A stretch of 64,000 nt of DNA, from assembly GCF_001669775.1 (NCBI RefSeq), contig NZ_LXWK01000016.1:310001-374000 (forward strand), written 5' to 3'. Below the pieces are notes generated by a model that was not told the DNA's origin, searched no databases, and saw only the letters and a list, made by a program, of their open reading frames with translations. Source of the DNA: Rheinheimera sp. SA_1. GTDB taxonomy: Bacteria; Pseudomonadota; Gammaproteobacteria; Enterobacterales; Alteromonadaceae. Shown here in pieces: positions 1-64,000 of the stretch. How positions within the stretch are numbered: position 1 is the first letter of the stretch; the number at the start of each line of letters is the position of its first letter. The translations under genes and the position numbers were made by a program.

Positions 1-36
1 TTTTAAACTTGTGATTGTCACAATCATCACTCTACA

Positions 37-1320
37 ATGCGCTCGTTTTTATTCATGCTGGAGATGGTTGTGGAAGCAATGCCGGTAGGCGTCAGTGCCT
101 TTTTTATTCAAATTTTAGTGATTTTACTGGCTGCTCGGGTAGTCGGCTGGCTGGCCGTACAAATTGGTCAACCGCGTGTCGTCGGCGAAATGATCGCTGG
201 TATTTTACTTGGCCCAACCTTATTTGGCGCTTTCGCGCCGGACATCCAACAACAGCTATTTTCCGCCGAATACCGGCCGTTTTTGTCACTTGGCGCCCAA
301 ATCGGCATTGGCCTGTACATGTTTTTGGTTGGCCTCGAATTCGATAACCAGATGTTCAAAAGCCGTGCCCACAGTGCATTGGCCATTTCAGCATCTGGCA
401 TCATCGTGCCCTTTATTATGGCGTGTCTGATGGCAAGCTGGTTGTTGAGTTATGGTGGATTGTTTGCCAGCAATATCAGCTGGGCACAGGCAACTTTGTT
501 CCTTGGCGCATCTATCTCTATCACAGCCTTTCCAATGCTGGCGCGGGTGATCCAGGAACAAGGACTGGCCAATACCAAACTTGGCACCTTAGTGCTGGCA
601 GCTGGCGCTATTGACGATGTGGCTGCCTGGTGTCTGATGGCTTTGCTGCTGGCCAGCTTTGGCGGCGACGACAGCTTATTCTACAAAGCAGTAATTGGCG
701 CTGTAATTTTCAGCGCCTTGATGCTGACCCTGGTGCGGCAGCATGCGCAAAAACTGGAACAATGGTACCAGGCTGAGGGCCGGTTAACCCCAAGATTGTT
801 GTTGGTGATCCTGCTGTTGTGGGTGGCGAGTGTCAGTACTACCGAGTGGATTGGTTTACATGCGGTGTTTGGCGGCTTTTTGCTGGGAGTGGCGATGCCC
901 CGCGGTAAACTTGCCGGGCATTTAGTCAAACGTTTACAACCGGTAGTGTTAATTGGTCTGGTGCCGCTGTTTTTCGCAGTGTCCGGGCTGAAAACCGATT
1001 TGTCCGTGTTAAGCCAGGGCACTTTGTGGCAGGTAGCATTGGCGGTGATTGCAGCTTCAATTTTTGCCAAAGCGGTGGCCTGTTATCTGGCAGCAAGGCT
1101 CTGCGGTGAAAACCATCCGATGTCGCTGGCGGTGGGTATTCTGATGAACGCCCGTGGCATGATGGAGCTTATTTTACTGAATATCGCGCTGCAAAATGGC
1201 GTCATTACCGCAGATTTATTTTCGGTGTTAGTGCTGATGACGGTGATCACCACCATGATGGCTACGCCGCTGTTTAACTGGCTACAACGGCGGCCCTCGT
1301 TTCGAGCGAAAATTCATTAG
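37..1320 (+). CDS. Cation:proton antiporter, CPA2 family (KefB/NhaP-like)
   Basis: This is a polytopic inner-membrane protein of about 427 aa that very likely exchanges Na+ or K+ for protons. Nearly the whole length is hydrophobic helices. It carries CPA2-type stretches: GEMIAGILLGPTLFG near residue 50, LGAQIGIGLYMFLVGLEFD near 85, and an AIDDVAAWCLMALLLA segment near 190 whose paired Asp residues match the ion-binding DD of this superfamily. No C-terminal TrkA-N/RCK domain follows, so it is the short antiporter form rather than a full Kef channel. The start is uncertain. ATG at 37, 55, 64 and 79 are all in frame and none has a clear ribosome-binding site; a start at 79 would leave a compact first helix. 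The gene is convergent with the hydrolase at 1419, with a 12-bp-stem hairpin between them. Confidence 0.88.
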   Translation: MRSFLFMLEMVVEAMPVGVSAFFIQILVILLAARVVGWLAVQIGQPRVVGEMIAGILLGPTLFGAFAPDIQQQLFSAEYRPFLSLGAQIGIGLYMFLVGLEFDNQMFKSRAHSALAISASGIIVPFIMACLMASWLLSYGGLFASNISWAQATLFLGASISITAFPMLARVIQEQGLANTKLGTLVLAAGAIDDVAAWCLMALLLASFGGDDSLFYKAVIGAVIFSALMLTLVRQHAQKLEQWYQAEGRLTPRLLLVILLLWVASVSTTEWIGLHAVFGGFLLGVAMPRGKLAGHLVKRLQPVVLIGLVPLFFAVSGLKTDLSVLSQGTLWQVALAVIAASIFAKAVACYLAARLCGENHPMSLAVGILMNARGMMELILLNIALQNGVITADLFSVLVLMTVITTMMATPLFNWLQRRPSFRAKIH

Positions 1321-1332
1321 TCATTTTTACAA

Positions 1333-1368
1333 CCACAGCAAAGCCAATTCTATTTAGCTTTGCTGTGG
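1333..1368. terminator. Hairpin between convergent genes
   Basis: Two perfect 12-nt arms (CCACAGCAAAGC at 1333-1344 and its complement at 1357-1368) enclose a 12-nt loop. It lies between the stops of the antiporter and the hydrolase. The following T-tract is poor on the plus strand; on the minus strand the hairpin is followed by TTGTAAAAATGA. A bidirectional terminator is likely but not certain. Confidence 0.5.
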
Positions 1369-1418
1369 GTATTTGTACTGGTTGTTTATTCTTCAGATCT
1401 ACGTTTGCAATCTGCGGG

Positions 1419-2321
1419 TTAACTGCGCAAATGCTGGTTAAAAAAGGCAATTGTCCGCTGCCACGCCAGTTCTGCCGCAGCTTTGTCATAACGTGGTGTG
1501 GTGTCGTTGTTAAAACCATGTTCGGTATCAGCATAGACAAAAGACGTCGCATTTTTTCCGGCGGCTTTTAACGCATCATCATAAGCTTTGGCACCGGCAT
1601 TCACCCGTTCGTCATTGCTGGCATAATGAATAAGCAGCGGAGCCTGAATCGCAGCCACTTTCGCGACATCGCCCTGCCGGCCATAAAACGGTACTGCAGC
1701 GCCTAAGTCTGACACGCGGGTCGCGAGTGCATTGGCAATGCCGCCGCCGTAGCAAAAACCCACTACCCCTACTTTGCCATTACCTTTGTTCAGCGTTTTC
1801 AAAAAGGCAGCGGCTTCAACAAAATCGTTTTCGGTTTTCTGCGGATCCAAGCCACGGAATAACTCACGGGCCTTGTCTTCATCCCCCGGATATCCACCCA
1901 GCGTAAACAGTGCGTCCGGCGCAAAAGCAATAAAGTTATCCAGTGCGACCCGCCGGGTTATATCTTCAATATGTGGGTTTAAACCGCGGTTTTCATGCAC
2001 CACCAGCACGGTCGGCAATTTAGCTGTCGCATCAGTACCGGCGTTGACCGGTTGCACCAGATAACCACGAATTTTACCGTTGCCGGTTGGGGATGGAATT
2101 TCGATATATTCGGCCTTTAACCGGCCATCATCGGCTTTAATTTGCTGCGCTTGTGCAAACTGTGGCGTTAGCGCCTGCAACACGCTGAGCGCGGTCACAC
2201 CGGCGACAGTGTATTTGGCGGCACGGATTAAGAACTCACGGCGACTGATGTCACCATGCACATATTGGTCAAACAGTTGCAGCGTTTGTGGATCAAAATC
2301 TTTTGCGGTTTTATGAGTCAT
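1419..2321 (-). CDS. Dienelactone hydrolase family protein with Tat-type signal
   Basis: This is an alpha/beta hydrolase of the dienelactone hydrolase (carboxymethylenebutenolidase) family, 300 aa. The N-terminus has a cytosolic-looking lead of about 23 residues and then SRREFLIRAAKYTVAG, a twin-arginine export motif followed by a hydrophobic stretch ending near AQA, so the enzyme probably folds in the cytoplasm and is exported to the periplasm. The nucleophile elbow GFCYGGG has the family's Cys nucleophile, with Asp and His expected in YASNDERV and DTEHGF near the C-terminus. The true substrate is unknown; many exported members of this family are not chlorocatechol enzymes. It stands alone, with about 200 bp to the next gene on the same strand. 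Confidence 0.87.
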   Translation of the reverse strand: MTHKTAKDFDPQTLQLFDQYVHGDISRREFLIRAAKYTVAGVTALSVLQALTPQFAQAQQIKADDGRLKAEYIEIPSPTGNGKIRGYLVQPVNAGTDATAKLPTVLVVHENRGLNPHIEDITRRVALDNFIAFAPDALFTLGGYPGDEDKARELFRGLDPQKTENDFVEAAAFLKTLNKGNGKVGVVGFCYGGGIANALATRVSDLGAAVPFYGRQGDVAKVAAIQAPLLIHYASNDERVNAGAKAYDDALKAAGKNATSFVYADTEHGFNNDTTPRYDKAAAELAWQRTIAFFNQHLRS

Positions 2322-2523
2322 CGGATCGATACCTGCCAGCTTGGTTAACGTATCGACGAACTGATGCGCTAACTAATGAGTTAAGTAATTGTTTCGATAA
2401 CAATCATAGGCAGACATCGAGCGTTAGCAACAGTTAATACTGGCAATGCGATGAACTCCAGCCAAGGTGAGTTTTAATGATCCCCCTTGGCTTTGGTGGT
2501 TCAGTTGCTTATTTCATCTGAGA

Positions 2524-3354
2524 CTAGTTGGGTCGGTTTGACGCTGGTCTGGAAGACGCCGGACCACTCCAGTAGGCCGGCTGACCGTAATGACGGTAGA
2601 TGTCATGTTCCAGCTCTCGGTTCACTTGCAGATCAGCGTTGTAATGAGGAGCATCCTGGATCGTCTGACGCATCAGTGGCACCGTCACTTTGGCACTCGC
2701 CCAATCAATATCAATCGCCCATTGTGGCGGAATTAACAAAGCGTGCCCCACCCACCAGTTGCTGGTATCCAATGCCAGATAACGAATAGTCCACTGTTTG
2801 TCATCAAACAACATACCCGCCACGTGCCCGATATCACCATCTTTGGCTTTAATCTGGTAACCAACCACCGAGTGCACACTGCGTAAATGAGGATCGTCTT
2901 CCTCATGCAGATGCTCGACTTGCGCAGCGACTTTGTTGATTGCAGCCGGGTTGGAAATTTCCGGCACCAAATCAAAACCGGCCATTAGCCCACCCGGGTA
3001 TATACCAGCGCCCCAGATCCCTTCGCCTCCCCAATACATTGGGTAACCAAAATGGCTCAAATAGCTAAGTTCTTGCTGGCGGGAGACCGATTGGTGCACA
3101 TCAATATCCGGGCTATCCTGCACTTGTTGCCGGGTCAGCGCCACTTCAATACTGGCGGCGTTCCAGTGACAGGCAATGACTGAAATGGGTGAAATCAGCA
3201 CTTTACGGCTTTGTAACCAAGTGCCGGTCTCCACCACCAGGTAACGCACCACCCAGGATTTGTCGTCAAACAGCAAATCGGTTACCTGTCCGATGCTACC
3301 GTCCTGCGCCTCAATGACGCAATCTTGCAGTTGTTCGAAGGTATGGATCATCAT
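2524..3354 (-). CDS. PRC-barrel domain protein (two copies)
   Basis: A 276-aa protein with two PRC-barrel-like halves. The first is near residues 5-65 (AQDGSIGQVTDLLFDDKSW, then VRYLVVETG) and the second near 120-185 (AKDGDIGHVAGMLFDDKQW, then IRYLALDTS). The repeated pattern (DG.IG.V..(ML)LFDDK.W..RYL) is clear by eye. PRC barrels occur in photosynthetic reaction centre H subunits, in RimM and in many stress-associated soluble proteins; here there is no signal peptide or membrane segment, so a cytoplasmic role is likely. The start ATGATG at 3354 follows AGGAAT, a good ribosome-binding site. Its function is not known. The neighbouring lipoprotein and orphan genes give no strong clue. Confidence 0.85.
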   Translation of the reverse strand: MMIHTFEQLQDCVIEAQDGSIGQVTDLLFDDKSWVVRYLVVETGTWLQSRKVLISPISVIACHWNAASIEVALTRQQVQDSPDIDVHQSVSRQQELSYLSHFGYPMYWGGEGIWGAGIYPGGLMAGFDLVPEISNPAAINKVAAQVEHLHEEDDPHLRSVHSVVGYQIKAKDGDIGHVAGMLFDDKQWTIRYLALDTSNWWVGHALLIPPQWAIDIDWASAKVTVPLMRQTIQDAPHYNADLQVNRELEHDIYRHYGQPAYWSGPASSRPASNRPN

Positions 3355-3465
3355 GTATTCCTGTCATGCTGTGGTGTTGATCCTCAGTCTAATCTTGCTG
3401 TACGTTCCTGTCTGTGCGTTAACAGCCATACCAGTGCGAAGTATCACGACTGCTGGCTATGGCCC

Positions 3466-3987
3466 TTACATTTGATAAATTTGCGATCCTTCTATTCTCA
3501 CTCTGTCACCTATTTGTAAGTCACCAATTTGTTGATAATCAAACTGTTGCGTACGGCCGTTAGCTTGACGCACGGTTACGCGATACAACTGATTGTCGCC
3601 ATTAGCCCGTTTACTCATTTCATTCCCGGCCATCGCGCCACCAATGACACCGGCGCCAGTGGCAATTTTACGGCCTGAGCCGCTGCCAATCTGATTACCG
3701 ACCACACCACCCAATACCGCGCCTAAAATGGCACCACCACTGATGCCTCGGGATTCGGTATCGATGATTTGAATACTGCTGACGGTGCCGGTTTGTTCTT
3801 GTTGCTGTACGGATTGCTGCACATTTCTGCCACCAGAATTGCTACACCCAGCCAGCAATATGACACAACATAACGCCGTAAAAATCGGCGCTGCTGTGGT
3901 CTTAGGTGACCTGGTATTTGCAGAAATTGGTGACGAGATCACTATGCTATGTGCAGCACTTTTGCTGAATGTGTTCATGTCGGGCAT
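3466..3987 (-). CDS. Glycine-zipper 2TM outer-membrane lipoprotein (SlyB/17-kDa-antigen-like)
   Basis: A probable lipoprotein of up to 173 aa. A hydrophobic stretch ends in the lipobox LLAGC, with the Cys near residue 48, followed by a polar linker. Then comes a glycine-zipper segment (GGAILGAVLGGVVGNQIG, later GAGVIGGAMAGNEM) typical of the SlyB/17-kDa surface antigen family, and a small beta-rich tail (YRVTVRQANG...QIGDRVRIEG). In this family the zipper inserts in the outer membrane and stabilises the envelope. The stretch before the hydrophobic core is about 30 residues, long for a lipoprotein signal; no good ribosome-binding site precedes the ATG at 3987, and an internal ATG (3978) or GTG could be the real start. 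It ends about 110 bp before the PRC-barrel gene. Confidence 0.8.
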   Translation of the reverse strand: MPDMNTFSKSAAHSIVISSPISANTRSPKTTAAPIFTALCCVILLAGCSNSGGRNVQQSVQQQEQTGTVSSIQIIDTESRGISGGAILGAVLGGVVGNQIGSGSGRKIATGAGVIGGAMAGNEMSKRANGDNQLYRVTVRQANGRTQQFDYQQIGDLQIGDRVRIEGSQIYQM

Positions 3988-4212
3988 CCAAAAAATGAAG
4001 CGGAGTCTGAATCTAGGCTAAACATGACGCCGTTGTCTGTGCGCAACCGCACCCCGTTGCACAGCGGTTGCGGCTCTGTGCCACAGACGATTATGCAGAA
4101 CCGCAACAAAGGGCAGATCAAATCTGAGAGCACCTGAACGGGCTTGAATTCAGCGGCGGCAACTGGTTAACTACTGTTAGTTTCACTTAACACTTAACAG
4201 CAGGAGCTACCG

Positions 4213-4401
4213 ATGGACGATTTAACTCAGGATGCAATTAACAAGGCGTATCAAAACAATGTTGGCAAGTTGTTTGACGGCTTGTTTGCCGCCTATGTCA
4301 CGGCGTTTGATGATCTGGATAAAACCAATGCACTGGCGAAGTTCAGCAACGGTGTCGCGATCGTGCGGGAAGCTAAAGAAGCTGCTGAAAATGCGCTCTG
4401 A
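4213..4401 (+). CDS. Small hypothetical protein, 62 aa
   Basis: I do not recognise this protein. It is 62 aa, soluble and helix-prone (FDGLFAAYVTAFDDLDKTNA, then ending AKEAAENAL), without a signal peptide, Cys residues or a metal motif. A strong ribosome-binding site (CAGGAG) sits seven bases before the ATG, which is the main reason to accept it as a gene. It lies alone on the plus strand between the divergent lipoprotein and the decayed moaC/moaD remnants. Nothing in its surroundings suggests a role. Confidence 0.6.
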   Translation: MDDLTQDAINKAYQNNVGKLFDGLFAAYVTAFDDLDKTNALAKFSNGVAIVREAKEAAENAL

Positions 4402-4480
4402 ACTCAATTAACTCTGCACTGATCATTCACCCTTTTTAAAAACCGGATCGGCAACAGGCCCATGCCGGTGTTCTTTCTCA

Positions 4481-4612
4481 AAGCCCGTTCAGGTGTGCAA
4501 AGCATTGGACCCGGCGCTGACGATTAACCAAATTCAATTGCAGCAGAAAACCGTTGGCAAATTCAGTCTCTGGCAACGCGACGGCATCCGCGGAGGTCGT
4601 AACAATGATTAA
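4481..4612 (+). pseudogene. moaC: moaC remnant (C-terminal fragment only)
   Basis: Reading from 4481 gives KPVQVCKALDPALTINQIQL, continuing QQKTVGKFSLWQRDGI and a stop at 4610-4612. This resembles the C-terminal end of MoaC (cyclic pyranopterin monophosphate synthase), where a DMCKA..P.......LL.K.GGKSG pattern is expected. No start codon or N-terminal two-thirds of MoaC can be found upstream, and the conserved GGKSG is altered to VGKFS. The stop overlaps the first codon of the moaD remnant as in intact moaCD operons. I regard it as a decayed fragment; the match is by motif memory, so a search is needed to prove it. Confidence 0.6.
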
Positions 4613-4706
4613 AATTCTGTTTTTTACCGCTCTGCGTGAATGAGTGCAATGCCGCGAACTACAGCTGGCCAACAAACCGGCGCTACCCGGCATTTTGCGA
4701 TGATTG
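4605..4706 (+). pseudogene. moaD: moaD remnant with in-frame stops
   Basis: The frame starting at ATG 4605 reads MIKILFFTALRE, then TGA, then VQCRELQLANKPALPGILR, then another TGA. MoaD, the small sulfur carrier of molybdopterin synthase, begins with a very similar MIKVLFFAQVREL, and the C-terminal Gly-Gly needed for thiocarboxylation is absent here. The first stop falls where an ordinary leucine codon is expected. After about 100 bases the similarity ends, where a parE-like fragment on the opposite strand begins. It can no longer encode a working MoaD. Confidence 0.6.
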
Positions 4707-4709
4707 GGG

Positions 4710-4754
4710 GTTGAACAGGTCTTGTTCCGCTTGTTGGCTGAGCCAGTACGCCAT
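4710..4754 (-). pseudogene. parE-like toxin fragment (first 15 codons)
   Basis: Three bases after the antitoxin stop, an ATG (4752-4754, minus strand) opens the frame MAYWLSQQAEQDLFN, which matches the beginning of RelE/ParE-type toxins (pattern M.Y.LS.QAE.DL). The next codons read through unrelated DNA belonging to the moaD remnant and soon reach a stop. The toxin is therefore truncated to its first 15 codons, leaving the antitoxin without a partner here. The identification rests on this short stretch plus its position directly after the parD-like gene. Confidence 0.55.
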
Positions 4755-4757
4755 GTC

Positions 4758-4997
4758 CTAACGAGCCAACTTTGCTAACGCCACCTGTTCAATCTGTTGC
4801 ATCGTACGAGTTCCAGGGCCGCTGGAAATGCCTTCAGTCACCAAATGTTGCAGCTGGGCTATTTTGGCAGACTGTGCCTGATCGCGTCTGATTAGATCCC
4901 GCACATAGACGCTGGCATTGCTGATTCGTCCTGTTGTTGTTTGTTGCTCCACCCAGGTTTTCATTAGATCGGGTAACGACACGTTCAAAGTCGGCAT
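4758..4997 (-). CDS. parD: Type II antitoxin, ParD family (orphan)
   Basis: A 79-aa protein with the N-terminal ribbon-helix-helix of ParD/CopG antitoxins: MPTLNVSLPDLMKTWVEQQ, then the family-typical SNASVYVRDLIRRDQ. The C-terminal half (KIAQLQHLVTEGISSGPG) is the usual toxin-binding helix region. ParD dimers bind their own promoter and neutralise a ParE gyrase-poisoning toxin. Here the coding frame looks intact, but the downstream parE is cut after about 15 codons, so it is an orphan antitoxin. It may persist by chance, act as a repressor, or guard against a ParE elsewhere. The region between its start and the ABC permease stop at 5088 is about 90 bp. Confidence 0.85.
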   Translation of the reverse strand: MPTLNVSLPDLMKTWVEQQTTTGRISNASVYVRDLIRRDQAQSAKIAQLQHLVTEGISSGPGTRTMQQIEQVALAKLAR

Positions 4998-5087
4998 GTT
5001 TCAGACCTGTTATTTATAAGCACAATAGGATTTTTATGAACAACTTTGCCAAACAATCCACGTTTTAGCTGTGCAATAAACTTTCGC

Positions 5088-6323
5088 CTAATCGGTCTGC
5101 AACGCAGTAATTGGATCCAACTCGGAAGCCTTGATCGCAGGATAAACACCAAAAGCAATGCCAATCAGCGCGCAGATACTAAACGACAGCACTATTGCCG
5201 GAATTGACCAGGACACCGCCCATTCGGAATAAAAGGCGATCAGTTCCGACAGAATAATCCCAAACAAAATCCCCAGGATGCCACCGGCGATAGCGATGGC
5301 AAAACTCTCAGCCACAAATTGCAGCCGGATATCGCGTTTGGTGGCACCAACGGCGCGTAATAAACCAATTTCTTTGGTTCGTTCCAGCACTGTGGCAAGC
5401 ATGATATTCATAATGCCGATACCGCCGACCAGTAACGAAATCCCAGCGACACAGGACATCACGATATTAAAAATCTGTTGGGTTTGTTTTTGTTGCGCCA
5501 GCAAGGCCGCAGGCACCACCAGCTGATAGTCGTCGATGTCTTTATGCCGCTGTTTGAGTAAAAAATCCAGCGCCCGGGCGGTCATCGCAGTTTGTTCGCT
5601 GTCTTCCAGTTGCAATCTGAAACCGCTGAGTTCAGCGCCAAGCGGCAGTGAGCGGAACCGGCTGGTCGCGGTGTTTAGCGGTAAAAACAGCTGATTTTGT
5701 TCACCACCTAGTTTAATGCCCTGAAATTCCTGCTGATCCTGGTCACGCGATGCCAAAACGCCGATCACTTTTAACCAGACATGATTTACCTTCACCGGTT
5801 GTCCCAGCGCATTCCCTTCCGGAAATAAGGTCTGCGCCAGTTGTGAACCCAATACCGCCACTTGCGCCGCATACAAATCTTCTTGTTCGGTAAAATTCCG
5901 CCCCGCTGCAAAGGCTAAATTACTTAACTCCATATAACTGGCACTGACGCCAATCGCTTTGGCATCACTTTTGGCGTGATGGCTTAACAAGGCATAAGTA
6001 TCCAACGAACGTTCGGCACTAAAACCGGTAATACCGGGCAAGGTACTCACTGCGGTTTGCATATCGCTTTGCGTCAGACCAAGCGAATGTTTGCGCTGCT
6101 CTAATAATGTTTTTTCATCAAAGGTTTTACCTTCCACAATTAAGTTTCGTAAACCCATGGTTTCAATAGTTTTTAACGCTTCCCGTTCGGCACCCTCGCC
6201 GATATTCAGCATCGCGATCACCGCGCCAACGCCAAAAATCATCCCGAGTAAAGTCAGAAAAGTTCGTAATTTGTGCTGCGCCAGTTCAGCGGCAGTATCT
6301 TTAAGTAGTGCCTGATACTTCAT
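5088..6323 (-). CDS. ABC transporter permease, MacB/FtsX type
   Basis: A 411-aa inner-membrane permease of the MacB/LolC/FtsX superfamily. There is one N-terminal helix (LRTFLTLLGMIFGVGAVIAML), a large periplasmic domain (about residues 45-280, including a MacB_PCD-like FTEQEDLYAAQVAVLGSQLA) and three C-terminal helices with the FtsX core (ISLLVGGIGIMNIMLATVLE, TKEIGLLRAVGATKRDI). The ERTKEIGLLRAVGA segment is the coupling region that contacts the ATPase. It has no fused ATPase, so it works with the separate ATPase at 9527-10201. It is the last gene of a five-gene operon, two bases after the preceding adaptor. A mechanotransmission-type exporter is expected; the substrate cannot be read from the sequence. 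Confidence 0.9.
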   Translation of the reverse strand: MKYQALLKDTAAELAQHKLRTFLTLLGMIFGVGAVIAMLNIGEGAEREALKTIETMGLRNLIVEGKTFDEKTLLEQRKHSLGLTQSDMQTAVSTLPGITGFSAERSLDTYALLSHHAKSDAKAIGVSASYMELSNLAFAAGRNFTEQEDLYAAQVAVLGSQLAQTLFPEGNALGQPVKVNHVWLKVIGVLASRDQDQQEFQGIKLGGEQNQLFLPLNTATSRFRSLPLGAELSGFRLQLEDSEQTAMTARALDFLLKQRHKDIDDYQLVVPAALLAQQKQTQQIFNIVMSCVAGISLLVGGIGIMNIMLATVLERTKEIGLLRAVGATKRDIRLQFVAESFAIAIAGGILGILFGIILSELIAFYSEWAVSWSIPAIVLSFSICALIGIAFGVYPAIKASELDPITALQTD

Positions 6324-6325
6324 GC

Positions 6326-7510
6326 TCAGCTTCCTATATCAATAAGGGCGATGCGATCTTCAGCCGCAAGCCCGGTCAGTACTTCAGCGTGGGTCAGGCT
6401 TTTTTCACCGAGGCTTACCGGCTGTTTTTCAAAGCTGTTGCCGTGCTGTTTCCAGACATAAGATTGCTGCTCAGCAGTAAAAATGGCCTGCAATGGAACT
6501 TGTAATACGTTTTCACGGCTGTTGACTTCGATGGTGGCGCGGATTTTTTTACCAGGCATAAAAGCCGGATGTTGTGCTGCAGGTTCAACCACCACATCAA
6601 TATATTTACGTGGATCACGGCGTTCACGTGAACGTCCAACCTGACTGACTTTTAGCACCTTGCCGGTCAATTGCTCACCCGGATCAGCAGCCATCACAAA
6701 CCGTACTTGCTGCCCGGCCGCCAGACCTTTGGCTTCTTGTTCAATCACTTGCAACTTAATGTGTTGCAAACTCAAATCCGGAATACTGCCAATTTTGTCG
6801 CCAGGGAACACCATTCGGCCCACTTCCGGTTTTTCACCACGCCAGTTGGTTTCAAAAAGTAAAATACCTTTATGCGGAGCTTTGATTTCAAGCGCATTTA
6901 AGCCACTTTCTGCCTGACTAAGTAAACTCTGTTGCTGATCCTGCTGTAACTGCAATAACTCCAGTTCGCCCTGACTTTTTTGCTCAAAACTTTGTTGCTG
7001 CCAGCCCAGATAATGTTGTTTATCCGCCAGAAATTCTTTGTTTTGCATTGAGTCGAGAATTTCAAGCCTGGAGCGGATTTGCACATCATCAATGTTAAAG
7101 GTGTCGGCAAAGGTAAATTCGCGTTTCACCAGTTGCTGATCCAGGCCAAGTTTCAGTAAATCGCCTTGTTGGTCAGTCTGTTTTTTCGATTTGTCTGCAG
7201 CAACCCCGGCCAAAGCGGTACTGGCTTCTCGTTTTTCCCGCCGCAGTTGGGTGGCGTCGAAAGTGACCACCCGTTGACCCGGCGTTACTTCACTGAATTC
7301 CGGTGAAATTTCAAAAATAAATCGTGGGCCTCGACTGGCTGGCGCATGGATACTTACTGCATTCACCGCGAATAATTCACCTTCAGCACTGACCTGATGC
7401 TGTAACCGTTGCTGGTTTAATTCAAAGGTCGGCACTGAAGTTGTGCTTTCGTCGCAGCTGGCAAGCAGCAAGCTCAGCATCACCAGAGCTGGTTTTTTCA
7501 AATGTTTCAT
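6326..7510 (-). CDS. HlyD/MacA-type periplasmic adaptor, lipoprotein (third of three)
   Basis: A 394-aa membrane-fusion protein. The N-terminus has a short signal ending in the lipobox LLASC, so it is probably anchored to the inner membrane by lipid. The barrel-sandwich half is seen around SIHAPASRGPRFIFEISPEF and later IKAPHKGILLFETN, separated by a long Gln/Leu/Lys-rich coiled-coil hairpin (about residues 90-210). The C-terminal part has the beta-barrel and membrane-proximal pattern of MacA proteins (LTGKVLKVSQVGRSRERRDP, ENVLQVPLQAIFTAEQQSYV). It overlaps the upstream adaptor gene by four bases (ATGA) and is followed two bases later by the permease. It is the adaptor most like a canonical MacA. 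Confidence 0.87.
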   Translation of the reverse strand: MKHLKKPALVMLSLLLASCDESTTSVPTFELNQQRLQHQVSAEGELFAVNAVSIHAPASRGPRFIFEISPEFSEVTPGQRVVTFDATQLRREKREASTALAGVAADKSKKQTDQQGDLLKLGLDQQLVKREFTFADTFNIDDVQIRSRLEILDSMQNKEFLADKQHYLGWQQQSFEQKSQGELELLQLQQDQQQSLLSQAESGLNALEIKAPHKGILLFETNWRGEKPEVGRMVFPGDKIGSIPDLSLQHIKLQVIEQEAKGLAAGQQVRFVMAADPGEQLTGKVLKVSQVGRSRERRDPRKYIDVVVEPAAQHPAFMPGKKIRATIEVNSRENVLQVPLQAIFTAEQQSYVWKQHGNSFEKQPVSLGEKSLTHAEVLTGLAAEDRIALIDIGS

Positions 7511-8550
7511 GGGGCTGAGTCCTGCAGTTGAGTTGTCGCAGGCTGAGCCGCTGCCGCAAGTGGCTGAATATTCAATCTGGCGCTCATGCCAGGTCGCAAT
7601 AATCCGGTATCAAGTGCATCAAATTTCACCTGCGCATCAACCACCCGGCTTAAGTTTTCCACCGATTTATCGCGCACCGCGACGCCCAGGCTGGTCAGGG
7701 TGCCACTAAAACTGCGCTCCGGCAGCGCATCAATCTGGATTTGCACTTTTTGCCCCAGTTGCAGCCGTTTGACATCAATTTCATCAATTTCCGCTTTGAC
7801 ATACAGTGTATCCATCTGCGATATCTCGGCAATCGGCTGACCGAACTGCACCGTATCACCGACCGAAGATTTCTCGCCCTGATAATCGGTGACATAAATC
7901 ACCATCCCGGCAAACGGCGCTGTGACCCGCATCCGGCTGATTTCGTCGCTGAACTGCTCGACTTCACTGTGAAGCCTGGCGATTTTAGATTGCAGCATTT
8001 CGGCCTGTGCTTGACGTTGCTGCTGATGAAAATCCAACCGGCTTTTGGCCAAATCATATTGATTACTAGCGATGGTAAAGTCGATGCGGGCTTTACGCCG
8101 ATCATTGGCCGAGCGGGAATGATCGGTAATTTCGGCTTTGCGTTGATCCCGTTCAAACTCCATTTTCCGTTCCGCCAGTTCCAGTTTCAACTCTTCAAAC
8201 CGCTGCTCATCCTGTTGCTGCCGGTTGGTCAGTTCCTGACGGGCACTTTGCAGTTCCACCGTTTTGGTTTCCAATTGCTCAGCGATGGTTTGGCTGTCAA
8301 AACCAACCACCACATCACCGGCTTTAAGCAAACTGCTTTCTGGCGCCAACTCTTTAATATTGTATTGCCACAACTGACTGACACTGGGCGGTGATGCTTT
8401 AAACGACGTCGCAGCGACCAGCTCGCCGGTGGCTTTGACAGGTTGTGTCTGGATAACGACTTTCGCCTGGGCCTGCGGTTGTTCACAGCCGTTTAGCAAA
8501 CAAGCGGCCACAACGGCAACGACCAGATGGCGCAAACATAATTCACTCAT
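7507..8550 (-). CDS. HlyD-type periplasmic adaptor, lipoprotein (second of three)
   Basis: A 347-aa membrane-fusion protein with a lipoprotein-type N-terminus (VVAVVAACLLNGC, Cys near residue 22). A first barrel-sandwich half (LKAGDVVVGFDSQTIAEQLE) is followed by a long charged coiled coil (about residues 75-200, rich in E, Q, R and K). The second half is VTAPFAGMVIYVTDYQGEK, then DTLYVKAEIDEIDVKRLQLG and a beta-barrel domain. It overlaps the genes on both sides by four bases. Families with one ABC permease normally use a single adaptor, so this second one is unusual; it may form mixed adaptor rings or carry a separate role. Its Pro/Ala-rich C-terminal tail is short and shows no known domain. 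Confidence 0.85.
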   Translation of the reverse strand: MSELCLRHLVVAVVAACLLNGCEQPQAQAKVVIQTQPVKATGELVAATSFKASPPSVSQLWQYNIKELAPESSLLKAGDVVVGFDSQTIAEQLETKTVELQSARQELTNRQQQDEQRFEELKLELAERKMEFERDQRKAEITDHSRSANDRRKARIDFTIASNQYDLAKSRLDFHQQQRQAQAEMLQSKIARLHSEVEQFSDEISRMRVTAPFAGMVIYVTDYQGEKSSVGDTVQFGQPIAEISQMDTLYVKAEIDEIDVKRLQLGQKVQIQIDALPERSFSGTLTSLGVAVRDKSVENLSRVVDAQVKFDALDTGLLRPGMSARLNIQPLAAAAQPATTQLQDSAP

Positions 8551-9533
8551 AATGCCGCCTCTATCAGCAGACCCATGCCAAGCAATGCATCGTTCACTGG
8601 TAACTGCTGCGTCTTAAATCTGGCTTTAAAATACATGCCGGTGCCCCAACTCTGCCGTTTTTCACCCTGCGGCGCCAGTTCCGTCAGTTGCACAGTAAAG
8701 GGCTGATTTGGCGCAACATCAAAGCGTGCCGTCAGAGTTTTGGCAGCTTTTAACCGGCTGATATCCATTTCGTGGACCCAAGACTCAATAAATAAACCTT
8801 GCTGTTCAACCACTTCTGCGATCAACCAGCCAGGCTGCGCAGTCACACCGGCAAAAAGTTTGGTTCGAAACCAGGGATGTAAACTGTAATTGATTGAGCC
8901 GGTACGCTTGGCATAAATACTCATTTTGCCCAGTTGTAACTCGGCTTCGGCCAGTTCCGCCGTTGTTGCCTGTTGCTGCAATTGTTGTTTTTTTAGAACC
9001 GTCGATTGCGTGATACGGGCAATGGCGAGTGTTTCTGCGGCTTTCTCTGCCAGCGTTCTGGCACGACTTAATTCCAGTTGATACTTTTCATAATCATAGC
9101 GACTGAGGTTTTCAAGCGGCACGGCGGCATCAATACCGGCTTTTTCCAGCAGTAACTGATTCCGTTTTAACTCAAACTCGGCCTCCATTACCAATAACGC
9201 ATTCTCAGAGTCCATCTGTTTATATTGCTCGTTTACTGAGATCAATTGATTTTTAAGCTGTTCGATATTTGCTTTGCTATTGCCGGCATTAAACACTGCA
9301 ACTAAATCACCTTCCTGCACAATTTCCTGTTCCGGTTTTAACCATTGCACCTGGATTTGCCAGCTATCACTGAGTGGCGCCACAATCGACTGACGGTGTT
9401 CAGATTGCAAAGTGCCTGTCAGCATCAGTGGCAGCTCGCTTGCAGATATCGCATTTGTAGTCATCGAACTTGCAGCCACCGGGCTTGCAATCACCGGGCT
9501 TAGCAACATCAGGTAAGTCAGTGCGATCAGCAT
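8547..9533 (-). CDS. HlyD-like periplasmic adaptor (first of three)
   Basis: A 328-aa secreted protein with a signal peptide (MLIALTYLMLLSPVIASPVAA). It is the most divergent of the three adaptors. It retains the arrangement of barrel-sandwich half (KPEQEIVQEGDLVAVFNAGN), a coiled-coil hairpin of about 130 residues, and a second half with GSINYSLHPWFRTKLFAGVT and GWLIAEVVEQQGLFIESWVHE. The C-terminal region is a beta-barrel ending in a short tail. It overlaps the ATPase gene by seven bases and the next adaptor by four, so the whole set should be translated together. The function is inferred from operon context and fold pattern only. Confidence 0.78.
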   Translation of the reverse strand: MLIALTYLMLLSPVIASPVAASSMTTNAISASELPLMLTGTLQSEHRQSIVAPLSDSWQIQVQWLKPEQEIVQEGDLVAVFNAGNSKANIEQLKNQLISVNEQYKQMDSENALLVMEAEFELKRNQLLLEKAGIDAAVPLENLSRYDYEKYQLELSRARTLAEKAAETLAIARITQSTVLKKQQLQQQATTAELAEAELQLGKMSIYAKRTGSINYSLHPWFRTKLFAGVTAQPGWLIAEVVEQQGLFIESWVHEMDISRLKAAKTLTARFDVAPNQPFTVQLTELAPQGEKRQSWGTGMYFKARFKTQQLPVNDALLGMGLLIEAAL

Positions 9534-10201
9534 GATTTGTCCTCAATAATTTTGCCATCGCGCATCCGGATCACCCGTTTGGCATAAGCTGCAATTTCAT
9601 CTTCATGCGTGACCATCACTATGGTATTCCCCTGCTGATGCAAGTCCGTCAGGATCTGCATAATTTCGTCAGAGGTTTTGCTGTCAAGATTACCGGTAGG
9701 CTCGTCCGCAAAAATTACTTTCGGTTTGTTGACCAAGGCCCGGGCAATAGCCACGCGTTGACGCTGACCTCCCGACATTTCATGCGGTTTGTGCTGCATC
9801 CGATGACCAAGCCCTACTTGCTCCAGCAGCGCTCTGGCGCGCGCCAACCCTAGTTCAGTCGGAATTTCGGTATAACGCAGCGGCAATGCGACATTTTCGG
9901 CGGCAGTTAATCTTGGAAGTAAATGAAAAGACTGGAAAATAAAACCGATATGCTGATTACGGATGGCGGATAACTCTTCGTCATTCATCTCACTGATCAG
10001 CTTGCCATTGAGTTGATAACTGCCTTCACTCGGACGGTCGAGGCAACCGAGTAAGTTCATCAAGGTCGATTTACCCGAGCCTGACGTGCCCATGATGGCA
10101 ACAAATTCATTTTCAGCAATGGTCAGATTGATATCGTGCAAGGCAATGACTTCATTTTCGCCCTGTCCAAACACCTTCCTCAGCTGGCGCGCTTCAATCA
10201 T
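9527..10201 (-). CDS. ABC transporter ATPase, MacB/LolD type
   Basis: The 224-aa nucleotide-binding subunit of the export operon. It has Walker A GTSGSGKST, the Q-loop region IGFIFQSFHLLPRLTAAENV, signature SGGQRQRVAIARAL, Walker B VIFADEPTGNLD and the switch His in MVTHEDEIA. The family powers MacB-like permeases from the cytoplasmic face. A longer frame opens at 10231 (MKGINSGTRR...), but its first ten codons run into a dispersed palindromic repeat; the ATG at 10201 (MIEARQLRKVFGQG) matches the family start and has AGGGA eight bases upstream, so I use it. It is the first gene of the five-gene operon. Confidence 0.92.
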   Translation of the reverse strand: MIEARQLRKVFGQGENEVIALHDINLTIAENEFVAIMGTSGSGKSTLMNLLGCLDRPSEGSYQLNGKLISEMNDEELSAIRNQHIGFIFQSFHLLPRLTAAENVALPLRYTEIPTELGLARARALLEQVGLGHRMQHKPHEMSGGQRQRVAIARALVNKPKVIFADEPTGNLDSKTSDEIMQILTDLHQQGNTIVMVTHEDEIAAYAKRVIRMRDGKIIEDKSC

Positions 10202-10219
10202 CCGTCTTGTCCCTGAATT

Positions 10220-10344
10220 TATACCCTTCATCCTTGAAGATTCGGGGTTGTTGTCTTCGCTCGATCGCCCCAGTCACATAGGACAACTATGCTCCTGGGA
10301 TCGCTCTCCCTCGTCTACCCGAATCTTCAATGATTTTGGGTATA
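10220..10344. repeat. Dispersed palindromic element, copy 1 (about 125 bp)
   Basis: The outer arms are TATACCC...TTGAAGATTCGGG on the left (10220-10246) and CCCGAATCTTCAA...GGGTATA on the right (10318-10344), an inverted pair. An inner block (CCAGTCACATAG...ACTATG.TCCTGGG) forms a second stem. A second copy lies at 38395-38547 and a short remnant at 43870. It resembles the MITE/REP-type intergenic palindromes of Alteromonadales and Vibrionaceae. It lies just upstream of the exporter ATPase and creates a false longer N-terminus there. Confidence 0.8.
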
Positions 10345-10510
10345 TTGGTAATAACAGTGGGTATTTGTAACAGAGTTCGGAAAATAATTTCAAATAATCA
10401 TCAATCCGAGTTTGCCATATAAAAGTCGGTAAGTAATATCAGAATTTAGGGTTAGCTGTTGATTATATGTAACGCAGTGTGCACATAAAGGTAAAATATG
10501 TACCGCGTTA

Positions 10511-10620
10511 GCCCGGCGTACTACCGCTGACGCGGCGAGTAGCGCCCTACGGTTCTTATTTAAAACAACAAGTTAAGTAAGTTTTGCGTAGGGCGTACTC
10601 GCCGAAGGCAGTACGCCGCA
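10511..10620. repeat. Inverted pair of REP-like hairpins
   Basis: Two related imperfect hairpins lie at 10511-10551 (GGCGTACT...AGTAGCGCCCTACG) and 10586-10620 (CGTAGGGCGTACT...AGTACGCC), in opposite orientation around a 34-bp AT-rich spacer. The shared CGTAGGGCG/CGCCCTACG heads point at each other, the layout of a REPIN. It lies downstream of the acyltransferase stop. The rest of the gap 10345-10510 is AT-rich and probably holds the export-operon promoter, which I cannot place. Confidence 0.7.
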
Positions 10621-10641
10621 TTCTACCAAATTTATTGACGC

Positions 10642-11802
10642 TTACGTTTTTCTATCGCTAGTCAGCATTCTGGCTAGCCAGCTCCATGACACCAACAAAT
10701 GAAAACTCAGCAGGCTAATGGCCAGCGTGCCCAGGCTCGACAGCAAAAATTTAATGCCGATAGGCCAGGCCAGGTCGGTCAGCGCAAACTGGATAAAAAA
10801 CAGCAGCGGCAAATGTACGATATAGACCCAATAACTGACCTTCGACAGATAGCGCAACAACGAGCTGCTGATATTTAAACTGCGTCTGGCGTACAGCACC
10901 GCCGTTAAGGTCCATAACACCGCGCTGATAGCTTCAAACGCCGTGATGCTCAGTTTCAGCAGACCTTGCGGTTGAGTGTCGGCATTTAAAGCCGGTGGTA
11001 TTAAGTTTTGTGGCAATAAATAGTAATAAAAAGCGTAACTTACTCCACCAACAAGCAAGTAAACATGGCGATCTGGGTCAAATTGTTCAAGCCATTGTGG
11101 GTCGCGATAAAAGCCATAACCTAAAGCAAAAAATAGTCCGTAAAACCACAGCGCCCACAGCGCCGGGAAAATCCATTCTGGCGCCGGGAAAGGTACTGAT
11201 ACCGCATAAAGTGCTGGCACAGCTGCAACAATCATCACCAGTAACAGTAGGTTAGGCTTGATTGAGCACAATGTATTGATCAAGCTATCGCTGAGTAACA
11301 CCCGGCCACACCAGGTGAGCAGGTATAAAAACAGCAAATGATATAAAAACCACAGATGCATGGTACTCAGCGGCAGCTTGGGTGGTTCTGGCAGCGCCAT
11401 CATCGTCTGCACAAAGGTTAAAAAGGGTGGTTTTTGCGTGACATGTGCAAGGGCAAATTGGATCACCCAGGCCATGACCAGCCATAGCAGCGGCAAAAAT
11501 ATCAGCAGTGGTAAAACAATGCGCAGCAGCCGGTTTTTAGCAAAAGCCCAACCGCCCGACTTTTGCAGCATCAACGCACAAAAAACACCGGCTAACAGAA
11601 AAAATACCGGCATCCGAAACAGGTGACTGGCCCAGGCAAAGATGTCAAATAGCGGGTGATTTTTCGGATCGGCACTGGGCCAAAATGAATGTAACATCGG
11701 GCTGTACGCCAGTGCGGCATGAAAAAACAGCCCGGCCAGCATGGCTAGCGCACGCAGGTTATCCAGATAAAACAGACGTGCTGGCACAAGACCATGCTGC
11801 AT
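10642..11802 (-). CDS. Membrane acyltransferase, acyltransferase_3 family (OpgC-like)
   Basis: A 386-aa integral membrane acyltransferase with about ten helices. The N-terminal FYLDNLRALAMLAGLFFHAA holds the conserved R..A......H core, followed by SHLFRMPVFFLLAGVFCALM, RLLRIVLPLLIF and STMHLWFLYHLLFLY, a pattern close to OpgC/MdoC, which adds succinyl groups to periplasmic glucans. E. coli OpgC has nearly the same length (385 aa). The same superfamily also acylates other sugars, so the substrate is inferred. A strong AGGAG precedes the ATG. It starts 38 bases after the ABC permease stop and may belong to the GntR-ABC transcript. A huge cyclic-glucan-synthase-like gene lies about 13 kb away. 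Confidence 0.82.
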   Translation of the reverse strand: MQHGLVPARLFYLDNLRALAMLAGLFFHAALAYSPMLHSFWPSADPKNHPLFDIFAWASHLFRMPVFFLLAGVFCALMLQKSGGWAFAKNRLLRIVLPLLIFLPLLWLVMAWVIQFALAHVTQKPPFLTFVQTMMALPEPPKLPLSTMHLWFLYHLLFLYLLTWCGRVLLSDSLINTLCSIKPNLLLLVMIVAAVPALYAVSVPFPAPEWIFPALWALWFYGLFFALGYGFYRDPQWLEQFDPDRHVYLLVGGVSYAFYYYLLPQNLIPPALNADTQPQGLLKLSITAFEAISAVLWTLTAVLYARRSLNISSSLLRYLSKVSYWVYIVHLPLLFFIQFALTDLAWPIGIKFLLSSLGTLAISLLSFHLLVSWSWLARMLTSDRKT

Positions 11803-11840
11803 AGTCGCGACTCCTCAAATGAAAGGCAAAAATCAGCGGG

Positions 11841-12575
11841 TTATAAAAAACTGGTTTTTCGTTTCTGAAGATAGGCTGTCAGCAATAAAATGCTGATGAT
11901 CATGGCAATTCCAGTCAATAACATGCTGATAGATGTGCTGTTCCAACTGGCTGTTGGCGCTTCCAATGTCTGGTAAATCGCCGGCATTCTTAAGATCCAC
12001 AGAATAAATCCGTTCAGCAGTAAATTGGTGATAATCATCACCGTCACGGTGTACCCTTCGGAATAAGTCAGCAGCGCGGTCGCGAGGTAACTGCAATAGG
12101 ACAGCAGAATAAACACACTGACCAATACCACAATCGGGATCACGCCGTGGTAAATCGGCGTACTGACAATCACCAGCAACATGCCGCCGACCAGTAACAA
12201 CCAGGGCACCAGATACAACGCCAGATTGGAGCATAACTTCGCCAGCGCATAATCTTGGGCGGTAATCGGCAAGCTCATCATAAAAGCTAAGGTTTGATCT
12301 TTTTTCTCGTTGACCACCAGTTCGACCGCGGAGCGCGCGCCGATCACAATCATCAAGGTAATCATTAGTACAGCGCCAATATTAAACATCAGCGGTGTCG
12401 CCATCCCCATCATGCCAATCACCAGCACGCCGCCCGCCATATAAGCTGCCAGCGACTTTTTCATCAGTTGCCAGTCTTTAATGATCAGCAATTTAATCAT
12501 GTGGGTATTACTCAAGGCGCCATTTCGCTGCTTAGCGGGCGCGCTGGTCAGTGTGTTGTTCTGAATAGTTCCCAT
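11841..12575 (-). CDS. ABC-2 type permease paired with a GntR-controlled ATPase
   Basis: A 244-aa membrane protein with six predicted helices: residues of MAGGVLVIGMMGMATPLMFN, VLMITLMIVIGA, NLALYLVPWLLLVGGMLLV, IPIVVLVSVFILLSYCSY, VTVMIITNLLLNGFILWILR and ISMLLTGIAMIISILLLTAY. The loop ELVVNEKKDQTLAFMMSLPI is typical of ABC-2 permeases of the YtrC/DUF-type exporters. An open frame extends to 12698 but overlaps the ATPase gene; the ATG at 12575 (MGTIQNN) has GGAG nine bases upstream and starts 11 bases after the ATPase stop, so I use it. Substrate unknown; YtrABC-type systems often answer to cell-wall antibiotics. Confidence 0.83.
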   Translation of the reverse strand: MGTIQNNTLTSAPAKQRNGALSNTHMIKLLIIKDWQLMKKSLAAYMAGGVLVIGMMGMATPLMFNIGAVLMITLMIVIGARSAVELVVNEKKDQTLAFMMSLPITAQDYALAKLCSNLALYLVPWLLLVGGMLLVIVSTPIYHGVIPIVVLVSVFILLSYCSYLATALLTYSEGYTVTVMIITNLLLNGFILWILRMPAIYQTLEAPTASWNSTSISMLLTGIAMIISILLLTAYLQKRKTSFL

Positions 12576-12586
12576 AAGCTCCACTC

Positions 12587-13474
12587 CTATCTGCTGCGTT
12601 TGACATTGGCGACGAAAATTTCTTCCAGCGACATCCGGTGCTGCTCCAAAACCATAAAACCGGCTTGTTGCAACTCTGCTCCGTACTCGGCAGTACATTG
12701 ATCGGTAATCACTTCCGCCAATTGGCCGTTACGTTTGATGCTGACCGCGCCCGCGAACGTCTCTTTAGCATGCGGCTGGAGCTTGCATCTGAAGCGTCCC
12801 CACCTTTCCAAATAACTTTCTTTATCTTCCAGCGCCAACAACTTACCCCGGTCTAAAAAGGCAATCTGATCGGACAATTTTTCGATATCGTGGGTATTGT
12901 GCGACGAGAACAACACACTACGTTCATCGTCGCGCAAGATGTCAGCCAATTCACTGATCACTTCATCCCGCGCCACCGGATCCAGCCCGGTAGTGGGTTC
13001 GTCTAGTACCAATAGTTTGGGACGCCTGGCAAGTACCAGCAGCAAACAGGCTTTGACCCGCTGGCCATGCGACAAGCCTTTGATTTTCTGATCGCCAATC
13101 AGCTCAAAACGTTTCAGTAACTCCTTGGCGTAGGCTTGATCAAATTGCGGAAAGACACTGTGAATAAAGTCCATATGCCATTGTAAAGTCTGACTTTTGT
13201 ACAACCGCATATCATCCGAAGCAAAGCCGATGTCGTATTTCGCATGCACCTGCTGTGCTGGCAGATCGTAACCCAAAACTTTCACCTCGCCGGCATCCGC
13301 TTTCACCAACCCCATCAACATCCGGATGGTGGTGGATTTACCAGCGCCATTGACCCCAACCAACCCCATCACTTGCCCCTTTGGTAGTGCTAAGTTGAGG
13401 TTTTCCATCGAGAAATGCGGATAGCGGATACTGATATCACGCATTTCAAAAGCAAATTGTTGCATTAGGTTCAT
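12587..13474 (-). CDS. ABC transporter ATPase (YtrB-like)
   Basis: A 295-aa ABC ATPase with Walker A GVNGAGKST, Q-loop region IGFASDDMRLYKSQTL, an unusual but recognised signature LSHGQRVKACLLL, Walker B LLVLDEPTTGLD and switch His SSHNTHDIEKL. The last 70 residues form an extra C-terminal domain (RCKLQPHAKETFAGAVSIKR...). It sits between a GntR-family regulator (18 bases upstream) and the permease (11 bases downstream), the standard order for YtrA/YtrB-like units. The energised transport or stress role is inferred from this arrangement. Confidence 0.9.
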   Translation of the reverse strand: MNLMQQFAFEMRDISIRYPHFSMENLNLALPKGQVMGLVGVNGAGKSTTIRMLMGLVKADAGEVKVLGYDLPAQQVHAKYDIGFASDDMRLYKSQTLQWHMDFIHSVFPQFDQAYAKELLKRFELIGDQKIKGLSHGQRVKACLLLVLARRPKLLVLDEPTTGLDPVARDEVISELADILRDDERSVLFSSHNTHDIEKLSDQIAFLDRGKLLALEDKESYLERWGRFRCKLQPHAKETFAGAVSIKRNGQLAEVITDQCTAEYGAELQQAGFMVLEQHRMSLEEIFVANVKRSR

Positions 13475-13492
13475 CCTTCTTTCGCGACGCGA

Positions 13493-13873
13493 TTAGCGCT
13501 GTTGATTCAGTTGCTGTTGTACTAAGTCCAGAATTTGCGCATCGGTCAGTTGTAGTTGCCTGGCCAAATCCATGGTGAGCCCCAACTGCTGTTTAAATTC
13601 TTGTTCCTTTAGTTGCTGCTGCAAATCCGGGTGTGCCGACACAAAAGATCCGCGGCCGGCCTGAGTCACAATCACCCCCGCCAGTTCCAGCTCGGCATAA
13701 GCGCGTTTGACGGTAATCACACTGACCTGAGTCGATGCTGCCAACTCCCGAATGGACGGCAACGCCATATCCGCCGGCCAATCACCCAGCAATACCTTGC
13801 TGCTGATTTGCTCGACAATTTGTAAATACATCGGTTTCTTGTCCGTCGCCGACAGAAACAAGCCAAAACTCAT
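13493..13873 (-). CDS. GntR-family regulator, YtrA subfamily
   Basis: A 126-aa repressor-type protein. The winged helix-turn-helix spans residues about 10-80: PMYLQIVEQISSKVLLGDWP, then LPSIRELAASTQVSVITVKR, then AYAELELAGVIVTQAGRGSF. After it there is only a short helical tail (LQQQLKEQEFKQQLGLTMDL...), with no effector domain, which defines the YtrA subfamily. The frame stays open to 14044, but the ATG at 13873 (MSFGLFLS) is the natural start because operator repeats lie just before it. It heads the ABC operon and very likely represses it, being released by an unknown signal such as envelope stress. Confidence 0.88.
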   Translation of the reverse strand: MSFGLFLSATDKKPMYLQIVEQISSKVLLGDWPADMALPSIRELAASTQVSVITVKRAYAELELAGVIVTQAGRGSFVSAHPDLQQQLKEQEFKQQLGLTMDLARQLQLTDAQILDLVQQQLNQQR

Positions 13874-13897
13874 AACATATCCTAAAATGATGATGTC

Positions 13898-13940
13898 TGT
13901 GCATATCCGATATACACAGTATATATACAGATATACACAG
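13898..13940. promoter_or_regulatory. YtrA-type operator in front of the GntR gene
   Basis: TGTGCATATC (13898-13907) faces GATATACACA (13909-13918), which match as inverted repeats at nine of ten positions. The palindrome GTATATATAC follows at 13919-13928, and a further GATATACACAG at 13930-13940. YtrA-type regulators bind TGTATA...TATACA-like palindromes, so this is the likely autoregulatory operator and overlaps the probable -10 region. Confidence 0.65.
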
Positions 13941-14234
13941 TCAAGTGGAATATTGCGGCTGTAACGATAACAATAACGACGATGCTGAATGTTATGAAGA
14001 GTGATTGGTGCAACGTTGTGGAATAGCAGCGAGACTTTTACCACACCAATAGTCCTTAAAAGGCATTGAATATCAATTCATAGCTGACATTTACTTTGAA
14101 AAAAAGCCGCCAGTTAATTGCACTAAAGCTCAAAAAAGACCATCAGCTCGAAATAAACATGCCCTGCTAAATTGGTTAACTGCGAAAAAAATACCGCTTA
14201 CTAATTGACCTTTTGTCGATCACGCAATACTTTA

Positions 14235-14263
14235 TGAAAGCGCTTTCTGAAACCGCTTACATG
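14235..14263. promoter_or_regulatory. Tandem LacI-type operators upstream of the GH16 gene
   Basis: GAAAGCGCTTTC at 14236-14247 is a perfect palindrome with the CG core of LacI-family operators. TGAAACCGCTTACA at 14249-14262 is a second, diverged site of the same type (TG.AA.CG.T..CA). They lie about 50-75 bp before the GH16 start. In Alteromonadales, beta-glucan genes are often under a LacI-family regulator, so sugar-responsive control is likely. The rest of the gap 13941-14234 shows no gene. Confidence 0.6.
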
Positions 14264-14310
14264 AGCAAGCGCAACTTATTATAAAAAAACTCAACGACAG
14301 GGTAGCAACA

Positions 14311-16959
14311 ATGAAAACAACGATGCGACACGCCATGCTTTTTGCAGGCATCGCCACTGCAGGCTTACAAGGCTGCGGCGGTGGATCTGAAACCAATTCC
14401 GATTTTACCAAAGTGGATGTCAGCAAGCCGGTATCCGACTGGGTGATGGTCTGGAACGATGAATTCGACAGCGCTGAAATCGACAGCCGCAAATGGAACT
14501 TTGAAATCAACTGTACCGGCGGCGGTAATAACGAAAAGCAGTGTTACACCAACGATAAGAAAAACGCCTTTATCAGCAGCGGCATGCTGAATATCGTGGC
14601 ACTACCGGCCGCAACCGGTGCTGACAAACCTTATACCTCAGCCCGCTTAACCACCCAGAAAAAAGCTGATTTTAAATACGGTCGTTTTGAAATGAAGGCT
14701 AAATTACCTTCAGGTCAAGGCAGCTGGCCGGCGTTCTGGATGATGCCCACCGATTCGTTTTATGGTAGCTGGCCCAAATCCGGCGAAATTGACATTATGG
14801 AAGCGGTTAATTTAAAGGTCACCAATGCAGCTGGTGTAGCCGAAGCCAATGTCCACGGTACCCTGCACTATGGTCGTGAGTGGCCGAACAATCTCAGTAG
14901 CGGCAAAGGGTATGCTTTACCAGAAGGTAAAAACCCGGCCGATGATTTCCACACTTATGCCATAGAGTGGCAGGAAGGCGAAATTCGCTGGTATGTCGAT
15001 GGTTATTTGTTTGCCACACAACGTCAATCTGAAGTGCGTTATAACGCCAAAGATCAGGCGGTCGGTCTGAAACATCGTGGCTGGTACACCGAATATTTTA
15101 ACCAGGGTACCGGCGAGAAAGAGCTGCACTGGGACAAAGCCCCCTTTGACCAAAAGTTCTTTATGATTTTAAACCTGGCCGTCGGCGGTAACTGGCCGGA
15201 GAACGTCAATAACGGTGGTATCGACGCTGCCGCTTTTGCAAAAGGTCAAAGTTTAATTGTTGATTATGTTCGGGTGTATGAATGTAAAGTCAACCCAACC
15301 ACTGGTAAAGGTTGTGAAACCGTCCGTCCTGGTTACGATAAACTCACCGATGGTCTGGTCGAAGGCAAAGCGCCAATTCCAGCCCCGCCATCCACTGGTA
15401 TTCCACAAAACCTGACCATCTTTGACGGCACGCCAAACCCAAACTGGCCAGCCTGGGATTGTTGTGGCGGTTCCAACCCGGCGTTAGTCGCCGATGCGGA
15501 TCGCGGTAACGTCTACGAATTTCTGGTCGGCGCCGCACCAACAGTCAATGGTTTTGTCACCCGTACCGCCTTTATCAAAGATCCTGCTGGGGTGGCAACG
15601 CCGTTTGACGGTTCGCCCATGGCCGCCACTGGCAATGTTACTTTTGATATGCAGCTGATTTCTGCGCCCAATAACCCGGCGGCAGTCTGGAAATTTAAAG
15701 TGGAAAGCTCTGAAGGCTCTACCGCCGCCGAGCTTGATTTAACCGTTGGTGGCCCGGCTCCGGCAGTCGGCAAATGGCAGAGTTATTCCTTTCCATTAAG
15801 CACCCTGGCAGCCGCTGGTTTAGATTTAGCCGCTATTGATGTGGTGATGATTTTCCCGGCCTGGGGCAGCGGTGAAGGTGCAGTGTATCGCATTGATAAC
15901 CTGAAAATTGGTCAGGCGCCAGTTGCCAAACCACAGCTGGTGTTATTCAAAGACGGCAAAAACCTCGACTGGCCTATGTGGGATTGTTGTGGCGGTTCCA
16001 CCCCAACCGAACAAGTCGATGACGCCGAACATGGTGCAGTTGCAGAATTCAGCATCGGCGCCACCCCAACTGTCATGGGCTTTATCACCCGCGCCGCCAA
16101 TGGTGGCAGCGATAAACCTTTTGACGCGACTGCCATTCTGGACGGTGGTGTGGTGCAATTCCAAATGAAAATGGTCAGCGCTCCTAGTACACCAAACGCC
16201 GCCTGGAAGTTTAAAGTTGAAGCCGATGGTGGTTCCAGCGCAGTTGAACTTGATTTCACCGCGAGCTTAGAAGCCAAGGCACCGGAAACCGGCAAATGGC
16301 AAACCTACACCTATAAACTGGCCGATTTAGCTGCAGCCGGTCTTGATGTCAGCGCCATCGACGTGGTGATGATTTTCCCGGCCTGGGGCAGCGGCAATGG
16401 CGCAGTGTATCGGGTTGATAATGCTCGCATCTACCACCCTTCAAGCGATATTCCGGTAGTCGATGGCCTGCTGTTGTTTGCCGATAAAGCCGCCGACAAA
16501 TGGTCAATCTGGGATTGTTGTGGTGGCAGTACACCAACGGTCGAACAAGATGACGCAGCGCATGGCGCCACAGCCCAATACATCATTGGCGCTGCGCCAA
16601 CGGTGATGGGTATTCAGGCCGCTGCAGATGTGTCGTTTGACGCCAGTGCGCTGCTGCAAAATGGTGTGGTACGTTTTGAAATGAAAGTGATTTCAGCGCC
16701 CTCAACCGCTGGTGCTGCCTGGAAATTCAAAATTGAGTCTGATAACGCCAGCTCAGCAGTAGAACTTGACCTGTCGGCCAGTATTGAAGGCAAAGCGCCT
16801 GTCACCGGCCAATGGCAAACCTACACCTTCCCGTTAAAAACCCTGTTTGATGCCGGCCTCGATATCAGCGCTATTGATGTGTTGATGGTTTTTCCGGCCT
16901 GGGGTTCTGGCAATGGCGCGGTGTACCGACTGGATAACGTGGTGATTGCCAACCCATAG
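14311..16959 (+). CDS. GH16 beta-glucanase lipoprotein with three WDCCGG modules
   Basis: An 882-aa surface or periplasmic glycoside hydrolase. The signal peptide ends in the lipobox LQGC (Cys near 22). Residues about 45-326 form a GH16 domain with WNDEFD at the start and the catalytic motif GEIDIMEAV (E159 nucleophile, D161, E164 acid/base), as in laminarinases (endo-beta-1,3-glucanases). Three tandem modules of about 165 aa follow (about 367-532, 541-709, 718-882). Each opens with a W...WDCCGG motif, contains a WKFKVE strand, and ends with FPAWGSG.GAVYR.DN. These are probably carbohydrate-binding beta-sandwiches; I cannot name the family with certainty. The gene is followed 113 bp later by a TonB receptor, so glucan breakdown and oligosaccharide uptake are probably co-regulated. 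Confidence 0.9.
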   Translation: MKTTMRHAMLFAGIATAGLQGCGGGSETNSDFTKVDVSKPVSDWVMVWNDEFDSAEIDSRKWNFEINCTGGGNNEKQCYTNDKKNAFISSGMLNIVALPAATGADKPYTSARLTTQKKADFKYGRFEMKAKLPSGQGSWPAFWMMPTDSFYGSWPKSGEIDIMEAVNLKVTNAAGVAEANVHGTLHYGREWPNNLSSGKGYALPEGKNPADDFHTYAIEWQEGEIRWYVDGYLFATQRQSEVRYNAKDQAVGLKHRGWYTEYFNQGTGEKELHWDKAPFDQKFFMILNLAVGGNWPENVNNGGIDAAAFAKGQSLIVDYVRVYECKVNPTTGKGCETVRPGYDKLTDGLVEGKAPIPAPPSTGIPQNLTIFDGTPNPNWPAWDCCGGSNPALVADADRGNVYEFLVGAAPTVNGFVTRTAFIKDPAGVATPFDGSPMAATGNVTFDMQLISAPNNPAAVWKFKVESSEGSTAAELDLTVGGPAPAVGKWQSYSFPLSTLAAAGLDLAAIDVVMIFPAWGSGEGAVYRIDNLKIGQAPVAKPQLVLFKDGKNLDWPMWDCCGGSTPTEQVDDAEHGAVAEFSIGATPTVMGFITRAANGGSDKPFDATAILDGGVVQFQMKMVSAPSTPNAAWKFKVEADGGSSAVELDFTASLEAKAPETGKWQTYTYKLADLAAAGLDVSAIDVVMIFPAWGSGNGAVYRVDNARIYHPSSDIPVVDGLLLFADKAADKWSIWDCCGGSTPTVEQDDAAHGATAQYIIGAAPTVMGIQAAADVSFDASALLQNGVVRFEMKVISAPSTAGAAWKFKIESDNASSAVELDLSASIEGKAPVTGQWQTYTFPLKTLFDAGLDISAIDVLMVFPAWGSGNGAVYRLDNVVIANP

Positions 16960-17072
16960 GCCGGTGGCGCCGCCACTCAGTTCGACTATTCGCAACGGGG
17001 ATCCGGCGTCGATCAAAATCGGCCAACAGGATTCCCAGATAACGATAACAAAATTGCACAGACAGGTTCGAC

Positions 17073-20000
17073 ATGAAAAAAATAACCAGCTCGAAAAACC
17101 GCCTGGCGGTTCGTATCTCGATGACTTTAGCCGCGGGGATGATCCCGGCTGCTTTTGCTGCGCCAACCGCAGTGACCCCGAATGCGGCTGAACAAGCCAT
17201 TGAAAACCAAACGGTTGCTGACCAGAATGCAGCCGGGCAAACTGCAACAGCAGCTGGCGCAGAAAAAATTGAAGTCATTGAAATTAAGGGTATTCGCGGC
17301 AGTTTAATCCGTTCGATGGATTTAAAACGTGAAGCCAATGGCGTGGTCGATGCCATTTCTGCAGAAGAAATGGGAAAATTCCCGGACACTAACCTTGCTG
17401 AATCACTACAGCGGATCACCGGTGTGTCGGTCAGCCGTTCGAACGGCGAAGGCAGCCAAATTACCGTCCGCGGTTTTGGCCCGGATTTTAACCTGGTGAC
17501 GCTGAATGGCCGGCAAATGCCGGGCACTGGTTTTAGCCGCTCTTACAACCTGGAAAACTTATCCTCTGAAGGCGTCAGTGCGTTAGAAGTATTTAAAACT
17601 GCCCGCGCTGAAAACCCAAGTGGTGGTCTCGGTGCAACGGTGAATATCGTCACCACCAAACCACTCAATCAACCGGGTGAACGTTATTCAGTCAGCGCCA
17701 AAGGCATCGTCGATACCTCCAACGAAACCGGTGATGACATAACACCGGAACTGGCGGCGGTCTACAGCAATACTTTTGCCGACGACAAACTGGGGGTGGC
17801 TTTTTCGGTGTCACATCAGGAACGCGATTTCCAGAAACAGTCGGCCAATATTCAGGGTTGGCAAGCCAATGTCGCCCTGCCCGTGTTAGCCGCCGATAAA
17901 GTGGTCGATGCGCGCCCAACAGATGCACTGGGCAAAAAAGTCGGCAATTATTATTTCCCAAAAGATATGAACTACAGCATCGAAAACCTGGAGCGTGAAC
18001 GCAGCAACGGTCAGTTGACGCTGCAATACCGGCCGATTGACAGCCTGACCATCACCGCTGATTACACTGCTTCGCGCGCCATTACCGGCAGTGAAAGTAT
18101 CGGCTGGGGGATCTGGAACGAATTTGGCGGCAATATCAATGCTTATGAACTGGATGAACGTGGTACCGCGCTGTACGCCGATATCAGCGGTAACGACGGT
18201 TCGTTCACCGCCAATAAGGGGACTACGCAGGTTGATGCTGAGTCCATTGGCTTGAATCTGGATTGGCAACTGAATGACGACTGGAGTTTTGGGCTGGATT
18301 ATCACAATTCGACCAACGACATCGACAATGGCGCCGACAAAGGCAGCCGTAACTCAGGTCAGGTGATTTTAGGATCTGACAAACTGCTGAGCAAAATTTA
18401 CGACTACCGCACCGGCGACATTCCACATGCGATGGTGCTTTGGGAGAATGGCACCGATGAACTCACTCCGGCCGAAATTGATTCTAACTTCAGCCAGTTT
18501 ACCCACTCACCGGGTGAGTCGGAAATTGAACAGTTGCAACTGGACGGCAGCTGGAACAATTCAGCGTTTAAAATTCCACTGGTCAATATTAAATTTGGTC
18601 TGGCGATGACCGATCAAACCATGGGCGGTTATTCCGGCTGGAGCGGCTTGCGTGGCGGCCCTGGCTTTAATCCAAGCTTTACCTTTATTTTTCCGGACAG
18701 CATGTTCACCCGCCACAGCACGTCAGACTTCCTGACCGAGTTTAACGGTGGCGGCAGCGCGTTACGTCCGCATTATTACTACACCTACGACTTTGACGAA
18801 GCGGTCGCGCGGCAGATGGCCTACTTAACCGCTAGTGTAATGGGCGCCGATGTTTATCTGCCGGATGCTTATATTGACGGCATTGACAGCAGCGGCTCGG
18901 TGCGCGAACAAACCAACAGCGTCTACGCGCAATCACAGTGGGAATTTCAGGTTGGACGTTTTCCGGCGCAACTGAATGTCGGCGTACGCTATGAAGAAAC
19001 TGAAGTGTCAAGCCGGGTGCGGCAAAAAGTTGAGACCCAGGTCAATTGGGATAGCCCGTCCGAGTGGATCACTCAATACCTGCCAGGTGCTGATACTTTC
19101 CTTGAACAAACCGGCAAAAACGATCTGTTGTTGCCAATGCTCGACTTCAAAGTTGAACTGACGGATGATCTGGTCAGCCGATTCTCCTGGGGTAAAACCA
19201 TTACCCGCGCGCCGCTGGGTTTGTTAGCGGGTGGCCGTGGTTTAAGCGGTAGTCCAAAACCGGGTTCGCGCACCGGCAGTCAGGGCAATACCAATCTGCT
19301 GCCGTTTGAATCTACCAACCTCGATTTGACCTTCGAATATTATTATGCCGAAGGTAGTTACGCCGCCTTGGGTTATTTCAGAAAAGATGTGGATAATTTT
19401 ATTCAGACCACTATCACTGAAACGACCATTGAGGGCTTGCACGATATTCTGAATGGTCCACGTTACCTCAAAGCAGTGGCCGATATTACCGCCCGAGGTG
19501 AACAAGCCACCAGCACCGCGATTTTTGCGCAAATGCTGGCCAATGGTAACGGCAACGCTAGCGGCAAAATTGAGCCAACTGCCCAAGATCCATTGATGGT
19601 GTGGAATATCAGTCAACCGCAAAACACCGACAGCAAAACTGTGGATGGTTTTGAATTTGCCGTGCAGCATTTGTTTGGCGATAGTGGTTTTGGTTTAGGT
19701 GTCAACGCTACGATGGTGCAAGGTGACGTTGAATTTGATACCGAAAGTTTGTTGCAACAAGCACCGTTAACCGGCTTAAGTGATTCTGCCAACTTCCAGG
19801 CATTTTATGAGCGTGATGGCTGGTCGGCGAAAATCGCTTACGCCTGGCGTGATTCATACTTGCTGGGTGTGGGTCAGTCACAAGGATCATCGGATGCCCC
19901 ACCACAGTTCGCCAGAACCTATGGTCAGTGGGATGTCAGTGTCAACTATGCCTGGAATGAACAACTGACCGTGTTCATTGAAGGGGTCAACCTGAACAAC

Positions 20001-20099
20001 GAAACCGAACAAGGTTATGGTCGCTACGAGGAGCAGTTCTTATTTGCCCGCCAATATGGCCCAAGATATACCATAGGGATGCGCTATAGCTTTCAATAA
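17073..20099 (+). CDS. TonB-dependent receptor (carbohydrate-type), partner of GH16
   Basis: A 1008-aa outer-membrane receptor. The signal peptide is in the first 30 residues (AVRISMTLAAGMIPAAFA), followed by an Ala/Gln-rich linker. The TonB-box-like IEVIEIKGIRG and a plug domain (about 65-190) come next, with FPDTNLAESLQRITGVSVSR and ITVRGFGPDFNLVTLNGRQM typical of the large receptors found in polysaccharide loci of Alteromonadales and Xanthomonadales. The remaining 800 residues are a 22-strand barrel ending in the aromatic C-terminal signature RYSFQ. By context it should import glucan oligosaccharides released by the GH16 protein using TonB energy. A strong terminator follows at once. Confidence 0.92.
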   Translation: MKKITSSKNRLAVRISMTLAAGMIPAAFAAPTAVTPNAAEQAIENQTVADQNAAGQTATAAGAEKIEVIEIKGIRGSLIRSMDLKREANGVVDAISAEEMGKFPDTNLAESLQRITGVSVSRSNGEGSQITVRGFGPDFNLVTLNGRQMPGTGFSRSYNLENLSSEGVSALEVFKTARAENPSGGLGATVNIVTTKPLNQPGERYSVSAKGIVDTSNETGDDITPELAAVYSNTFADDKLGVAFSVSHQERDFQKQSANIQGWQANVALPVLAADKVVDARPTDALGKKVGNYYFPKDMNYSIENLERERSNGQLTLQYRPIDSLTITADYTASRAITGSESIGWGIWNEFGGNINAYELDERGTALYADISGNDGSFTANKGTTQVDAESIGLNLDWQLNDDWSFGLDYHNSTNDIDNGADKGSRNSGQVILGSDKLLSKIYDYRTGDIPHAMVLWENGTDELTPAEIDSNFSQFTHSPGESEIEQLQLDGSWNNSAFKIPLVNIKFGLAMTDQTMGGYSGWSGLRGGPGFNPSFTFIFPDSMFTRHSTSDFLTEFNGGGSALRPHYYYTYDFDEAVARQMAYLTASVMGADVYLPDAYIDGIDSSGSVREQTNSVYAQSQWEFQVGRFPAQLNVGVRYEETEVSSRVRQKVETQVNWDSPSEWITQYLPGADTFLEQTGKNDLLLPMLDFKVELTDDLVSRFSWGKTITRAPLGLLAGGRGLSGSPKPGSRTGSQGNTNLLPFESTNLDLTFEYYYAEGSYAALGYFRKDVDNFIQTTITETTIEGLHDILNGPRYLKAVADITARGEQATSTAIFAQMLANGNGNASGKIEPTAQDPLMVWNISQPQNTDSKTVDGFEFAVQHLFGDSGFGLGVNATMVQGDVEFDTESLLQQAPLTGLSDSANFQAFYERDGWSAKIAYAWRDSYLLGVGQSQGSSDAPPQFARTYGQWDVSVNYAWNEQLTVFIEGVNLNNETEQGYGRYEEQFLFARQYGPRYTIGMRYSFQ

Positions 20100-20115
20100 T
20101 TAAGCTGTGCTGCTT

Positions 20116-20155
20116 AAAGCTGAAGCAGGTTTCCCGCTGCTTCAGCTTTTTTTTT
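20116..20155 (+). terminator. Rho-independent terminator after the GH16-receptor pair
   Basis: AAGCTGAAGCAG pairs with CTGCTTCAGCTT across a short loop, followed by a run of nine T. It lies 17 bases after the TonB receptor stop and closes the GH16-receptor transcript. Its A-rich other side may also serve the convergent glycosyltransferase. Confidence 0.9.
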
Positions 20156-20165
20156 AGCCGTTTTT

Positions 20166-21263
20166 TCAGCGAATAGTCGCGTAAGGAGGATAGGCCACTT
20201 GCGACCATAAAGTCTTGGACAAATCTGCCAGACTGTCCTGCTGTTGCCATTTCCCCGCCATCACCCAATCCACCAATGCTGTCGCAACGCATGGGAATAT
20301 CACTGGTTTCGCCGGCGCTGCGGCGAGCCAAGGACGAATTTCTGCAAGTTCCAGCTTGTTCAACCTGTTGGCTAAGCCCAGTCTCACCAGCGTATTGGCA
20401 TTACTGAGTTGCTCAAATTGCCCGGCTAAGGGCTTCACCAGCAACTTCTTACCCAAGGTTAAGGCTTCAGAAGGTAACTCAAAACCGGCGTTACTGATAA
20501 CCGCAGTACATTGATGCAAATCCTGCATAAAACATTGATGTGACAACGGTTTTAGCAGGATATTTTCCTGAATTTTCTGTACCTGCTGCTGTGGATGGTA
20601 ACAAACAAAGGACTGTGGTTGTAGTGCTTGCAGCAGTGTGATGATTTCCGGCAAATCTTCAAATGGCAGATACACTAGCACTTGCGGCTGGATAGTCTCT
20701 TTAGGTTGCAACAGCTCTTGTTGCAGGTGTTCTTGTTGCAGGTGTTCTTGTTGCAAGTGCACCACCGGCGGTAATAACGGCTGGTCAAAGTGGTGCCAGT
20801 GCAAACCAATATGCTGATCACAAGGTGCGAAATATCGCACCAGCAAACGATCCAACATACCACGCTCTGCTGCAGGTATTGGATAGCGAAAACTATTCTG
20901 ATGACTGATACCGATACACGGCACTTGCTGCCGGCGCGCCGCCCAGGCTGATACCGGTTCAAAATCATTGATCACTAAATCGTAACCGGTTAAATCGAGC
21001 TCGCGGATTTCCCGCAAAAACTGTAGTGGCCGCGCTTGTATTGCGGTTTGTAAGGGATCAATTTTGCCGTGATGGCTGATAAACGTCAGGCCACGCCGTG
21101 TTTGATAATCACCAAAAGCCTCCATTGAAAAGTAACCTGTTGGCTCACGGCCTGAGAACAAAAAATCGACCTTGGCCCCCACTTTCGAAAACGCCAGTGC
21201 CATGGCTCTGGAACGGGCAATATGGCCATTACCAGTGCCTTGCACCCCGTACAAAATTTTCAA
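20166..21263 (-). CDS. MJ1255/VC2487-family glycosyltransferase
   Basis: A 365-aa GT-B-type protein. It begins MKILYGVQGTGNGHIARSRA, with the glycine-rich loop of UDP-sugar glycosyltransferases and an early GH for donor or acceptor contact. LVINDFEPVSAWAAR and CIGISHQNSFRYPIP are hallmarks of the TIGR00661-type family (MJ1255/VC2487). The C-terminal half has the donor-side SNAGFELPSEALTLGKKLLV, close to the MurG/UGT motif. Residues about 168-185 are a run of HLQQE repeats encoded by 15-bp tandem repeats (20705-20760) and may vary in copy number. The gene is followed 28 bp upstream of its start by a PAP2 phosphatase reading the same way, suggesting a role in lipid-linked glycan or glycolipid synthesis. 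The acceptor is unknown. Confidence 0.85.
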   Translation of the reverse strand: MKILYGVQGTGNGHIARSRAMALAFSKVGAKVDFLFSGREPTGYFSMEAFGDYQTRRGLTFISHHGKIDPLQTAIQARPLQFLREIRELDLTGYDLVINDFEPVSAWAARRQQVPCIGISHQNSFRYPIPAAERGMLDRLLVRYFAPCDQHIGLHWHHFDQPLLPPVVHLQQEHLQQEHLQQELLQPKETIQPQVLVYLPFEDLPEIITLLQALQPQSFVCYHPQQQVQKIQENILLKPLSHQCFMQDLHQCTAVISNAGFELPSEALTLGKKLLVKPLAGQFEQLSNANTLVRLGLANRLNKLELAEIRPWLAAAPAKPVIFPCVATALVDWVMAGKWQQQDSLADLSKTLWSQVAYPPYATIR

Positions 21264-21291
21264 ATTACGACTCCTGTCCTGCCAATTATCT

Positions 21292-21825
21292 TTAAATCAA
21301 CGACATCGCCACTTTGGCACAGGCAATCCCCAGCACGGCACCCAGCAGCACATCAGTGATAAAATGCACACCCAATAAAATTCTCGACAGCCCAATCAGG
21401 CAGGCCCAGCACAGCGCCAGCAGATAAAACGGTGGGTAAAACTGGCCGATTAATGTCGCCATCAAAAATGCGGCCGTGGTATGGCCGGACGGTAAACTGT
21501 ATTTATCTGAAGGGGTGAACGTGAGTCTTATCAACTGGCTCAGCTCATGCGGACGGCGTCTTTTAAAGCAGTTTTTCGCCAGCCAATACAGCGGCAATTC
21601 AATCGCAAAAGCCAGCAAGCCGCTTTTGCTGAACTGCGCATCGGTTGCGTCAGGATTAGCCGTCTGACCAAACCACCAACCTAATGCCAGTAATAATGCA
21701 TACAAATGTCCATCGCCGGTGCGCGAAATACAGCGGCTGATTTTCGCCACCGGCTGATTAAATTTATGCTGTAAACACAATAGCGAAAATGCTAAGTCCA
21801 GTCTTGCCAGGTGTTGGAAGTTCAT
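21292..21825 (-). CDS. PAP2-family membrane phosphatase
   Basis: A 177-aa integral membrane phosphatase of the PAP2 superfamily. The three catalytic motifs are present: KNCFKRRRP (K......RP), PSGHTTAAF, and SRILLGVHFITD (SR.....H...D). Such enzymes dephosphorylate undecaprenyl pyrophosphate, phosphatidic acid or lipid A at the periplasmic face. The frame remains open to 21942, but MNFQHLARLD at 21825 is preceded by GGGGGA and is the better start; the longer version would run into the divergent promoter region. It is 28 bp upstream of the glycosyltransferase in the same direction and divergent from the LpxH-like gene, forming a compact envelope-lipid module. Confidence 0.88.
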   Translation of the reverse strand: MNFQHLARLDLAFSLLCLQHKFNQPVAKISRCISRTGDGHLYALLLALGWWFGQTANPDATDAQFSKSGLLAFAIELPLYWLAKNCFKRRRPHELSQLIRLTFTPSDKYSLPSGHTTAAFLMATLIGQFYPPFYLLALCWACLIGLSRILLGVHFITDVLLGAVLGIACAKVAMSLI

Positions 21826-22020
21826 AAGTCCCCCGTCATGTTGGTATACGTGCCAGCCGTTACTGCTAAAACCATAAGGCACCAATATGACAAAGGCGTG
21901 AAACTGATTTTCTTGCCGCAAACGGGAGCACCACGTCATCAAAACTTCAAATGTCAGTCATCCGTTGGTCACGCAAAACCACAACACTTGGCTAACTCAC
22001 CCAAGTCAGGATGCTCTGCT

Positions 22021-22812
22021 ATGCAAAACTTTCGCGCGGTGTTTATTTCAGATGTGCATCTGGGATCCAAAGATTGTCAGGCCGGTTATCTGCTGAGCTT
22101 TTTGCAGCAATGTCCGAGCCCTAAAATTTATCTGCTGGGCGATATCGTCGATTTCTGGGCGATGAAAAAACAGGTGCATTGGGGTGAACCTGCCAATCAG
22201 TTGCTGAAATTATTACTGGAAAAAGCCGAACAAGGCGTTGAAGTGATTTATGTGCCGGGCAACCATGACGAAGCCTTTCGCCATTATGCCGGCAAAAATT
22301 TCGGGCATATTCAGGTGCAACTACGGGCCACCCACACCACCTTGCTCGGAAAAAGATTACTGCTGGTGCATGGTGATGAATTTGATAAAGACGTTAATTT
22401 TGGCGCTTTGCACGCCTGGCTTGGTGATACCCTGTACGATTTTTTACTCTTTCTTAACCGCTGGTACAACCGCGCACGCCGTATCACCGGTGGCCATTAT
22501 TTTAGCCTGGCCGGTTACATCAAAAGCAAAGTACCAGGCGCCCAACAAGCCATCGGCCGTTACCGCGATGCAGTGGTCGCTAAGGCAAAACGTGCCGGTT
22601 TTGATGGCGTGGTCTGTGGCCATATCCACCACCCGGAGATCCGGTTGCAAGACGGTATCATCTACTGTAATGACGGCGACTGGATAGACAACTGCACCGC
22701 CCTCACCGAACAAATGGATGGCACTTTGGCGCTTTTCCAATGGACCGAACAAGCGGCGCAAATCGCCAGCCTCAGCTTGCAGCCTGTGCCGGAGCAGCCA
22801 AAAGCGGCGTGA
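22021..22812 (+). CDS. LpxH-like metallophosphoesterase (UDP-2,3-diacylglucosamine diphosphatase family)
   Basis: A 263-aa calcineurin-type phosphoesterase with all metal motifs: SDVHLGSKDC, GDIVDFWAMK, GNHDEAFR, VHGDEFD and GHIHHPEI. The closest known group is UDP-2,3-diacylglucosamine diphosphatase (LpxH/LpxH2), which releases lipid X in lipid A synthesis, but the spacing differs from housekeeping LpxH, so this is probably a paralogue acting on a related nucleotide lipid or sugar. The open frame starts at 21811 inside the divergent PAP2 gene; the ATG at 22021 (MQNFRAVFISDVHLG) matches the family start and has AGGATG upstream. Confidence 0.86.
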   Translation: MQNFRAVFISDVHLGSKDCQAGYLLSFLQQCPSPKIYLLGDIVDFWAMKKQVHWGEPANQLLKLLLEKAEQGVEVIYVPGNHDEAFRHYAGKNFGHIQVQLRATHTTLLGKRLLLVHGDEFDKDVNFGALHAWLGDTLYDFLLFLNRWYNRARRITGGHYFSLAGYIKSKVPGAQQAIGRYRDAVVAKAKRAGFDGVVCGHIHHPEIRLQDGIIYCNDGDWIDNCTALTEQMDGTLALFQWTEQAAQIASLSLQPVPEQPKAA

Positions 22813-22855
22813 GTGCTCGTTAAATAATGATGACTTTTGATACAAAACGGCTTTT

Positions 22856-22885
22856 GTAGGGCAGATGAGCGCAGCGCCATCTGCC
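22856..22885. repeat. Single REP-like hairpin
   Basis: After GTAG, an 8-bp inverted repeat GGCAGATG (22860-22867) pairs with CATCTGCC (22878-22885) around AGCGCAGCG. The GTAGGGC head is shared with the REP-like pair at 10.5 kb. The rest of the gap 22813-23024 shows no gene and should contain the topB promoter. Confidence 0.6.
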
Positions 22886-23024
22886 ACCATCCCACATCCA
22901 ATCTGTATTGATAATCCCGATCTCCCACCAAAAAGCTTTACTTTTCTCCGCCACTGCATTTAAATTAACTGTCTATTTATCCAGTACTCATAAACTAAGT
23001 CTTATAAACCATGATCGATAACCG

Positions 23025-25013
23025 ATGATCCTCTATATCGCCGAAAAACCCCGTTTAGGCCGCGCCATTGCTGCAGTGCTGCCACAGCCGCAGCGTAAAG
23101 CCGATGGTTGTATTTATCTGGCCAATGGCGATGTGGTCAGCTGGTGTATTGGCCATTTGCTGGAACAGGCTGAGCCAGAAAGTTACGATCCGGTCTTTAA
23201 ACGCTGGCAGTTGCAACATTTACCCATCATTCCAGCGACCTGGAAACTACAGGCGCGCGCCAGCAGCAAGGCGCAGCTGGGCATTTTGAAAAAACTCATT
23301 CAACAAGCCGATCAGTTGGTGCATGCTGGCGACCCTGATCGTGAAGGCCAATTACTGGTGGACGAAGTGATCCATTGGTGTGGCGTGAAAGGTGCCAAAC
23401 TCGCGGCGACACAACGCTTATTGATCAGCGATTTAAACCCTTCAGCTGTCAGACGCGCTTTACAGCAACTTAAATCAAATCAAGACTTTGTACCCTTGTC
23501 TACTTCGGCATTGGCCCGCAGCCGCGCCGATTGGCTCTATGGGCTGAATATGACCCGCGCTTATACCCTGCAAGGCCAGAAAGCCGGTTATCAGGGTGTG
23601 TTATCGGTTGGTCGGGTGCAAACACCGCTGTTAGGCTTAGTTGCCCGAAGGGATTTAACCATTCAGAACTTTGTCAGCAAGCCGTTTTATCAGGTGCTCG
23701 CGCATTTACTGCTGACTGAAAACGCTGATCCAGCCAGCAGTTTTAGCGCCAAATGGCAACCAAGTCCCGCCTGCGAGCCTTATCAGGATGAAGAAGGCCG
23801 GGTGCTGAATCAGGCGCTGGCGCATAAAGTGGCGCACAGCATCACCGGCCAAAGTGCTGAAGTGGTGAAACTGGAGCAAAAAAACAAACAACAATTTGCA
23901 CCTTTGCCCTACAACCTATCAAGTTTGCAGATTGATGCCGCTAAACGTTTTGGTTTATCGGCACAGCAGGTGCTTGATATCGCGCAGCAACTGTATGAAC
24001 GGCATCAGCTGATCACCTATCCACGCTCCGACAGCCGTCATTTACCAAAAGAGCAATTGCAGGCTGTACCGACAGTCAGCAAAGCGGTCGCTGTGCACAA
24101 TGAAGAACTTGCAGCTATGGTGGCTGGCGCCGATTTTAGCCGGAAAAGCAAAGCCTGGGACGATAGCCAGGTGCAGGCGCACCATGCGATTATACCGACC
24201 GAAAAAGCGCAGGCAGCGAATCGATTAAGCCTTGGTGAGCAACAGATTTACCAGTTGATTGCCAGGCAATATCTGTTGCAGTTTTACCCGCCATATTGCT
24301 ACGCCGAAACGCTGTTGGAAGTGCGGATCAGCGGCGGTTTGTTTCGCACCATCGCCAGAACCGAGCAAGCCAAAGGCTGGAAACAATGGCTAGGTGCACG
24401 GCAGAAAAGCCATGCCAACTCCAATGCCCATTCCAGTGCTAAAAGCGATAATGATCGCGACGACGAAGATACAGCGGCATTGTTACCGCCACTAACGCTG
24501 GGCCAACAGCTGTATTGTCAGCGCGGTGAAGTGCTGGAAAAACACACCCAACCGCCGGAGCATTTTACCGACGCTACTTTATTGGCGGCGATGACTGGCA
24601 TTAGTCGTTATGTTGACGATCCAGAAATCAAAAAAATCCTGCGCGACACCGATGGCCTTGGTACTGAAGCGACCCGCGCCGGAATTATTGAACTGCTGTT
24701 TAAACGCGGCTTTTTGCGCCGCGATGGCAAACATATTCTGGCCACCGCCACTGGCCATAGTTTAATCGCCGCCCTGCCAGATATCGCCACTAAACCCGAT
24801 ATGACGGCGCAGTGGGAAGCGATGCTGAATCAAATCAGCCAACGCCAGCAAAGTTATCAGCAGTTTATGCAGCCGCTGACGGCAAACTTACAGCAGCTGA
24901 TTGTCAATGCGCAGCAAAGTCTGCCCAGTGGTTTAGCCCAGCAAGCAGCACCCGCCCATCGTTTTAAGCGCAAAAAAGCCGGCGCTACTCGCCGGCCAAA
25001 AGCTAAGGTGTAG
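23025..25013 (+). CDS. topB: DNA topoisomerase III
   Basis: A 662-aa type IA topoisomerase that decatenates and relaxes negatively supercoiled DNA. The N-terminal TOPRIM domain begins MILYIAEKPRLGRAIAAVLP with the acidic GDPDREGQLLVDEV. The breakage-rejoining core has LSVGRVQTPLLGLVARRD, and the catalytic tyrosine is Y332 in LITYPRSDSRHLP. Further on, GLGTEATRAGIIELLFKRGF is a conserved domain III/IV element. There is no zinc-finger tail; instead the protein ends in a Lys/Arg-rich stretch (FKRKKAGATRRPKAK), usual for TopB. A Ser/Asn/Asp-rich insertion near residues 465-485 is a likely surface loop. It overlaps the end of the convergent glucan synthase gene by 11 bp. Confidence 0.97.
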   Translation: MILYIAEKPRLGRAIAAVLPQPQRKADGCIYLANGDVVSWCIGHLLEQAEPESYDPVFKRWQLQHLPIIPATWKLQARASSKAQLGILKKLIQQADQLVHAGDPDREGQLLVDEVIHWCGVKGAKLAATQRLLISDLNPSAVRRALQQLKSNQDFVPLSTSALARSRADWLYGLNMTRAYTLQGQKAGYQGVLSVGRVQTPLLGLVARRDLTIQNFVSKPFYQVLAHLLLTENADPASSFSAKWQPSPACEPYQDEEGRVLNQALAHKVAHSITGQSAEVVKLEQKNKQQFAPLPYNLSSLQIDAAKRFGLSAQQVLDIAQQLYERHQLITYPRSDSRHLPKEQLQAVPTVSKAVAVHNEELAAMVAGADFSRKSKAWDDSQVQAHHAIIPTEKAQAANRLSLGEQQIYQLIARQYLLQFYPPYCYAETLLEVRISGGLFRTIARTEQAKGWKQWLGARQKSHANSNAHSSAKSDNDRDDEDTAALLPPLTLGQQLYCQRGEVLEKHTQPPEHFTDATLLAAMTGISRYVDDPEIKKILRDTDGLGTEATRAGIIELLFKRGFLRRDGKHILATATGHSLIAALPDIATKPDMTAQWEAMLNQISQRQQSYQQFMQPLTANLQQLIVNAQQSLPSGLAQQAAPAHRFKRKKAGATRRPKAKV

Positions 25014-28000
25014 TTGTGGTGGCGCCATCCGCGGCACTGACAATCTCAGAGCGGAATTCCCAACGCAGCTGATGCGATTTGCCATCCAGCGGCAATACCA
25101 AGGTATCCATACCTTGAAAATATTGCGGTTGGGTGCTGACATCAAGCCCATCCAACTGCAAACTTGCCACTTGTTCTGCAGCAGTTAACTGCACTAAATT
25201 TAGCTGATAACGACTTTGCTCAATCACAATCTCAGCGCTATAGCCCGGCCACTGTGGCGGCAAACAAGGTTTGACCCACAAACTATCACCCTGCCGTCGA
25301 ATACCCAATAAACCTTCAATTGCCGAACGATACATCCAGCCCGCGGCACCGGTATACCAGGTCCAGCCGCCGCGCCCCTGATGTGGCGCCACCGAATAAA
25401 CGTCCGCCGCCACCACATAAGGCTCCACCTGATAAGTTTGCAAGGCAGTTTTATCCAGCGCATGGGCAATCGGATTGAGTTGCGCCAATAACTGATGCGC
25501 CTCAAAGCCGCGACGCATCGAGGTCAGAGCTAACACTACCCACATCGCAGCATGGCTATACTGGCCGCCGTTTTCACGTAAACCAGGCGGATAACCTTTG
25601 ATGTAACCAGGGTTATTTGACGTTTGATCAAAAGGTGGTTTAAACAACAGCAACATCTGCTGTGGCTTTAACCATAATTTTTGCAGTACTGAATCCATCG
25701 CTTGTGCCGCCCGGGTTGGATCCGCCGCCCCCGATAACTGCGCAAAAGACTGCGCAATGCTATCCAGCTGACACTCGTCACTTTGGGTTGAACCCAACCA
25801 GCTGCCATTGTCATAGGTGGCACGCCGGTACCACTCGCCATCCCAGCTATGCTGCTCCAGCGCTTCGATCATTGCCGTAAGCGCACTTTGCCAGCGGTCG
25901 ATGCGTACTGCTAATTTATCGCGGTAGCCATTCACGGCAAAAGTATCATCTGCCAATATTTTGAGCGCCAGCGGCAAAAACAGTTTTAAGGTTTTCACCA
26001 CAAACCAGCCGAGCCAGACGCTTTCGCCACGCCCTTCAATGCCAACCTGATCCATACCGTCGTTCCAGTCGCCACCGCCCATCAGCGGCAGACCGTGTTC
26101 ACCCAATAAACTCAGACTTTGATCCAAAGCACGACCACAATGTTCAAACAAAGTTGCCGTTTCATCACTATGCATCGGCTGGAAAAACGCATCGTGTTGA
26201 TCATGATTTAACGGTGGCCCAACCAAGAAACCGACGCGTTCCTGCCATACCGAACTATCACCACTGCTGTTCACGTAAGTCGTGCAAGCAAAAACCAGCC
26301 AAATCCTGTCATCGGAAATGCGGCTGCGTACCCCTTCGCCGGTATGTGGTAACCACCAGTGTTGCACATCTCCCGCGGTAAATTGCCGGCCTGCGGCCCG
26401 TAATAAATGTTGTCTGGTGATAGCGGGTGCACAAAGGCTCAGCGCCATGCCGTCCTGCAGTTGATCACGAAAGCCATAAGCGCCGCTGGACTGGTAAAAC
26501 GCCGAGCGGGCATAGATCCGACATGCCAGCGTCTGATATAACAACCAGCCGTTAAGCATAATATCGAGCGCCCGATCCGGCGTTTTCACCTGTACTGCGC
26601 CCAATAACGGTTGCCAATGTGCGGCAACTGCCGCCAGTGCTTGTTCTGCTGCGCCCGCTTTGGAAAAACGCTGCACCAGCGCTTGCGCTTCTGCGACCGA
26701 GCTGGCTTGCCCCAACATAAAAATAACGTCAGTTTCGCCACCGGCCGCCAGTGTTTGTAAAAGCTGCAACGCCGCACAGGGGTCTAACCCAGCGCCACAG
26801 CTTGCCGACAATTTGTTTCGACGACGTAAAGCCTGCGGTGCGGCCAGTGAGCCATGACGACCGATAAATTCCGTGCGATCGCAAGTCCAGCTGCTCGCCG
26901 GCACTGAAAACGCTACAAAAGCAAAATTCTCACCAAAGGCGCCGGACCAGGGGTTTCGCACCAATACAAATCCAGCGTTGCTATCAAACTCGGTGATCAG
27001 CGTCGCCGCTGTTAATGAACGATTGCGCCCAAGCACCCAATCGACATAGCCGGTGATCGATAAATTGCGCTCGCGGTTGGCTAAGTTTTTAATCGTCAGG
27101 CGGGAGATTTTCAGTGCTTCGTCCATCACCACAAATTGGGTCAGCGTCAGCGCCAGCTCTTGCTGCTGATGCTCAAACCTGCTGTAACCCACACCATGAC
27201 TGCAATGATAACTGCCGCCATCGCGCTTTGGTTTAGCGGTCGCGCAGCTCCAGTGTAGGCTTTGCTCGTCCCGCACATACAACACTTCGCCAATTGGATC
27301 GCTGATCGGGTCATTCGACCAGGGAGTCAGCTGAAATTCCCGGCTATTGATAGCCCAGCTATAGCCACTGCCATCGGCCGACACCTGAAAGCCAAACTTT
27401 TGATTGGCAATCACATTCAGCCACGGCATTGGGGTGCGGTTACTGCCCGTTTGCTGAATTTGATATTCACGGCCGTCCAGGCCAAACCCGGCCAGGCCAT
27501 TGTCAAATTCCAGCTGTTGCGGTCTGGCCAAAATGACCGGCAGCAATACCGGTGTCGCAGCGGCTCGCTTCATTGCTAATGGCCGAAGTTGTGGCAACTG
27601 TTGCTGCATCGGCACTTGCGGTAAGCGTCCAAGCTGGCGACCAATCAACCCGCGACGGGCATACAGCACCACCCGCGCGACTGACTGGATCAGTGCCCGG
27701 CTGTCGACGGACATTAAATCGGCTCTTAATGGGTATATCTGTCCGCCCGCAACCGGATTAAACGCTGCTTTGCCATTGCGCTGTGCCACCAGTGCCGCGC
27801 GGCGTGACTGACTATTGCGCACCAGGTTTTCAATCGCACCTTGTAAATCCTGCACATAAGAAGCGGCATGCTCATTGATAATCACAAAATCGACGGCCAG
27901 CCGTTTCAGTCCCCAATATTCATGCGCCTGCAATAACTGCTTCAGGCAGGCCAAATCTTCGATATCATCAATATGACAAAGGACGATCGGCAAATCACCG

Positions 28001-31000
28001 GAAATACTGTGTTGCCAGAGCCCTGACTGCGCACCAGCGCCGCGCATAATTGCTGCCATAGGCGCCCGGAACCGGCCATCGGCATACAGCACCGGTGCCG
28101 CCAGCCGCTGAAAATCGGCGGCTTCAGCCACATTCACCGCCAGATATCGCAGCTGCACTTGAGCTTGAGTCCAGGCCAGCATTGCCGCCCGCTCAAACGC
28201 ACTACGTTCGTTATGGCGATCAACCAGCAGCAACAATTCTGCTCTGCTCTCGGCAACCAGCGTCCAGAATGCCAGTCTGGCGGTTTTACCGGGTGCCAGT
28301 TCAATCCGTTGTTTGATGGCAAATACCGGATCCAACACTGTCCCTGTGGCATCTGACCAGGCCTTGCCGCTCCTAAGCGCCTGTGCTTCAGCAAGGTTTG
28401 CCGCCTCACCAAAAAACATCGCTCTACTGGTTTGATATTGCAGCGGTAAAATTGTACTGGCTTCGACCACCACAAAATGTGCCACCCAAATGGTGGTTTC
28501 GCGGTCCGAACGTAAGCGGCGGGTGGCCAGTAACGCACCTGTGGCCGCATCAAACTCAGTTTGCACAAACATTTTGGCAAAAGCCGGATGGGCTAGATCA
28601 TTGGCAACCGTGGTTAACACCAGTTCGGCATAAGACATCACATCGAACTGGCGACTTTGGTTGCCCCGATTTACCAGGGTGAGCCGGCGCACTTCACCGT
28701 CATCTTCGGCGCACACCAACACATCCAGATTGAGCATCAAGTCGGGCGATTGTACAAAAAACTCAGCGCGATCCTCACCGAAGGTCAGTTGATGCTTTTG
28801 TTGATGATCATGCGGCGTGGCCATCTCAAAGACTTGCTCTGGCAGTGGCTGCAAACTGGGCGAATATAGGCTGCCACTTTTGACGTCGCGCAGCAAAATA
28901 AAGCTACCTTGCGCATCCATAGTGCTGTCTTCCTGCCAGCGGGTAATGGCGATATGCCGCCACCTGCTATAACCAGTACCGGCGGCGGTTAACATCAGCG
29001 CATAATGACCATTGGATAACAAATGACAAACCGGCGCGCCATGCTCTTGCGCCGTTAACCGCCGTTCGGTTAGCACTTCAATGCCATCGCGCACGCCGGA
29101 AACTTTGGCTTCTTCCGCTCTGGGATGGTTCACAGCAATATGTCGCGGCAACCGTTCCTGCAATAACAGCTCGCAAGCCTGGATCATTGGCTCCCGGTGG
29201 AAACGCCGGCGCATCTGCCCTTGCTGCAACAGATTGGCGATGGCGACCAGAGTCATGCCCTGATGGTGCGCCATAAAACTGTACACCAGCGCGAAACGCT
29301 GGCCCTGGCGTAAACGGCTTTTGGTAAAGTCGATGGCTTCGACAAAACCATAACGACCGCAGGCACCCAGTTCGGCCAGCTTGTCGAAATTTTCAATCGC
29401 CGCCACCGGCTGCACCATAGCACCCAATGCTGTGGCGTAAGGTGCAATCACCAGATTTTCAGCCAGCCCCCGTTTCAGACCAAGACCCGGTACACCAAAA
29501 TTTGAATATTGATAGGTCAGCTCTAAATCACGTGCATTGTACGACGATTCAGAAATGCCCCAGGGTATCTGCAAAGTGCTGGCGTACTCAATTTGTCGCG
29601 CTACCACTAACCTGTTGGTTTGCTCCAGTAAACTTCCGGCCGGTGCGCGCATCACCAACGATGGCATCAGGTATTCAAACATCGAACCTGACCAGGACAA
29701 CAACGCCGAAGCGCGATACAAAGGCGTGGCCGAGCGGCCTAAACGGAACCAGTGTTTACTGCTGGCATCACCTTTGGCAATGGCAAACAAACTGGCTAGC
29801 CTTGCTTCTGAAGCCAATAAATCGTAACAACTTTCATCCAGTTGATTAGTCTCAAGCGCATAGCCAATCGACAGTAAATCGCGGTCCGGTGCCAGCAAAA
29901 ACGCAAAATCCATCTCCAGCGCCAGTTGCCGCGCCTGCTTGGCTAGCGCAAACAACTGCTGGTTTTGCTCCTGCCGCGCTGCCGGTAGTTGGTCTTGATC
30001 CAGTGAAGTTTGTAACAGGCTGTCGTGAAGTGCCGTCAGGTAAAACCACAAAGTTGCGCTTTGATGAGCTAATTCAGGATCATTATGTGGTGTTTGGGAA
30101 TGTGTTTCAGCTGCAGTTTCGGGACCGCTCCCCGACATGTTTCCCGGCACATCCGTTGTTAATGGCGTCATGTCGTCATTCGCGGCCAGCGGTGATTCAA
30201 ACGACACTAAATTGTGCAGCCTGTTCGCCCCGTCCAGTGCGATTGTGACCGCCTGTTGCACCGATGCCAGTATTTCGTTGCTAAGCACAGCAGACTGATC
30301 AATAGCCTGCAGTTGTGACAACAACTGACTTAAACCGGTTTGCAACTGCTGCAATAACGGCAACACCCGTTCGCCGGCACCATTTCGACAACAATAAGCC
30401 TGATTGTTATTGAGTTTTACCAGTGCCTGCTGCGCCAATAACAGCTGATCACACCAGCTTTGGATCTGCAATTGCCTCTCGAGGTCGTTCTGACAATAAG
30501 TGCGCGCCTGCGCCCACAGCTCACAGCCATTGGCGAGGGTGATTAAATGCCCGGCCAGATTGCCACTATCGACTGCCGACACATAAGCCGGTGGCAAGAC
30601 CCGTAAATCGCTGCTGTCGTACCAGTTTAGAAAATGACCGCGGTAACGCGTAAGTAACGTCAGGGTCGCAAAAGTCTGCTGCAACCGTTCCAACGCCTGC
30701 GCAACACTGATCCAACCAAAGTCGCGGGCACTCAAAATGGCCAGTAAATACAAACCAATATTGGTCGGCGATGTGCGGTGTGCCAGTTGCGCTTTAGGTT
30801 GTTGCTGAAAATTATCCGGTGGTAAAAAATGGTCATGCGCCGTGACAAAGGTTTCAAAATAGCGCCAGGTACGACGTGCGATCAGCCGGAACTGTTGTTG
30901 TTGCTGTAAGCTCAGAGGCGCGTGAACAAACTGCGGTTGTGGTTGACTCAGCCACCACACTAACATTGGCGCTGCCAGCCAGCTCAACACCAGCGGTAAT

Positions 31001-34000
31001 AGCAGCAGCCACAGCAGGCTCTGCTGTGAGCATAGCGCCAATGCAGCCAACAGCGACAAACAGGCACTGAACCACATGCTTTGGTAGTAACCCAACATCG
31101 TCAACCGGGCCGCGCGATCGGTTTGCGCACTGGTAGTCCATTGCAATAAATGGCTACGGCTGATCGCTAGTCGCCATAATGTAAGGCTAATCGCCGACAC
31201 CATCCGCCAGCTTTCATCGACCAGCAAGCACGAACTCATCCCAAAACGACACAGCGCCAGGTGCAGATCCTGAGTAAATTGCTGCAGATGCGACCGCCAC
31301 TGAATGCCGCTGTGTTGCGGCCAGAGACTGCCCCAAAGTGGCAACAAATTTGGGATGAATAAGGTTAGCAGCAACAACAGTGTGCCACTCAGTGCTAATG
31401 AGAACGGCGCACACCAGAGCAAAAACAACGCCGCCAGTAAAGTTGGTGACACTAACGAACGGCGTAAATTATCCAGCATTTTCCAGCGACCGAGCGCCGG
31501 TAATTTTTGCGGTAATTCCAAAGAAGGCAGCAACAAGGACCGTAATAACCAGGGCAATAATTGCCAGTCGCCGCGTACCCAGCGATGCTGACGCTTGGCC
31601 GCTACTTCATAACGGGCCGGAAAATCTTCAACCACATCGACATCTGAAGCGAGGCCCGAACGGGCAAACACCCCTTCAAACAAATCATGGCTGAGCATGG
31701 CGTTTTCGCCGATCCGATCCGATAATGCCGCTGAAAAAGCATCAACGTCATAAATACCTTTGCCGGTAAAAGAGCCTTCACCGAATAAATCCTGATATAA
31801 ATCAGAAGCGGCCGCCGCATAAGGGTCGATACCCGCTGGGCCTGTGTACAACCGTTGATAGCGTGAAGCAACGTGATCGAGCGCGAGTGCTGGTGTGACG
31901 CGAGGTTGCAAAATACCGTAACCACTGCTGATCCGTTGTGATACCGGGTCAAATTGCGGCCGGTTCAGCGGATGCGCCATTTTGCCAATCAGCCGGAAGG
32001 CCGCGTTTCTGGGCAGCTGAGTATCGGCATCAAGCGTAATCACATAACGTACCGCTTTTGGTACCCAGCAGCTTAGAACCTTGCTTAGCGAAGTCGACGC
32101 AGCTTCTGCCATGTGGCTGGTTGCGACGACTGGCAACTGCGGCTGACCAATAAAGCTGGTATCGGAGGCTCCACGTAATAACGCATTGAGCTCGGTCAGT
32201 TTGCCGCGTTTGCGCTCCCAGCCCATCCACTTTTTTTCACCCGGATTATACAGCCGTTGCCGGTGCAGCAATAAAAACCTTGGACCGGCAGGTCCAGCCG
32301 GATACCGTTGATTTAAGTGCGCGATCGCACCAATCGCCAGATCCAGTAATGGCAAATCAGCAGCGCCATGCTGCTCATTGGCATCCAAATAGTCAGTCAG
32401 CAAGGCGAAGGTCAGATCGCCACTGCAACCCGATAAATGATGAACTTCCAATCGTTCGGCCTGCGCCAGAATATCGGCTTCGTGAGTGAGTAGCATCGGC
32501 ACCACCACCAAAGTACGATATTCAGCTGGTACACCGTCTGCAAAAGCCAACCCTGGTAAAATCACTGGCCCGACCGCATAGCTAAATAACCGCTGACATA
32601 AAGCGGTGGCCAATTCACTGAACGGAATTACCGCCAGCAACGCTAACATCACCCACCAAACCAGATCTGGTGGTACTGCTTTTAGGGCTGCAGCTGGATC
32701 GAGCAGCTCCGCTGAACCCTGCGCCAGAAATTGCAGTTGCACCTGAAACAACAAAGTGCCAGCTGCCAGCAGTAATATCAGCGTCACAGCGGCAATAGCC
32801 GCCAGATAACCTGTCACACCAGCACGGCGAACCAGGTTATTCAGTCGCAACCGCCAGTTCGGCTGAAACTTCAGTTGCTGCTCAAACTGACTCCGCCCAG
32901 CGCCCAACAAATAATAGCCAACATCTTGCATGGGGGTATTAGCCATGTCCGAGCCGGCAGTTTCAGCGGCAGTCGCCGCCTCACAGGCCATTTGGGCTAT
33001 CTGCTGTTCCGAAAAATCACTACCGCGCGCCAGTACTTCAATCGCGCTGCGATACATATTGCGGCTGGCGAAATCCATCAGCGGGTAGGTTTTTTGCTGA
33101 CAAAGCCGTAGCTCGACCAGACTGACCTGCTCAAATAACAACGCCCAGTCAATGGCAGAAATACGCTGCATACTGGTCATCACGTTTCGTACCGACAGAT
33201 TTGATGCGCCAAGGCGTTGTTGCGAATGTTGCACCACCTGATCCACATCACTCCCTTGAGCTCCAAGCTGAGCGCTGAGCCAATCCAACGCCAGACTTTG
33301 TCCGGGATCTGCATCACGTAACCGCTTGGCCATTTGGGCGGCGAAAACATCCGACAACGGCAGTTTGATGGTTGCCAGTGCCTGATGCTGCGCCAACGGC
33401 GTTACATTCTGCTGTAACAGAAGTGCGAGCTTGTCTGCGCTGCGGCGCTCAGCCAACCCAACACTGATTTGATCGGCAAGGCGCCGCAAATTCTCAACCA
33501 ATACAATCCGCAACGTCAGCGACAACGCCCACAACTCACCAATGGTCAGCGGTTGCTCCTGCTGATAAGCCTTTAAAAATCGCTGCAGTATCACCGGGTC
33601 AAAATGACTGTCGGTATGAGCCACATAAGCCCAGGCCACACCAAATACCCGCGGATAACCGGCAAAAGGCCCGGTGGCCAGCTTCGGCAACTGCCGGTAA
33701 AAATGCGCAGGCAGATGGTCACGGATTTCCCGGATATGCTGCTCGACCACATGATAATTATCCAATAACCATTCTGCTGCAGGTACCACAGCCCGACCCG
33801 CTTCTACTTCGGCAGTGCTGGTTCGAAACGCCTGCAGCAAAACTGCAGCATTGTCAGTCAGCCGTTGCGCCAGCAAGGGCACACGAATAGGGTTTCGGGT
33901 AACAGGCTGGCTATGTGCAAGGGTCTGCGCATGGGTCTCCAACCGCTCTACGCTAAATAACTCAGCGCGCACCGGACTGCGATCCAGCCATATCGAACCC

Positions 34001-34107
34001 GCAGCGGTTTTTAAGGAAAACCAACGAGCGAACCTTTGTGTGCCCGCAGCGAACAATTGTTGAAACAAGTGTGGAATATGCAAATGAAGACCCTGCTGCA
34101 ATAACAC
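25003..34107 (-). CDS. Cyclic beta-1,2-glucan synthase-like giant protein (GT84 + glucoamylase-like + GH94)
   Basis: A 3034-aa membrane protein of the NdvB/ChvB/Cgs family. The first 400 residues are helical, followed by two membrane segments near 425-450 and 485-505. The GT84 catalytic region has ITLDADTQLPRN near 689 (D.D motif), EGSFTGKGIYDVDAF and RQHRWVRGDWQLLPW near 840, then further membrane helices to about 1050. A glucoamylase-like domain (about 1080-1650) has YDSSDLRVLPPAYVSAVDSG and GISESSYNARDLELTYQY. Two GH94-type beta-sandwich and barrel units follow; GGGDWNDGM near 2679 holds the catalytic Asp of cellobiose-phosphorylase-like enzymes and would set chain length. The start is GTG, with AGGGA upstream. 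The family makes periplasmic cyclic glucans for osmotic adaptation. It is slightly longer than the alphaproteobacterial members (about 2830 aa). Confidence 0.9.
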   Translation of the reverse strand: MLLQQGLHLHIPHLFQQLFAAGTQRFARWFSLKTAAGSIWLDRSPVRAELFSVERLETHAQTLAHSQPVTRNPIRVPLLAQRLTDNAAVLLQAFRTSTAEVEAGRAVVPAAEWLLDNYHVVEQHIREIRDHLPAHFYRQLPKLATGPFAGYPRVFGVAWAYVAHTDSHFDPVILQRFLKAYQQEQPLTIGELWALSLTLRIVLVENLRRLADQISVGLAERRSADKLALLLQQNVTPLAQHQALATIKLPLSDVFAAQMAKRLRDADPGQSLALDWLSAQLGAQGSDVDQVVQHSQQRLGASNLSVRNVMTSMQRISAIDWALLFEQVSLVELRLCQQKTYPLMDFASRNMYRSAIEVLARGSDFSEQQIAQMACEAATAAETAGSDMANTPMQDVGYYLLGAGRSQFEQQLKFQPNWRLRLNNLVRRAGVTGYLAAIAAVTLILLLAAGTLLFQVQLQFLAQGSAELLDPAAALKAVPPDLVWWVMLALLAVIPFSELATALCQRLFSYAVGPVILPGLAFADGVPAEYRTLVVVPMLLTHEADILAQAERLEVHHLSGCSGDLTFALLTDYLDANEQHGAADLPLLDLAIGAIAHLNQRYPAGPAGPRFLLLHRQRLYNPGEKKWMGWERKRGKLTELNALLRGASDTSFIGQPQLPVVATSHMAEAASTSLSKVLSCWVPKAVRYVITLDADTQLPRNAAFRLIGKMAHPLNRPQFDPVSQRISSGYGILQPRVTPALALDHVASRYQRLYTGPAGIDPYAAAASDLYQDLFGEGSFTGKGIYDVDAFSAALSDRIGENAMLSHDLFEGVFARSGLASDVDVVEDFPARYEVAAKRQHRWVRGDWQLLPWLLRSLLLPSLELPQKLPALGRWKMLDNLRRSLVSPTLLAALFLLWCAPFSLALSGTLLLLLTLFIPNLLPLWGSLWPQHSGIQWRSHLQQFTQDLHLALCRFGMSSCLLVDESWRMVSAISLTLWRLAISRSHLLQWTTSAQTDRAARLTMLGYYQSMWFSACLSLLAALALCSQQSLLWLLLLPLVLSWLAAPMLVWWLSQPQPQFVHAPLSLQQQQQFRLIARRTWRYFETFVTAHDHFLPPDNFQQQPKAQLAHRTSPTNIGLYLLAILSARDFGWISVAQALERLQQTFATLTLLTRYRGHFLNWYDSSDLRVLPPAYVSAVDSGNLAGHLITLANGCELWAQARTYCQNDLERQLQIQSWCDQLLLAQQALVKLNNNQAYCCRNGAGERVLPLLQQLQTGLSQLLSQLQAIDQSAVLSNEILASVQQAVTIALDGANRLHNLVSFESPLAANDDMTPLTTDVPGNMSGSGPETAAETHSQTPHNDPELAHQSATLWFYLTALHDSLLQTSLDQDQLPAARQEQNQQLFALAKQARQLALEMDFAFLLAPDRDLLSIGYALETNQLDESCYDLLASEARLASLFAIAKGDASSKHWFRLGRSATPLYRASALLSWSGSMFEYLMPSLVMRAPAGSLLEQTNRLVVARQIEYASTLQIPWGISESSYNARDLELTYQYSNFGVPGLGLKRGLAENLVIAPYATALGAMVQPVAAIENFDKLAELGACGRYGFVEAIDFTKSRLRQGQRFALVYSFMAHHQGMTLVAIANLLQQGQMRRRFHREPMIQACELLLQERLPRHIAVNHPRAEEAKVSGVRDGIEVLTERRLTAQEHGAPVCHLLSNGHYALMLTAAGTGYSRWRHIAITRWQEDSTMDAQGSFILLRDVKSGSLYSPSLQPLPEQVFEMATPHDHQQKHQLTFGEDRAEFFVQSPDLMLNLDVLVCAEDDGEVRRLTLVNRGNQSRQFDVMSYAELVLTTVANDLAHPAFAKMFVQTEFDAATGALLATRRLRSDRETTIWVAHFVVVEASTILPLQYQTSRAMFFGEAANLAEAQALRSGKAWSDATGTVLDPVFAIKQRIELAPGKTARLAFWTLVAESRAELLLLVDRHNERSAFERAAMLAWTQAQVQLRYLAVNVAEAADFQRLAAPVLYADGRFRAPMAAIMRGAGAQSGLWQHSISGDLPIVLCHIDDIEDLACLKQLLQAHEYWGLKRLAVDFVIINEHAASYVQDLQGAIENLVRNSQSRRAALVAQRNGKAAFNPVAGGQIYPLRADLMSVDSRALIQSVARVVLYARRGLIGRQLGRLPQVPMQQQLPQLRPLAMKRAAATPVLLPVILARPQQLEFDNGLAGFGLDGREYQIQQTGSNRTPMPWLNVIANQKFGFQVSADGSGYSWAINSREFQLTPWSNDPISDPIGEVLYVRDEQSLHWSCATAKPKRDGGSYHCSHGVGYSRFEHQQQELALTLTQFVVMDEALKISRLTIKNLANRERNLSITGYVDWVLGRNRSLTAATLITEFDSNAGFVLVRNPWSGAFGENFAFVAFSVPASSWTCDRTEFIGRHGSLAAPQALRRRNKLSASCGAGLDPCAALQLLQTLAAGGETDVIFMLGQASSVAEAQALVQRFSKAGAAEQALAAVAAHWQPLLGAVQVKTPDRALDIMLNGWLLYQTLACRIYARSAFYQSSGAYGFRDQLQDGMALSLCAPAITRQHLLRAAGRQFTAGDVQHWWLPHTGEGVRSRISDDRIWLVFACTTYVNSSGDSSVWQERVGFLVGPPLNHDQHDAFFQPMHSDETATLFEHCGRALDQSLSLLGEHGLPLMGGGDWNDGMDQVGIEGRGESVWLGWFVVKTLKLFLPLALKILADDTFAVNGYRDKLAVRIDRWQSALTAMIEALEQHSWDGEWYRRATYDNGSWLGSTQSDECQLDSIAQSFAQLSGAADPTRAAQAMDSVLQKLWLKPQQMLLLFKPPFDQTSNNPGYIKGYPPGLRENGGQYSHAAMWVVLALTSMRRGFEAHQLLAQLNPIAHALDKTALQTYQVEPYVVAADVYSVAPHQGRGGWTWYTGAAGWMYRSAIEGLLGIRRQGDSLWVKPCLPPQWPGYSAEIVIEQSRYQLNLVQLTAAEQVASLQLDGLDVSTQPQYFQGMDTLVLPLDGKSHQLRWEFRSEIVSAADGATTTTP

Positions 34108-34314
34108 CGATCCCTAATCGGCAGAGATCATCAATCTGCACCCAACTTGTATTTATCTCGGTGCGCTGCCGGACATAACACTTCGATTGCTACGAGTCAG
34201 TACTATTTAAACGCTATCGGTACGCTGTCACACCGACAGGCCGTTGTTGTTGTGGGATAACCCACCTGAACATTAAGGTTTGCCAGCGCGGCAAATCATC
34301 TAAGGATATAAAAC

Positions 34315-37092
34315 ATGAACCATCTGCGACCAAAAACTTATGCCAACAAGCTAAGTTGGTGCCTCGGCGTTGTGATGACCCTGCTGCTGGCAGGTTGTAA
34401 CAGCGATGATAAAGACCCCATTCTGACGCCGGATAGTCTGACCGGCCTGACCCAGATTGTGGTAAACCCGGCTAATCCGAACATTCCTGCTGGCCTGAGC
34501 CGTCAGTTTGAAGCTCTTGGTGTGTATGCGGATGGTACTTCAGTTAATATCAGTAACCGGGTGACCTGGAATTCCGCAACCACTATGGTAGCCACTGTCA
34601 ATGCGACAGGCATGGTTAGCGCACTCACCAATGGTACATCTGTTATTTCAGCAGCCGTTGCCGGTAAAACCGGGCAAACCACGCTGACAGTCACTGATGC
34701 GGCCCTGGTTTCCATCACACTGACCCCCCTAGCTAGTACCGCCAATGCGGGTGTCGATGTACAGTTCGGTGCAACCGGCGTGTATTCCAACGGCAGCAGT
34801 CAAAATCTGACCAGCGCGGTTATATGGACATCTTCTGATCTTACCATTGCCAGCTTTAATCCCGATCGGTTACCGAACAGTGGCCTGGCCAGAGCTTTAG
34901 CTGCCGGAACCACGACCGTGACAGCCAATCTGGCCGGTATCAGCGCCAATACCACCTTTACGGTGACCGCTGCCAGTTTAACCAGCCTGGTCATTACGCC
35001 AGCCAACCCCAGCGTCATTGTCGGTCTGAACCAGCAAATGGTGGTGACCGGTACTTTCAGTGGTGGTAACAGCGTTGATTTAACCTCACAGGCCGTATGG
35101 GCCTCTGTCGATACATCATTGCTGACATTTAACACGAATGGAGCAGCGAATAGCGGTCTGGCGACCGCGATTGCTCCCGGAACAGCAGCCATCACCGCCA
35201 GTTTTGGCGGGATGACAGCCACCAGCAATGTGTTGGTAAATAGTGCTGAGCTTACGGCTTTAAGTATTACCCCGATCACTGCGACTATTGCTGCCGGGAA
35301 TAGTCAGCAGTTTATCGCAACCGGCATTTACAATAACGGGACATCAGAAAATATCACCTCTATCGTCACCTGGTCTTCGAGTGATATCAGCATTGCTTAT
35401 GTCAATCCTAATATGGCTATTGACAGTGGTTTAGCCACGACTTTGATCCCGGGTAATGTGATGATCAGCGCAACGATTGATAGCACCATGGGTACCATCA
35501 GCAACAGCGCACCTCTTACAGTGACTGATGCCATCATCACCACAGTTACCATTTCCCCAACAACTCCTCAATTGATTAATGGTTTTACTCAGCAACTAAA
35601 AGCCACCGCGAATTACAGCAACCAAACAACGGTGGATGTCACTACGACAGTGAGTTGGAGTTCAAGCGACACAACAGTCGTTACAATGAATCCAAGTGGT
35701 GTTTCAAACAGCGGTCTTGCCACGCCAGTCATGGTTGGTACTGCACTGATCACTGCGACTTTGAATGCGATGACCTCTGCAAGCGCCCAGGTAAGTGTAG
35801 TAGATGCCACCTTAACCAACATTTCCGTGACACCGTTACTGCCAGGTCTTGCTGCGGGCAATTCACAACAATTCTCTGCATCAGGTATTTTTAGCAACGG
35901 TAGCATGATGGATCTCAGTAGGTTTGTGACATGGCAAAGTGCCAATACGGTGGTCGCTACGTTTAACCCGAACTTTCAAAACAACAGTGGATTACTTACT
36001 TCGTTTGTCATCGGCAACACCGAAGTAACTGCCTCACTAAACGGCGTGCAATCAAGTACTAACTTGACTGTCACGTCGGCTACTTTGGTTAGTGTTGCCC
36101 TAACTCCAGCGACGCCGACCATGAGCAGCGGTCAAACATTACAAATGCAGTTAATCGGTACCTACACCGACAATTCCGTTGCAGATCTGACAACTGTCGC
36201 CGCCTGGTCAAGCAATAATACCAGTGTCGCGACAGTGAACCCGAATCTACAACCTGATAGTGGTTTGATCAGCGCTTTGGTGGCTGGTAGTTCTATGATT
36301 CATGCCGAAGTCACATTGGACAATTTAGAAAGAGTCTCAAGCAGCACCCTACTGACAGTCACAGGAACACTAGCTGTGAACCCTGAAGCGCCACAGCTAA
36401 ATACAGTGGCAGGTTTTGTTGTTGCAGCAAGACAAGGGATCGCTACGACCCCAGGCAGTACGCTAAGTTCTGGTGATATGGCGATCCTTGACGTCAACAG
36501 AGCTGGGATAACCGGATTTACCACTGGTGCAAATGCCGGAGAATTTACCGAGCTAACCGATGGAATCTCTTATGCGCCGGATGATACAAATCCGCCATAT
36601 CTGGTGCCAGCACCATATGCGACAAGTGCAGCGTATATCGCACAGTTGAAATCAGATGTGATGGATGTCGCTAACTACCTCGCTGAGGAAACAAATCCTG
36701 CAGCCAACGTAACCTTACTTAATAACAATGAGCTAGGCGGCGTAACGCTGAACAGAGGTGTTTATCATATCTCAGGTAATGGGATGATCAGCCAGAGCGA
36801 TTTGAGTATTGATGGTCAGGGTGATGCAAATTCAGTTTTTATTTTCTACATCAGTGGCAGCTTCAACGTTGCTGCGCTCAGCAACATCGTGCTGTTGAAT
36901 GGCGCAAAGGCGAGCAACGTTTATTGGCGCATTAGCGGCAATACCACTATCGGCACCAATAGTCAGTTCGTAGGTAATGTTTTTAGCTGGCTGACGATTC
37001 AGCTGGCAACAGGCGCTTCTGTAAATGGCCGGTTATTTTCGGTGAACGGCAACATTCTACTCGATGCCAACAGTGTCACTAAACCTTTATAA
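34315..37092 (+). CDS. Lipoprotein with seven Big2-like repeats and a DUF3494 (ice-binding-like) domain
   Basis: A 925-aa surface lipoprotein: signal peptide with lipobox LLAGC (Cys near 28). Residues about 43-680 hold seven Big_2/Ig-like repeats of roughly 90 aa, each opening with a pattern like L..I.(V/I)TP..P.(I/L).AG...QF and containing a WSS(S/N) strand and SGLAT. The C-terminal 235 residues, starting around VNPEAPQLNTVAGFVVAARQ, match DUF3494: ILDVNRAGITGF near the start, then an alternating beta-helix with NSVFIFYISGSFNVAALSNI and NVYWRISGNTTIGTNSQFVG. This fold is that of bacterial ice-binding proteins, though many members act as adhesins. The Big2 stalk suggests display away from the cell. 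An OmpA-type gene follows 28 bp later in the same direction. Confidence 0.87.
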   Translation: MNHLRPKTYANKLSWCLGVVMTLLLAGCNSDDKDPILTPDSLTGLTQIVVNPANPNIPAGLSRQFEALGVYADGTSVNISNRVTWNSATTMVATVNATGMVSALTNGTSVISAAVAGKTGQTTLTVTDAALVSITLTPLASTANAGVDVQFGATGVYSNGSSQNLTSAVIWTSSDLTIASFNPDRLPNSGLARALAAGTTTVTANLAGISANTTFTVTAASLTSLVITPANPSVIVGLNQQMVVTGTFSGGNSVDLTSQAVWASVDTSLLTFNTNGAANSGLATAIAPGTAAITASFGGMTATSNVLVNSAELTALSITPITATIAAGNSQQFIATGIYNNGTSENITSIVTWSSSDISIAYVNPNMAIDSGLATTLIPGNVMISATIDSTMGTISNSAPLTVTDAIITTVTISPTTPQLINGFTQQLKATANYSNQTTVDVTTTVSWSSSDTTVVTMNPSGVSNSGLATPVMVGTALITATLNAMTSASAQVSVVDATLTNISVTPLLPGLAAGNSQQFSASGIFSNGSMMDLSRFVTWQSANTVVATFNPNFQNNSGLLTSFVIGNTEVTASLNGVQSSTNLTVTSATLVSVALTPATPTMSSGQTLQMQLIGTYTDNSVADLTTVAAWSSNNTSVATVNPNLQPDSGLISALVAGSSMIHAEVTLDNLERVSSSTLLTVTGTLAVNPEAPQLNTVAGFVVAARQGIATTPGSTLSSGDMAILDVNRAGITGFTTGANAGEFTELTDGISYAPDDTNPPYLVPAPYATSAAYIAQLKSDVMDVANYLAEETNPAANVTLLNNNELGGVTLNRGVYHISGNGMISQSDLSIDGQGDANSVFIFYISGSFNVAALSNIVLLNGAKASNVYWRISGNTTIGTNSQFVGNVFSWLTIQLATGASVNGRLFSVNGNILLDANSVTKPL

Positions 37093-37120
37093 AAACTGGT
37101 TTTAAATTACGGAGCTGAAC

Positions 37121-38272
37121 ATGAATAATTTACACATCACTACCAAAGCGCAGTTGCTGCGTCCTTGTGGTCTGTTGATACTACTAGCATGGTTACCGGG
37201 CGTTCAAGCGGCCGATACCGACTTTGAAACCGGCAGCTGGTATCTTGGTGCTGGCGTTGGTAAATCACGCGCTAGTATCGACCAGCAACAAATCGCGCTG
37301 GATTTACAAAGTGCCGGATTTACGGTGAATAATGTCAGCCGCGATCGTCGAGACGATAGCTATAAACTCTATGGCGGTTATCAACTGATGCCGTATCTGG
37401 CACTGGAAGGCGGCTATTTTGATTTAGGCGAATTTAGCTTTCGAGCCGATACCGTGCCGATGAGTCTGTACGCTGGAGAAACCAGCATCAAAGGCATTAA
37501 CCTGGCGCTGGTTGGCACTTTACCACTGACCGACCAGCTATCGGCGCTGGCTAAATTAGGGCTGACTTACAACGACTCAGACACCCGTTTTAGCAGCAAT
37601 GGCCTGGTGGGCGTCAACAGTTTTAACAGCAGCACGCATTACACCAGCCATCAATTTGGCGTGGGTCTGGCGTATCAGTTGACGACAGCACTGGCATTGC
37701 GCCTTGAAGCTGAACGTTATCGGATCGACGATTTGGTTGGTAATAAGGGTGATATCGATGTAGTTACACTTGGCTTGACTTATCGTTATGGTTTAGCGGA
37801 CCCCTACTATGAACCTACACCGGCTCCTGAACCGGCTGCTCAATCCTATCCGGAAAGCACGCCTAGCCCAGCACCGGTCGCGCCGGTTGAAGAGCAGTTG
37901 CCGATGACTTCAGGTGTAATTGAACTCGAAGACGTGCATTTCGAGTTTGATGAGTCCAGGTTAACTCCTGCCACGCAGGCCATCTTGCGCGAGCATTTGC
38001 AAAAACTGAAAGCCAACCCTACGGCCAAAGTACGTATTGCTGGCTACACTTCAAAAAGCGGCTCTGAAAGTTATAATCAACGCCTAAGTGAACAACGTGC
38101 TGAAGCGATTAAAACCTTCCTCGTTGAAGAAGGCATTGCCAGCCCGGACCGGTTAACGACTATCGGTTTTGGTGAGCATCAAAACGCTGAGTTTGAAGCC
38201 AATCCAACGCAGTTGCGTTCGGATGCTGCAAAAGCCAATATGCGGGTATTATTCGAAATCACCGTCGAATAA
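37121..38272 (+). CDS. OmpA-family outer-membrane protein
   Basis: A 383-aa protein with a signal peptide (GLLILLAWLPGVQA). Residues about 32-225 are an eight-stranded beta-barrel (GSWYLGAGVGKSRAS, YKLYGGYQLMPYLALEGGYF, VGLAYQLTTALALRLEAERY, VTLGLTYRYG). A Pro/Ala/Glu linker (PAPEPAAQSYPESTPSPAP) joins it to a C-terminal OmpA domain (about 265-383) with HFEFDESRLTPATQAIL and the diaminopimelate-binding pattern SYNQRLSEQRAEAI. It should tie the outer membrane to peptidoglycan. It is 28 bp downstream of the Big2/DUF3494 lipoprotein and upstream of a clear terminator, so the two are probably one transcript and may act together at the cell surface. Confidence 0.92.
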   Translation: MNNLHITTKAQLLRPCGLLILLAWLPGVQAADTDFETGSWYLGAGVGKSRASIDQQQIALDLQSAGFTVNNVSRDRRDDSYKLYGGYQLMPYLALEGGYFDLGEFSFRADTVPMSLYAGETSIKGINLALVGTLPLTDQLSALAKLGLTYNDSDTRFSSNGLVGVNSFNSSTHYTSHQFGVGLAYQLTTALALRLEAERYRIDDLVGNKGDIDVVTLGLTYRYGLADPYYEPTPAPEPAAQSYPESTPSPAPVAPVEEQLPMTSGVIELEDVHFEFDESRLTPATQAILREHLQKLKANPTAKVRIAGYTSKSGSESYNQRLSEQRAEAIKTFLVEEGIASPDRLTTIGFGEHQNAEFEANPTQLRSDAAKANMRVLFEITVE

Positions 38273-38292
38273 TACCAGCAATTAAAAATGCC

Positions 38293-38319
38293 AAAACCGC
38301 CTGCGATGGGCGGTTTTTT
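38293..38319 (+). terminator. Rho-independent terminator after the OmpA gene
   Basis: AAAACCGCC pairs with GGCGGTTTT across a 7-nt loop and continues into T residues, 20 bases after the OmpA stop. It ends the Big2-OmpA transcript. Confidence 0.9.
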
Positions 38320-38394
38320 ATTGGTGCTGATCACGCACAGTACTAAAGCATTATTGCCTGTAGCAATGCCGCAGTGCAGTGTAGGATTAGCATA

Positions 38395-38547
38395 TATACC
38401 CGTCATCCTTGAAGATTCGGGGTTGTTGGCCGCCTTCACTCGCTGAAGCGTCAGTCCGACCCAGTCACATAGACAGCTATGTTCCGGGCCGGGCTTGCGC
38501 TCCAGTCGCGCAAAGTTGCCGCCTACCCGAATCTTCAATGATTTTGG
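38395..38547. repeat. Dispersed palindromic element, copy 2 (about 153 bp)
   Basis: It has the same left end as copy 1 (TATACCCGTCATCCTTGAAG, then ATTCGGGGTTGTTG), the same inner CCCAGTCACATAG...CTATGTTCCGGG stem, and the same right end (CTACCCGAATCTTCAATGAT, then TTTGG); the final GTATA is lost. It is longer than copy 1 because of extra bases in both flanks of the inner stem. It lies between the OmpA terminator and the esterase, where it produces a spurious open-frame start at 38409. It fills most of the gap 38273-38591. Confidence 0.8.
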
Positions 38548-38591
38548 CTTTAAAACTATGCGCGTTTAGCTGGAAATTTACCGGAGTCTGC

Positions 38592-39617
38592 ATGAAAAAG
38601 TCGAACTTAGTCGCTACTGTTTTTTCAATCAACTTGTTAGGAGTTGCGAGCACATTATTTACAGCAGTCGCAGTTGCGGCAACGCCACCCGCTTTACCAA
38701 AACTAAAACTGGCACCGGATATTACTGTTTCTGGCTTATCATCCGGTGGTTATATGGCTGCGCAATTTCATCTGGCTTATTCAAAGCAAGTGCAAGGCGC
38801 GGCCATTATTGCTGCCGGCCCGGTGTATTGCGCGGCCAACAGCCTGACGGTAGCATTTGCGCATTGCCTGAACAAAGCTGACAGCAAACCTGATCTCGCC
38901 GCGGCAACCCGCTACCTGCAAGCTCAACAACAAGCTGCTGGGATTGATGATTTAAATAATCTAAAAGACGACAAAGTCTGGCTGTTTCACGGCACCAAAG
39001 ATGAAACCGTGGCCAGCACGGTCAGTGATGCGTTAAAAGCGCAATATCAAACATTGGTAGATGCTGCCAATATCCGGTATATCAACGATCAGAATGTCGC
39101 ACATCATTTTCCAACCGATGGCAGTAAAGGCACCGATTGTCTGGTATCGGAAGCACCTTTTTTGGGTAATTGTCAGTATGATGCGGCCGGTTTGCTGCTA
39201 GGTCATCTACTACCGTCTTTACAGCCAAAAGCAGCAACTGCCAGCGGCGATTTACTACAAATCAATCAACATCATTTGGCAGCAGTTGCCAAAGGCCAAC
39301 TGGCAGAAAGCGGATATTTATATGTGCCTAAAAGCTGTAGTGAAGGCCAGCAATGTCGGCTGCATGTCAGTTTTCATGGCTGTAAACAATATGCCGGCGC
39401 TGTCGGCGATGCTTATGCCCGTGGCACGGGTTTAAACGAATATGCTGACACAAATCAGCTTGTAGTGTTTTATCCGCAAACCGATAAAAGCGCGATGGCG
39501 CCGTTTAATCCAAATGGTTGCTGGGATTGGTGGGGTTATAGCGGAGAAAATTATGCCACTAAACAAGGCCCACAAATGGCTGCCGTAAAACAGCTGATCG
39601 ACGCCTTGTCCCGATAA
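38592..39617 (+). CDS. Secreted PHB-depolymerase-like esterase
   Basis: A 341-aa extracellular alpha/beta hydrolase. The signal peptide is MKKSNLVATVFSINLLGVAS, ending near AVA. The nucleophile elbow is GLSSGGYMAAQF with Ser50 in the G.S.G pattern, followed by LAYSKQVQGAAIIAAGPVYC. HGTKDETV and VAHHFPTDGS supply likely Asp and His residues, and LHVSFHGCKQ and FNPNGCWDWWGYSGENY are typical of the short PHB-depolymerase family. It probably hydrolyses polyhydroxybutyrate or a related polyester outside the cell, but esterases of other specificity share this fold. An open frame extends to 38409 into the repeat; the ATG at 38592 has GGAG seven bases upstream. Confidence 0.85.
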   Translation: MKKSNLVATVFSINLLGVASTLFTAVAVAATPPALPKLKLAPDITVSGLSSGGYMAAQFHLAYSKQVQGAAIIAAGPVYCAANSLTVAFAHCLNKADSKPDLAAATRYLQAQQQAAGIDDLNNLKDDKVWLFHGTKDETVASTVSDALKAQYQTLVDAANIRYINDQNVAHHFPTDGSKGTDCLVSEAPFLGNCQYDAAGLLLGHLLPSLQPKAATASGDLLQINQHHLAAVAKGQLAESGYLYVPKSCSEGQQCRLHVSFHGCKQYAGAVGDAYARGTGLNEYADTNQLVVFYPQTDKSAMAPFNPNGCWDWWGYSGENYATKQGPQMAAVKQLIDALSR

Positions 39618-39637
39618 TATCCAATAAAGTTAACTTC

Positions 39638-39689
39638 GGTGTCAGAGTCAATTGTTAACGGAAAGCTGTTAACAATTGACTCTGACACC
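39638..39689. repeat. Perfect hairpin with 22-nt arms between convergent genes
   Basis: Arms at 39638-39659 (starting GGTGTCAGAGTCAATTG) and 39668-39689 are exact inverted copies, separated by the 8-nt loop GGAAAGCT. They contain GTTAAC at the loop side. It lies between the stops of the esterase and the GNAT gene and has no T-run, so it is not a classical terminator. The arm sequence resembles palindromes seen beside REP-associated tyrosine transposases; this is from memory and unverified. Confidence 0.85.
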
Positions 39690-39701
39690 AGAATTTACAT
39701 T

Positions 39702-40208
39702 TCAGCCAGGGAACATCTCGGCCATGTTGGTTAAAGTGTCCCCTGTCACGCGGTTAATTCGCCAATCGTGCAACATCACGGCGCCAAGTGACTGATAAAA
39801 ATCAATCGCCGGTTGATTCCAATCCAGTACCGACCACTCCAGCCGACCACAATCGCGTTCAACCGCCAGTTTGGCTAAAAAGGTGATCAGTGCTTTGCCA
39901 ATGCCTTTGCCACGCAGGTTCGGGTCGACAAACAAGTCTTCCAGATACATGCCTGGTTTAGCCAAAAAGGTGGAATAGTTGTGAAAAAACAGCGCAAAAC
40001 CTGCGGCTTTGCCCTGGTAATCTGCCATTACTACTTCGGCAAATGGCTGCGCACCAAACAAAGTCGCCCGCAGCTTTTCTTCAGTTGCAACCACTTGATC
40101 GGACAGCTTTTCATACTCAGCCAACGCCTGAATAAACTGCAGAATTTGTGGTACATCGTTGGCAGTGGCCAAACGTAAACTCAGGCCTTCAATCGTAGTT
40201 TCAATCAT
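39702..40208 (-). CDS. GNAT-family N-acetyltransferase (diamine-acetyltransferase-like)
   Basis: A 168-aa GNAT enzyme. Motif A, which binds the acetyl-CoA pyrophosphate, is LEDLFVDPNLRGKGIGKALI (R..G.G), preceded by KAAGFALFFHNYSTFLAKPG and followed by CGRLEWSVLDWNQPAIDFYQ, then SLGA. LRLATANDVPQILQFIQALA opens the fold. This arrangement resembles spermidine/diamine N-acetyltransferases, but small GNATs are hard to assign. It is 40 bp downstream of nagZ on the same strand and may share its transcript; no direct link to cell-wall recycling is known. Confidence 0.87.
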   Translation of the reverse strand: MIETTIEGLSLRLATANDVPQILQFIQALAEYEKLSDQVVATEEKLRATLFGAQPFAEVVMADYQGKAAGFALFFHNYSTFLAKPGMYLEDLFVDPNLRGKGIGKALITFLAKLAVERDCGRLEWSVLDWNQPAIDFYQSLGAVMLHDWRINRVTGDTLTNMAEMFPG

Positions 40209-40248
40209 GATATTCGCTTCTGTGTTTTATCTGAATTTACAATGGCGT

Positions 40249-41316
40249 TTATGAGCGTTCAACAATACCGGCAGCGCTGACACCACCGGTCACTTCAACG
40301 GCTTTTAATCTGGCAGCCAGTTCCACCGCCGCTTTATACCGTGGGCTTTGCGCTAACATCGTGTCCGTAATGTGTGTTTTGTGTTTTAACCGGATCAACC
40401 GCTCACTACTATGTTGCCAGTTGGCTTGCGGTAAAGTATCCAGCACTTCAATGGCGCCAGCCCGGTCGTTACAAACCAGTACCATATCGCAACCGGCGCT
40501 AAACGCAGCTTCAGCGCGCTGCTGGTAAGAACCAGCCTGATGCGCGCCTTTCATGCCTAAATCGTCAGAGAAAATCACGCCATCAAACTGCATTTCACCG
40601 CGCAACACCGTTTGTAACCAATAACTTGAAAAACCAGCGGCTTTATCGCAAAACGCCGGATACACCACATGCGCCGGCATCACGGCATCCAGCGCTTTCA
40701 GCTGCTGCAACTGGCGAAATACCGTTAAATCTAATTGCTCGATGTCGGTTTTACTGCGCCGATCGACTGGCAGCACCAGATGCGAATCTTCTTTTACACT
40801 GCCATGGCCTGGAAAATGTTTACCGGTAGTTTTCATGCCAGCTTCATGCATGCCCTTGGCAAAAGCATTCACCAGCGCCACTACTTTGGCTGGATCACTG
40901 TGAAAAGCACGGTTTCTGATCACATCACAAGCGCCCCAGATATCGGCAACTGGCGCAAACGAAATATCGATATCCTGCGCCAACACTTCTACCGCCATCA
41001 GCCATGCCATTTCAGTGGCAAAACTTTCTGCTGTGGGTAAATGTTGTTGCGCGCCAGGCCAAATCTGCCCCATCGCCGGGATCAACGTAAATTCAGGCCG
41101 GAAGCGTTGTACCCGCCCGCCTTCGTGATCAACAGCCAGCAATAACGGCTGTTTGCTGGCGGCACGGGTTTGCCGCACCAGCTCTTTTAACTGCGCTTTA
41201 TCGTGATAATTGCGGGTGAAGTAAATCACCCCGCCGACGGCCGGATGCGCTAATAATTCTTTTTCTTCTGCAGTAATTTGTGGACCTGCCAGGTCCAGCA
41301 TAACGGAGCCGATCAT
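40249..41316 (-). CDS. nagZ: Beta-N-acetylhexosaminidase NagZ
   Basis: A 355-aa cytosolic GH3 enzyme of peptidoglycan recycling that removes GlcNAc from GlcNAc-1,6-anhydroMurNAc peptides. It begins MIGSVMLDLAGPQITAEEKE, then GGVIYFTRNYHDKAQLKELV and VDHEGGRVQRFR. The NagZ signature KHFPGHGSVKEDSHL (His/Asp acid-base dyad) is intact, and the nucleophile Asp lies in IFSDDLGMKGA. Length fits E. coli NagZ (341). The frame opens earlier at a TTG (41355), but ATG 41316 gives the family N-terminus. It has no neighbours from the recycling pathway. NagZ products feed AmpR-type beta-lactamase induction in species that have it. Confidence 0.95.
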   Translation of the reverse strand: MIGSVMLDLAGPQITAEEKELLAHPAVGGVIYFTRNYHDKAQLKELVRQTRAASKQPLLLAVDHEGGRVQRFRPEFTLIPAMGQIWPGAQQHLPTAESFATEMAWLMAVEVLAQDIDISFAPVADIWGACDVIRNRAFHSDPAKVVALVNAFAKGMHEAGMKTTGKHFPGHGSVKEDSHLVLPVDRRSKTDIEQLDLTVFRQLQQLKALDAVMPAHVVYPAFCDKAAGFSSYWLQTVLRGEMQFDGVIFSDDLGMKGAHQAGSYQQRAEAAFSAGCDMVLVCNDRAGAIEVLDTLPQANWQHSSERLIRLKHKTHITDTMLAQSPRYKAAVELAARLKAVEVTGGVSAAGIVERS

Positions 41317-41460
41317 GGAATGGGATTCTCTTGTGGTTAAATTAAACGACTGCAACTTCAGGAAAAGGTGGAATAGCTGCAGATCAGTGAATGCTAATAA
41401 GACCTTTACTTTACCCCATGCGCAGCCACAAAAAAACCGTAATCTGGTAAAAGCGCTGAA

Positions 41461-41494
41461 AACAACAAAACCGACGAAAGTCGGTTTTGTTGTT
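41461..41494. terminator. Bidirectional terminator (15-bp stem)
   Basis: AACAACAAAACCGAC (41461-41475) pairs exactly with 41480-41494 across a GAAA tetraloop. Located 26 bases downstream of the fadE stop on the minus strand, it most likely ends fadE transcription before the nagZ promoter region. The T-rich stem end serves as the U-tract. Confidence 0.85.
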
Positions 41495-41519
41495 GGAAAA
41501 GCGACGTTAGAAAATAGAC

Positions 41520-43823
41520 TTAACTCTTCAGTGCCATTCCTTCCAGTTCACCTGGCTTAAAACTATCGACGCTAATCGCGTCAAAGCGCAGTGCGTTCAT
41601 TTCGTCCAACTGCTTAGCTTCGCTGTCGGTTAATACTTGCAGTTCCAGTGCTTTGGCGATTGTTTGCTGCAGTGGTAACTTGCGGGCAATTTTGCCTTCT
41701 TTTTGCGCAGCGAAAATTTTCTTCATCAGTGGCTGTGCATTGTGCACGGCGACAAAGGCTTGTTCCATTAAACCTGTAGGATCGTCTTTGCCTTCACCGA
41801 TATAACACAAATGCGTTAAACGGTCGCGGATCACGCTTGGCTTTAACAAGGCATCTGAAATTTGCATCGACACATCATCGTCCGGCATCTGGTAACCAAT
41901 ACCAAACGGGAACACCAGCGTTTTTAGCAGACCCGCAACAAAGCGGTTCGGGAAGTTGCTGAAGAAACCGGCAAAAGCACGGCCAATTTCATACAAATTG
42001 CGTTGCACGCTGTAATGCACGAATGGTAAATCTGCCACCTGACGGCCATTATCTTCATAAAACTTCAGCACGGCAGAAGCGATATAAAGATGACTTAACA
42101 CGTCACCTAACCTTGCCGACAACATTTCTTTGCGTTTTAAATCACCACCCAACATCAGCATGGAAAAGTCCGCGCTTAATGCTAAGGCTTTACTCATCCG
42201 GCTTAATTGTTTGTAGTATTTGGCTGTTTCGCCGCCCACCGGTGAGCCGTTAAAGGCGCCGACAGTTAAGCCCTGAAACAACGCGCCAAAGGTATTACCG
42301 AGCGCAAAACCTACGTGTTTTAATAGCAACTCGTCAAACTGCAGCAAACCAGCCTGTACATCCGGATTGGCAGCGGCTTCTAATTCTTTTAATACGTATG
42401 GATGGCAACGGGTGGCACCCTGACCAAAAATCATCAGGTTCCGGGTTAGAATGTTGGCGCCTTCCACCGTAATAGAAATCGGAACGCCCATATAGCCATG
42501 CGCCAGATAGTTTTTCGGACCACATTGAATGGCACGGCCGGCATGAATATCAAACGAGTCATTCAGTAAGGTACGCGACATTTCCGTCATGTGATATTTG
42601 GCAATGGCAGTCACGACTGATGGGCTGAGATTTAAGTCAATCGCGCCAGCGGTCATCACCCGCATCGCTTCCAGGCTATAGGTTAAACCACCGATGCGGC
42701 CCAACGATTCCTGAACCCCTTCAAATTTACCAATCGACATGCCGAACTGCTGACGCACATAAGCATAAGCGCCAGTCATCCGCGTGGCTAAATGGCCGGT
42801 AGCAGTGCCAAGCGCTGGCAGCGAAATACCACGGCCTGCCGATAAACATTCCACCAGCATCCGCCAACCACGACCAGCAAACGACGGTCCACCGATGATC
42901 CAATCCAGCGGAATAAACACATCTTCACCGTAGGTAGTACCGTTCATAAACGCCATATTCATTGGGAAATGACGGTCACCAATCTGCACGCCTGGGTGTG
43001 AAGTTGGGATCAAAGCACAAGTGATCCCCAGCTCTTCTTTGTCACCCATCAGTTTATCCGGATCCGACAGTTTAAACGCCAGACCCAGTACAGTGGCAAC
43101 TGGTGCCAAAGTGATATAACGTTTGTCCCAGTTCAGCCGGATGCCTAATACTTCGTTACCTTCAAACAAACCTTTGCAAACCACGCCGGTATCCGGAATA
43201 CCACCAGCGTCAGAACCTGCTTCCGGGCCAGTTAAAGCAAAACATGGCACTTCAGTACCAGCCGCCAAGCCTGGTAACCAACGATCTTTTTGCTCCTGAG
43301 TACCGTAATGCATCAACAATTCGCCAGGGCCTAACGAGTTAGGTACCATCACGGTAACAGCGGCAGTTAAGCTACGGGTCGCGATACGGGAAACGATGGT
43401 TGAGTTGGCAATGGCAGAAAATTCACGACCGCCAAACGACTTTGGAATAATCATCGCGAAAAAGCCATTGCCTTTGATGTAATCCCAAACTGGTTGCGGT
43501 AAGTCGCGGGTTTCATTGACTATTTTATAGTCGTCGAGCATTTTTAACAGCGTTTCGACTTCGTTGTCTAAAAACGCCTGCTCTTCGGCTGACAATTGTG
43601 GTTTTGGAATGGCATGCAATTTCGCCCAGTCCGGGTTGCCTTTGAATAAATCGCCATCCCACCACACATCGCCTGCTTCCATCGCTTCACGCTCAGTGTC
43701 TGACAGCGGTGGCAGAATTTTCTTAAAGATGCCAAAAATTGGTTTGGTCACCAGGTTGCGCCGGATATCCGGCACCGCCAGGATGACCACCACAGCGATG
43801 ACCAGTAAAAATAAAATAAACAT
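41520..43823 (-). CDS. fadE: Acyl-CoA dehydrogenase FadE
   Basis: A 767-aa FAD-dependent acyl-CoA dehydrogenase performing the first step of fatty-acid beta-oxidation; E. coli FadE has 814 aa. There is an N-terminal membrane helix (MFILFLLVIAVVVILAV), so it is probably bound to the inner membrane. GNGFFAMIIPKSFGGREFSA, PCFALTGPEAGSDAGGIPD and TYGEDVFIPLDWIIGGPSFA are family motifs, as are QFGMSIGKFEGVQESLGRIG and NILTRNLMIFGQGATRCHPY. The last 250 residues are the extra FadE C-terminal region. The PsrA-like regulator lies 95 bp upstream on the same strand, which fits transcriptional control by fatty acids. Confidence 0.95.
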   Translation of the reverse strand: MFILFLLVIAVVVILAVPDIRRNLVTKPIFGIFKKILPPLSDTEREAMEAGDVWWDGDLFKGNPDWAKLHAIPKPQLSAEEQAFLDNEVETLLKMLDDYKIVNETRDLPQPVWDYIKGNGFFAMIIPKSFGGREFSAIANSTIVSRIATRSLTAAVTVMVPNSLGPGELLMHYGTQEQKDRWLPGLAAGTEVPCFALTGPEAGSDAGGIPDTGVVCKGLFEGNEVLGIRLNWDKRYITLAPVATVLGLAFKLSDPDKLMGDKEELGITCALIPTSHPGVQIGDRHFPMNMAFMNGTTYGEDVFIPLDWIIGGPSFAGRGWRMLVECLSAGRGISLPALGTATGHLATRMTGAYAYVRQQFGMSIGKFEGVQESLGRIGGLTYSLEAMRVMTAGAIDLNLSPSVVTAIAKYHMTEMSRTLLNDSFDIHAGRAIQCGPKNYLAHGYMGVPISITVEGANILTRNLMIFGQGATRCHPYVLKELEAAANPDVQAGLLQFDELLLKHVGFALGNTFGALFQGLTVGAFNGSPVGGETAKYYKQLSRMSKALALSADFSMLMLGGDLKRKEMLSARLGDVLSHLYIASAVLKFYEDNGRQVADLPFVHYSVQRNLYEIGRAFAGFFSNFPNRFVAGLLKTLVFPFGIGYQMPDDDVSMQISDALLKPSVIRDRLTHLCYIGEGKDDPTGLMEQAFVAVHNAQPLMKKIFAAQKEGKIARKLPLQQTIAKALELQVLTDSEAKQLDEMNALRFDAISVDSFKPGELEGMALKS

Positions 43824-43869
43824 AAGGTTGGTCCTTTTTCAGAGATTACAGTCAGACAAGCAATAATTT

Positions 43870-43903
43870 ATATACCCGTCATCCCTGAAGATTTGGGGTA
43901 TAT
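43870..43903. repeat. Remnant of the dispersed palindromic element, copy 3
   Basis: ATATACCCGTCATCCCTGAA, then GATTTGGGGTATAT. This is the left end of the element seen at 10220 and 38395 joined directly to its right terminus GGGTATAT, with the middle missing. It lies between the regulator stop and the fadE start. Confidence 0.65.
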
Positions 43904-43918
43904 GTGAACAACAACGGA

Positions 43919-44563
43919 TTAATTCGTTGTTGTTATAGGTGCAGCAATCCCGGCCGCGAGATAAGGGATCAATCTTTTGATCACCCCATCAATCTCCACA
44001 ATTTCATTAAAATCAGCGGCGGCGATATCTTTCAGTGCTTCGTTTGACGCCATGGTAAAGACGATGGTGCCAAGTGAAAAATGCAACCGCCAGAAGATTT
44101 CACTGGCTGGCAGCGCCGGACAACTTTGCTGTACCAACAGCACAAATTTATCCAGCGTCCGGCCATAATGATGATTAAAAAACCAGCGCAAGTGCCCTTG
44201 CACATCGGTATAACCACGGCCTAACAGCTGTAAAAACAACGTAGTACCGCGGTTTTGTATTTTGTTAAGTTCGAGCAAAGGGATCACAAACACCGACAAC
44301 ACGTTACTGAGTTCGTTGTGTTGCTGTGACGCCAATAACCGGGTGAATTCCTGATCCAGCCTTGGCATCAACAGCGACAAATACCGCTGCAGCACCGCCT
44401 GGATCAGTTCTTTTTTAGAACCGAAATGATAATTGACCGACGCCAGATTCACTTCCGCCATACTGGTAATTTGCCGTAACGAGGTAGCAGAAAAACCAGT
44501 TTCGGCGAATAAACGCTCAGCGGCATCCAGAATTTTTTGTTGGGTATTTTGTTTACTGGTCAT
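43919..44563 (-). CDS. psrA: TetR-family fatty-acid regulator, PsrA-like
   Basis: A 214-aa TetR-type repressor. The helix-turn-helix is in residues about 10-55: QKILDAAERLFAETGFSATS, then LRQITSMAEVNLASVNYHFG, then SKKELIQAVLQRYLSLLMPR. Both this and the ligand-binding half (GRGYTDVQGHLRWFFNHHYG, SEIFWRLHFSLGTIVFTMAS) closely follow Pseudomonas PsrA, which is released from DNA by long-chain fatty acids. fadE directly downstream supports this. The frame also allows a GTG start at 44575 (MPTD lead); neither has a good ribosome-binding site and I prefer ATG 44563. A PsrA-like palindrome precedes the gene, indicating autoregulation. Confidence 0.85.
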   Translation of the reverse strand: MTSKQNTQQKILDAAERLFAETGFSATSLRQITSMAEVNLASVNYHFGSKKELIQAVLQRYLSLLMPRLDQEFTRLLASQQHNELSNVLSVFVIPLLELNKIQNRGTTLFLQLLGRGYTDVQGHLRWFFNHHYGRTLDKFVLLVQQSCPALPASEIFWRLHFSLGTIVFTMASNEALKDIAAADFNEIVEIDGVIKRLIPYLAAGIAAPITTTN

Positions 44564-44576
44564 ATCAGTCGGCACA

Positions 44577-44607
44577 TTTAAACAAGTGTTTGAAATGTAC
44601 GTTTGAA
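44577..44607. promoter_or_regulatory. Putative PsrA operator
   Basis: TTTAAACAAGTGTTTGAAA (44577-44595) is a near-palindrome of the PsrA type (CAAAC-N-GTTTG), and an additional half-site GTTTGAA lies at 44601-44607. It is just before the start of the PsrA-like gene. Between it and the promoter at 44773 the region (44608-44772) shows no gene. Confidence 0.55.
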
Positions 44608-44772
44608 TCTAACTGAAGTCAATATAGCTCAGTAAAATTGCCGCGGAAATTCCACCTGTTGTTTTTTGGAAAGTAATCGCTGTGCGCGCCGTATTTAACA
44701 ATAACGGACCACGAAAACATAAACATAAATCTGATTAAAATCAGACAGCTAAAACACCTTAGAAAAATTCAC

Positions 44773-44801
44773 TTGACAACCTAAAGTAAAACAGACAATT
44801 T
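44773..44801 (+). promoter_or_regulatory. Sigma-70 promoter of the leader/TonB receptor transcript
   Basis: TTGACA at 44773-44778 and CAATTT at 44796-44801 are separated by 17 bases. Transcription would begin near 44808, about 75 bases before the ribosome-binding site of the 24-codon leader and about 410 bases before the receptor start. Confidence 0.6.
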
Positions 44802-44891
44802 TGCGTAGTGTCTTACAGCCAAATATTCTGCTGGCGGACAACAATCCCCAACCTGCGATTTAACTGAAAAAACTGTCATAAGGAGAAGAAG

Positions 44892-44966
44892 ATGCAAAAG
44901 CTTGCTGCCAACCTTAGCTCTTATTATTACTCTCCTTATTACCTGTCCGAGTGGTTTAATAATTAG
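44892..44966 (+). CDS. 24-aa Tyr-rich candidate leader peptide
   Basis: ATG at 44892 is preceded by AAGGAGAAGAAG, one of the best ribosome-binding sites in the window. The frame encodes 24 residues with the core SSYYYSPYYLSEWFNN and stops at TAG 44964-44966. Five Tyr fall within seven codons (TAT TAT TAC TCT CCT TAT TAC), plus one Trp and one Phe shortly after. A stable hairpin starts six bases after the stop, and the TonB receptor starts 254 bases later. This is the layout of an amino-acid-responsive leader (as in pheA or trp), but coupled to an outer-membrane receptor. Alternatives are a small functional peptide or a chance frame. No family is recognised. Confidence 0.5.
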   Translation: MQKLAANLSSYYYSPYYLSEWFNN

Positions 44967-44972
44967 CCACCC

Positions 44973-44993
44973 CCCTTTGCCTGATGCAGAGGG
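44973..44993 (+). promoter_or_regulatory. Hairpin immediately after the leader peptide
   Basis: CCCTTTGC (44973-44980) pairs with GCAGAGGG (44986-44993) through eight pairs, one of them G-U, with loop CTGAT. No T-tract follows, so by itself it is not a terminator; a ribosome stalled in the leader could alter it. The 227 bases from 44994 to 45220 are a long untranslated stretch with a TTTTTTT run near 45083 and no clear strong terminator stem. Confidence 0.5.
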
Positions 44994-45220
44994 TTCTGGA
45001 AATTTAACTTCCATCAACATCCTTGCTCAACGCCTGATTTGTTTGCGCAGCTGATTTCTTTGCGTAAATGGCGTGTGTGCTGTTTTTTTGCGATCACCCT
45101 GAGCGTGTCAACTTAGGATCCAAAAAAACGCTGGATATTGCTCCCTCTGCGTCTTATTCGATTGTTTGCTAAATCACCCAAGATTGCCGAAAAGGCAACG
45201 AATAAGTCCTGAGGAATGTT

Positions 45221-47854
45221 ATGAAATTTGCAAAAATGAAGCACAAGCCTGATCTACACAATAAGCAATACAACACGTTATTTGCAGCAACATTGTTAGC
45301 TATGGCTGGTATACAACCGGTTCATGCCCAACAAACTGCACCAACCGAAGAAGAGCTAAAAGCCAAAAGTATCGAAAAAATTGAAGTCACCGGCTCACGC
45401 TTAAAAGGCGTGGACATGGAAGGAGCCAACCCGCTGCAGGTGTTCACCAAAGACGACCTGATCAAAAAAGGCTACGACAGTGTGTCGTCTTTTTTGAAAG
45501 ATTTACCGCAAGCCTCCAGTGCCGGTACTTTTACCGACAATGGTAACGTCGCAGGTTCCGACGGCACGCCCCCTGGTGCAGCTGGTGTTAGTTTGCGCGG
45601 CCTCGGTTCAAGCTCAACGCTGGTACTGGTGAATGGTCGTCGGGTCGCCGTTGATTCGTTTTCCAATGGCTTTGACTCGTTCGTCAACGTCAATGCCATC
45701 CCAATGTCAGCGATTGAACGGGTGGAAGTATTAACTGACGGCGCATCGTCGGTGTATGGCTCTGATGCGATCGCCGGTGTAATTAACTTTATTTTGCGTA
45801 AAGATTTCGAAGGTCATGAATTGTCAGCCATGTACGGTGATGATACCGCTGACAGCGATTTTGGTCGCACCAACCTTACCTATGCCGGTGGTTTTGCCAC
45901 AGAAAACAGCAATACAACGCTGGTGGTCGATTACTATGATCGTGAAAAACTGATGAACAGCGACCGCCCAATTGACGTCACTTTTAAATCATCGACCCGG
46001 GTGACCATTGATGGCAAAGATTTCGCAGAGCCATGGTGCGGCAGCAACAAGAGCAACGGCGGCACCCGCTGTCAGTACGACTATGTCATTGAACGCGCTA
46101 TACAGCCCGATACCAAAAACGTTGGCGCCACCCTGAACCACATCTACCGCATGGGCAATAACAAAGAGTTTTTTGCCGAAGCGATGTACCAGGCCAATAC
46201 CGGCGGCGCTTATGATTCTGCCGGGTCATTTGACTACACCTTAAACGGCAACTTTGCGACCATTCCGGCATGGGCTAAAGCAGAAGATGCCAAAAACGGC
46301 ACCATCAATAATATCCGCGTTCGTTCACGTTATCCGGAAATCCGCACACAGGAATACGATGCGACCAGTTTTCGCCTCTTAGCGGGACTTCGCGGTGAAC
46401 TAAATGACTGGGCGTGGGAAACTGCGGCAACTGTCGGTAAATCCGAAAACGAAGTGATTCACACCTCTGGCTATTTCAGCGTCGATCGGATGCGCGCGGC
46501 AGCGCTCAACGGCACCTTTAATCCGTTTAACTTAGGAAGGGATACCAGTGCGTCGGTCGTTGCTGGGTTACGTGAAGCCGCACCACGGGTTGGCGAATCA
46601 GACGTGTTCTCCTGGGATTTTAATATTGCCGGGGATCTTTACGATTTAGACAACGGATCCATTAAAGCAGTATTTGGTGGTGAATATCGCAGTGAAGATA
46701 TATTCGACCGCCCTGCTCTGATCGCCCAAAGTGGCGGTGTGACCACCTTAGGCGCCAGTGATGCTGCTGCAGATCGTACCCAATACGCATTTTATGGTGA
46801 ATTTAATATTCCATTGTCTGAAAAACTCGACGCTATTACCGCCATCCGCTATGACCACTACAGCGATTTTGGTGGTGATGCCAATCCGAAAGTGTCACTG
46901 CGCTACCGCGCAACAGATGATTTGATTTTACGCGCCAGCTGGAGTACCGGTTTTCGTGCTCCATCATTATCAGAACTTGGTGCTGGCACGTCTTTAGGTT
47001 CGAATTATATCGATTGTGGTGCCGGAACGCCGTTTGGCGCTTTGTGTGGTGAGTTTGGCAACCCAACCGGTGAGTTGGAATATGATCAGGAAACTTTAGG
47101 TAACAAAGGTCTGGACGCTGAAAATTCTGAAGCGATGAACATCGGTTTATCCTGGAACTTGACCAACGATTTAAATATGACCGTCGATTACTGGCGTTAC
47201 GAACACACCGATATTGTCGATGTTGATGCCAACACCACACTCAAAGCCTGTATTGATGGTTCAGCGCCAAAAGTCACTTCAGAAGCTGCTTTAGGTGGCG
47301 CTTTTGGTTGTGTCATGGATGCAGGTAACGACTTAGTGTTCTTACGCACCGGCTTCTTTAACGTCGGCGCACAGGAAACGGATGGTGTTGATATCAAAAT
47401 CGACTATAAGTTCAATACAGGCTTTGGCGACTTTAAACCTTACTTCGCTGCAACCCGCACCTTAAGTTACGAGCGTCAATTAACCAAAGACGATCCGGCC
47501 GAAGATTTGCTTGGTAAACTCAGTGGTGCCAGCGAAATCGCCCGTCCGGAATTTGTCGCCGATTCAGGTCTGGACTGGTCACTTAACGACTGGAATGCCA
47601 GTTTGTCCGCGCACTACACCAGTTCGTTGGGCGATGGTGATTTCAAATTTGATAACGACACCGTCGACAGTTGGCTGACTTTAAGCGCCAGCTTGGGGTA
47701 TCACTTCAACGACAACAACAAAGTGCAATTTACCGTGCGCAATCTGACCGATAAAGAGCCGCCATACGCCTCCTCGCCAACCAATGGCTACGCCAGTTCA
47801 GTGCATGATTGGCTGGGTCGCGTCTGGACTTTACGCTACACCTACAAGTTTTAA
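45221..47854 (+). CDS. TonB-dependent receptor (next to secreted protease)
   Basis: An 877-aa outer-membrane receptor. The signal peptide ends at VHA (about residue 36). The plug (about 50-175) has IEKIEVTGSRLKGVDMEGAN, FLKDLPQASSAGTF, GAAGVSLRGLGSSSTLVLVN, and VEVLTDGASSVYGSDAIAGV. The rest is a beta-barrel ending in LGRVWTLRYTYKF, with the C-terminal Phe used for outer-membrane insertion. This receptor type often lies next to secreted proteases and takes up peptides in marine gammaproteobacteria; the convergent S8 protease supports that, but the ligand is inferred. AGGAAT precedes the ATG. A long 5' untranslated region with a Tyr-rich leader lies upstream. Confidence 0.92.
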   Translation: MKFAKMKHKPDLHNKQYNTLFAATLLAMAGIQPVHAQQTAPTEEELKAKSIEKIEVTGSRLKGVDMEGANPLQVFTKDDLIKKGYDSVSSFLKDLPQASSAGTFTDNGNVAGSDGTPPGAAGVSLRGLGSSSTLVLVNGRRVAVDSFSNGFDSFVNVNAIPMSAIERVEVLTDGASSVYGSDAIAGVINFILRKDFEGHELSAMYGDDTADSDFGRTNLTYAGGFATENSNTTLVVDYYDREKLMNSDRPIDVTFKSSTRVTIDGKDFAEPWCGSNKSNGGTRCQYDYVIERAIQPDTKNVGATLNHIYRMGNNKEFFAEAMYQANTGGAYDSAGSFDYTLNGNFATIPAWAKAEDAKNGTINNIRVRSRYPEIRTQEYDATSFRLLAGLRGELNDWAWETAATVGKSENEVIHTSGYFSVDRMRAAALNGTFNPFNLGRDTSASVVAGLREAAPRVGESDVFSWDFNIAGDLYDLDNGSIKAVFGGEYRSEDIFDRPALIAQSGGVTTLGASDAAADRTQYAFYGEFNIPLSEKLDAITAIRYDHYSDFGGDANPKVSLRYRATDDLILRASWSTGFRAPSLSELGAGTSLGSNYIDCGAGTPFGALCGEFGNPTGELEYDQETLGNKGLDAENSEAMNIGLSWNLTNDLNMTVDYWRYEHTDIVDVDANTTLKACIDGSAPKVTSEAALGGAFGCVMDAGNDLVFLRTGFFNVGAQETDGVDIKIDYKFNTGFGDFKPYFAATRTLSYERQLTKDDPAEDLLGKLSGASEIARPEFVADSGLDWSLNDWNASLSAHYTSSLGDGDFKFDNDTVDSWLTLSASLGYHFNDNNKVQFTVRNLTDKEPPYASSPTNGYASSVHDWLGRVWTLRYTYKF

Positions 47855-47880
47855 ACGTTCTGCCAAACCTGGAACTTTTG

Positions 47881-47904
47881 GGGCGCTATTGCGCCCTATT
47901 TTTT
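47881..47904 (+). terminator. Rho-independent terminator after the TonB receptor
   Basis: GGGCGC and GCGCCC flank a TATT loop, followed by TATTTTTT, 26 bases after the receptor stop. Confidence 0.88.
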
Positions 47905-47960
47905 GGAAGTACTGGCAACCACCACAGCAAAATTCATCATGATGATAGGATCCAAAGCAA

Positions 47961-47987
47961 AACAGCAGCCGAAGCTGCTGTTTTTTT
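47961..47987. terminator. Bidirectional terminator between receptor and protease
   Basis: AACAGCAGC pairs with GCTGCTGTT across CGAA, with T7 on the plus side and TTTTGCTTT on the minus side. It lies 16 bases downstream of the protease stop on the minus strand and probably ends that transcript. Confidence 0.85.
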
Positions 47988-48002
47988 CATGATGACCGAT
48001 GC

Positions 48003-51000
48003 TTAGTTTGCAGCAACGACAACAGGTTTTACGCGGGTAACTTCTGGTAACGGATCGTTGGTTTCGACACGTACCAAGGTAGTACCCTGCACTGAACCCG
48101 CAACGATATAACGGATAGCCGCCATATAACGTTTACCGGTTGCCAGACCTGACCAGCTCACCGCTGTGGTCGCTGAACCACCGATCGTCGCAGAACCTGG
48201 CAGCACCAGTTTGAAATTGCCGCCTTTATCAGCAGTAGTGACAGCCCAGGTTGACAAATTAAAGTCAGATTGGGTGCCACTTGCCAGACCATAACCACCT
48301 AAACAGACCTTATAGGTACCTGCTGCAGGCGTCATCAGCTGAACTTCTTCATCAGAACCGGCACGTAAGCTGGTTGCGACAACCGTATTAGCAGAATTCA
48401 TTAATACCATGTCAATGTCGTCCCCACCAGGCATGTTGTGACCGCTGGTTTCTGCATTATAAGTTGCTGCTTTTAATACCAGCGTATTTGCTGGAGCAAC
48501 AACCGTTTGCAACACTGTACCTTTAGCACCGCTTAAACAAGCTGTAGCTAACTGTGCAGAGGTCTCAATTGTACCTGGTGTCGCCTGACCGATGGTCAGA
48601 CTCTTCACAGTCGCAGCTTTTAAGCCGCCCACTTGCGAAGTCATGGCGCCAGCAAAACCAGTGCCAATGGTGTACAGAATGTTGCCTTTCACGTTTTCGC
48701 TATACAACGCACTTGCGGCAGCTAAACCAGTACCTTTAGCAGACACCGGAACACTCACAACTGTGGCACCGTCAGTCCATTTTAAGGAACCAAAAGCCCA
48801 GGTATTTAAAGCTGCACTGGTACGGGTTACCGTTGCAGTGAAGCTTGCTGATTGACCCGGAGCCAATGTCAGAGTTGATGGAACCACATCAATGCTAAAG
48901 CCTGGAATGCTGGATGATGCAGTGTAAGTCGCGGTACCAGTACCAACATGGGTCACGGTACGCGTTACGGTTGTTTTACCTAAAACGTTAGCCAACGTAA
49001 TAGAAGGCAGGTTCAGGTTCACATCAGAGATCTTACCCACTGCATTACAGGTTGACTGTGGGATGCTTGGCAAGCTGATGCTGCACAAATAGCGTGTATA
49101 ATCAACTGGCTGAATGTCATAAACCAGACCAGGTGCCGCTGCTTTGTTCGGTACTACATGACCAGCACCCTGAGCCCAAGGCAACTGACCTGCTGCCTGA
49201 CCTGGCTGCGCATCAGCAAAAGTCATACTACCCGTGGTCATCAGCGCAGATTTAATCATCGCCGGTGTCCAGTTCGGGTATTGTTGTTTTAACAATGCAC
49301 CCAAACCAGCAATATGCGGGCTTGACATCGAAGTGCCCTGCAGGAAATTCCAGGCAGCAGGTGCGGCTGCACCGTTTGCTACTTCATTACGCTGCGCTTC
49401 GTTCAGCGTCGGTGTATAACCCGCCAGGATTTCCACACCAGGTGCTGTTAAATCTGGTTTCAGGATATTTGGATAACCACGGTTTGGACCCCGTGATGAA
49501 AACGCGGCCATAACTGGCGCTGCAACAGTACCCTTTTTGGCAGCAAATTTGCTCATTGCCAGTGTGGCGGCAGGTTCAGCCGCTAAATAGGCTTTAACTG
49601 CATCAGTACTGACTTTGTCGATGTGCACTGCAGGAATGCCATGGTCAATCGACGTGATGGTGTTATTGGTTAACTGAACGTTACCAATCACGATACCAAT
49701 ACCACCGGTTTCTTTCACTGCCTGAGATTTATTCACTAACACATTGCTGCCGCGATCACAAACAACCACTTTGCCAGCAACTTTTAATGGGTCTAACAAG
49801 CTGACACCATCGGCACTACCGAAACATAAAGCTGCATTGGTCAGGTTTGCACCGTCTTTCGCCGCATCACGCGCCAGAATAAAAGTAGAAGCAGCTAAAG
49901 CTGCACCATTTAATGAGCCACCTTCATAAGAAGCACCGTTGCCGAGGATCACATTACCGGCGTTAAAACGGTCGTGCGTTGAAGCGCCTACCGTTGTTAA
50001 CCATGGGCCTAAGTGAGCAACCGCGTTGCCAGGACCACTGTTACCAGCAGATGCTGACACAAATACACCTGCATTCGTCGCGCCGAGGAAAGCAAGTTCC
50101 ACAGCATCATTGACGGAAGTCTGGCTACCGCTGATTGAATAGTTCAGTACATCGACACCGTCTTTTACGGCTTTTTCAATGGCTGCAACGTTATCACCGG
50201 TAAAACAGGAGTTTCTCGGCAGTAATACGTTAGCTGGATCCTGGTAGCTCCAACAGACTTTATAAGCTGCAATACGGGCACGTGGCGCGATACCTGAAGC
50301 TTTGCCCATAGCCACGCCATTCACATTTGACATGACATTGGCATTACCACCGGCAGTGGTCGCAGTGTGAGTACCGTGGCCACCATTATCACGTGGTGAT
50401 TGAAAATCTGACCAGTGCGGGGTATACAAACCTTGTGCTACCACTGAGCGATAGGTTGCATCAAAGAACTGTGCACCAATAAGTTTGTTATTACAGTGAT
50501 TTAAGCTGAAACCTTCGCCAGGCGAACATTCACCTTTCCATTTTGCCGGTGCAGGACCAAACACCTGAGTCGCGCCTAAATCAAAAGTCGGGACGCCATT
50601 GGCATCAACACGATCAGCAAAAGCTGGGTTCTCAGGAGAGACACCACTATCAATAATACCGATGATGATATCTTCACCAGCTGCACCCTGACCACCGGCT
50701 TTTGCCCAAATACCGTCTGCGGCGTCCAGGCTCAGGAAGGCTGGCGTATAGTTGGTCGTCAATTCATGCGGTTCATCAACCTGAATTTGCGCCACACTGC
50801 TGTTTTTCTTCAGCGCGCGAACTTCAGCGTCAGTCAGCATTGCAGTGAAACCGTTAAACACCAGATTAAACTGGTGAATAGCTTCCACTTCAGGCACGGC
50901 TGCTAATACATTTGAATGAACCTGATCTAGGTAACCCAGGTAATTTTGCACTGCAGAAGCATCCACATCGAGTTTCTGACCAGCTGCAGGTTTAGTGGCC

Positions 51001-51146
51001 GCAAAACCAGCTACACCACCAGTGTAAGAAGCAGCAGGCGCTGCGGCCAGTTGCACCACATAAGGACGACGTACTTCTGATGCTTGAGCTGCGAAAGACG
51101 CAGCGAGTACCGCCGCTACAGCGAGCGACATTTGAGATAATTTCAT
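48003..51146 (-). CDS. Secreted S8 (subtilisin-like) serine protease
   Basis: A 1047-aa extracellular protease. Signal peptide MKLSQMSLAVAAVLAASFAA, then an I9-type propeptide (about 28-130: YVVQLAAAPAAS, FNLVFNGFTAMLT). The catalytic triad is D166 (IIGIIDSGVSPENPAF), H257 (NGGHGTHTATTAGG) and S606 (GTSMSSPHIAG). A PA domain is inserted before the Ser motif (KVVVCDRGSNVLVNKSQAVK), as in plant-type subtilases, and a fibronectin-III-like domain follows (TVTRTVTHVGTGTATYTASS). The C-terminal 200 residues look like a pre-peptidase C-terminal domain. A GTG at 51149 could also start the frame; ATG 51146 with AGGA six bases before is better. It is 20 bp downstream of the PEP-CTERM-like gene and convergent with the TonB receptor, suggesting extracellular protein digestion and peptide uptake. 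Confidence 0.95.
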   Translation of the reverse strand: MKLSQMSLAVAAVLAASFAAQASEVRRPYVVQLAAAPAASYTGGVAGFAATKPAAGQKLDVDASAVQNYLGYLDQVHSNVLAAVPEVEAIHQFNLVFNGFTAMLTDAEVRALKKNSSVAQIQVDEPHELTTNYTPAFLSLDAADGIWAKAGGQGAAGEDIIIGIIDSGVSPENPAFADRVDANGVPTFDLGATQVFGPAPAKWKGECSPGEGFSLNHCNNKLIGAQFFDATYRSVVAQGLYTPHWSDFQSPRDNGGHGTHTATTAGGNANVMSNVNGVAMGKASGIAPRARIAAYKVCWSYQDPANVLLPRNSCFTGDNVAAIEKAVKDGVDVLNYSISGSQTSVNDAVELAFLGATNAGVFVSASAGNSGPGNAVAHLGPWLTTVGASTHDRFNAGNVILGNGASYEGGSLNGAALAASTFILARDAAKDGANLTNAALCFGSADGVSLLDPLKVAGKVVVCDRGSNVLVNKSQAVKETGGIGIVIGNVQLTNNTITSIDHGIPAVHIDKVSTDAVKAYLAAEPAATLAMSKFAAKKGTVAAPVMAAFSSRGPNRGYPNILKPDLTAPGVEILAGYTPTLNEAQRNEVANGAAAPAAWNFLQGTSMSSPHIAGLGALLKQQYPNWTPAMIKSALMTTGSMTFADAQPGQAAGQLPWAQGAGHVVPNKAAAPGLVYDIQPVDYTRYLCSISLPSIPQSTCNAVGKISDVNLNLPSITLANVLGKTTVTRTVTHVGTGTATYTASSSIPGFSIDVVPSTLTLAPGQSASFTATVTRTSAALNTWAFGSLKWTDGATVVSVPVSAKGTGLAAASALYSENVKGNILYTIGTGFAGAMTSQVGGLKAATVKSLTIGQATPGTIETSAQLATACLSGAKGTVLQTVVAPANTLVLKAATYNAETSGHNMPGGDDIDMVLMNSANTVVATSLRAGSDEEVQLMTPAAGTYKVCLGGYGLASGTQSDFNLSTWAVTTADKGGNFKLVLPGSATIGGSATTAVSWSGLATGKRYMAAIRYIVAGSVQGTTLVRVETNDPLPEVTRVKPVVVAAN

Positions 51147-51166
51147 CACAGTTCCTTTTTTAATTA

Positions 51167-51931
51167 TTATTTGGCTTGTTGACGGCGACGATTGGCAGCA
51201 AACAGACCTGCCAATGAGAGTGCAAACAGACCTACAGTAGCTGGCGCCGCTACATCAACTGCCAGATTATCAACTGCAAATTGCGCCTGATTATTGTCGA
51301 CAAATACACAAGCACCTGTGTCAGTGTATAAACAAGCAAGGACCGAAATATTAGTGAATTTACCACCGCCCAGATCTGAGCTGATGCTATTCCAGGTATC
51401 AAACTGCCAGTTACCCTGAGCATCCTGGCCTGCGAAGTCACGTGCTGCGAAGTTAAAGCTGCCATCGGCTTTCTGACCAGCAACGACCAACTGACCCACG
51501 GTGAAATTCAGGAAACCTGGCAATGGCGCAATAAAGCTGAAATCCAGACCAGTCAGACGAATGCCGGCACCAGCGATTTTATGCTGAATAGAAAACCAGC
51601 CATTGTTTACTGCGGCGTAATAAGCAGAGATGTTATTGCCTGGGAAACCCAGGTTGAAAAAAGTAAATGGATCACTACCGTCAATCAGCGCACCTGATAA
51701 ACCGTCGTCCAGACTTTCTGTTTTAAATAATACGTTTTTGTATTCTACGGTGTCACCGTTGACGAACAGGCTGACATCGGAAAAGGCTGAGTCTTCAAAA
51801 TCGATGTCGACGATTGTGGCGTGAGCCTGACTCATTGAGAGAACTGCAGCTGTTGCCAATGTTGCTAGGGTTTTTACGAATGGTAATTTGCGGCGGCTTG
51901 GCCGGCTATTCTGCGTTGTTTTAATGGTCAT
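51167..51931 (-). CDS. PEP-CTERM-like exported protein
   Basis: A 254-aa secreted protein: signal peptide with a long basic lead (RPSRRKLPFVKTLATLATAA, ending SQAHA) and a soluble middle part without a recognised enzyme motif. The C-terminus QFAVDNLAVDVAAPATVGLF, then ALSLAGLFAANRRRQ, has the PEP-CTERM pattern (motif, hydrophobic helix, basic tail), although the usual PEP is replaced by APAT. QF..DNL just before it recalls one described PEP-CTERM subfamily. Such proteins are processed by exosortase and associated with exopolysaccharide. It is the first gene of a two-gene unit with the S8 protease 20 bp downstream. Function unknown. Confidence 0.75.
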   Translation of the reverse strand: MTIKTTQNSRPSRRKLPFVKTLATLATAAVLSMSQAHATIVDIDFEDSAFSDVSLFVNGDTVEYKNVLFKTESLDDGLSGALIDGSDPFTFFNLGFPGNNISAYYAAVNNGWFSIQHKIAGAGIRLTGLDFSFIAPLPGFLNFTVGQLVVAGQKADGSFNFAARDFAGQDAQGNWQFDTWNSISSDLGGGKFTNISVLACLYTDTGACVFVDNNQAQFAVDNLAVDVAAPATVGLFALSLAGLFAANRRRQQAK

Positions 51932-52499
51932 AAGTTACCCGGATTTTGTGAATTATTAGTAGCATTAAATGCTTTTGTGATTTGCCTTGATGGCATTCAA
52001 AAGTTCAGTTGCAATATGCCTGCCAACAAATTGTTACATTCGGTTACCGCACCAACACTGGTTACGACAGATGTAAAATTCTGGTTTCAAAATCAACATG
52101 TAAATTATACTGACACTGTTAATTACATTTTCGAACAACTTAAAATATAATCACGAAGGATTACAACCTGCCCACAACTGCAATATTTATTTACATATCA
52201 GTGAAGTATGCGTGCCACACTAACTACTTCAGATAGAGACTCAACGCCAGACTGCTGAATAAACAACCAACTATTTACATCGATTTTCTGTAAATAATAT
52301 CGACAGCCGACAACAGGCGAATCTAAAATGGGTCCGTTTGTTAACAGATTCCATACCGTGGGACAGTAACCAAACTTTGCGATCGAAGCAAATTGAAACC
52401 TTCACTCATAATCGATTAGTCTTTTTCCACCAACCTCTGGTGAGTACAGCAGCTTTCGTTTAAAATACGCGCCCGTTTTCTTCAAGGTCTCAAATTGTT
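51932..52499. other. 568-bp AT-rich gap between divergent genes with repeated TGTAAA/TTTACA
   Basis: No gene is seen. Five TGTAAA or TTTACA hexamers occur within about 225 bp (52072, 52099, 52190, 52274, 52289). The last two form a perfect inverted repeat TATTTACA-N9-TGTAAATA at 52272-52296. The gap must hold the promoter of the PEP-CTERM/protease pair on one side and that of rimO on the other (TAAAAT near 52460 is a possible -10). Confidence 0.5.
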
Positions 52500-53816
52500 A
52501 TGTCACAACCTAAAGTTGGTTTTGTAAGCCTCGGCTGTCCGAAAAACCTGGTCGATTCTGAGCGCATTCTGACGCAACTGAAAGTTGAAGGTTATAACAT
52601 CGTCCCTTCTTATGAAGACGCGGAGCTGGTGATCGTCAATACCTGTGGTTTTATTGACAGTGCCGTACAAGAGTCGCTGGACACTATCGGTGAAGCGTTG
52701 GCCGAGAACGGCAAAGTGATCGTGACCGGTTGTCTGGGCGCCCGTGAAGACGAGATCCGTCAGGTGCATCCAAATGTTCTTGGCATCACTGGCCCTCACG
52801 CTTATGAAAACGTGCTGGATCAGGTCCATCAATTTGTGCCAAAACCTGCTTATGACCCGTTTCTGCAATTAGTGCCGGATACCGGTGTCAAACTAACGCC
52901 AAAACATTATGCCTATTTAAAAATCTCTGAAGGTTGTAACCATCGCTGTACGTTCTGCATTATTCCGTCGATGCGTGGCGATTTAGTCAGTCGTCCTATT
53001 GGTGAAGTGCTTGACGAAGCTGGCCGTTTACAAAAAGCCGGTGTCAAAGAATTGTTGGTCATTTCGCAGGACACCAGTGCTTATGGTGTTGATGTCAAAC
53101 ATCGCACCGGCTTCTGGAACGGACAACCGGTAAAAACTTCAATGCTGGCCATGTGTGAAGCACTGGCTGAACTTGGCATTTGGGTACGTCTGCATTATGT
53201 GTATCCATATCCACATGTCGACGACGTAATCCCGCTGATGGCCGCCGGTAAGTTATTGCCATATTTAGATATTCCATTCCAACATGCCAGCCCGCGGATT
53301 CTGAAATTAATGAAACGCCCAGGACAGGCCGAACGGACCTTAGAGCGGATCAAAAAATGGCGTTCTATTTGCCCTGATTTGACCATTCGCTCCACCTTTA
53401 TTGTCGGTTTCCCCGGTGAAACGGAAGAAGAGTTCCAGGAACTGCTGAATTTCCTGGAAGAAGCACAGCTTGATCGGGTTGGTTGTTTTAAATACAGCCC
53501 GGTCGAAGGTGCCAAAGCCAACGAATTACCGGATCCGGTACCGGAAGAAATTAAAGAGCTGCGTTACCATCGGTTTATGGAAACTCAGCAACGGATCAGC
53601 GCCGCCCGCTTACAAGCTAAAATTGGCCGGACCATTCAGGTACTGATTGACGAAGTGGATGACGAAGGCGCAATCGGCCGTAGTTTTGCGGATGCACCGG
53701 AAATTGATGGTGCTGTGTACTTAAATGGTCTGACTGACGTTAAAGCCGGTGATGTGATCACTGCAGTTGTTGACGCCGCTGACGAATATGATTTGTGGGC
53801 GACTCGCCAAATCTAA
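52500..53816 (+). CDS. rimO: Ribosomal protein S12 methylthiotransferase RimO
   Basis: A 438-aa radical-SAM enzyme that methylthiolates Asp88 of ribosomal protein S12. The N-terminal MTTase domain starts [20 protein letters not shown] with NTCGFID and TGCLGARED supplying the auxiliary cluster Cys residues. The radical-SAM motif is [20 protein letters not shown] (C...C..C). The core has [20 protein letters not shown] and the C-terminal TRAM domain has [23 protein letters not shown] distinguishes RimO from MiaB. It has its own promoter region and a terminator after it, so it is a single-gene unit. Confidence 0.97.
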
Positions 53817-53822
53817 GCAACA

Positions 53823-53840
53823 GCCATGTAAAAACATGGC
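53823..53840. repeat. Small hairpin after rimO
   Basis: GCCATGT and ACATGGC flank AAAA. It has no T-tract and lies seven bases after the rimO stop; it may stabilise the 3' end of the mRNA. Confidence 0.35.
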
Positions 53841-53870
53841 CTTGCGGCACCAGCTAATTACATAAGAACT

Positions 53871-53901
53871 AAAAAAACACCGCTAATCGCGGTGTTTTTT
53901 T
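53871..53901. terminator. Bidirectional terminator after rimO
   Basis: CACCGC pairs with GCGGTG across TAATC, flanked by seven A on one side and seven T on the other. It ends rimO on the plus strand and overlaps the stop of the small gene on the minus strand. Confidence 0.92.
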
Positions 53902-54091
53902 ATGCTGTTTGTCTGCCGTTACGTTCCGTCGCCGCGCTGGTTGGCGCAATTTCAGTGAGCAGCTCGGCGATATCATCCTGATCAAGCGCTACTTTTTGAA
54001 AGTGCGATACCAGGTAGTCAATGTCGTGACCTTGCTGTTGATAACGACGTGCTGTTTCCAGATGAACTTGTTTAACAAAATCCGAAGTCAT
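53900..54091 (-). CDS. Small hypothetical protein, 63 aa
   Basis: I do not recognise this 63-aa, acidic, helix-rich protein (FVKQVHLETARRYQQQGHDI, then HFQKVALDQDDIAELLTEIA). No signal peptide. GGGAC lies shortly before the ATG at 54091, a moderate ribosome-binding site. It is independent of the Nudix gene downstream of it in genome order (128 bp apart, which starts further right), and it ends in the rimO terminator. Acidic helical proteins of this size are common in Alteromonadales but without an assigned role. Confidence 0.55.
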   Translation of the reverse strand: MTSDFVKQVHLETARRYQQQGHDIDYLVSHFQKVALDQDDIAELLTEIAPTSAATERNGRQTA

Positions 54092-54219
54092 AAAAGGTCC
54101 CCGCTCTGTTGGCTGGCGAAAATTCAGACAGCAGCGTCCGGTAAATTTGAATGTTTTTCAAGCACCATTGGTCGCAAATATCACAAGCTGATGTTTTTAC
54201 AAAAGATCTATTTTTCTAA

Positions 54220-55011
54220 CTAAAGTTCCGGTAAAAATATTTCGTAATCAGCGACAGACTGTGAATAACCAGCCACCTGATGTTGCACCAGACCTGAATA
54301 TTTCAATGCAGACTTCAATAGCAACTTATTGTATTCACTTGCTTTTTCATCAAGGAGATAGGTCTCCGGCCTGAACCAGCGTACTTCTGCAATTTCATTC
54401 TCAGCAGCGTAGATGGCCGTGGTTTGAGCCTGTAACTGACAAACAATATACAGATTCGAAGCGCCAAATTGACCACGGTGGTGATGGCGCATGCCCAACA
54501 TCGCCTGAAAAGTTGCCTGTACGCCAGTTTCTTCCAGCACTTCCCGCACCACTGCCGTCGCCAGATGTTCTTGTGGCTCGACCATACCACCGGGCAACTT
54601 AAAATAACCCGGTTTTTGCCCGGGCAATGTTAACTCTTTCACCATCAATACTTCGCCTGTCGGTGACCAGACCAGCCCCCCCACCCCGACACTGTGCGTA
54701 GCAGCCAGCGGTATGTAACTGTCGGCCTGCAATTTTTTCACCATCATCAATTGCGCACTGTGGCAGTGGTGAAAGCTAAAACCCAGGCTCAGTACCGGTT
54801 CAATTAAGGCGGCATGAGAGGCAGGCAATTCCAGCCAGATCAGCCGATAATTGTCTTGCCAGGCCTCAATACTGGCGGCCAGCATGCCGATAAAACCAGC
54901 AACATTTTCAGGCGACAGCCTGGCCGGCAACTGTGCCGGACCGAGGTAGCAGCCTTGATAAGGGTTCACAACCGCATTAAAAACAGCGTGTTGAACAGGA
55001 TCAACGGACAT
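54220..55011 (-). CDS. Nudix hydrolase with N-terminal extension
   Basis: A 263-aa protein. The C-terminal half has a complete Nudix box: GGMVEPQEHLATAVVREVLE then ETGV (G-5x-E-7x-REV-x-EE-x-G-V), which binds divalent metal and cleaves nucleoside diphosphates linked to X. The N-terminal 110 residues (PENVAGFIGMLAASIEAWQD, YRLIWLELPASHAALIEPVL, SFHHCHSAQLMMVKKL) resemble the pre-Nudix domain of plant-type Nudix proteins (NUDT6/NUDX family). The exact substrate is unknown. Weak GAGAG precedes the ATG. No obvious partner genes. Confidence 0.88.
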   Translation of the reverse strand: MSVDPVQHAVFNAVVNPYQGCYLGPAQLPARLSPENVAGFIGMLAASIEAWQDNYRLIWLELPASHAALIEPVLSLGFSFHHCHSAQLMMVKKLQADSYIPLAATHSVGVGGLVWSPTGEVLMVKELTLPGQKPGYFKLPGGMVEPQEHLATAVVREVLEETGVQATFQAMLGMRHHHRGQFGASNLYIVCQLQAQTTAIYAAENEIAEVRWFRPETYLLDEKASEYNKLLLKSALKYSGLVQHQVAGYSQSVADYEIFLPEL

Positions 55012-55062
55012 TTTTAGCTCTCATTGGAATTGCGGCATCATCGGACGACAACGCCGCGATCA

Positions 55063-55080
55063 GGCCGGTTAGTTCCGGCC
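55063..55080. terminator. GC-rich hairpin downstream of the NatAB-like operon
   Basis: GGCCGG and CCGGCC flank TTAGTT, 15 bases beyond the permease stop on the minus strand. No strong T-run follows, so it is only a possible terminator. Confidence 0.4.
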
Positions 55081-55094
55081 CCTCTGCACAAAGC

Positions 55095-56297
55095 TTAGCG
55101 AAACAGTACTTTCTCTTTCTGAAACCAGGACACGCAAAATGCAATCATCGCCCCTGCCAGCACCAACGTTGATAGCAACACCACACCGAGCAGCGAATAA
55201 TCAATGGTGCCTTTGACCAGTTCTTTAATCCCCAGAGCCACATTCAACACCGGTATCATCGCCAGTTTCCAGTTCAGTTCAATACCTGGCAGAATTGACA
55301 CAATAAGTGGCATAAACACCACCATGGTGACCGGGCCAATGTAATTTTGTGCTTCTTTGTAGCTGCGGGCATAAATCGACAGACTCAATAACAGGGCCGC
55401 GAAAATGGCAGTTAACGGGATCAGCAGCGCTAAAATCAAGGTTAAATCAACCAAACCTAAGGTCGACATTGCTTTGGCAACAATATCAACTCCCATCATT
55501 GAGCCTATGATATAACCCCAGCCGCCAAAACTGACCACGGTGATCAGTGCTGCGACAAGCCCCGTCGTTAGTACCGTCATAAATTTTCCAAGTACGATGG
55601 CAGTGCGGGAAATCGGGCAAATAAGCAAGGTTTCAAGCGTGCCCCGCTCTTTTTCACCTGCGCCAATATCCATCGCTGGATAAGATGCCCCCACCAGGCA
55701 CAGCGGTACCAGCAAGTAAGCGATCCAACCGCCAATCAACTCGCCAATATTTTCTCTGCTTTCGGCTGTATTAACCCGTTCAACTTTCACTGGTTCCAGC
55801 ACGGCCGGCATTTGCTCCATCGTCACACCAAGCGCTAACAATTTTGCCTGCTGTAATTTTTGACTATAGGTTTTCAGCAGTTCATTAAAATGTTTTGAAA
55901 TCATATCCAATTGCGACGAACTGTTATGGATAAGTTGCCATTTGCTTTGATCGAGATTTGATTCAGCAGCATTAAAATCAGCAGGGATCACGATAGCAAC
56001 ATCAAACTTGTCGTCACGGATTGCCTGTTTTAATTCATCAACAGTGGTAAGCGTTGTGGTCACCTGTTTAAAGTTTTTATGATAAAACAGCGAATCGGCA
56101 AACTCAGCAGCACGGTCAGCATGAATCACCACATAACGATGTTCTTCTGCTTCAGCCTGGCGACTGACATTGGCCATCACCAGCCCCATAATGCCGAACA
56201 GCACCGGGAAAATCAGGATCGGTAACAAAATCACAAACATCAGTGTTTTTTTGTCGCGCAACAGCTCGGTCAGTTCCTTAAGATATACCTGCCACAT
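55095..56297 (-). CDS. ABC-2 type permease, NatB-like
   Basis: A 400-aa ABC-2 membrane protein. There is one N-terminal helix (KKTLMFVILLPILIFPVLFG), a large extracytoplasmic domain (about 45-210) and five or six C-terminal helices (ELIGGWIAYLLVPLCLVGAS, TVLTTGLVAALITVVSFGGW, LTLILALLIPLTAIFAALLL, IGPVTMVVFMPLIVSILPG, LLSTLVLAGAMIAFCV). DIGAGEKERGTLETLLICPI is the conserved coupling loop. The family includes NatB, which exports Na+ with NatA. It follows the ATPase gene with no intervening base. Na+ export is inferred only from family resemblance; drug or lipid transport is also possible. Confidence 0.87.
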   Translation of the reverse strand: MWQVYLKELTELLRDKKTLMFVILLPILIFPVLFGIMGLVMANVSRQAEAEEHRYVVIHADRAAEFADSLFYHKNFKQVTTTLTTVDELKQAIRDDKFDVAIVIPADFNAAESNLDQSKWQLIHNSSSQLDMISKHFNELLKTYSQKLQQAKLLALGVTMEQMPAVLEPVKVERVNTAESRENIGELIGGWIAYLLVPLCLVGASYPAMDIGAGEKERGTLETLLICPISRTAIVLGKFMTVLTTGLVAALITVVSFGGWGYIIGSMMGVDIVAKAMSTLGLVDLTLILALLIPLTAIFAALLLSLSIYARSYKEAQNYIGPVTMVVFMPLIVSILPGIELNWKLAMIPVLNVALGIKELVKGTIDYSLLGVVLLSTLVLAGAMIAFCVSWFQKEKVLFR

Positions 56298-57083
56298 TTA
56301 TACTGCCTCCCGCTGGATCACTTGTAAAAAAGACTGACGCAAGTCACCACTGTCAGTTAACTGTTTGAATTCGTTTAAACTACCGTTAAAGGCACTAATA
56401 CCATGATTAATCACGACGACTCTGTCACACAAAGTCGCAACTTCGTCGAGGTGATGGGTCGAAAAAATAACCGGCGTGCCTTGTTGTTTTAACGACTGGA
56501 TAAAATCCAGCACTGTCTGCACTGTCATAATATCTAAGCCGGTGGTTGGTTCATCCAGGATCACAACTTTTGGAGAATGCACTACGGCGCGGGCAATGGC
56601 TGTTTTTTGCTTCATACCGGTGGACATATTGTCGGCACGACGATTGGCGAATTCGTGCATCGATAACAAGGTCAATAACTCTTCAATCCGATGATTTAGT
56701 TCTGTTTCTTGCATCCCGTGCAATCGGCCAAAATAGGCGATATTTTCCCGGGCGGTTAAACGGCCGTATAAACCAGTGCTACTGGACAAAAAACCGATAC
56801 GTTTGCGCGCTTGTAGCGGGTTTTTAATCACGTCCTGTCCGTCAATCATCACTGCACCGCTATCAGGCTGCAGTGCTGTTGATAACATGCGCAAAGTGGT
56901 GGTTTTACCAGCACCGTTCGGACCTAAAAGTCCAAGTACTTCTCCCGCCGCGCAGTCAAAACTGACATTACGCACTGAATGAAACCGATCGCCGCCAAAA
57001 CGCACGTCGTTTTTTTCGCTGTCTGACAATTTACTTTGTTTGCTAATGGCAAAAGATTTTGCCAGTTGCTGAATTTGAATCAT
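56298..57083 (-). CDS. ABC ATPase, NatA-like
   Basis: A 261-aa ABC ATPase with Walker A GPNGAGKTT, signature MSTGMKQKTAIARAV, Walker B VVILDEPTTGLD and switch His STHHLDEVATL. A 20-residue Lys/Asp-rich insertion (SKQSKLSDSEKNDVRFGGDR) lies before the ABC core, not seen in most NatA proteins. It is joined to the permease gene end to end, and GGAG precedes its ATG. It should drive the NatB-like permease. Confidence 0.92.
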   Translation of the reverse strand: MIQIQQLAKSFAISKQSKLSDSEKNDVRFGGDRFHSVRNVSFDCAAGEVLGLLGPNGAGKTTTLRMLSTALQPDSGAVMIDGQDVIKNPLQARKRIGFLSSSTGLYGRLTARENIAYFGRLHGMQETELNHRIEELLTLLSMHEFANRRADNMSTGMKQKTAIARAVVHSPKVVILDEPTTGLDIMTVQTVLDFIQSLKQQGTPVIFSTHHLDEVATLCDRVVVINHGISAFNGSLNEFKQLTDSGDLRQSFLQVIQREAV

Positions 57084-57131
57084 GGTTGCTCCGTCAAAGA
57101 GAATGGTGGTGCCCAGCGTATTTTTTTAGGG

Positions 57132-58028
57132 TCATTCCTGAACTTTGCTGATACGCTTTGGCCGGAAATAAGCGCTATTCTGGTAGAAATCCGGCTGTTC
57201 ATTCGCAAAAAACCAACCTGGCACACCCAACAGTGGCAGCGGTGTCAGCTGCAGTGGGTCACTGAATATACCTTGATTAGCAATTTGTTTACTTAACGCA
57301 GTATCTATGAAATCAATACGTTGACGCAATGACTGGCTGAAAAAATCATCAGGAACTGCCATCGCCAGCATTTTGCCGGTGAGTCCGATAAAGGGCCGGG
57401 TGGCCATTTCATAATTGGCATGGCCAAACATCATCGCCGCAATCGTCGGTTCAGAGCTTTGGCCTTGCCAATGATGGCGGTGACTGACAAAAGCTTGTTG
57501 CCACTGATGCTGGCGCAGCAACTCCACCATATTGGTTTGATCCTGACGATGCAAAATCAACACACCGCATTCATCTAATAACGTCAGTTTATTGCGAAGT
57601 TCAGTGCGAATACTGGCGCCATGAAGATCAATCTCCTGGATATGTAGCCGATTTAACAGTTTTTTTGTGTTCGGAAATAAACACCAAATCAAAGCGCCAA
57701 ACAAATCATGCCAGTTCGGATAGCGGGTCGGCACCTGCTGGGTATGATAAATAAAGGCTTCGTAATAACGACCATCAGCCGCTAATAGCTCGTTATCGAC
57801 AAAACGTACCGGCAGCTGCGGTCTGAATTGTTGACGCCAATGTTCCAGTTCGCTGACTGTCGGAAAATCGGTCAATGCTATCAATGGAAACAAGGTACTC
57901 AGCTCAGCAAATATCGGATTATGCTGCCAAATGTGCCTATCCCAATGTTCAGGCGCGACAAATCTGGCTGTTTTTGTCGGTGGCTGAGCGGTCACTACAG
58001 CTTTTGGCGGCGGGTTTTGGTTAGACAT
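57132..58028 (-). CDS. DUF3025 domain protein
   Basis: A 298-aa cytosolic protein of the DUF3025 family. PVRFVDNELLAADGRYYEAF, then RYPNWHDLFGALIWCLFPNT, is the family core. No catalytic motif can be named. The frame stays open to 58073, but ATG 58028 (MSNQNPPPKA) has GGAG ten bases upstream and gives the normal family N-terminus. It is divergent from asnB, sharing a 164-bp promoter region, and 48 bp upstream of the NatA-like gene in the same direction. Function unknown. Confidence 0.82.
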   Translation of the reverse strand: MSNQNPPPKAVVTAQPPTKTARFVAPEHWDRHIWQHNPIFAELSTLFPLIALTDFPTVSELEHWRQQFRPQLPVRFVDNELLAADGRYYEAFIYHTQQVPTRYPNWHDLFGALIWCLFPNTKKLLNRLHIQEIDLHGASIRTELRNKLTLLDECGVLILHRQDQTNMVELLRQHQWQQAFVSHRHHWQGQSSEPTIAAMMFGHANYEMATRPFIGLTGKMLAMAVPDDFFSQSLRQRIDFIDTALSKQIANQGIFSDPLQLTPLPLLGVPGWFFANEQPDFYQNSAYFRPKRISKVQE

Positions 58029-58192
58029 GTTGATACTCCGGCTGAAAGCATTCACCCCGACATACTTGTGCAAAACCTAAAAAACAGCTTGCAATTTTGG
58101 CGGTAAATGGCACATTCAACGGGGTACGTCTGAACGTACATACTGCCAAATGAATTGATTTTTTTCGGATTAAACCTAACGGAGTTTTTATC

Positions 58193-59857
58193 ATGTGTTC
58201 GATATTCGGGGTGCTTGACATCAAGACTGATGTTAAAGCCTTGCGCCAACAGGCGCTACAGTTATCTAAGTTGTTACGTCATCGTGGTCCGGATTGGTCT
58301 GGGATCTGGAATGACAATAATGCCATCCTCGTGCACGAGCGTCTGGCCATTGTAGATACTGAAAATGGCGCGCAACCACTGATTAATCCAAATCGAAATC
58401 ACATTCTGGCAGTGAATGGTGAGATTTATAATCACAAGAATTTAGAGAAAAATTTAACCGTCGACTATCAGTTCCAGACCAAATCAGATTGCGAAGTCAT
58501 TCTGCCGTTGTATCTGGAGCATGGCGCCAGTTTTATCGATCAACTGCAGGGCATGTTTGCCTTTATTCTGTATGACGCTGAACAACAACGCTATTTAATT
58601 GCCCGCGACCATATCGGCATTATTCCGCTGTATTACGGTTATGACGAACATGGTCAGCTGTATGTCGCTTCTGAGCTCAAAGCGCTGATCCCGGTTTGTA
58701 AACAAATGCAGGAATTCCCGCCAGGGCATTATTTCGACAGCAAAATCGGCAAGCTTGAAAAATACTATGCCCGCGACTGGCAAAGTTATGATGCGGTTAA
58801 AGACAATCCAGCTGATTTAGGTGAACTGCGTGAAGCGTTAGAGCAGTCGGTAAAAAGCCATTTAATGTCCGACGTACCTTATGGCGTGTTGTTATCAGGC
58901 GGCCTGGATTCATCGTTAATTTCGGCAATTACCCAGCAGTTTGCACGTAACCGCATTGAAGATGACGGTAAATCGGAAGCATGGTGGCCACGTTTACACT
59001 CTTTCGCCGTTGGTCTTGCCGGTTCACCGGATTTAATTGCTGCGCGTAAAGTGGCGGATACCATCGGCACCGTGCACCACGAAGTATTGTTTACGGTGCA
59101 AGAAGGTATCGATGCGCTGCGTGATGTGGTTTATTTCCTCGAAACCTACGATGTCACCACCATTCGTGCGTCAACACCTATGTACTTAATGGCGCGGAAA
59201 ATCAAAGCCATGGGCATCAAAATGGTGTTATCAGGCGAAGGCTCCGACGAGTTGTTTGGCGGTTATTTGTATTTCCATAAGGCGCCAAATGCCAAAGAAT
59301 TCCACGAAGAAACACTGCGGAAACTGGACCGGTTACATATGTTCGACTGTAACCGCGCCAACAAAGCGATGTCTGCCTGGGGTATTGAAGCCCGGGTGCC
59401 GTTCCTCGATAAACATTTTATGGACGTCGCGATGCGGTTAAACCCGCAGGCAAAAATGTGTGGCAACGGCAAAATGGAAAAACACATTTTGCGTCAGGCC
59501 TTTGATGGTTTGCTGCCAAATGAAATTCTATGGCGGCAAAAAGAGCAATTCTCTGACGGCGTTGGCTACAGCTGGATTGACAGTTTAAAAGCCTTTGCCG
59601 AAAAAGAAGTGAGCGACCAACAGTTGACGACTGCAGCCTTCCGCTTCCCGGTCAACACGCCGGATAGCAAAGAAGCTTATCTGTACCGGGTGATTTTTGA
59701 AGAACATTTCCCACACAGTGGCGCTATAGCTTGTGTACCTGGCGGAAAATCTGTTGCATGTTCGACACCTGAAGCACTGGCCTGGGATGCGAAAATGGCG
59801 CAAATGACCGACCCATCCGGTCGTGCCGTGCGCGACGTGCACGAACAAGCCTATTGA
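58193..59857 (+). CDS. asnB: Asparagine synthetase B, glutamine-hydrolysing
   Basis: A 554-aa enzyme (E. coli AsnB, 554) making asparagine from aspartate, ATP and glutamine. Cys2 of MCSIFGVLD is the glutaminase nucleophile once Met is removed, with LRHRGPDWSG, NGEIYNH and LSGGLDSSLISAIT (PP-motif, SGG.DSS) for the AMP-forming synthetase half. GEGSDELFGGYLYFHKAPNA and AWGIEARVPFLDKHFMDVAM complete the active site. GGAG lies before the ATG. A strong terminator follows. It is a single-gene unit. Confidence 0.97.
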   Translation: MCSIFGVLDIKTDVKALRQQALQLSKLLRHRGPDWSGIWNDNNAILVHERLAIVDTENGAQPLINPNRNHILAVNGEIYNHKNLEKNLTVDYQFQTKSDCEVILPLYLEHGASFIDQLQGMFAFILYDAEQQRYLIARDHIGIIPLYYGYDEHGQLYVASELKALIPVCKQMQEFPPGHYFDSKIGKLEKYYARDWQSYDAVKDNPADLGELREALEQSVKSHLMSDVPYGVLLSGGLDSSLISAITQQFARNRIEDDGKSEAWWPRLHSFAVGLAGSPDLIAARKVADTIGTVHHEVLFTVQEGIDALRDVVYFLETYDVTTIRASTPMYLMARKIKAMGIKMVLSGEGSDELFGGYLYFHKAPNAKEFHEETLRKLDRLHMFDCNRANKAMSAWGIEARVPFLDKHFMDVAMRLNPQAKMCGNGKMEKHILRQAFDGLLPNEILWRQKEQFSDGVGYSWIDSLKAFAEKEVSDQQLTTAAFRFPVNTPDSKEAYLYRVIFEEHFPHSGAIACVPGGKSVACSTPEALAWDAKMAQMTDPSGRAVRDVHEQAY

Positions 59858-59902
59858 TCAGCAATAAAAACCTAAGCTGGTCGACGCTGGCCAGCAATCA
59901 GC

Positions 59903-59929
59903 AAAGCCCGCGCCTGCGGGCTTTTTTTT
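59903..59929 (+). terminator. Rho-independent terminator after asnB
   Basis: AAAGCCCGC pairs with GCGGGCTTT across GCCT, continuing into T residues (eight T in all), 46 bases after the asnB stop. Confidence 0.93.
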
Positions 59930-60124
59930 GCTAAATTTTTAGCGGTTCCCGTATCACCAAACAGATAAAAGTTATCGGGTCAGTAAAACAAATTTTGTCG
60001 TATCTTTTTGCGAATTCAACGGCCTTGGTATGCCGGATTTTGTTTTTCTGGTAGATTAGCGACTTCTGTCGGCAGCGTTGCCGTTGACCCTGCATCACTT
60101 GATGCAGACCCTGATGAGACATTC

Positions 60125-62157
60125 ATGAAAGCGACAAGTCGTTTCTGGTTATTTTTACTGGCATTGCCCTTTATGCCATTGCACCTGCAAGCCGAAATTG
60201 CCCTGACCGGTCAGTGGGTCCGGGACCTGAATCAACAGAGTCTGAAAGATCCACAAACCTCAGGTTTAACCTGGCGCCACGGCGAATTGCTGAGTCTGGG
60301 CGATCAAAGTGCCGATCCCGGTTTACGGATGAAGCTATTTCGGATCAACCCGCAAACCGCAGTTTTTAACCAGCGGCCCATCGATATCACCATTTCTGCC
60401 GACGTCAGAAAGAGTTGCTTCGGCGATTACATTGCCAATTCTCCGGACTTAGAAGCCTTAACCTGGGATCGGCTGGATGATTTAACCCTGATCACCGTGA
60501 CCGAAGACGCCAGTCGTGCGCAATTAAGTCCGTCCTGTGCCAAAAAATATGCGCAAACCAATTCGACCAGTTATCCAACTTTATTATTAAAAATCAGCTT
60601 AAATGCCGATTTTAGCAGTGCGGAAATCACTGCGGTGCGTCCGGTGCAGTTTCCGCTGGAATCGAAAGTTGGCAACTTACCCAACGATGGTATCGAAGGT
60701 CTGGCAGTTGACGATCACCAAAACCTGTATCTGGCGTTGGAGAAAAACAGTGCCACGTTGCCGGCCATCTTCAAAACCCGTTTAACCGCCGATTTTTGGG
60801 CCAAAGATAATTTCGTGAAGGTGATTGATGCCAATCTGGCGATGCCGCCATTGGACAACAAAGGTCATCCGATCAACGGCATCGACTTTTTACCAAGCCC
60901 AATTCCGGGGCATCCGGGGTATCTGGTTGCGGTCGCCCGCAATGATGACCAACTGTGGATTTTTGATTTAACTAACCGGGTGCAGCCTTTTGTGCAGCCA
61001 CTCAGTTTTTTTGTGGCCACCGACAATTCTGGCTTGTGCCCGGTCTATGAAAAAATGGTGCAAACGGCGCTGGAAGGTGTTGCAGTGCATCAAGGCAAAG
61101 TGTATCTGGTGAATGATCCTTGGAAACAGCATTATCCTGATAATATTCAATGTGATGTCAACGCTGAACATTTTAATAAAATGGCACCGCTATTATTCGA
61201 AATGTCGGTTGACCCACGCTGGTTTACCCTGGCTCGACCCACAGTAAAAACCACCTTACCCGGGATTAGTGCCATGGCGATGGTGACGAATGACAGTTAC
61301 TTGCTGGTACAGGACAAAAAAATTGACCAAGGCGGTGACCGGCTTGGTTTACTGCAGTTCAGCCCTGAAGGAAAGCCTTCTTACAAATCAATTTTTGTTA
61401 CCGGTTGGCCACAGAATCAACCATCCAACGATTTGGAATCGATGTGCGCCCTGCCCGGTCGCCAGAATGAGTTTCTGCTGGCAGAAAGTGGCAGCTGGCA
61501 CGGCGAATTTGGCCGTTTATTCCATCTGAAGCTATATCAGGGTTATGCCACGGTCTTAGCGAGTTTTGCTTTACCGGTGCAACGTGACAACACCGAACAG
61601 CAAGCTGGTGACAATTTTGAAGGTCTGGCTTGCCTGAATAAAGCACCGAATCGTTTTTTGTTGGTGTTAGGCGAACGCGGTGGCAATGGCCAACGTGGCA
61701 GCTTAACCGGGGCGACTTTGATTTAGCTGCTGGTGATATTCAGTGGTCGGCAGAGCGCTTGCAGGTACAACCACCGCAGCCGGATCTTGCACAACCAGCG
61801 CAGCGTGATATTGCAGATTTATATCTCGAATCTAATGTGTTATGGGCAAGTGCCGTGCGTGAAGCTGGCAATGGCGGGCCTTTTAGCTCCTTTATTTATC
61901 AGGTCGCATTGTTGGATCCACAAGCACCAACGCCGGTGAACTTAATCTCAGGCGGAAAGATTTTCTGGCAAATTGATGGTATGAAAGTCGAAGCGCTGGC
62001 AGCGCCAAACAATTTATTTCCAAATTCAAGTCTGGCAATTGGCACCGAAGACGAGTGGTTTCATGGCCAATGGCGCGCGCTGTTTCCACCTGCCGGGCAA
62101 TCGCCTGCAGTGCCGGTGCCAGTAACTGACAACGTCACGGAGGCCGTTCATGAATAA
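60125..62157 (+). pseudogene. Esterase-like activity of phytase family protein, split by a frameshift
   Basis: A secreted protein of the esterase-like phytase family. The first frame (60125-61726, 533 aa) has signal peptide SRFWLFLLALPFMPLHLQA, then TSGLTWRHGELLSLGDQSAD and DGIEGLAVDDHQNLYLALEK, typical beta-propeller blades, and ends at TAG in GSLTGATLI. The -1-shifted frame continues the same protein without a gap: GDFDLAAGDIQWSAERLQVQ, then DIADLYLESNVLWASAVREA, and finishes at 62157. Adding one base near 61708-61712 (ACCGGGGCG, where ACC TGG GGC would restore LTWGDFD) would give about 677 residues. Either a true inactivating deletion, a programmed shift, or a sequencing error. The ATG at 60125 is chosen since the longer frame to 60008 has no signal peptide. 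Confidence 0.8.
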
Positions 62158-62404
62158 TGCTGATCAACCACAACCACTCACTGCGGAACAGCCCAAAAAC
62201 CCGTTACATGGTTTTACGCTAGAGCAAATTCTGAATTCTTTGCTGAGCCACTACGGTGGTTATCCGGCACTAGCGGCGCAAATCAAAATTAAATGTTTTA
62301 TTGAAAACCCCAGTGTGAAATCCAGTTTGAAATTTTTACGTAAAACACCCTGGGCGCGGACTGAAGTGGAGACGCTGTTTATCCGGTTGCGGCTCTATCG
62401 ATAA
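62150..62404 (+). CDS. VF530-family (DUF2132) DNA-binding protein
   Basis: An 84-aa protein of the VF530 family: [20 protein letters not shown], then [20 protein letters not shown], then [13 protein letters not shown]. The structure from Vibrio fischeri shows a helical DNA-binding-like fold, but the physiological role is unknown. Its start overlaps the end of the frameshifted phytase-like gene by eight bases, so it would be translationally coupled to the restored frame, which suggests the upstream gene was read through recently. Confidence 0.88.
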
Positions 62405-62449
62405 GGCAGCAATAACGTACCGGTAACATTCGCCAGGCTTAGCTGGTGA

Positions 62450-63670
<1,221 letters not shown>

Positions 63671-63758
63671 GCAACGGGATCAGTCGCTGTTTTTACACTT
63701 GCACCGGCTCTTTAAAAGCCGGTGTCACCAATTCCGAGATGTATCGCAGAGGTAATTT

Positions 63759-64000
63759 ATGGCACTGCAACAACTGGCGACCCAGCGTTGTTTTGAGGGG
63801 TGGCAAAAACGTTTTTCCCACCAATCCACCACGCTGCAATGCGACATGCAGTTTTCGGTATATATACCGCCGCAGGCCGAATTTCATCCGGTACCTGCTT
63901 TGTATTGGCTGTCAGGCCTGACCTGTACCGATGAAAATTTTTCGGCTAAATCCGGTGCACAACGCATTGCCGCTGAACTTGGCATCGCGCTTATTATCCC
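63759..64000 (+). CDS. fghA: S-formylglutathione hydrolase (5' part, cut by the window edge)
   Basis: The first 80 codons of an esterase-D family enzyme that hydrolyses S-formylglutathione to formate and glutathione, completing the pathway begun by FrmA. The frame starts at ATG 63759 after CAGAGG and reads MALQQLATQRCFEGWQKRFS, then FSVYIPPQAEFHPVPALYWL, then SGLTCTDENFSAKSGAQRIA, with the LSGLTCT.ENF motif near the oxyanion hole. The gene continues past base 64000, so the catalytic Ser, Asp and His lie outside this window. Confidence 0.93.
   Translation, partial: MALQQLATQRCFEGWQKRFSHQSTTLQCDMQFSVYIPPQAEFHPVPALYWLSGLTCTDENFSAKSGAQRIAAELGIALII

Follow-up and report, generated by a model that had tools for sequence, protein, structure and literature searches.

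Upstream of a gene for a TonB-dependent receptor in Rheinheimera sp. SA_1 lies a frame of only 24 codons, and the question is what so small a frame does there. It was noticed in a stretch of 64,000 nt of this genome, referred to below as the window. The original prediction held that its Tyr run senses Tyr or charged tRNA-Tyr and thereby tunes the scavenging of peptides. The comparison with relatives described here leads to another reading, in which the tiny peptide appears to be a switch for cyanophycin-use genes that works by stalling the ribosome and has not been described before. Three copies of a conserved leader peptide, the present one among them, would act in cis in this genome to control the scavenging of cyanophycin via a ligand-dependent arrest that blocks Rho, and to this reading a probability of about 0.55 is assigned.

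The Leader Region

The promoter-like site, the 24-codon frame with its Shine-Dalgarno sequence and its Tyr run (five Tyr codons within seven), the 8-bp hairpin six bases past the stop and the gap of 254 nt between the leader stop and the receptor start (45221) had been described before, and each was read again in its place. The elements of the region are as follows.

44773..44801, + strand: promoter-like site TTGACA-N17-CAATTT, read in the sequence (-35 TTGACA at 44773-44778, -10 CAATTT at 44796-44801, 17-nt spacer)
44880..44885, + strand: Shine-Dalgarno sequence AAGGAG of the leader, read in the sequence
44892..44966, + strand: leader frame MQKLAANLSSYYYSPYYLSEWFNN + UAG, 24 codons (ATG at 44892, TAG at 44964-44966), conserved at the peptide level
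44937..44966, + strand: conserved end YYLSEWFNN-stop, the proposed arrest motif, from the alignment of relatives' leaders
44967..44972, + strand: C-rich stretch right behind the stop, belonging to a C>G region that spans the first 78 nt
44973..44993, + strand: 8-bp hairpin CCCTTTGC-CTGAT-GCAGAGGG, beginning six bases past the stop; relatives keep the structure, not the sequence
45221..47854, + strand: TonB-dependent receptor, 877 aa, with Plug and beta-barrel domains; ortholog of cyanophycin-cluster receptors

The -10 hexamer CAATTT is weak, and the promoter-like site at 44773..44801 was not reported by a generic sigma-70 scan. The same two hexamers were found 5' of 15 of the 152 collected leaders, the window's included. 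In a search allowing 15-19 nt the spacing was exactly 17 nt in all 15, and all 15 precede a TonB receptor, a count that takes in any similar receptor. An Rfam scan of the window gave no match at the gathering score.

On the opposite strand, genes for a PsrA-type TetR repressor and a FadE-like acyl-CoA dehydrogenase (41520-44575) adjoin the leader; psrA/fadE-like genes, judged by the sequence start, are present at the corresponding place in the relative G019 too. Beyond the receptor, convergent with it on the opposite strand, lies an S8 subtilase of 1048 aa with I9, PA and Fn3-like domains (48003-51149). The secreted protease that was said to neighbour the receptor does adjoin it in the window, but at the one ortholog checked (G019) the subtilase is absent and an FTR1-type iron permease follows the orthologous receptor. 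The protease was rejected as a functional partner on this single ortholog.

A Family of Leaders with a Conserved End

When the window's peptide was searched against 60 genomes, 32 matches were obtained at E<=1 and 29 at E<=0.0021 (own genome counted), and many genomes had two or three places. The remaining three matches, with E values of 0.4-0.97, look like chance; L030 (E 0.41, without the motif) was left out. A pattern scan of named genomes, which imposed Y, [LF], E, W, F, [ND] and UAA or UAG, returned at least 120 stretches. Among the matches listed, 79 of 80 pattern-scan stretches carry a leader-like frame; L138, a chance match adjoining gyrase-type genes, was dropped. The genera among the matches listed are Rheinheimera, Alishewanella, Arsukibacterium, Alkalimonas, Pseudoalteromonas, Thalassotalea, Alteromonas and Aeromonas, with Halomonas/Billgrantia/Vreelandella, Microbulbifer, Saccharospirillum and Wenzhouxiangella as further ones. 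Of 369 genomes drawn from the class as a whole, 93 had a match at E<=1, and only those of the window's genome and G405 were strong; the other matches, the best of which scored 18.6 bits, look like chance.

The leaders share the C-terminal end [YFH]YLSEWF[ND][NE]-stop, and their N-terminal part is variable in sequence and length. For the codon comparison, 63 leaders were collected without restriction on the stop codon from protein and HMM searches and region fetches. The script's expression demanded Glu-Trp, a requirement that cost only the chance match L030 in a check of the 58 loci returned by the searches. Leu and Ser of the motif never vary, and each is encoded by all six of its codons across the set; Phe is found in 62 of the 63. 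The stop is UAG in 55 leaders, UAA in eight and UGA in none. Dereplication reduced these 63 leaders to 31, and a set of 147 to 89, or to 87 when more upstream sequence was required. Pairwise codon differences among the 31 in the seven codons [YF]YLSEWF are 1271 synonymous versus 314 nonsynonymous, where random single changes would be 15% synonymous; for ten codons in the N-terminal half the differences are 1220 synonymous versus 2635 nonsynonymous.

According to this comparison the frame is a leader that is truly translated, and the object of selection is the end of the peptide, not the Tyr run and not a DNA motif. A short frame 5' of an operon that is selected as a peptide is one mark of a regulatory leader peptide. 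The translated leader proposed ahead of the TonB receptor is thereby borne out, by conservation at the peptide level in many genera of gammaproteobacteria, where most codon changes are synonymous. As to codon choice, the Glu of the motif is GAG in 61 of 63 leaders, and in all 153 collected frames GAC encodes 81 of the 84 Asp residues at the penultimate position and AAT encodes 31 of 31 final Asn residues. The Shine-Dalgarno sequence is strong in most leaders of the window's receptor type and weak or absent in many others; the many leaders without a clear one count against the best explanation.

An alignment of relatives had been proposed as a check for a conserved Tyr run with synonymous change, and it upheld the end of the frame but not the Tyr-rich half. 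Attenuation at Tyr codons, in which uncharged tRNA-Tyr stalls the ribosome in the run, draws on the five Tyr codons in seven of the window's copy and on the fact that 64 of 87 dereplicated leaders have at least two Tyr ahead of their last nine residues (14 have one, nine have none). However, it is the stop-proximal residues, [YFH]YLSEWF[ND][NE]-stop, that are conserved and not the Tyr run, which is missing in the leaders of Aeromonas, Microbulbifer and Billgrantia, and a conserved run of Tyr codons, the mark of such an attenuator, was not found. Moreover, a terminator/antiterminator was looked for in the window and none was found, and the downstream pathway is that of Asp-Arg, not Tyr. Sensing of Tyr or tRNA-Tyr is hardly credible on these grounds. 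Codon-based sensing of Arg is unlikely as well, since 52 of the 87 leaders contain no Arg.

Genes behind the Leader

Cyanophycin is a nitrogen store of cyanobacteria. According to sections of a published account, cyanophycinase frees beta-Asp-Arg, isoaspartyl dipeptidases cleave beta-Asp-Arg, and a known utilisation locus joins genes for cyanophycinase, isoaspartyl dipeptidase and a transporter, as is the case in leader-bearing relatives (PMC10206079).

In several other genera, the leader is followed by a TonB receptor, a YfcC-type carrier and IadA, and a secreted cyanophycinase-like gene is divergent. In two representatives, YfcC ('putative basic amino acid antiporter', NF008611) scored 698 and 717 bits against a cut-off of 500, and IadA (beta-aspartyl-peptidase, TIGR01975) 469 and 489 bits against 331. 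Genes for cyanophycinase, isoaspartyl dipeptidase and transport stand together in relatives, with cyanophycinase matches that are under the TIGR02069 cut-off (102 and 99 bits versus 126.6, E about 1e-28, in the two representatives). One cyanophycinase-like protein was compared with the PDB and matched cyanophycinases of solved structure (E 3e-9). Halomonas-type genera and Aeromonas have an ABC binding protein of the Lys/Arg/Orn type and IadA behind the leader; the binding protein of Aeromonas is over the TIGR01096 cut-off (274.1 versus 256.35), and two of Billgrantia are below it (217.5 versus 256.35). The Saccharospirillum leader and a second copy in G048 precede a cyanophycinase-like gene. 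In an Alteromonadaceae MAG (L127:1547-4321), a cyanophycinase-like gene is flanked by two leaders on opposite strands, which precede a TonB receptor and yfcC, respectively.

The window's receptor is located apart from the remainder of its own genome's cyanophycin cluster. It is 75% identical to the G010 receptor that adjoins a cyanophycinase-like gene and 60% identical to the receptor in the full cluster of G048. As judged from these matches, the leader-linked genes probably serve the use of cyanophycin or beta-Asp-Arg, and of basic amino acids. The control of peptide scavenging that had been suggested thus survives in part: the receptor would be one for a peptide-type nutrient, but the linked genes are those for cyanophycin and beta-Asp-Arg and not for general scavenging.

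The genome of the window holds three leaders before three unlinked units. The second precedes yfcC-iadA; the third, whose start codon is uncertain, ends in YHLSEWFDE and precedes a 464-aa cyanophycinase-like gene (TIGR02069, 63.8 bits). A further iadA adjoins a cyanophycinase-like gene in the same genome (L249:7381-10221), where no leader frame was found. That one genome has leaders on three unlinked units points to a function in cis. Selection on the peptide would also suit a small working protein of the pathway, but separate copies before unlinked units of the same genome, an N-terminal part without fixed sequence or length and an RNA hairpin 3' of the stop all speak against such a protein, which is considered very improbable.

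Association with Cyanophycin Genes

The leader model was applied to 394 genomes drawn from the order and found 47 places in 40 genomes at E<=1.1e-6, two weak matches (E 0.0017 and 0.0039) being set aside. Carriers among the 394 number 69 for iadA, 35 for a long cyanophycinase-like gene below the cut-off and 27 for a cyanophycinase over it. It was found that iadA is present in 39 of 40 leader genomes versus 30 of 354 without a leader (Fisher 9.9e-34), and the long cyanophycinase-like gene in 31 of 40 versus 4 of 354 (Fisher 1.2e-33), p-values that overstate independence as the genomes are related. The over-cut-off cyanophycinase showed no association (2 of 40 versus 25 of 354).

Within the genomes, 43 of the 47 leaders have iadA or a cyanophycinase-like gene nearby, at -3 to +8 kb. 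The four exceptions are the window's copy, its G019 ortholog, a G760 copy before another TonB receptor and a G512 copy at a contig end. Among the matches listed in the pattern scan, a related gene is found in the same stretch for 116 of 120 leaders; a TonB receptor, any similar receptor being counted, comes first in 85 of the 120, a binding protein in 16 and YfcC in seven. Three of the four leaders without a related gene have at most 374 nt of DNA 3' of them; behind the fourth (L176) is a gene that matches the cyanophycinase-like query in the overlapping region L254. Counted against the best explanation, the leader is absent from four genomes with the cyanophycinase-like gene (G650, G776, G050 and G476) and from 30 with iadA. 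Sixteen regions were inspected, namely those four, eight of the 29 other leaderless iadA genomes, two of the window's own genome, one of G003 and the contig end of G512, and a motif frame was found in only two of them (L250 of the own genome, and G512).

These associations bear on an arrest peptide that senses the state of translation or release (e.g., RF1 activity), or stalls constitutively, instead of sensing a cyanophycin product. Such a peptide would be consistent with conserved residues at the stop itself and with an RF1-type stop in 63 of 63 leaders, and the cyanophycin-derived ligands are inferred candidates only. However, a general sensor does not explain why the leader is tied to one pathway both in genomes and in gene order, and it is regarded as quite improbable.

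RNA Features past the Stop Codon

In the 89 dereplicated leaders, the 46 nt past the stop have a mean folding z of -1.69, with 54% below -1.5; in four control windows the mean is -0.24 to -0.37, with 17-20% below -1.5. Stems of at least 6 bp occur in 64 of the 89 leaders, with 62 distinct 5' arms, and 38 begin at most 8 nt from the stop. A stem score of at least 11 is reached by 40 of 89 leaders versus 8 in the downstream control and 7 in shuffles. The structure is weak in some leaders, those of Aeromonas and Saccharospirillum included, which is counted against the best explanation.

Of 87 leaders, 73 have C or A as the first base past the stop and three have U; UAG is followed by C in 40. A UAG-C context with a nearby hairpin may favour readthrough, and programmed readthrough of UAG with the help of these two features was considered. 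The frame past the stop is unconserved, however: it has a mean of 26.2 open codons versus 20.4 in shuffles, closes within 3-10 codons in several leaders and meets UGA after only five codons in the window. Readthrough was rejected on this unconserved frame, and its likelihood is close to negligible.

C makes up 47% of positions +1 to +8, and G 12%. For the first 78 nt, the mean of C minus G is +8.6 points, and the value is positive in 90% of 87 leaders, while the upstream stretch gives +1.4 (p 3.6e-10). The window's own values are +14.1 for the first 78 nt and -5.1 for the next 78 nt, but +7.7 upstream of its leader too, which counts against the best explanation. Regions in which C exceeds G mark Rho-dependent terminators, that of CruR for example, according to parts of PMC9426467. 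No intrinsic terminator was found in 44580-45240, in agreement with the original prediction that no strong one precedes the receptor. A C>G region past the leader together with no intrinsic terminator is the pattern of a Rho attenuator, with the reservation that the window's upstream stretch is likewise C>G; of the suggestion that control is translational or Rho-based rather than classic attenuation, the Rho type fits these features. Since Rho sites are usually unstructured, the hairpin within the region counts against the Rho model.

The main rival is an arrest leader that acts on translation, because the 271-nt stretch from the leader end to the receptor start folds with a z of -3.44. In this version, the stalled ribosome would refold the 5' UTR and free the main gene's ribosome-binding site, with no part for Rho. 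The predicted fold of 44960-45230 pairs the receptor's start region, as a translational switch would have it. However, the gaps between leader and gene vary widely and the C>G bias fits Rho, which makes the translational version unlikely.

Proposed Mechanism

With its conserved peptide end at an RF1-type stop, followed by a C-rich stretch and catabolic genes, the leader suggests the logic of TnaC and SpeFL. In the Rho-dependent model preferred here, a ligand from cyanophycin (beta-Asp-Arg, or Arg released from it) would cause the completed peptide to hold the ribosome at its own stop by a block of RF1-dependent release. The stalled ribosome would shield the C-rich stretch and keep the hairpin open, and the loading of Rho would be prevented. 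Without Rho, transcription would proceed into the gene for the receptor, carrier, dipeptidase or cyanophycinase. When there is no ligand, the ribosome would depart, Rho would load and the transcript would stop ahead of the main gene.

The conserved L, S, E, W and F lie near the presumed stall site, adjoining the stop, as expected of an arrest peptide. The linked genes, which the leader would control, handle beta-Asp-Arg or basic amino acids. The first candidate for the ligand is beta-Asp-Arg, because IadA and basic-amino-acid carriers or binding proteins are the shared partners; Arg and ornithine are alternatives. A more specific proposal is put forward only tentatively: the [FY]YLSEWF[DN][EN]-stop nascent chain and the ribosome might directly recognise the dipeptide beta-Asp-Arg, with the several unlinked units forming one cyanophycin-scavenging regulon and the stop-adjacent hairpin being part of the switch.

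Comparison with Known Leader Peptides

The closest parallels come from leaders described in sections of PMC8429421, PMC7815308 and PMC9426467. TnaC of the E. coli tnaCAB operon is a 24-aa leader before catabolic genes, and the window's leader has the same length; TnaC arrests at the leader stop, where the stalled ribosome blocks a rut site right after it (PMC8429421), and the cyanophycin leader has a conserved end at the stop and then a C-rich stretch. TnaC relies on UGA/RF2 and L-Trp, whereas the cyanophycin leader ends in UAG or UAA and belongs to another sequence family and pathway. Unlike TnaC, it also occurs before several unlinked units per genome and has a hairpin right after the stop. 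The characteristic residues of TnaC are Trp12, Asp16 and Pro24; the leaders of the present family do not end in Pro, and what we take to be a short W-F-N resemblance of the motif to TnaC lies at a different distance from the stop.

SpeFL resembles the cyanophycin leader in being an arrest leader of gammaproteobacteria near arginine metabolism, with L-ornithine as the metabolite sensed; it blocks release by RF1 and acts on Rho binding, as is proposed for the cyanophycin leader (PMC8429421, PMC7815308). Its sequence and operon are different, and its sensing was demonstrated by experiment, whereas the cyanophycin leader is known from sequence comparison. It had been remarked that no leader peptide rich in one amino acid is known on an outer-membrane receptor for peptides. 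A leader on a TonB-transporter operon is, however, already on record: CruR (DUF2946), the uORF of bfrG in Bordetella, heads such an operon and controls it via Rho-dependent termination in a C>G region, as proposed here (PMC9426467). In the parts of that source that describe it, CruR is a protein with CXXC and RAPP motifs and no SEWF motif, copper relieves its arrest, and the pathway is another one. MdtU, the uORF of E. coli mdtJI, is short, has a C-terminus conserved in many genera and involves Rho and the basic metabolite spermidine, but it belongs to an exporter operon and has another sequence (PMC7815308).

In the part of PMC3400609 that concerns Citromicrobium, a TonB transporter is noted adjoining a cyanophycinase gene and no leader is mentioned. 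The words 'leader' and 'TonB' are absent from the main text of PMC10206079. SEWFDE, SEWFNN and YLSEWF did not occur in the literature searched. By titles and abstract starts, no such leader was found among the matches listed for the literature on cyanophycin with leader peptide, arrest, attenuation or uORF, on cyanophycinase with TonB receptor or isoaspartyl dipeptidase, or on TonB receptor with leader or uORF. The kind of control is established; what is new is the sequence family, the pathway, the several units per genome and the stop-adjacent hairpin.

Implications

To our knowledge, few metabolite-sensing arrest peptides have been found, and their small size makes finding them hard. The present family has a short fixed motif at the stop and a clear pathway, and in many genera copies of it stand ahead of several units of a genome, so that the stall site, the ligand and the dependence on Rho can be tested together. 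The leader also marks receptors, carriers and ABC systems that are likely to import cyanophycin fragments. The switch would show how aquatic bacteria sense cyanophycin.
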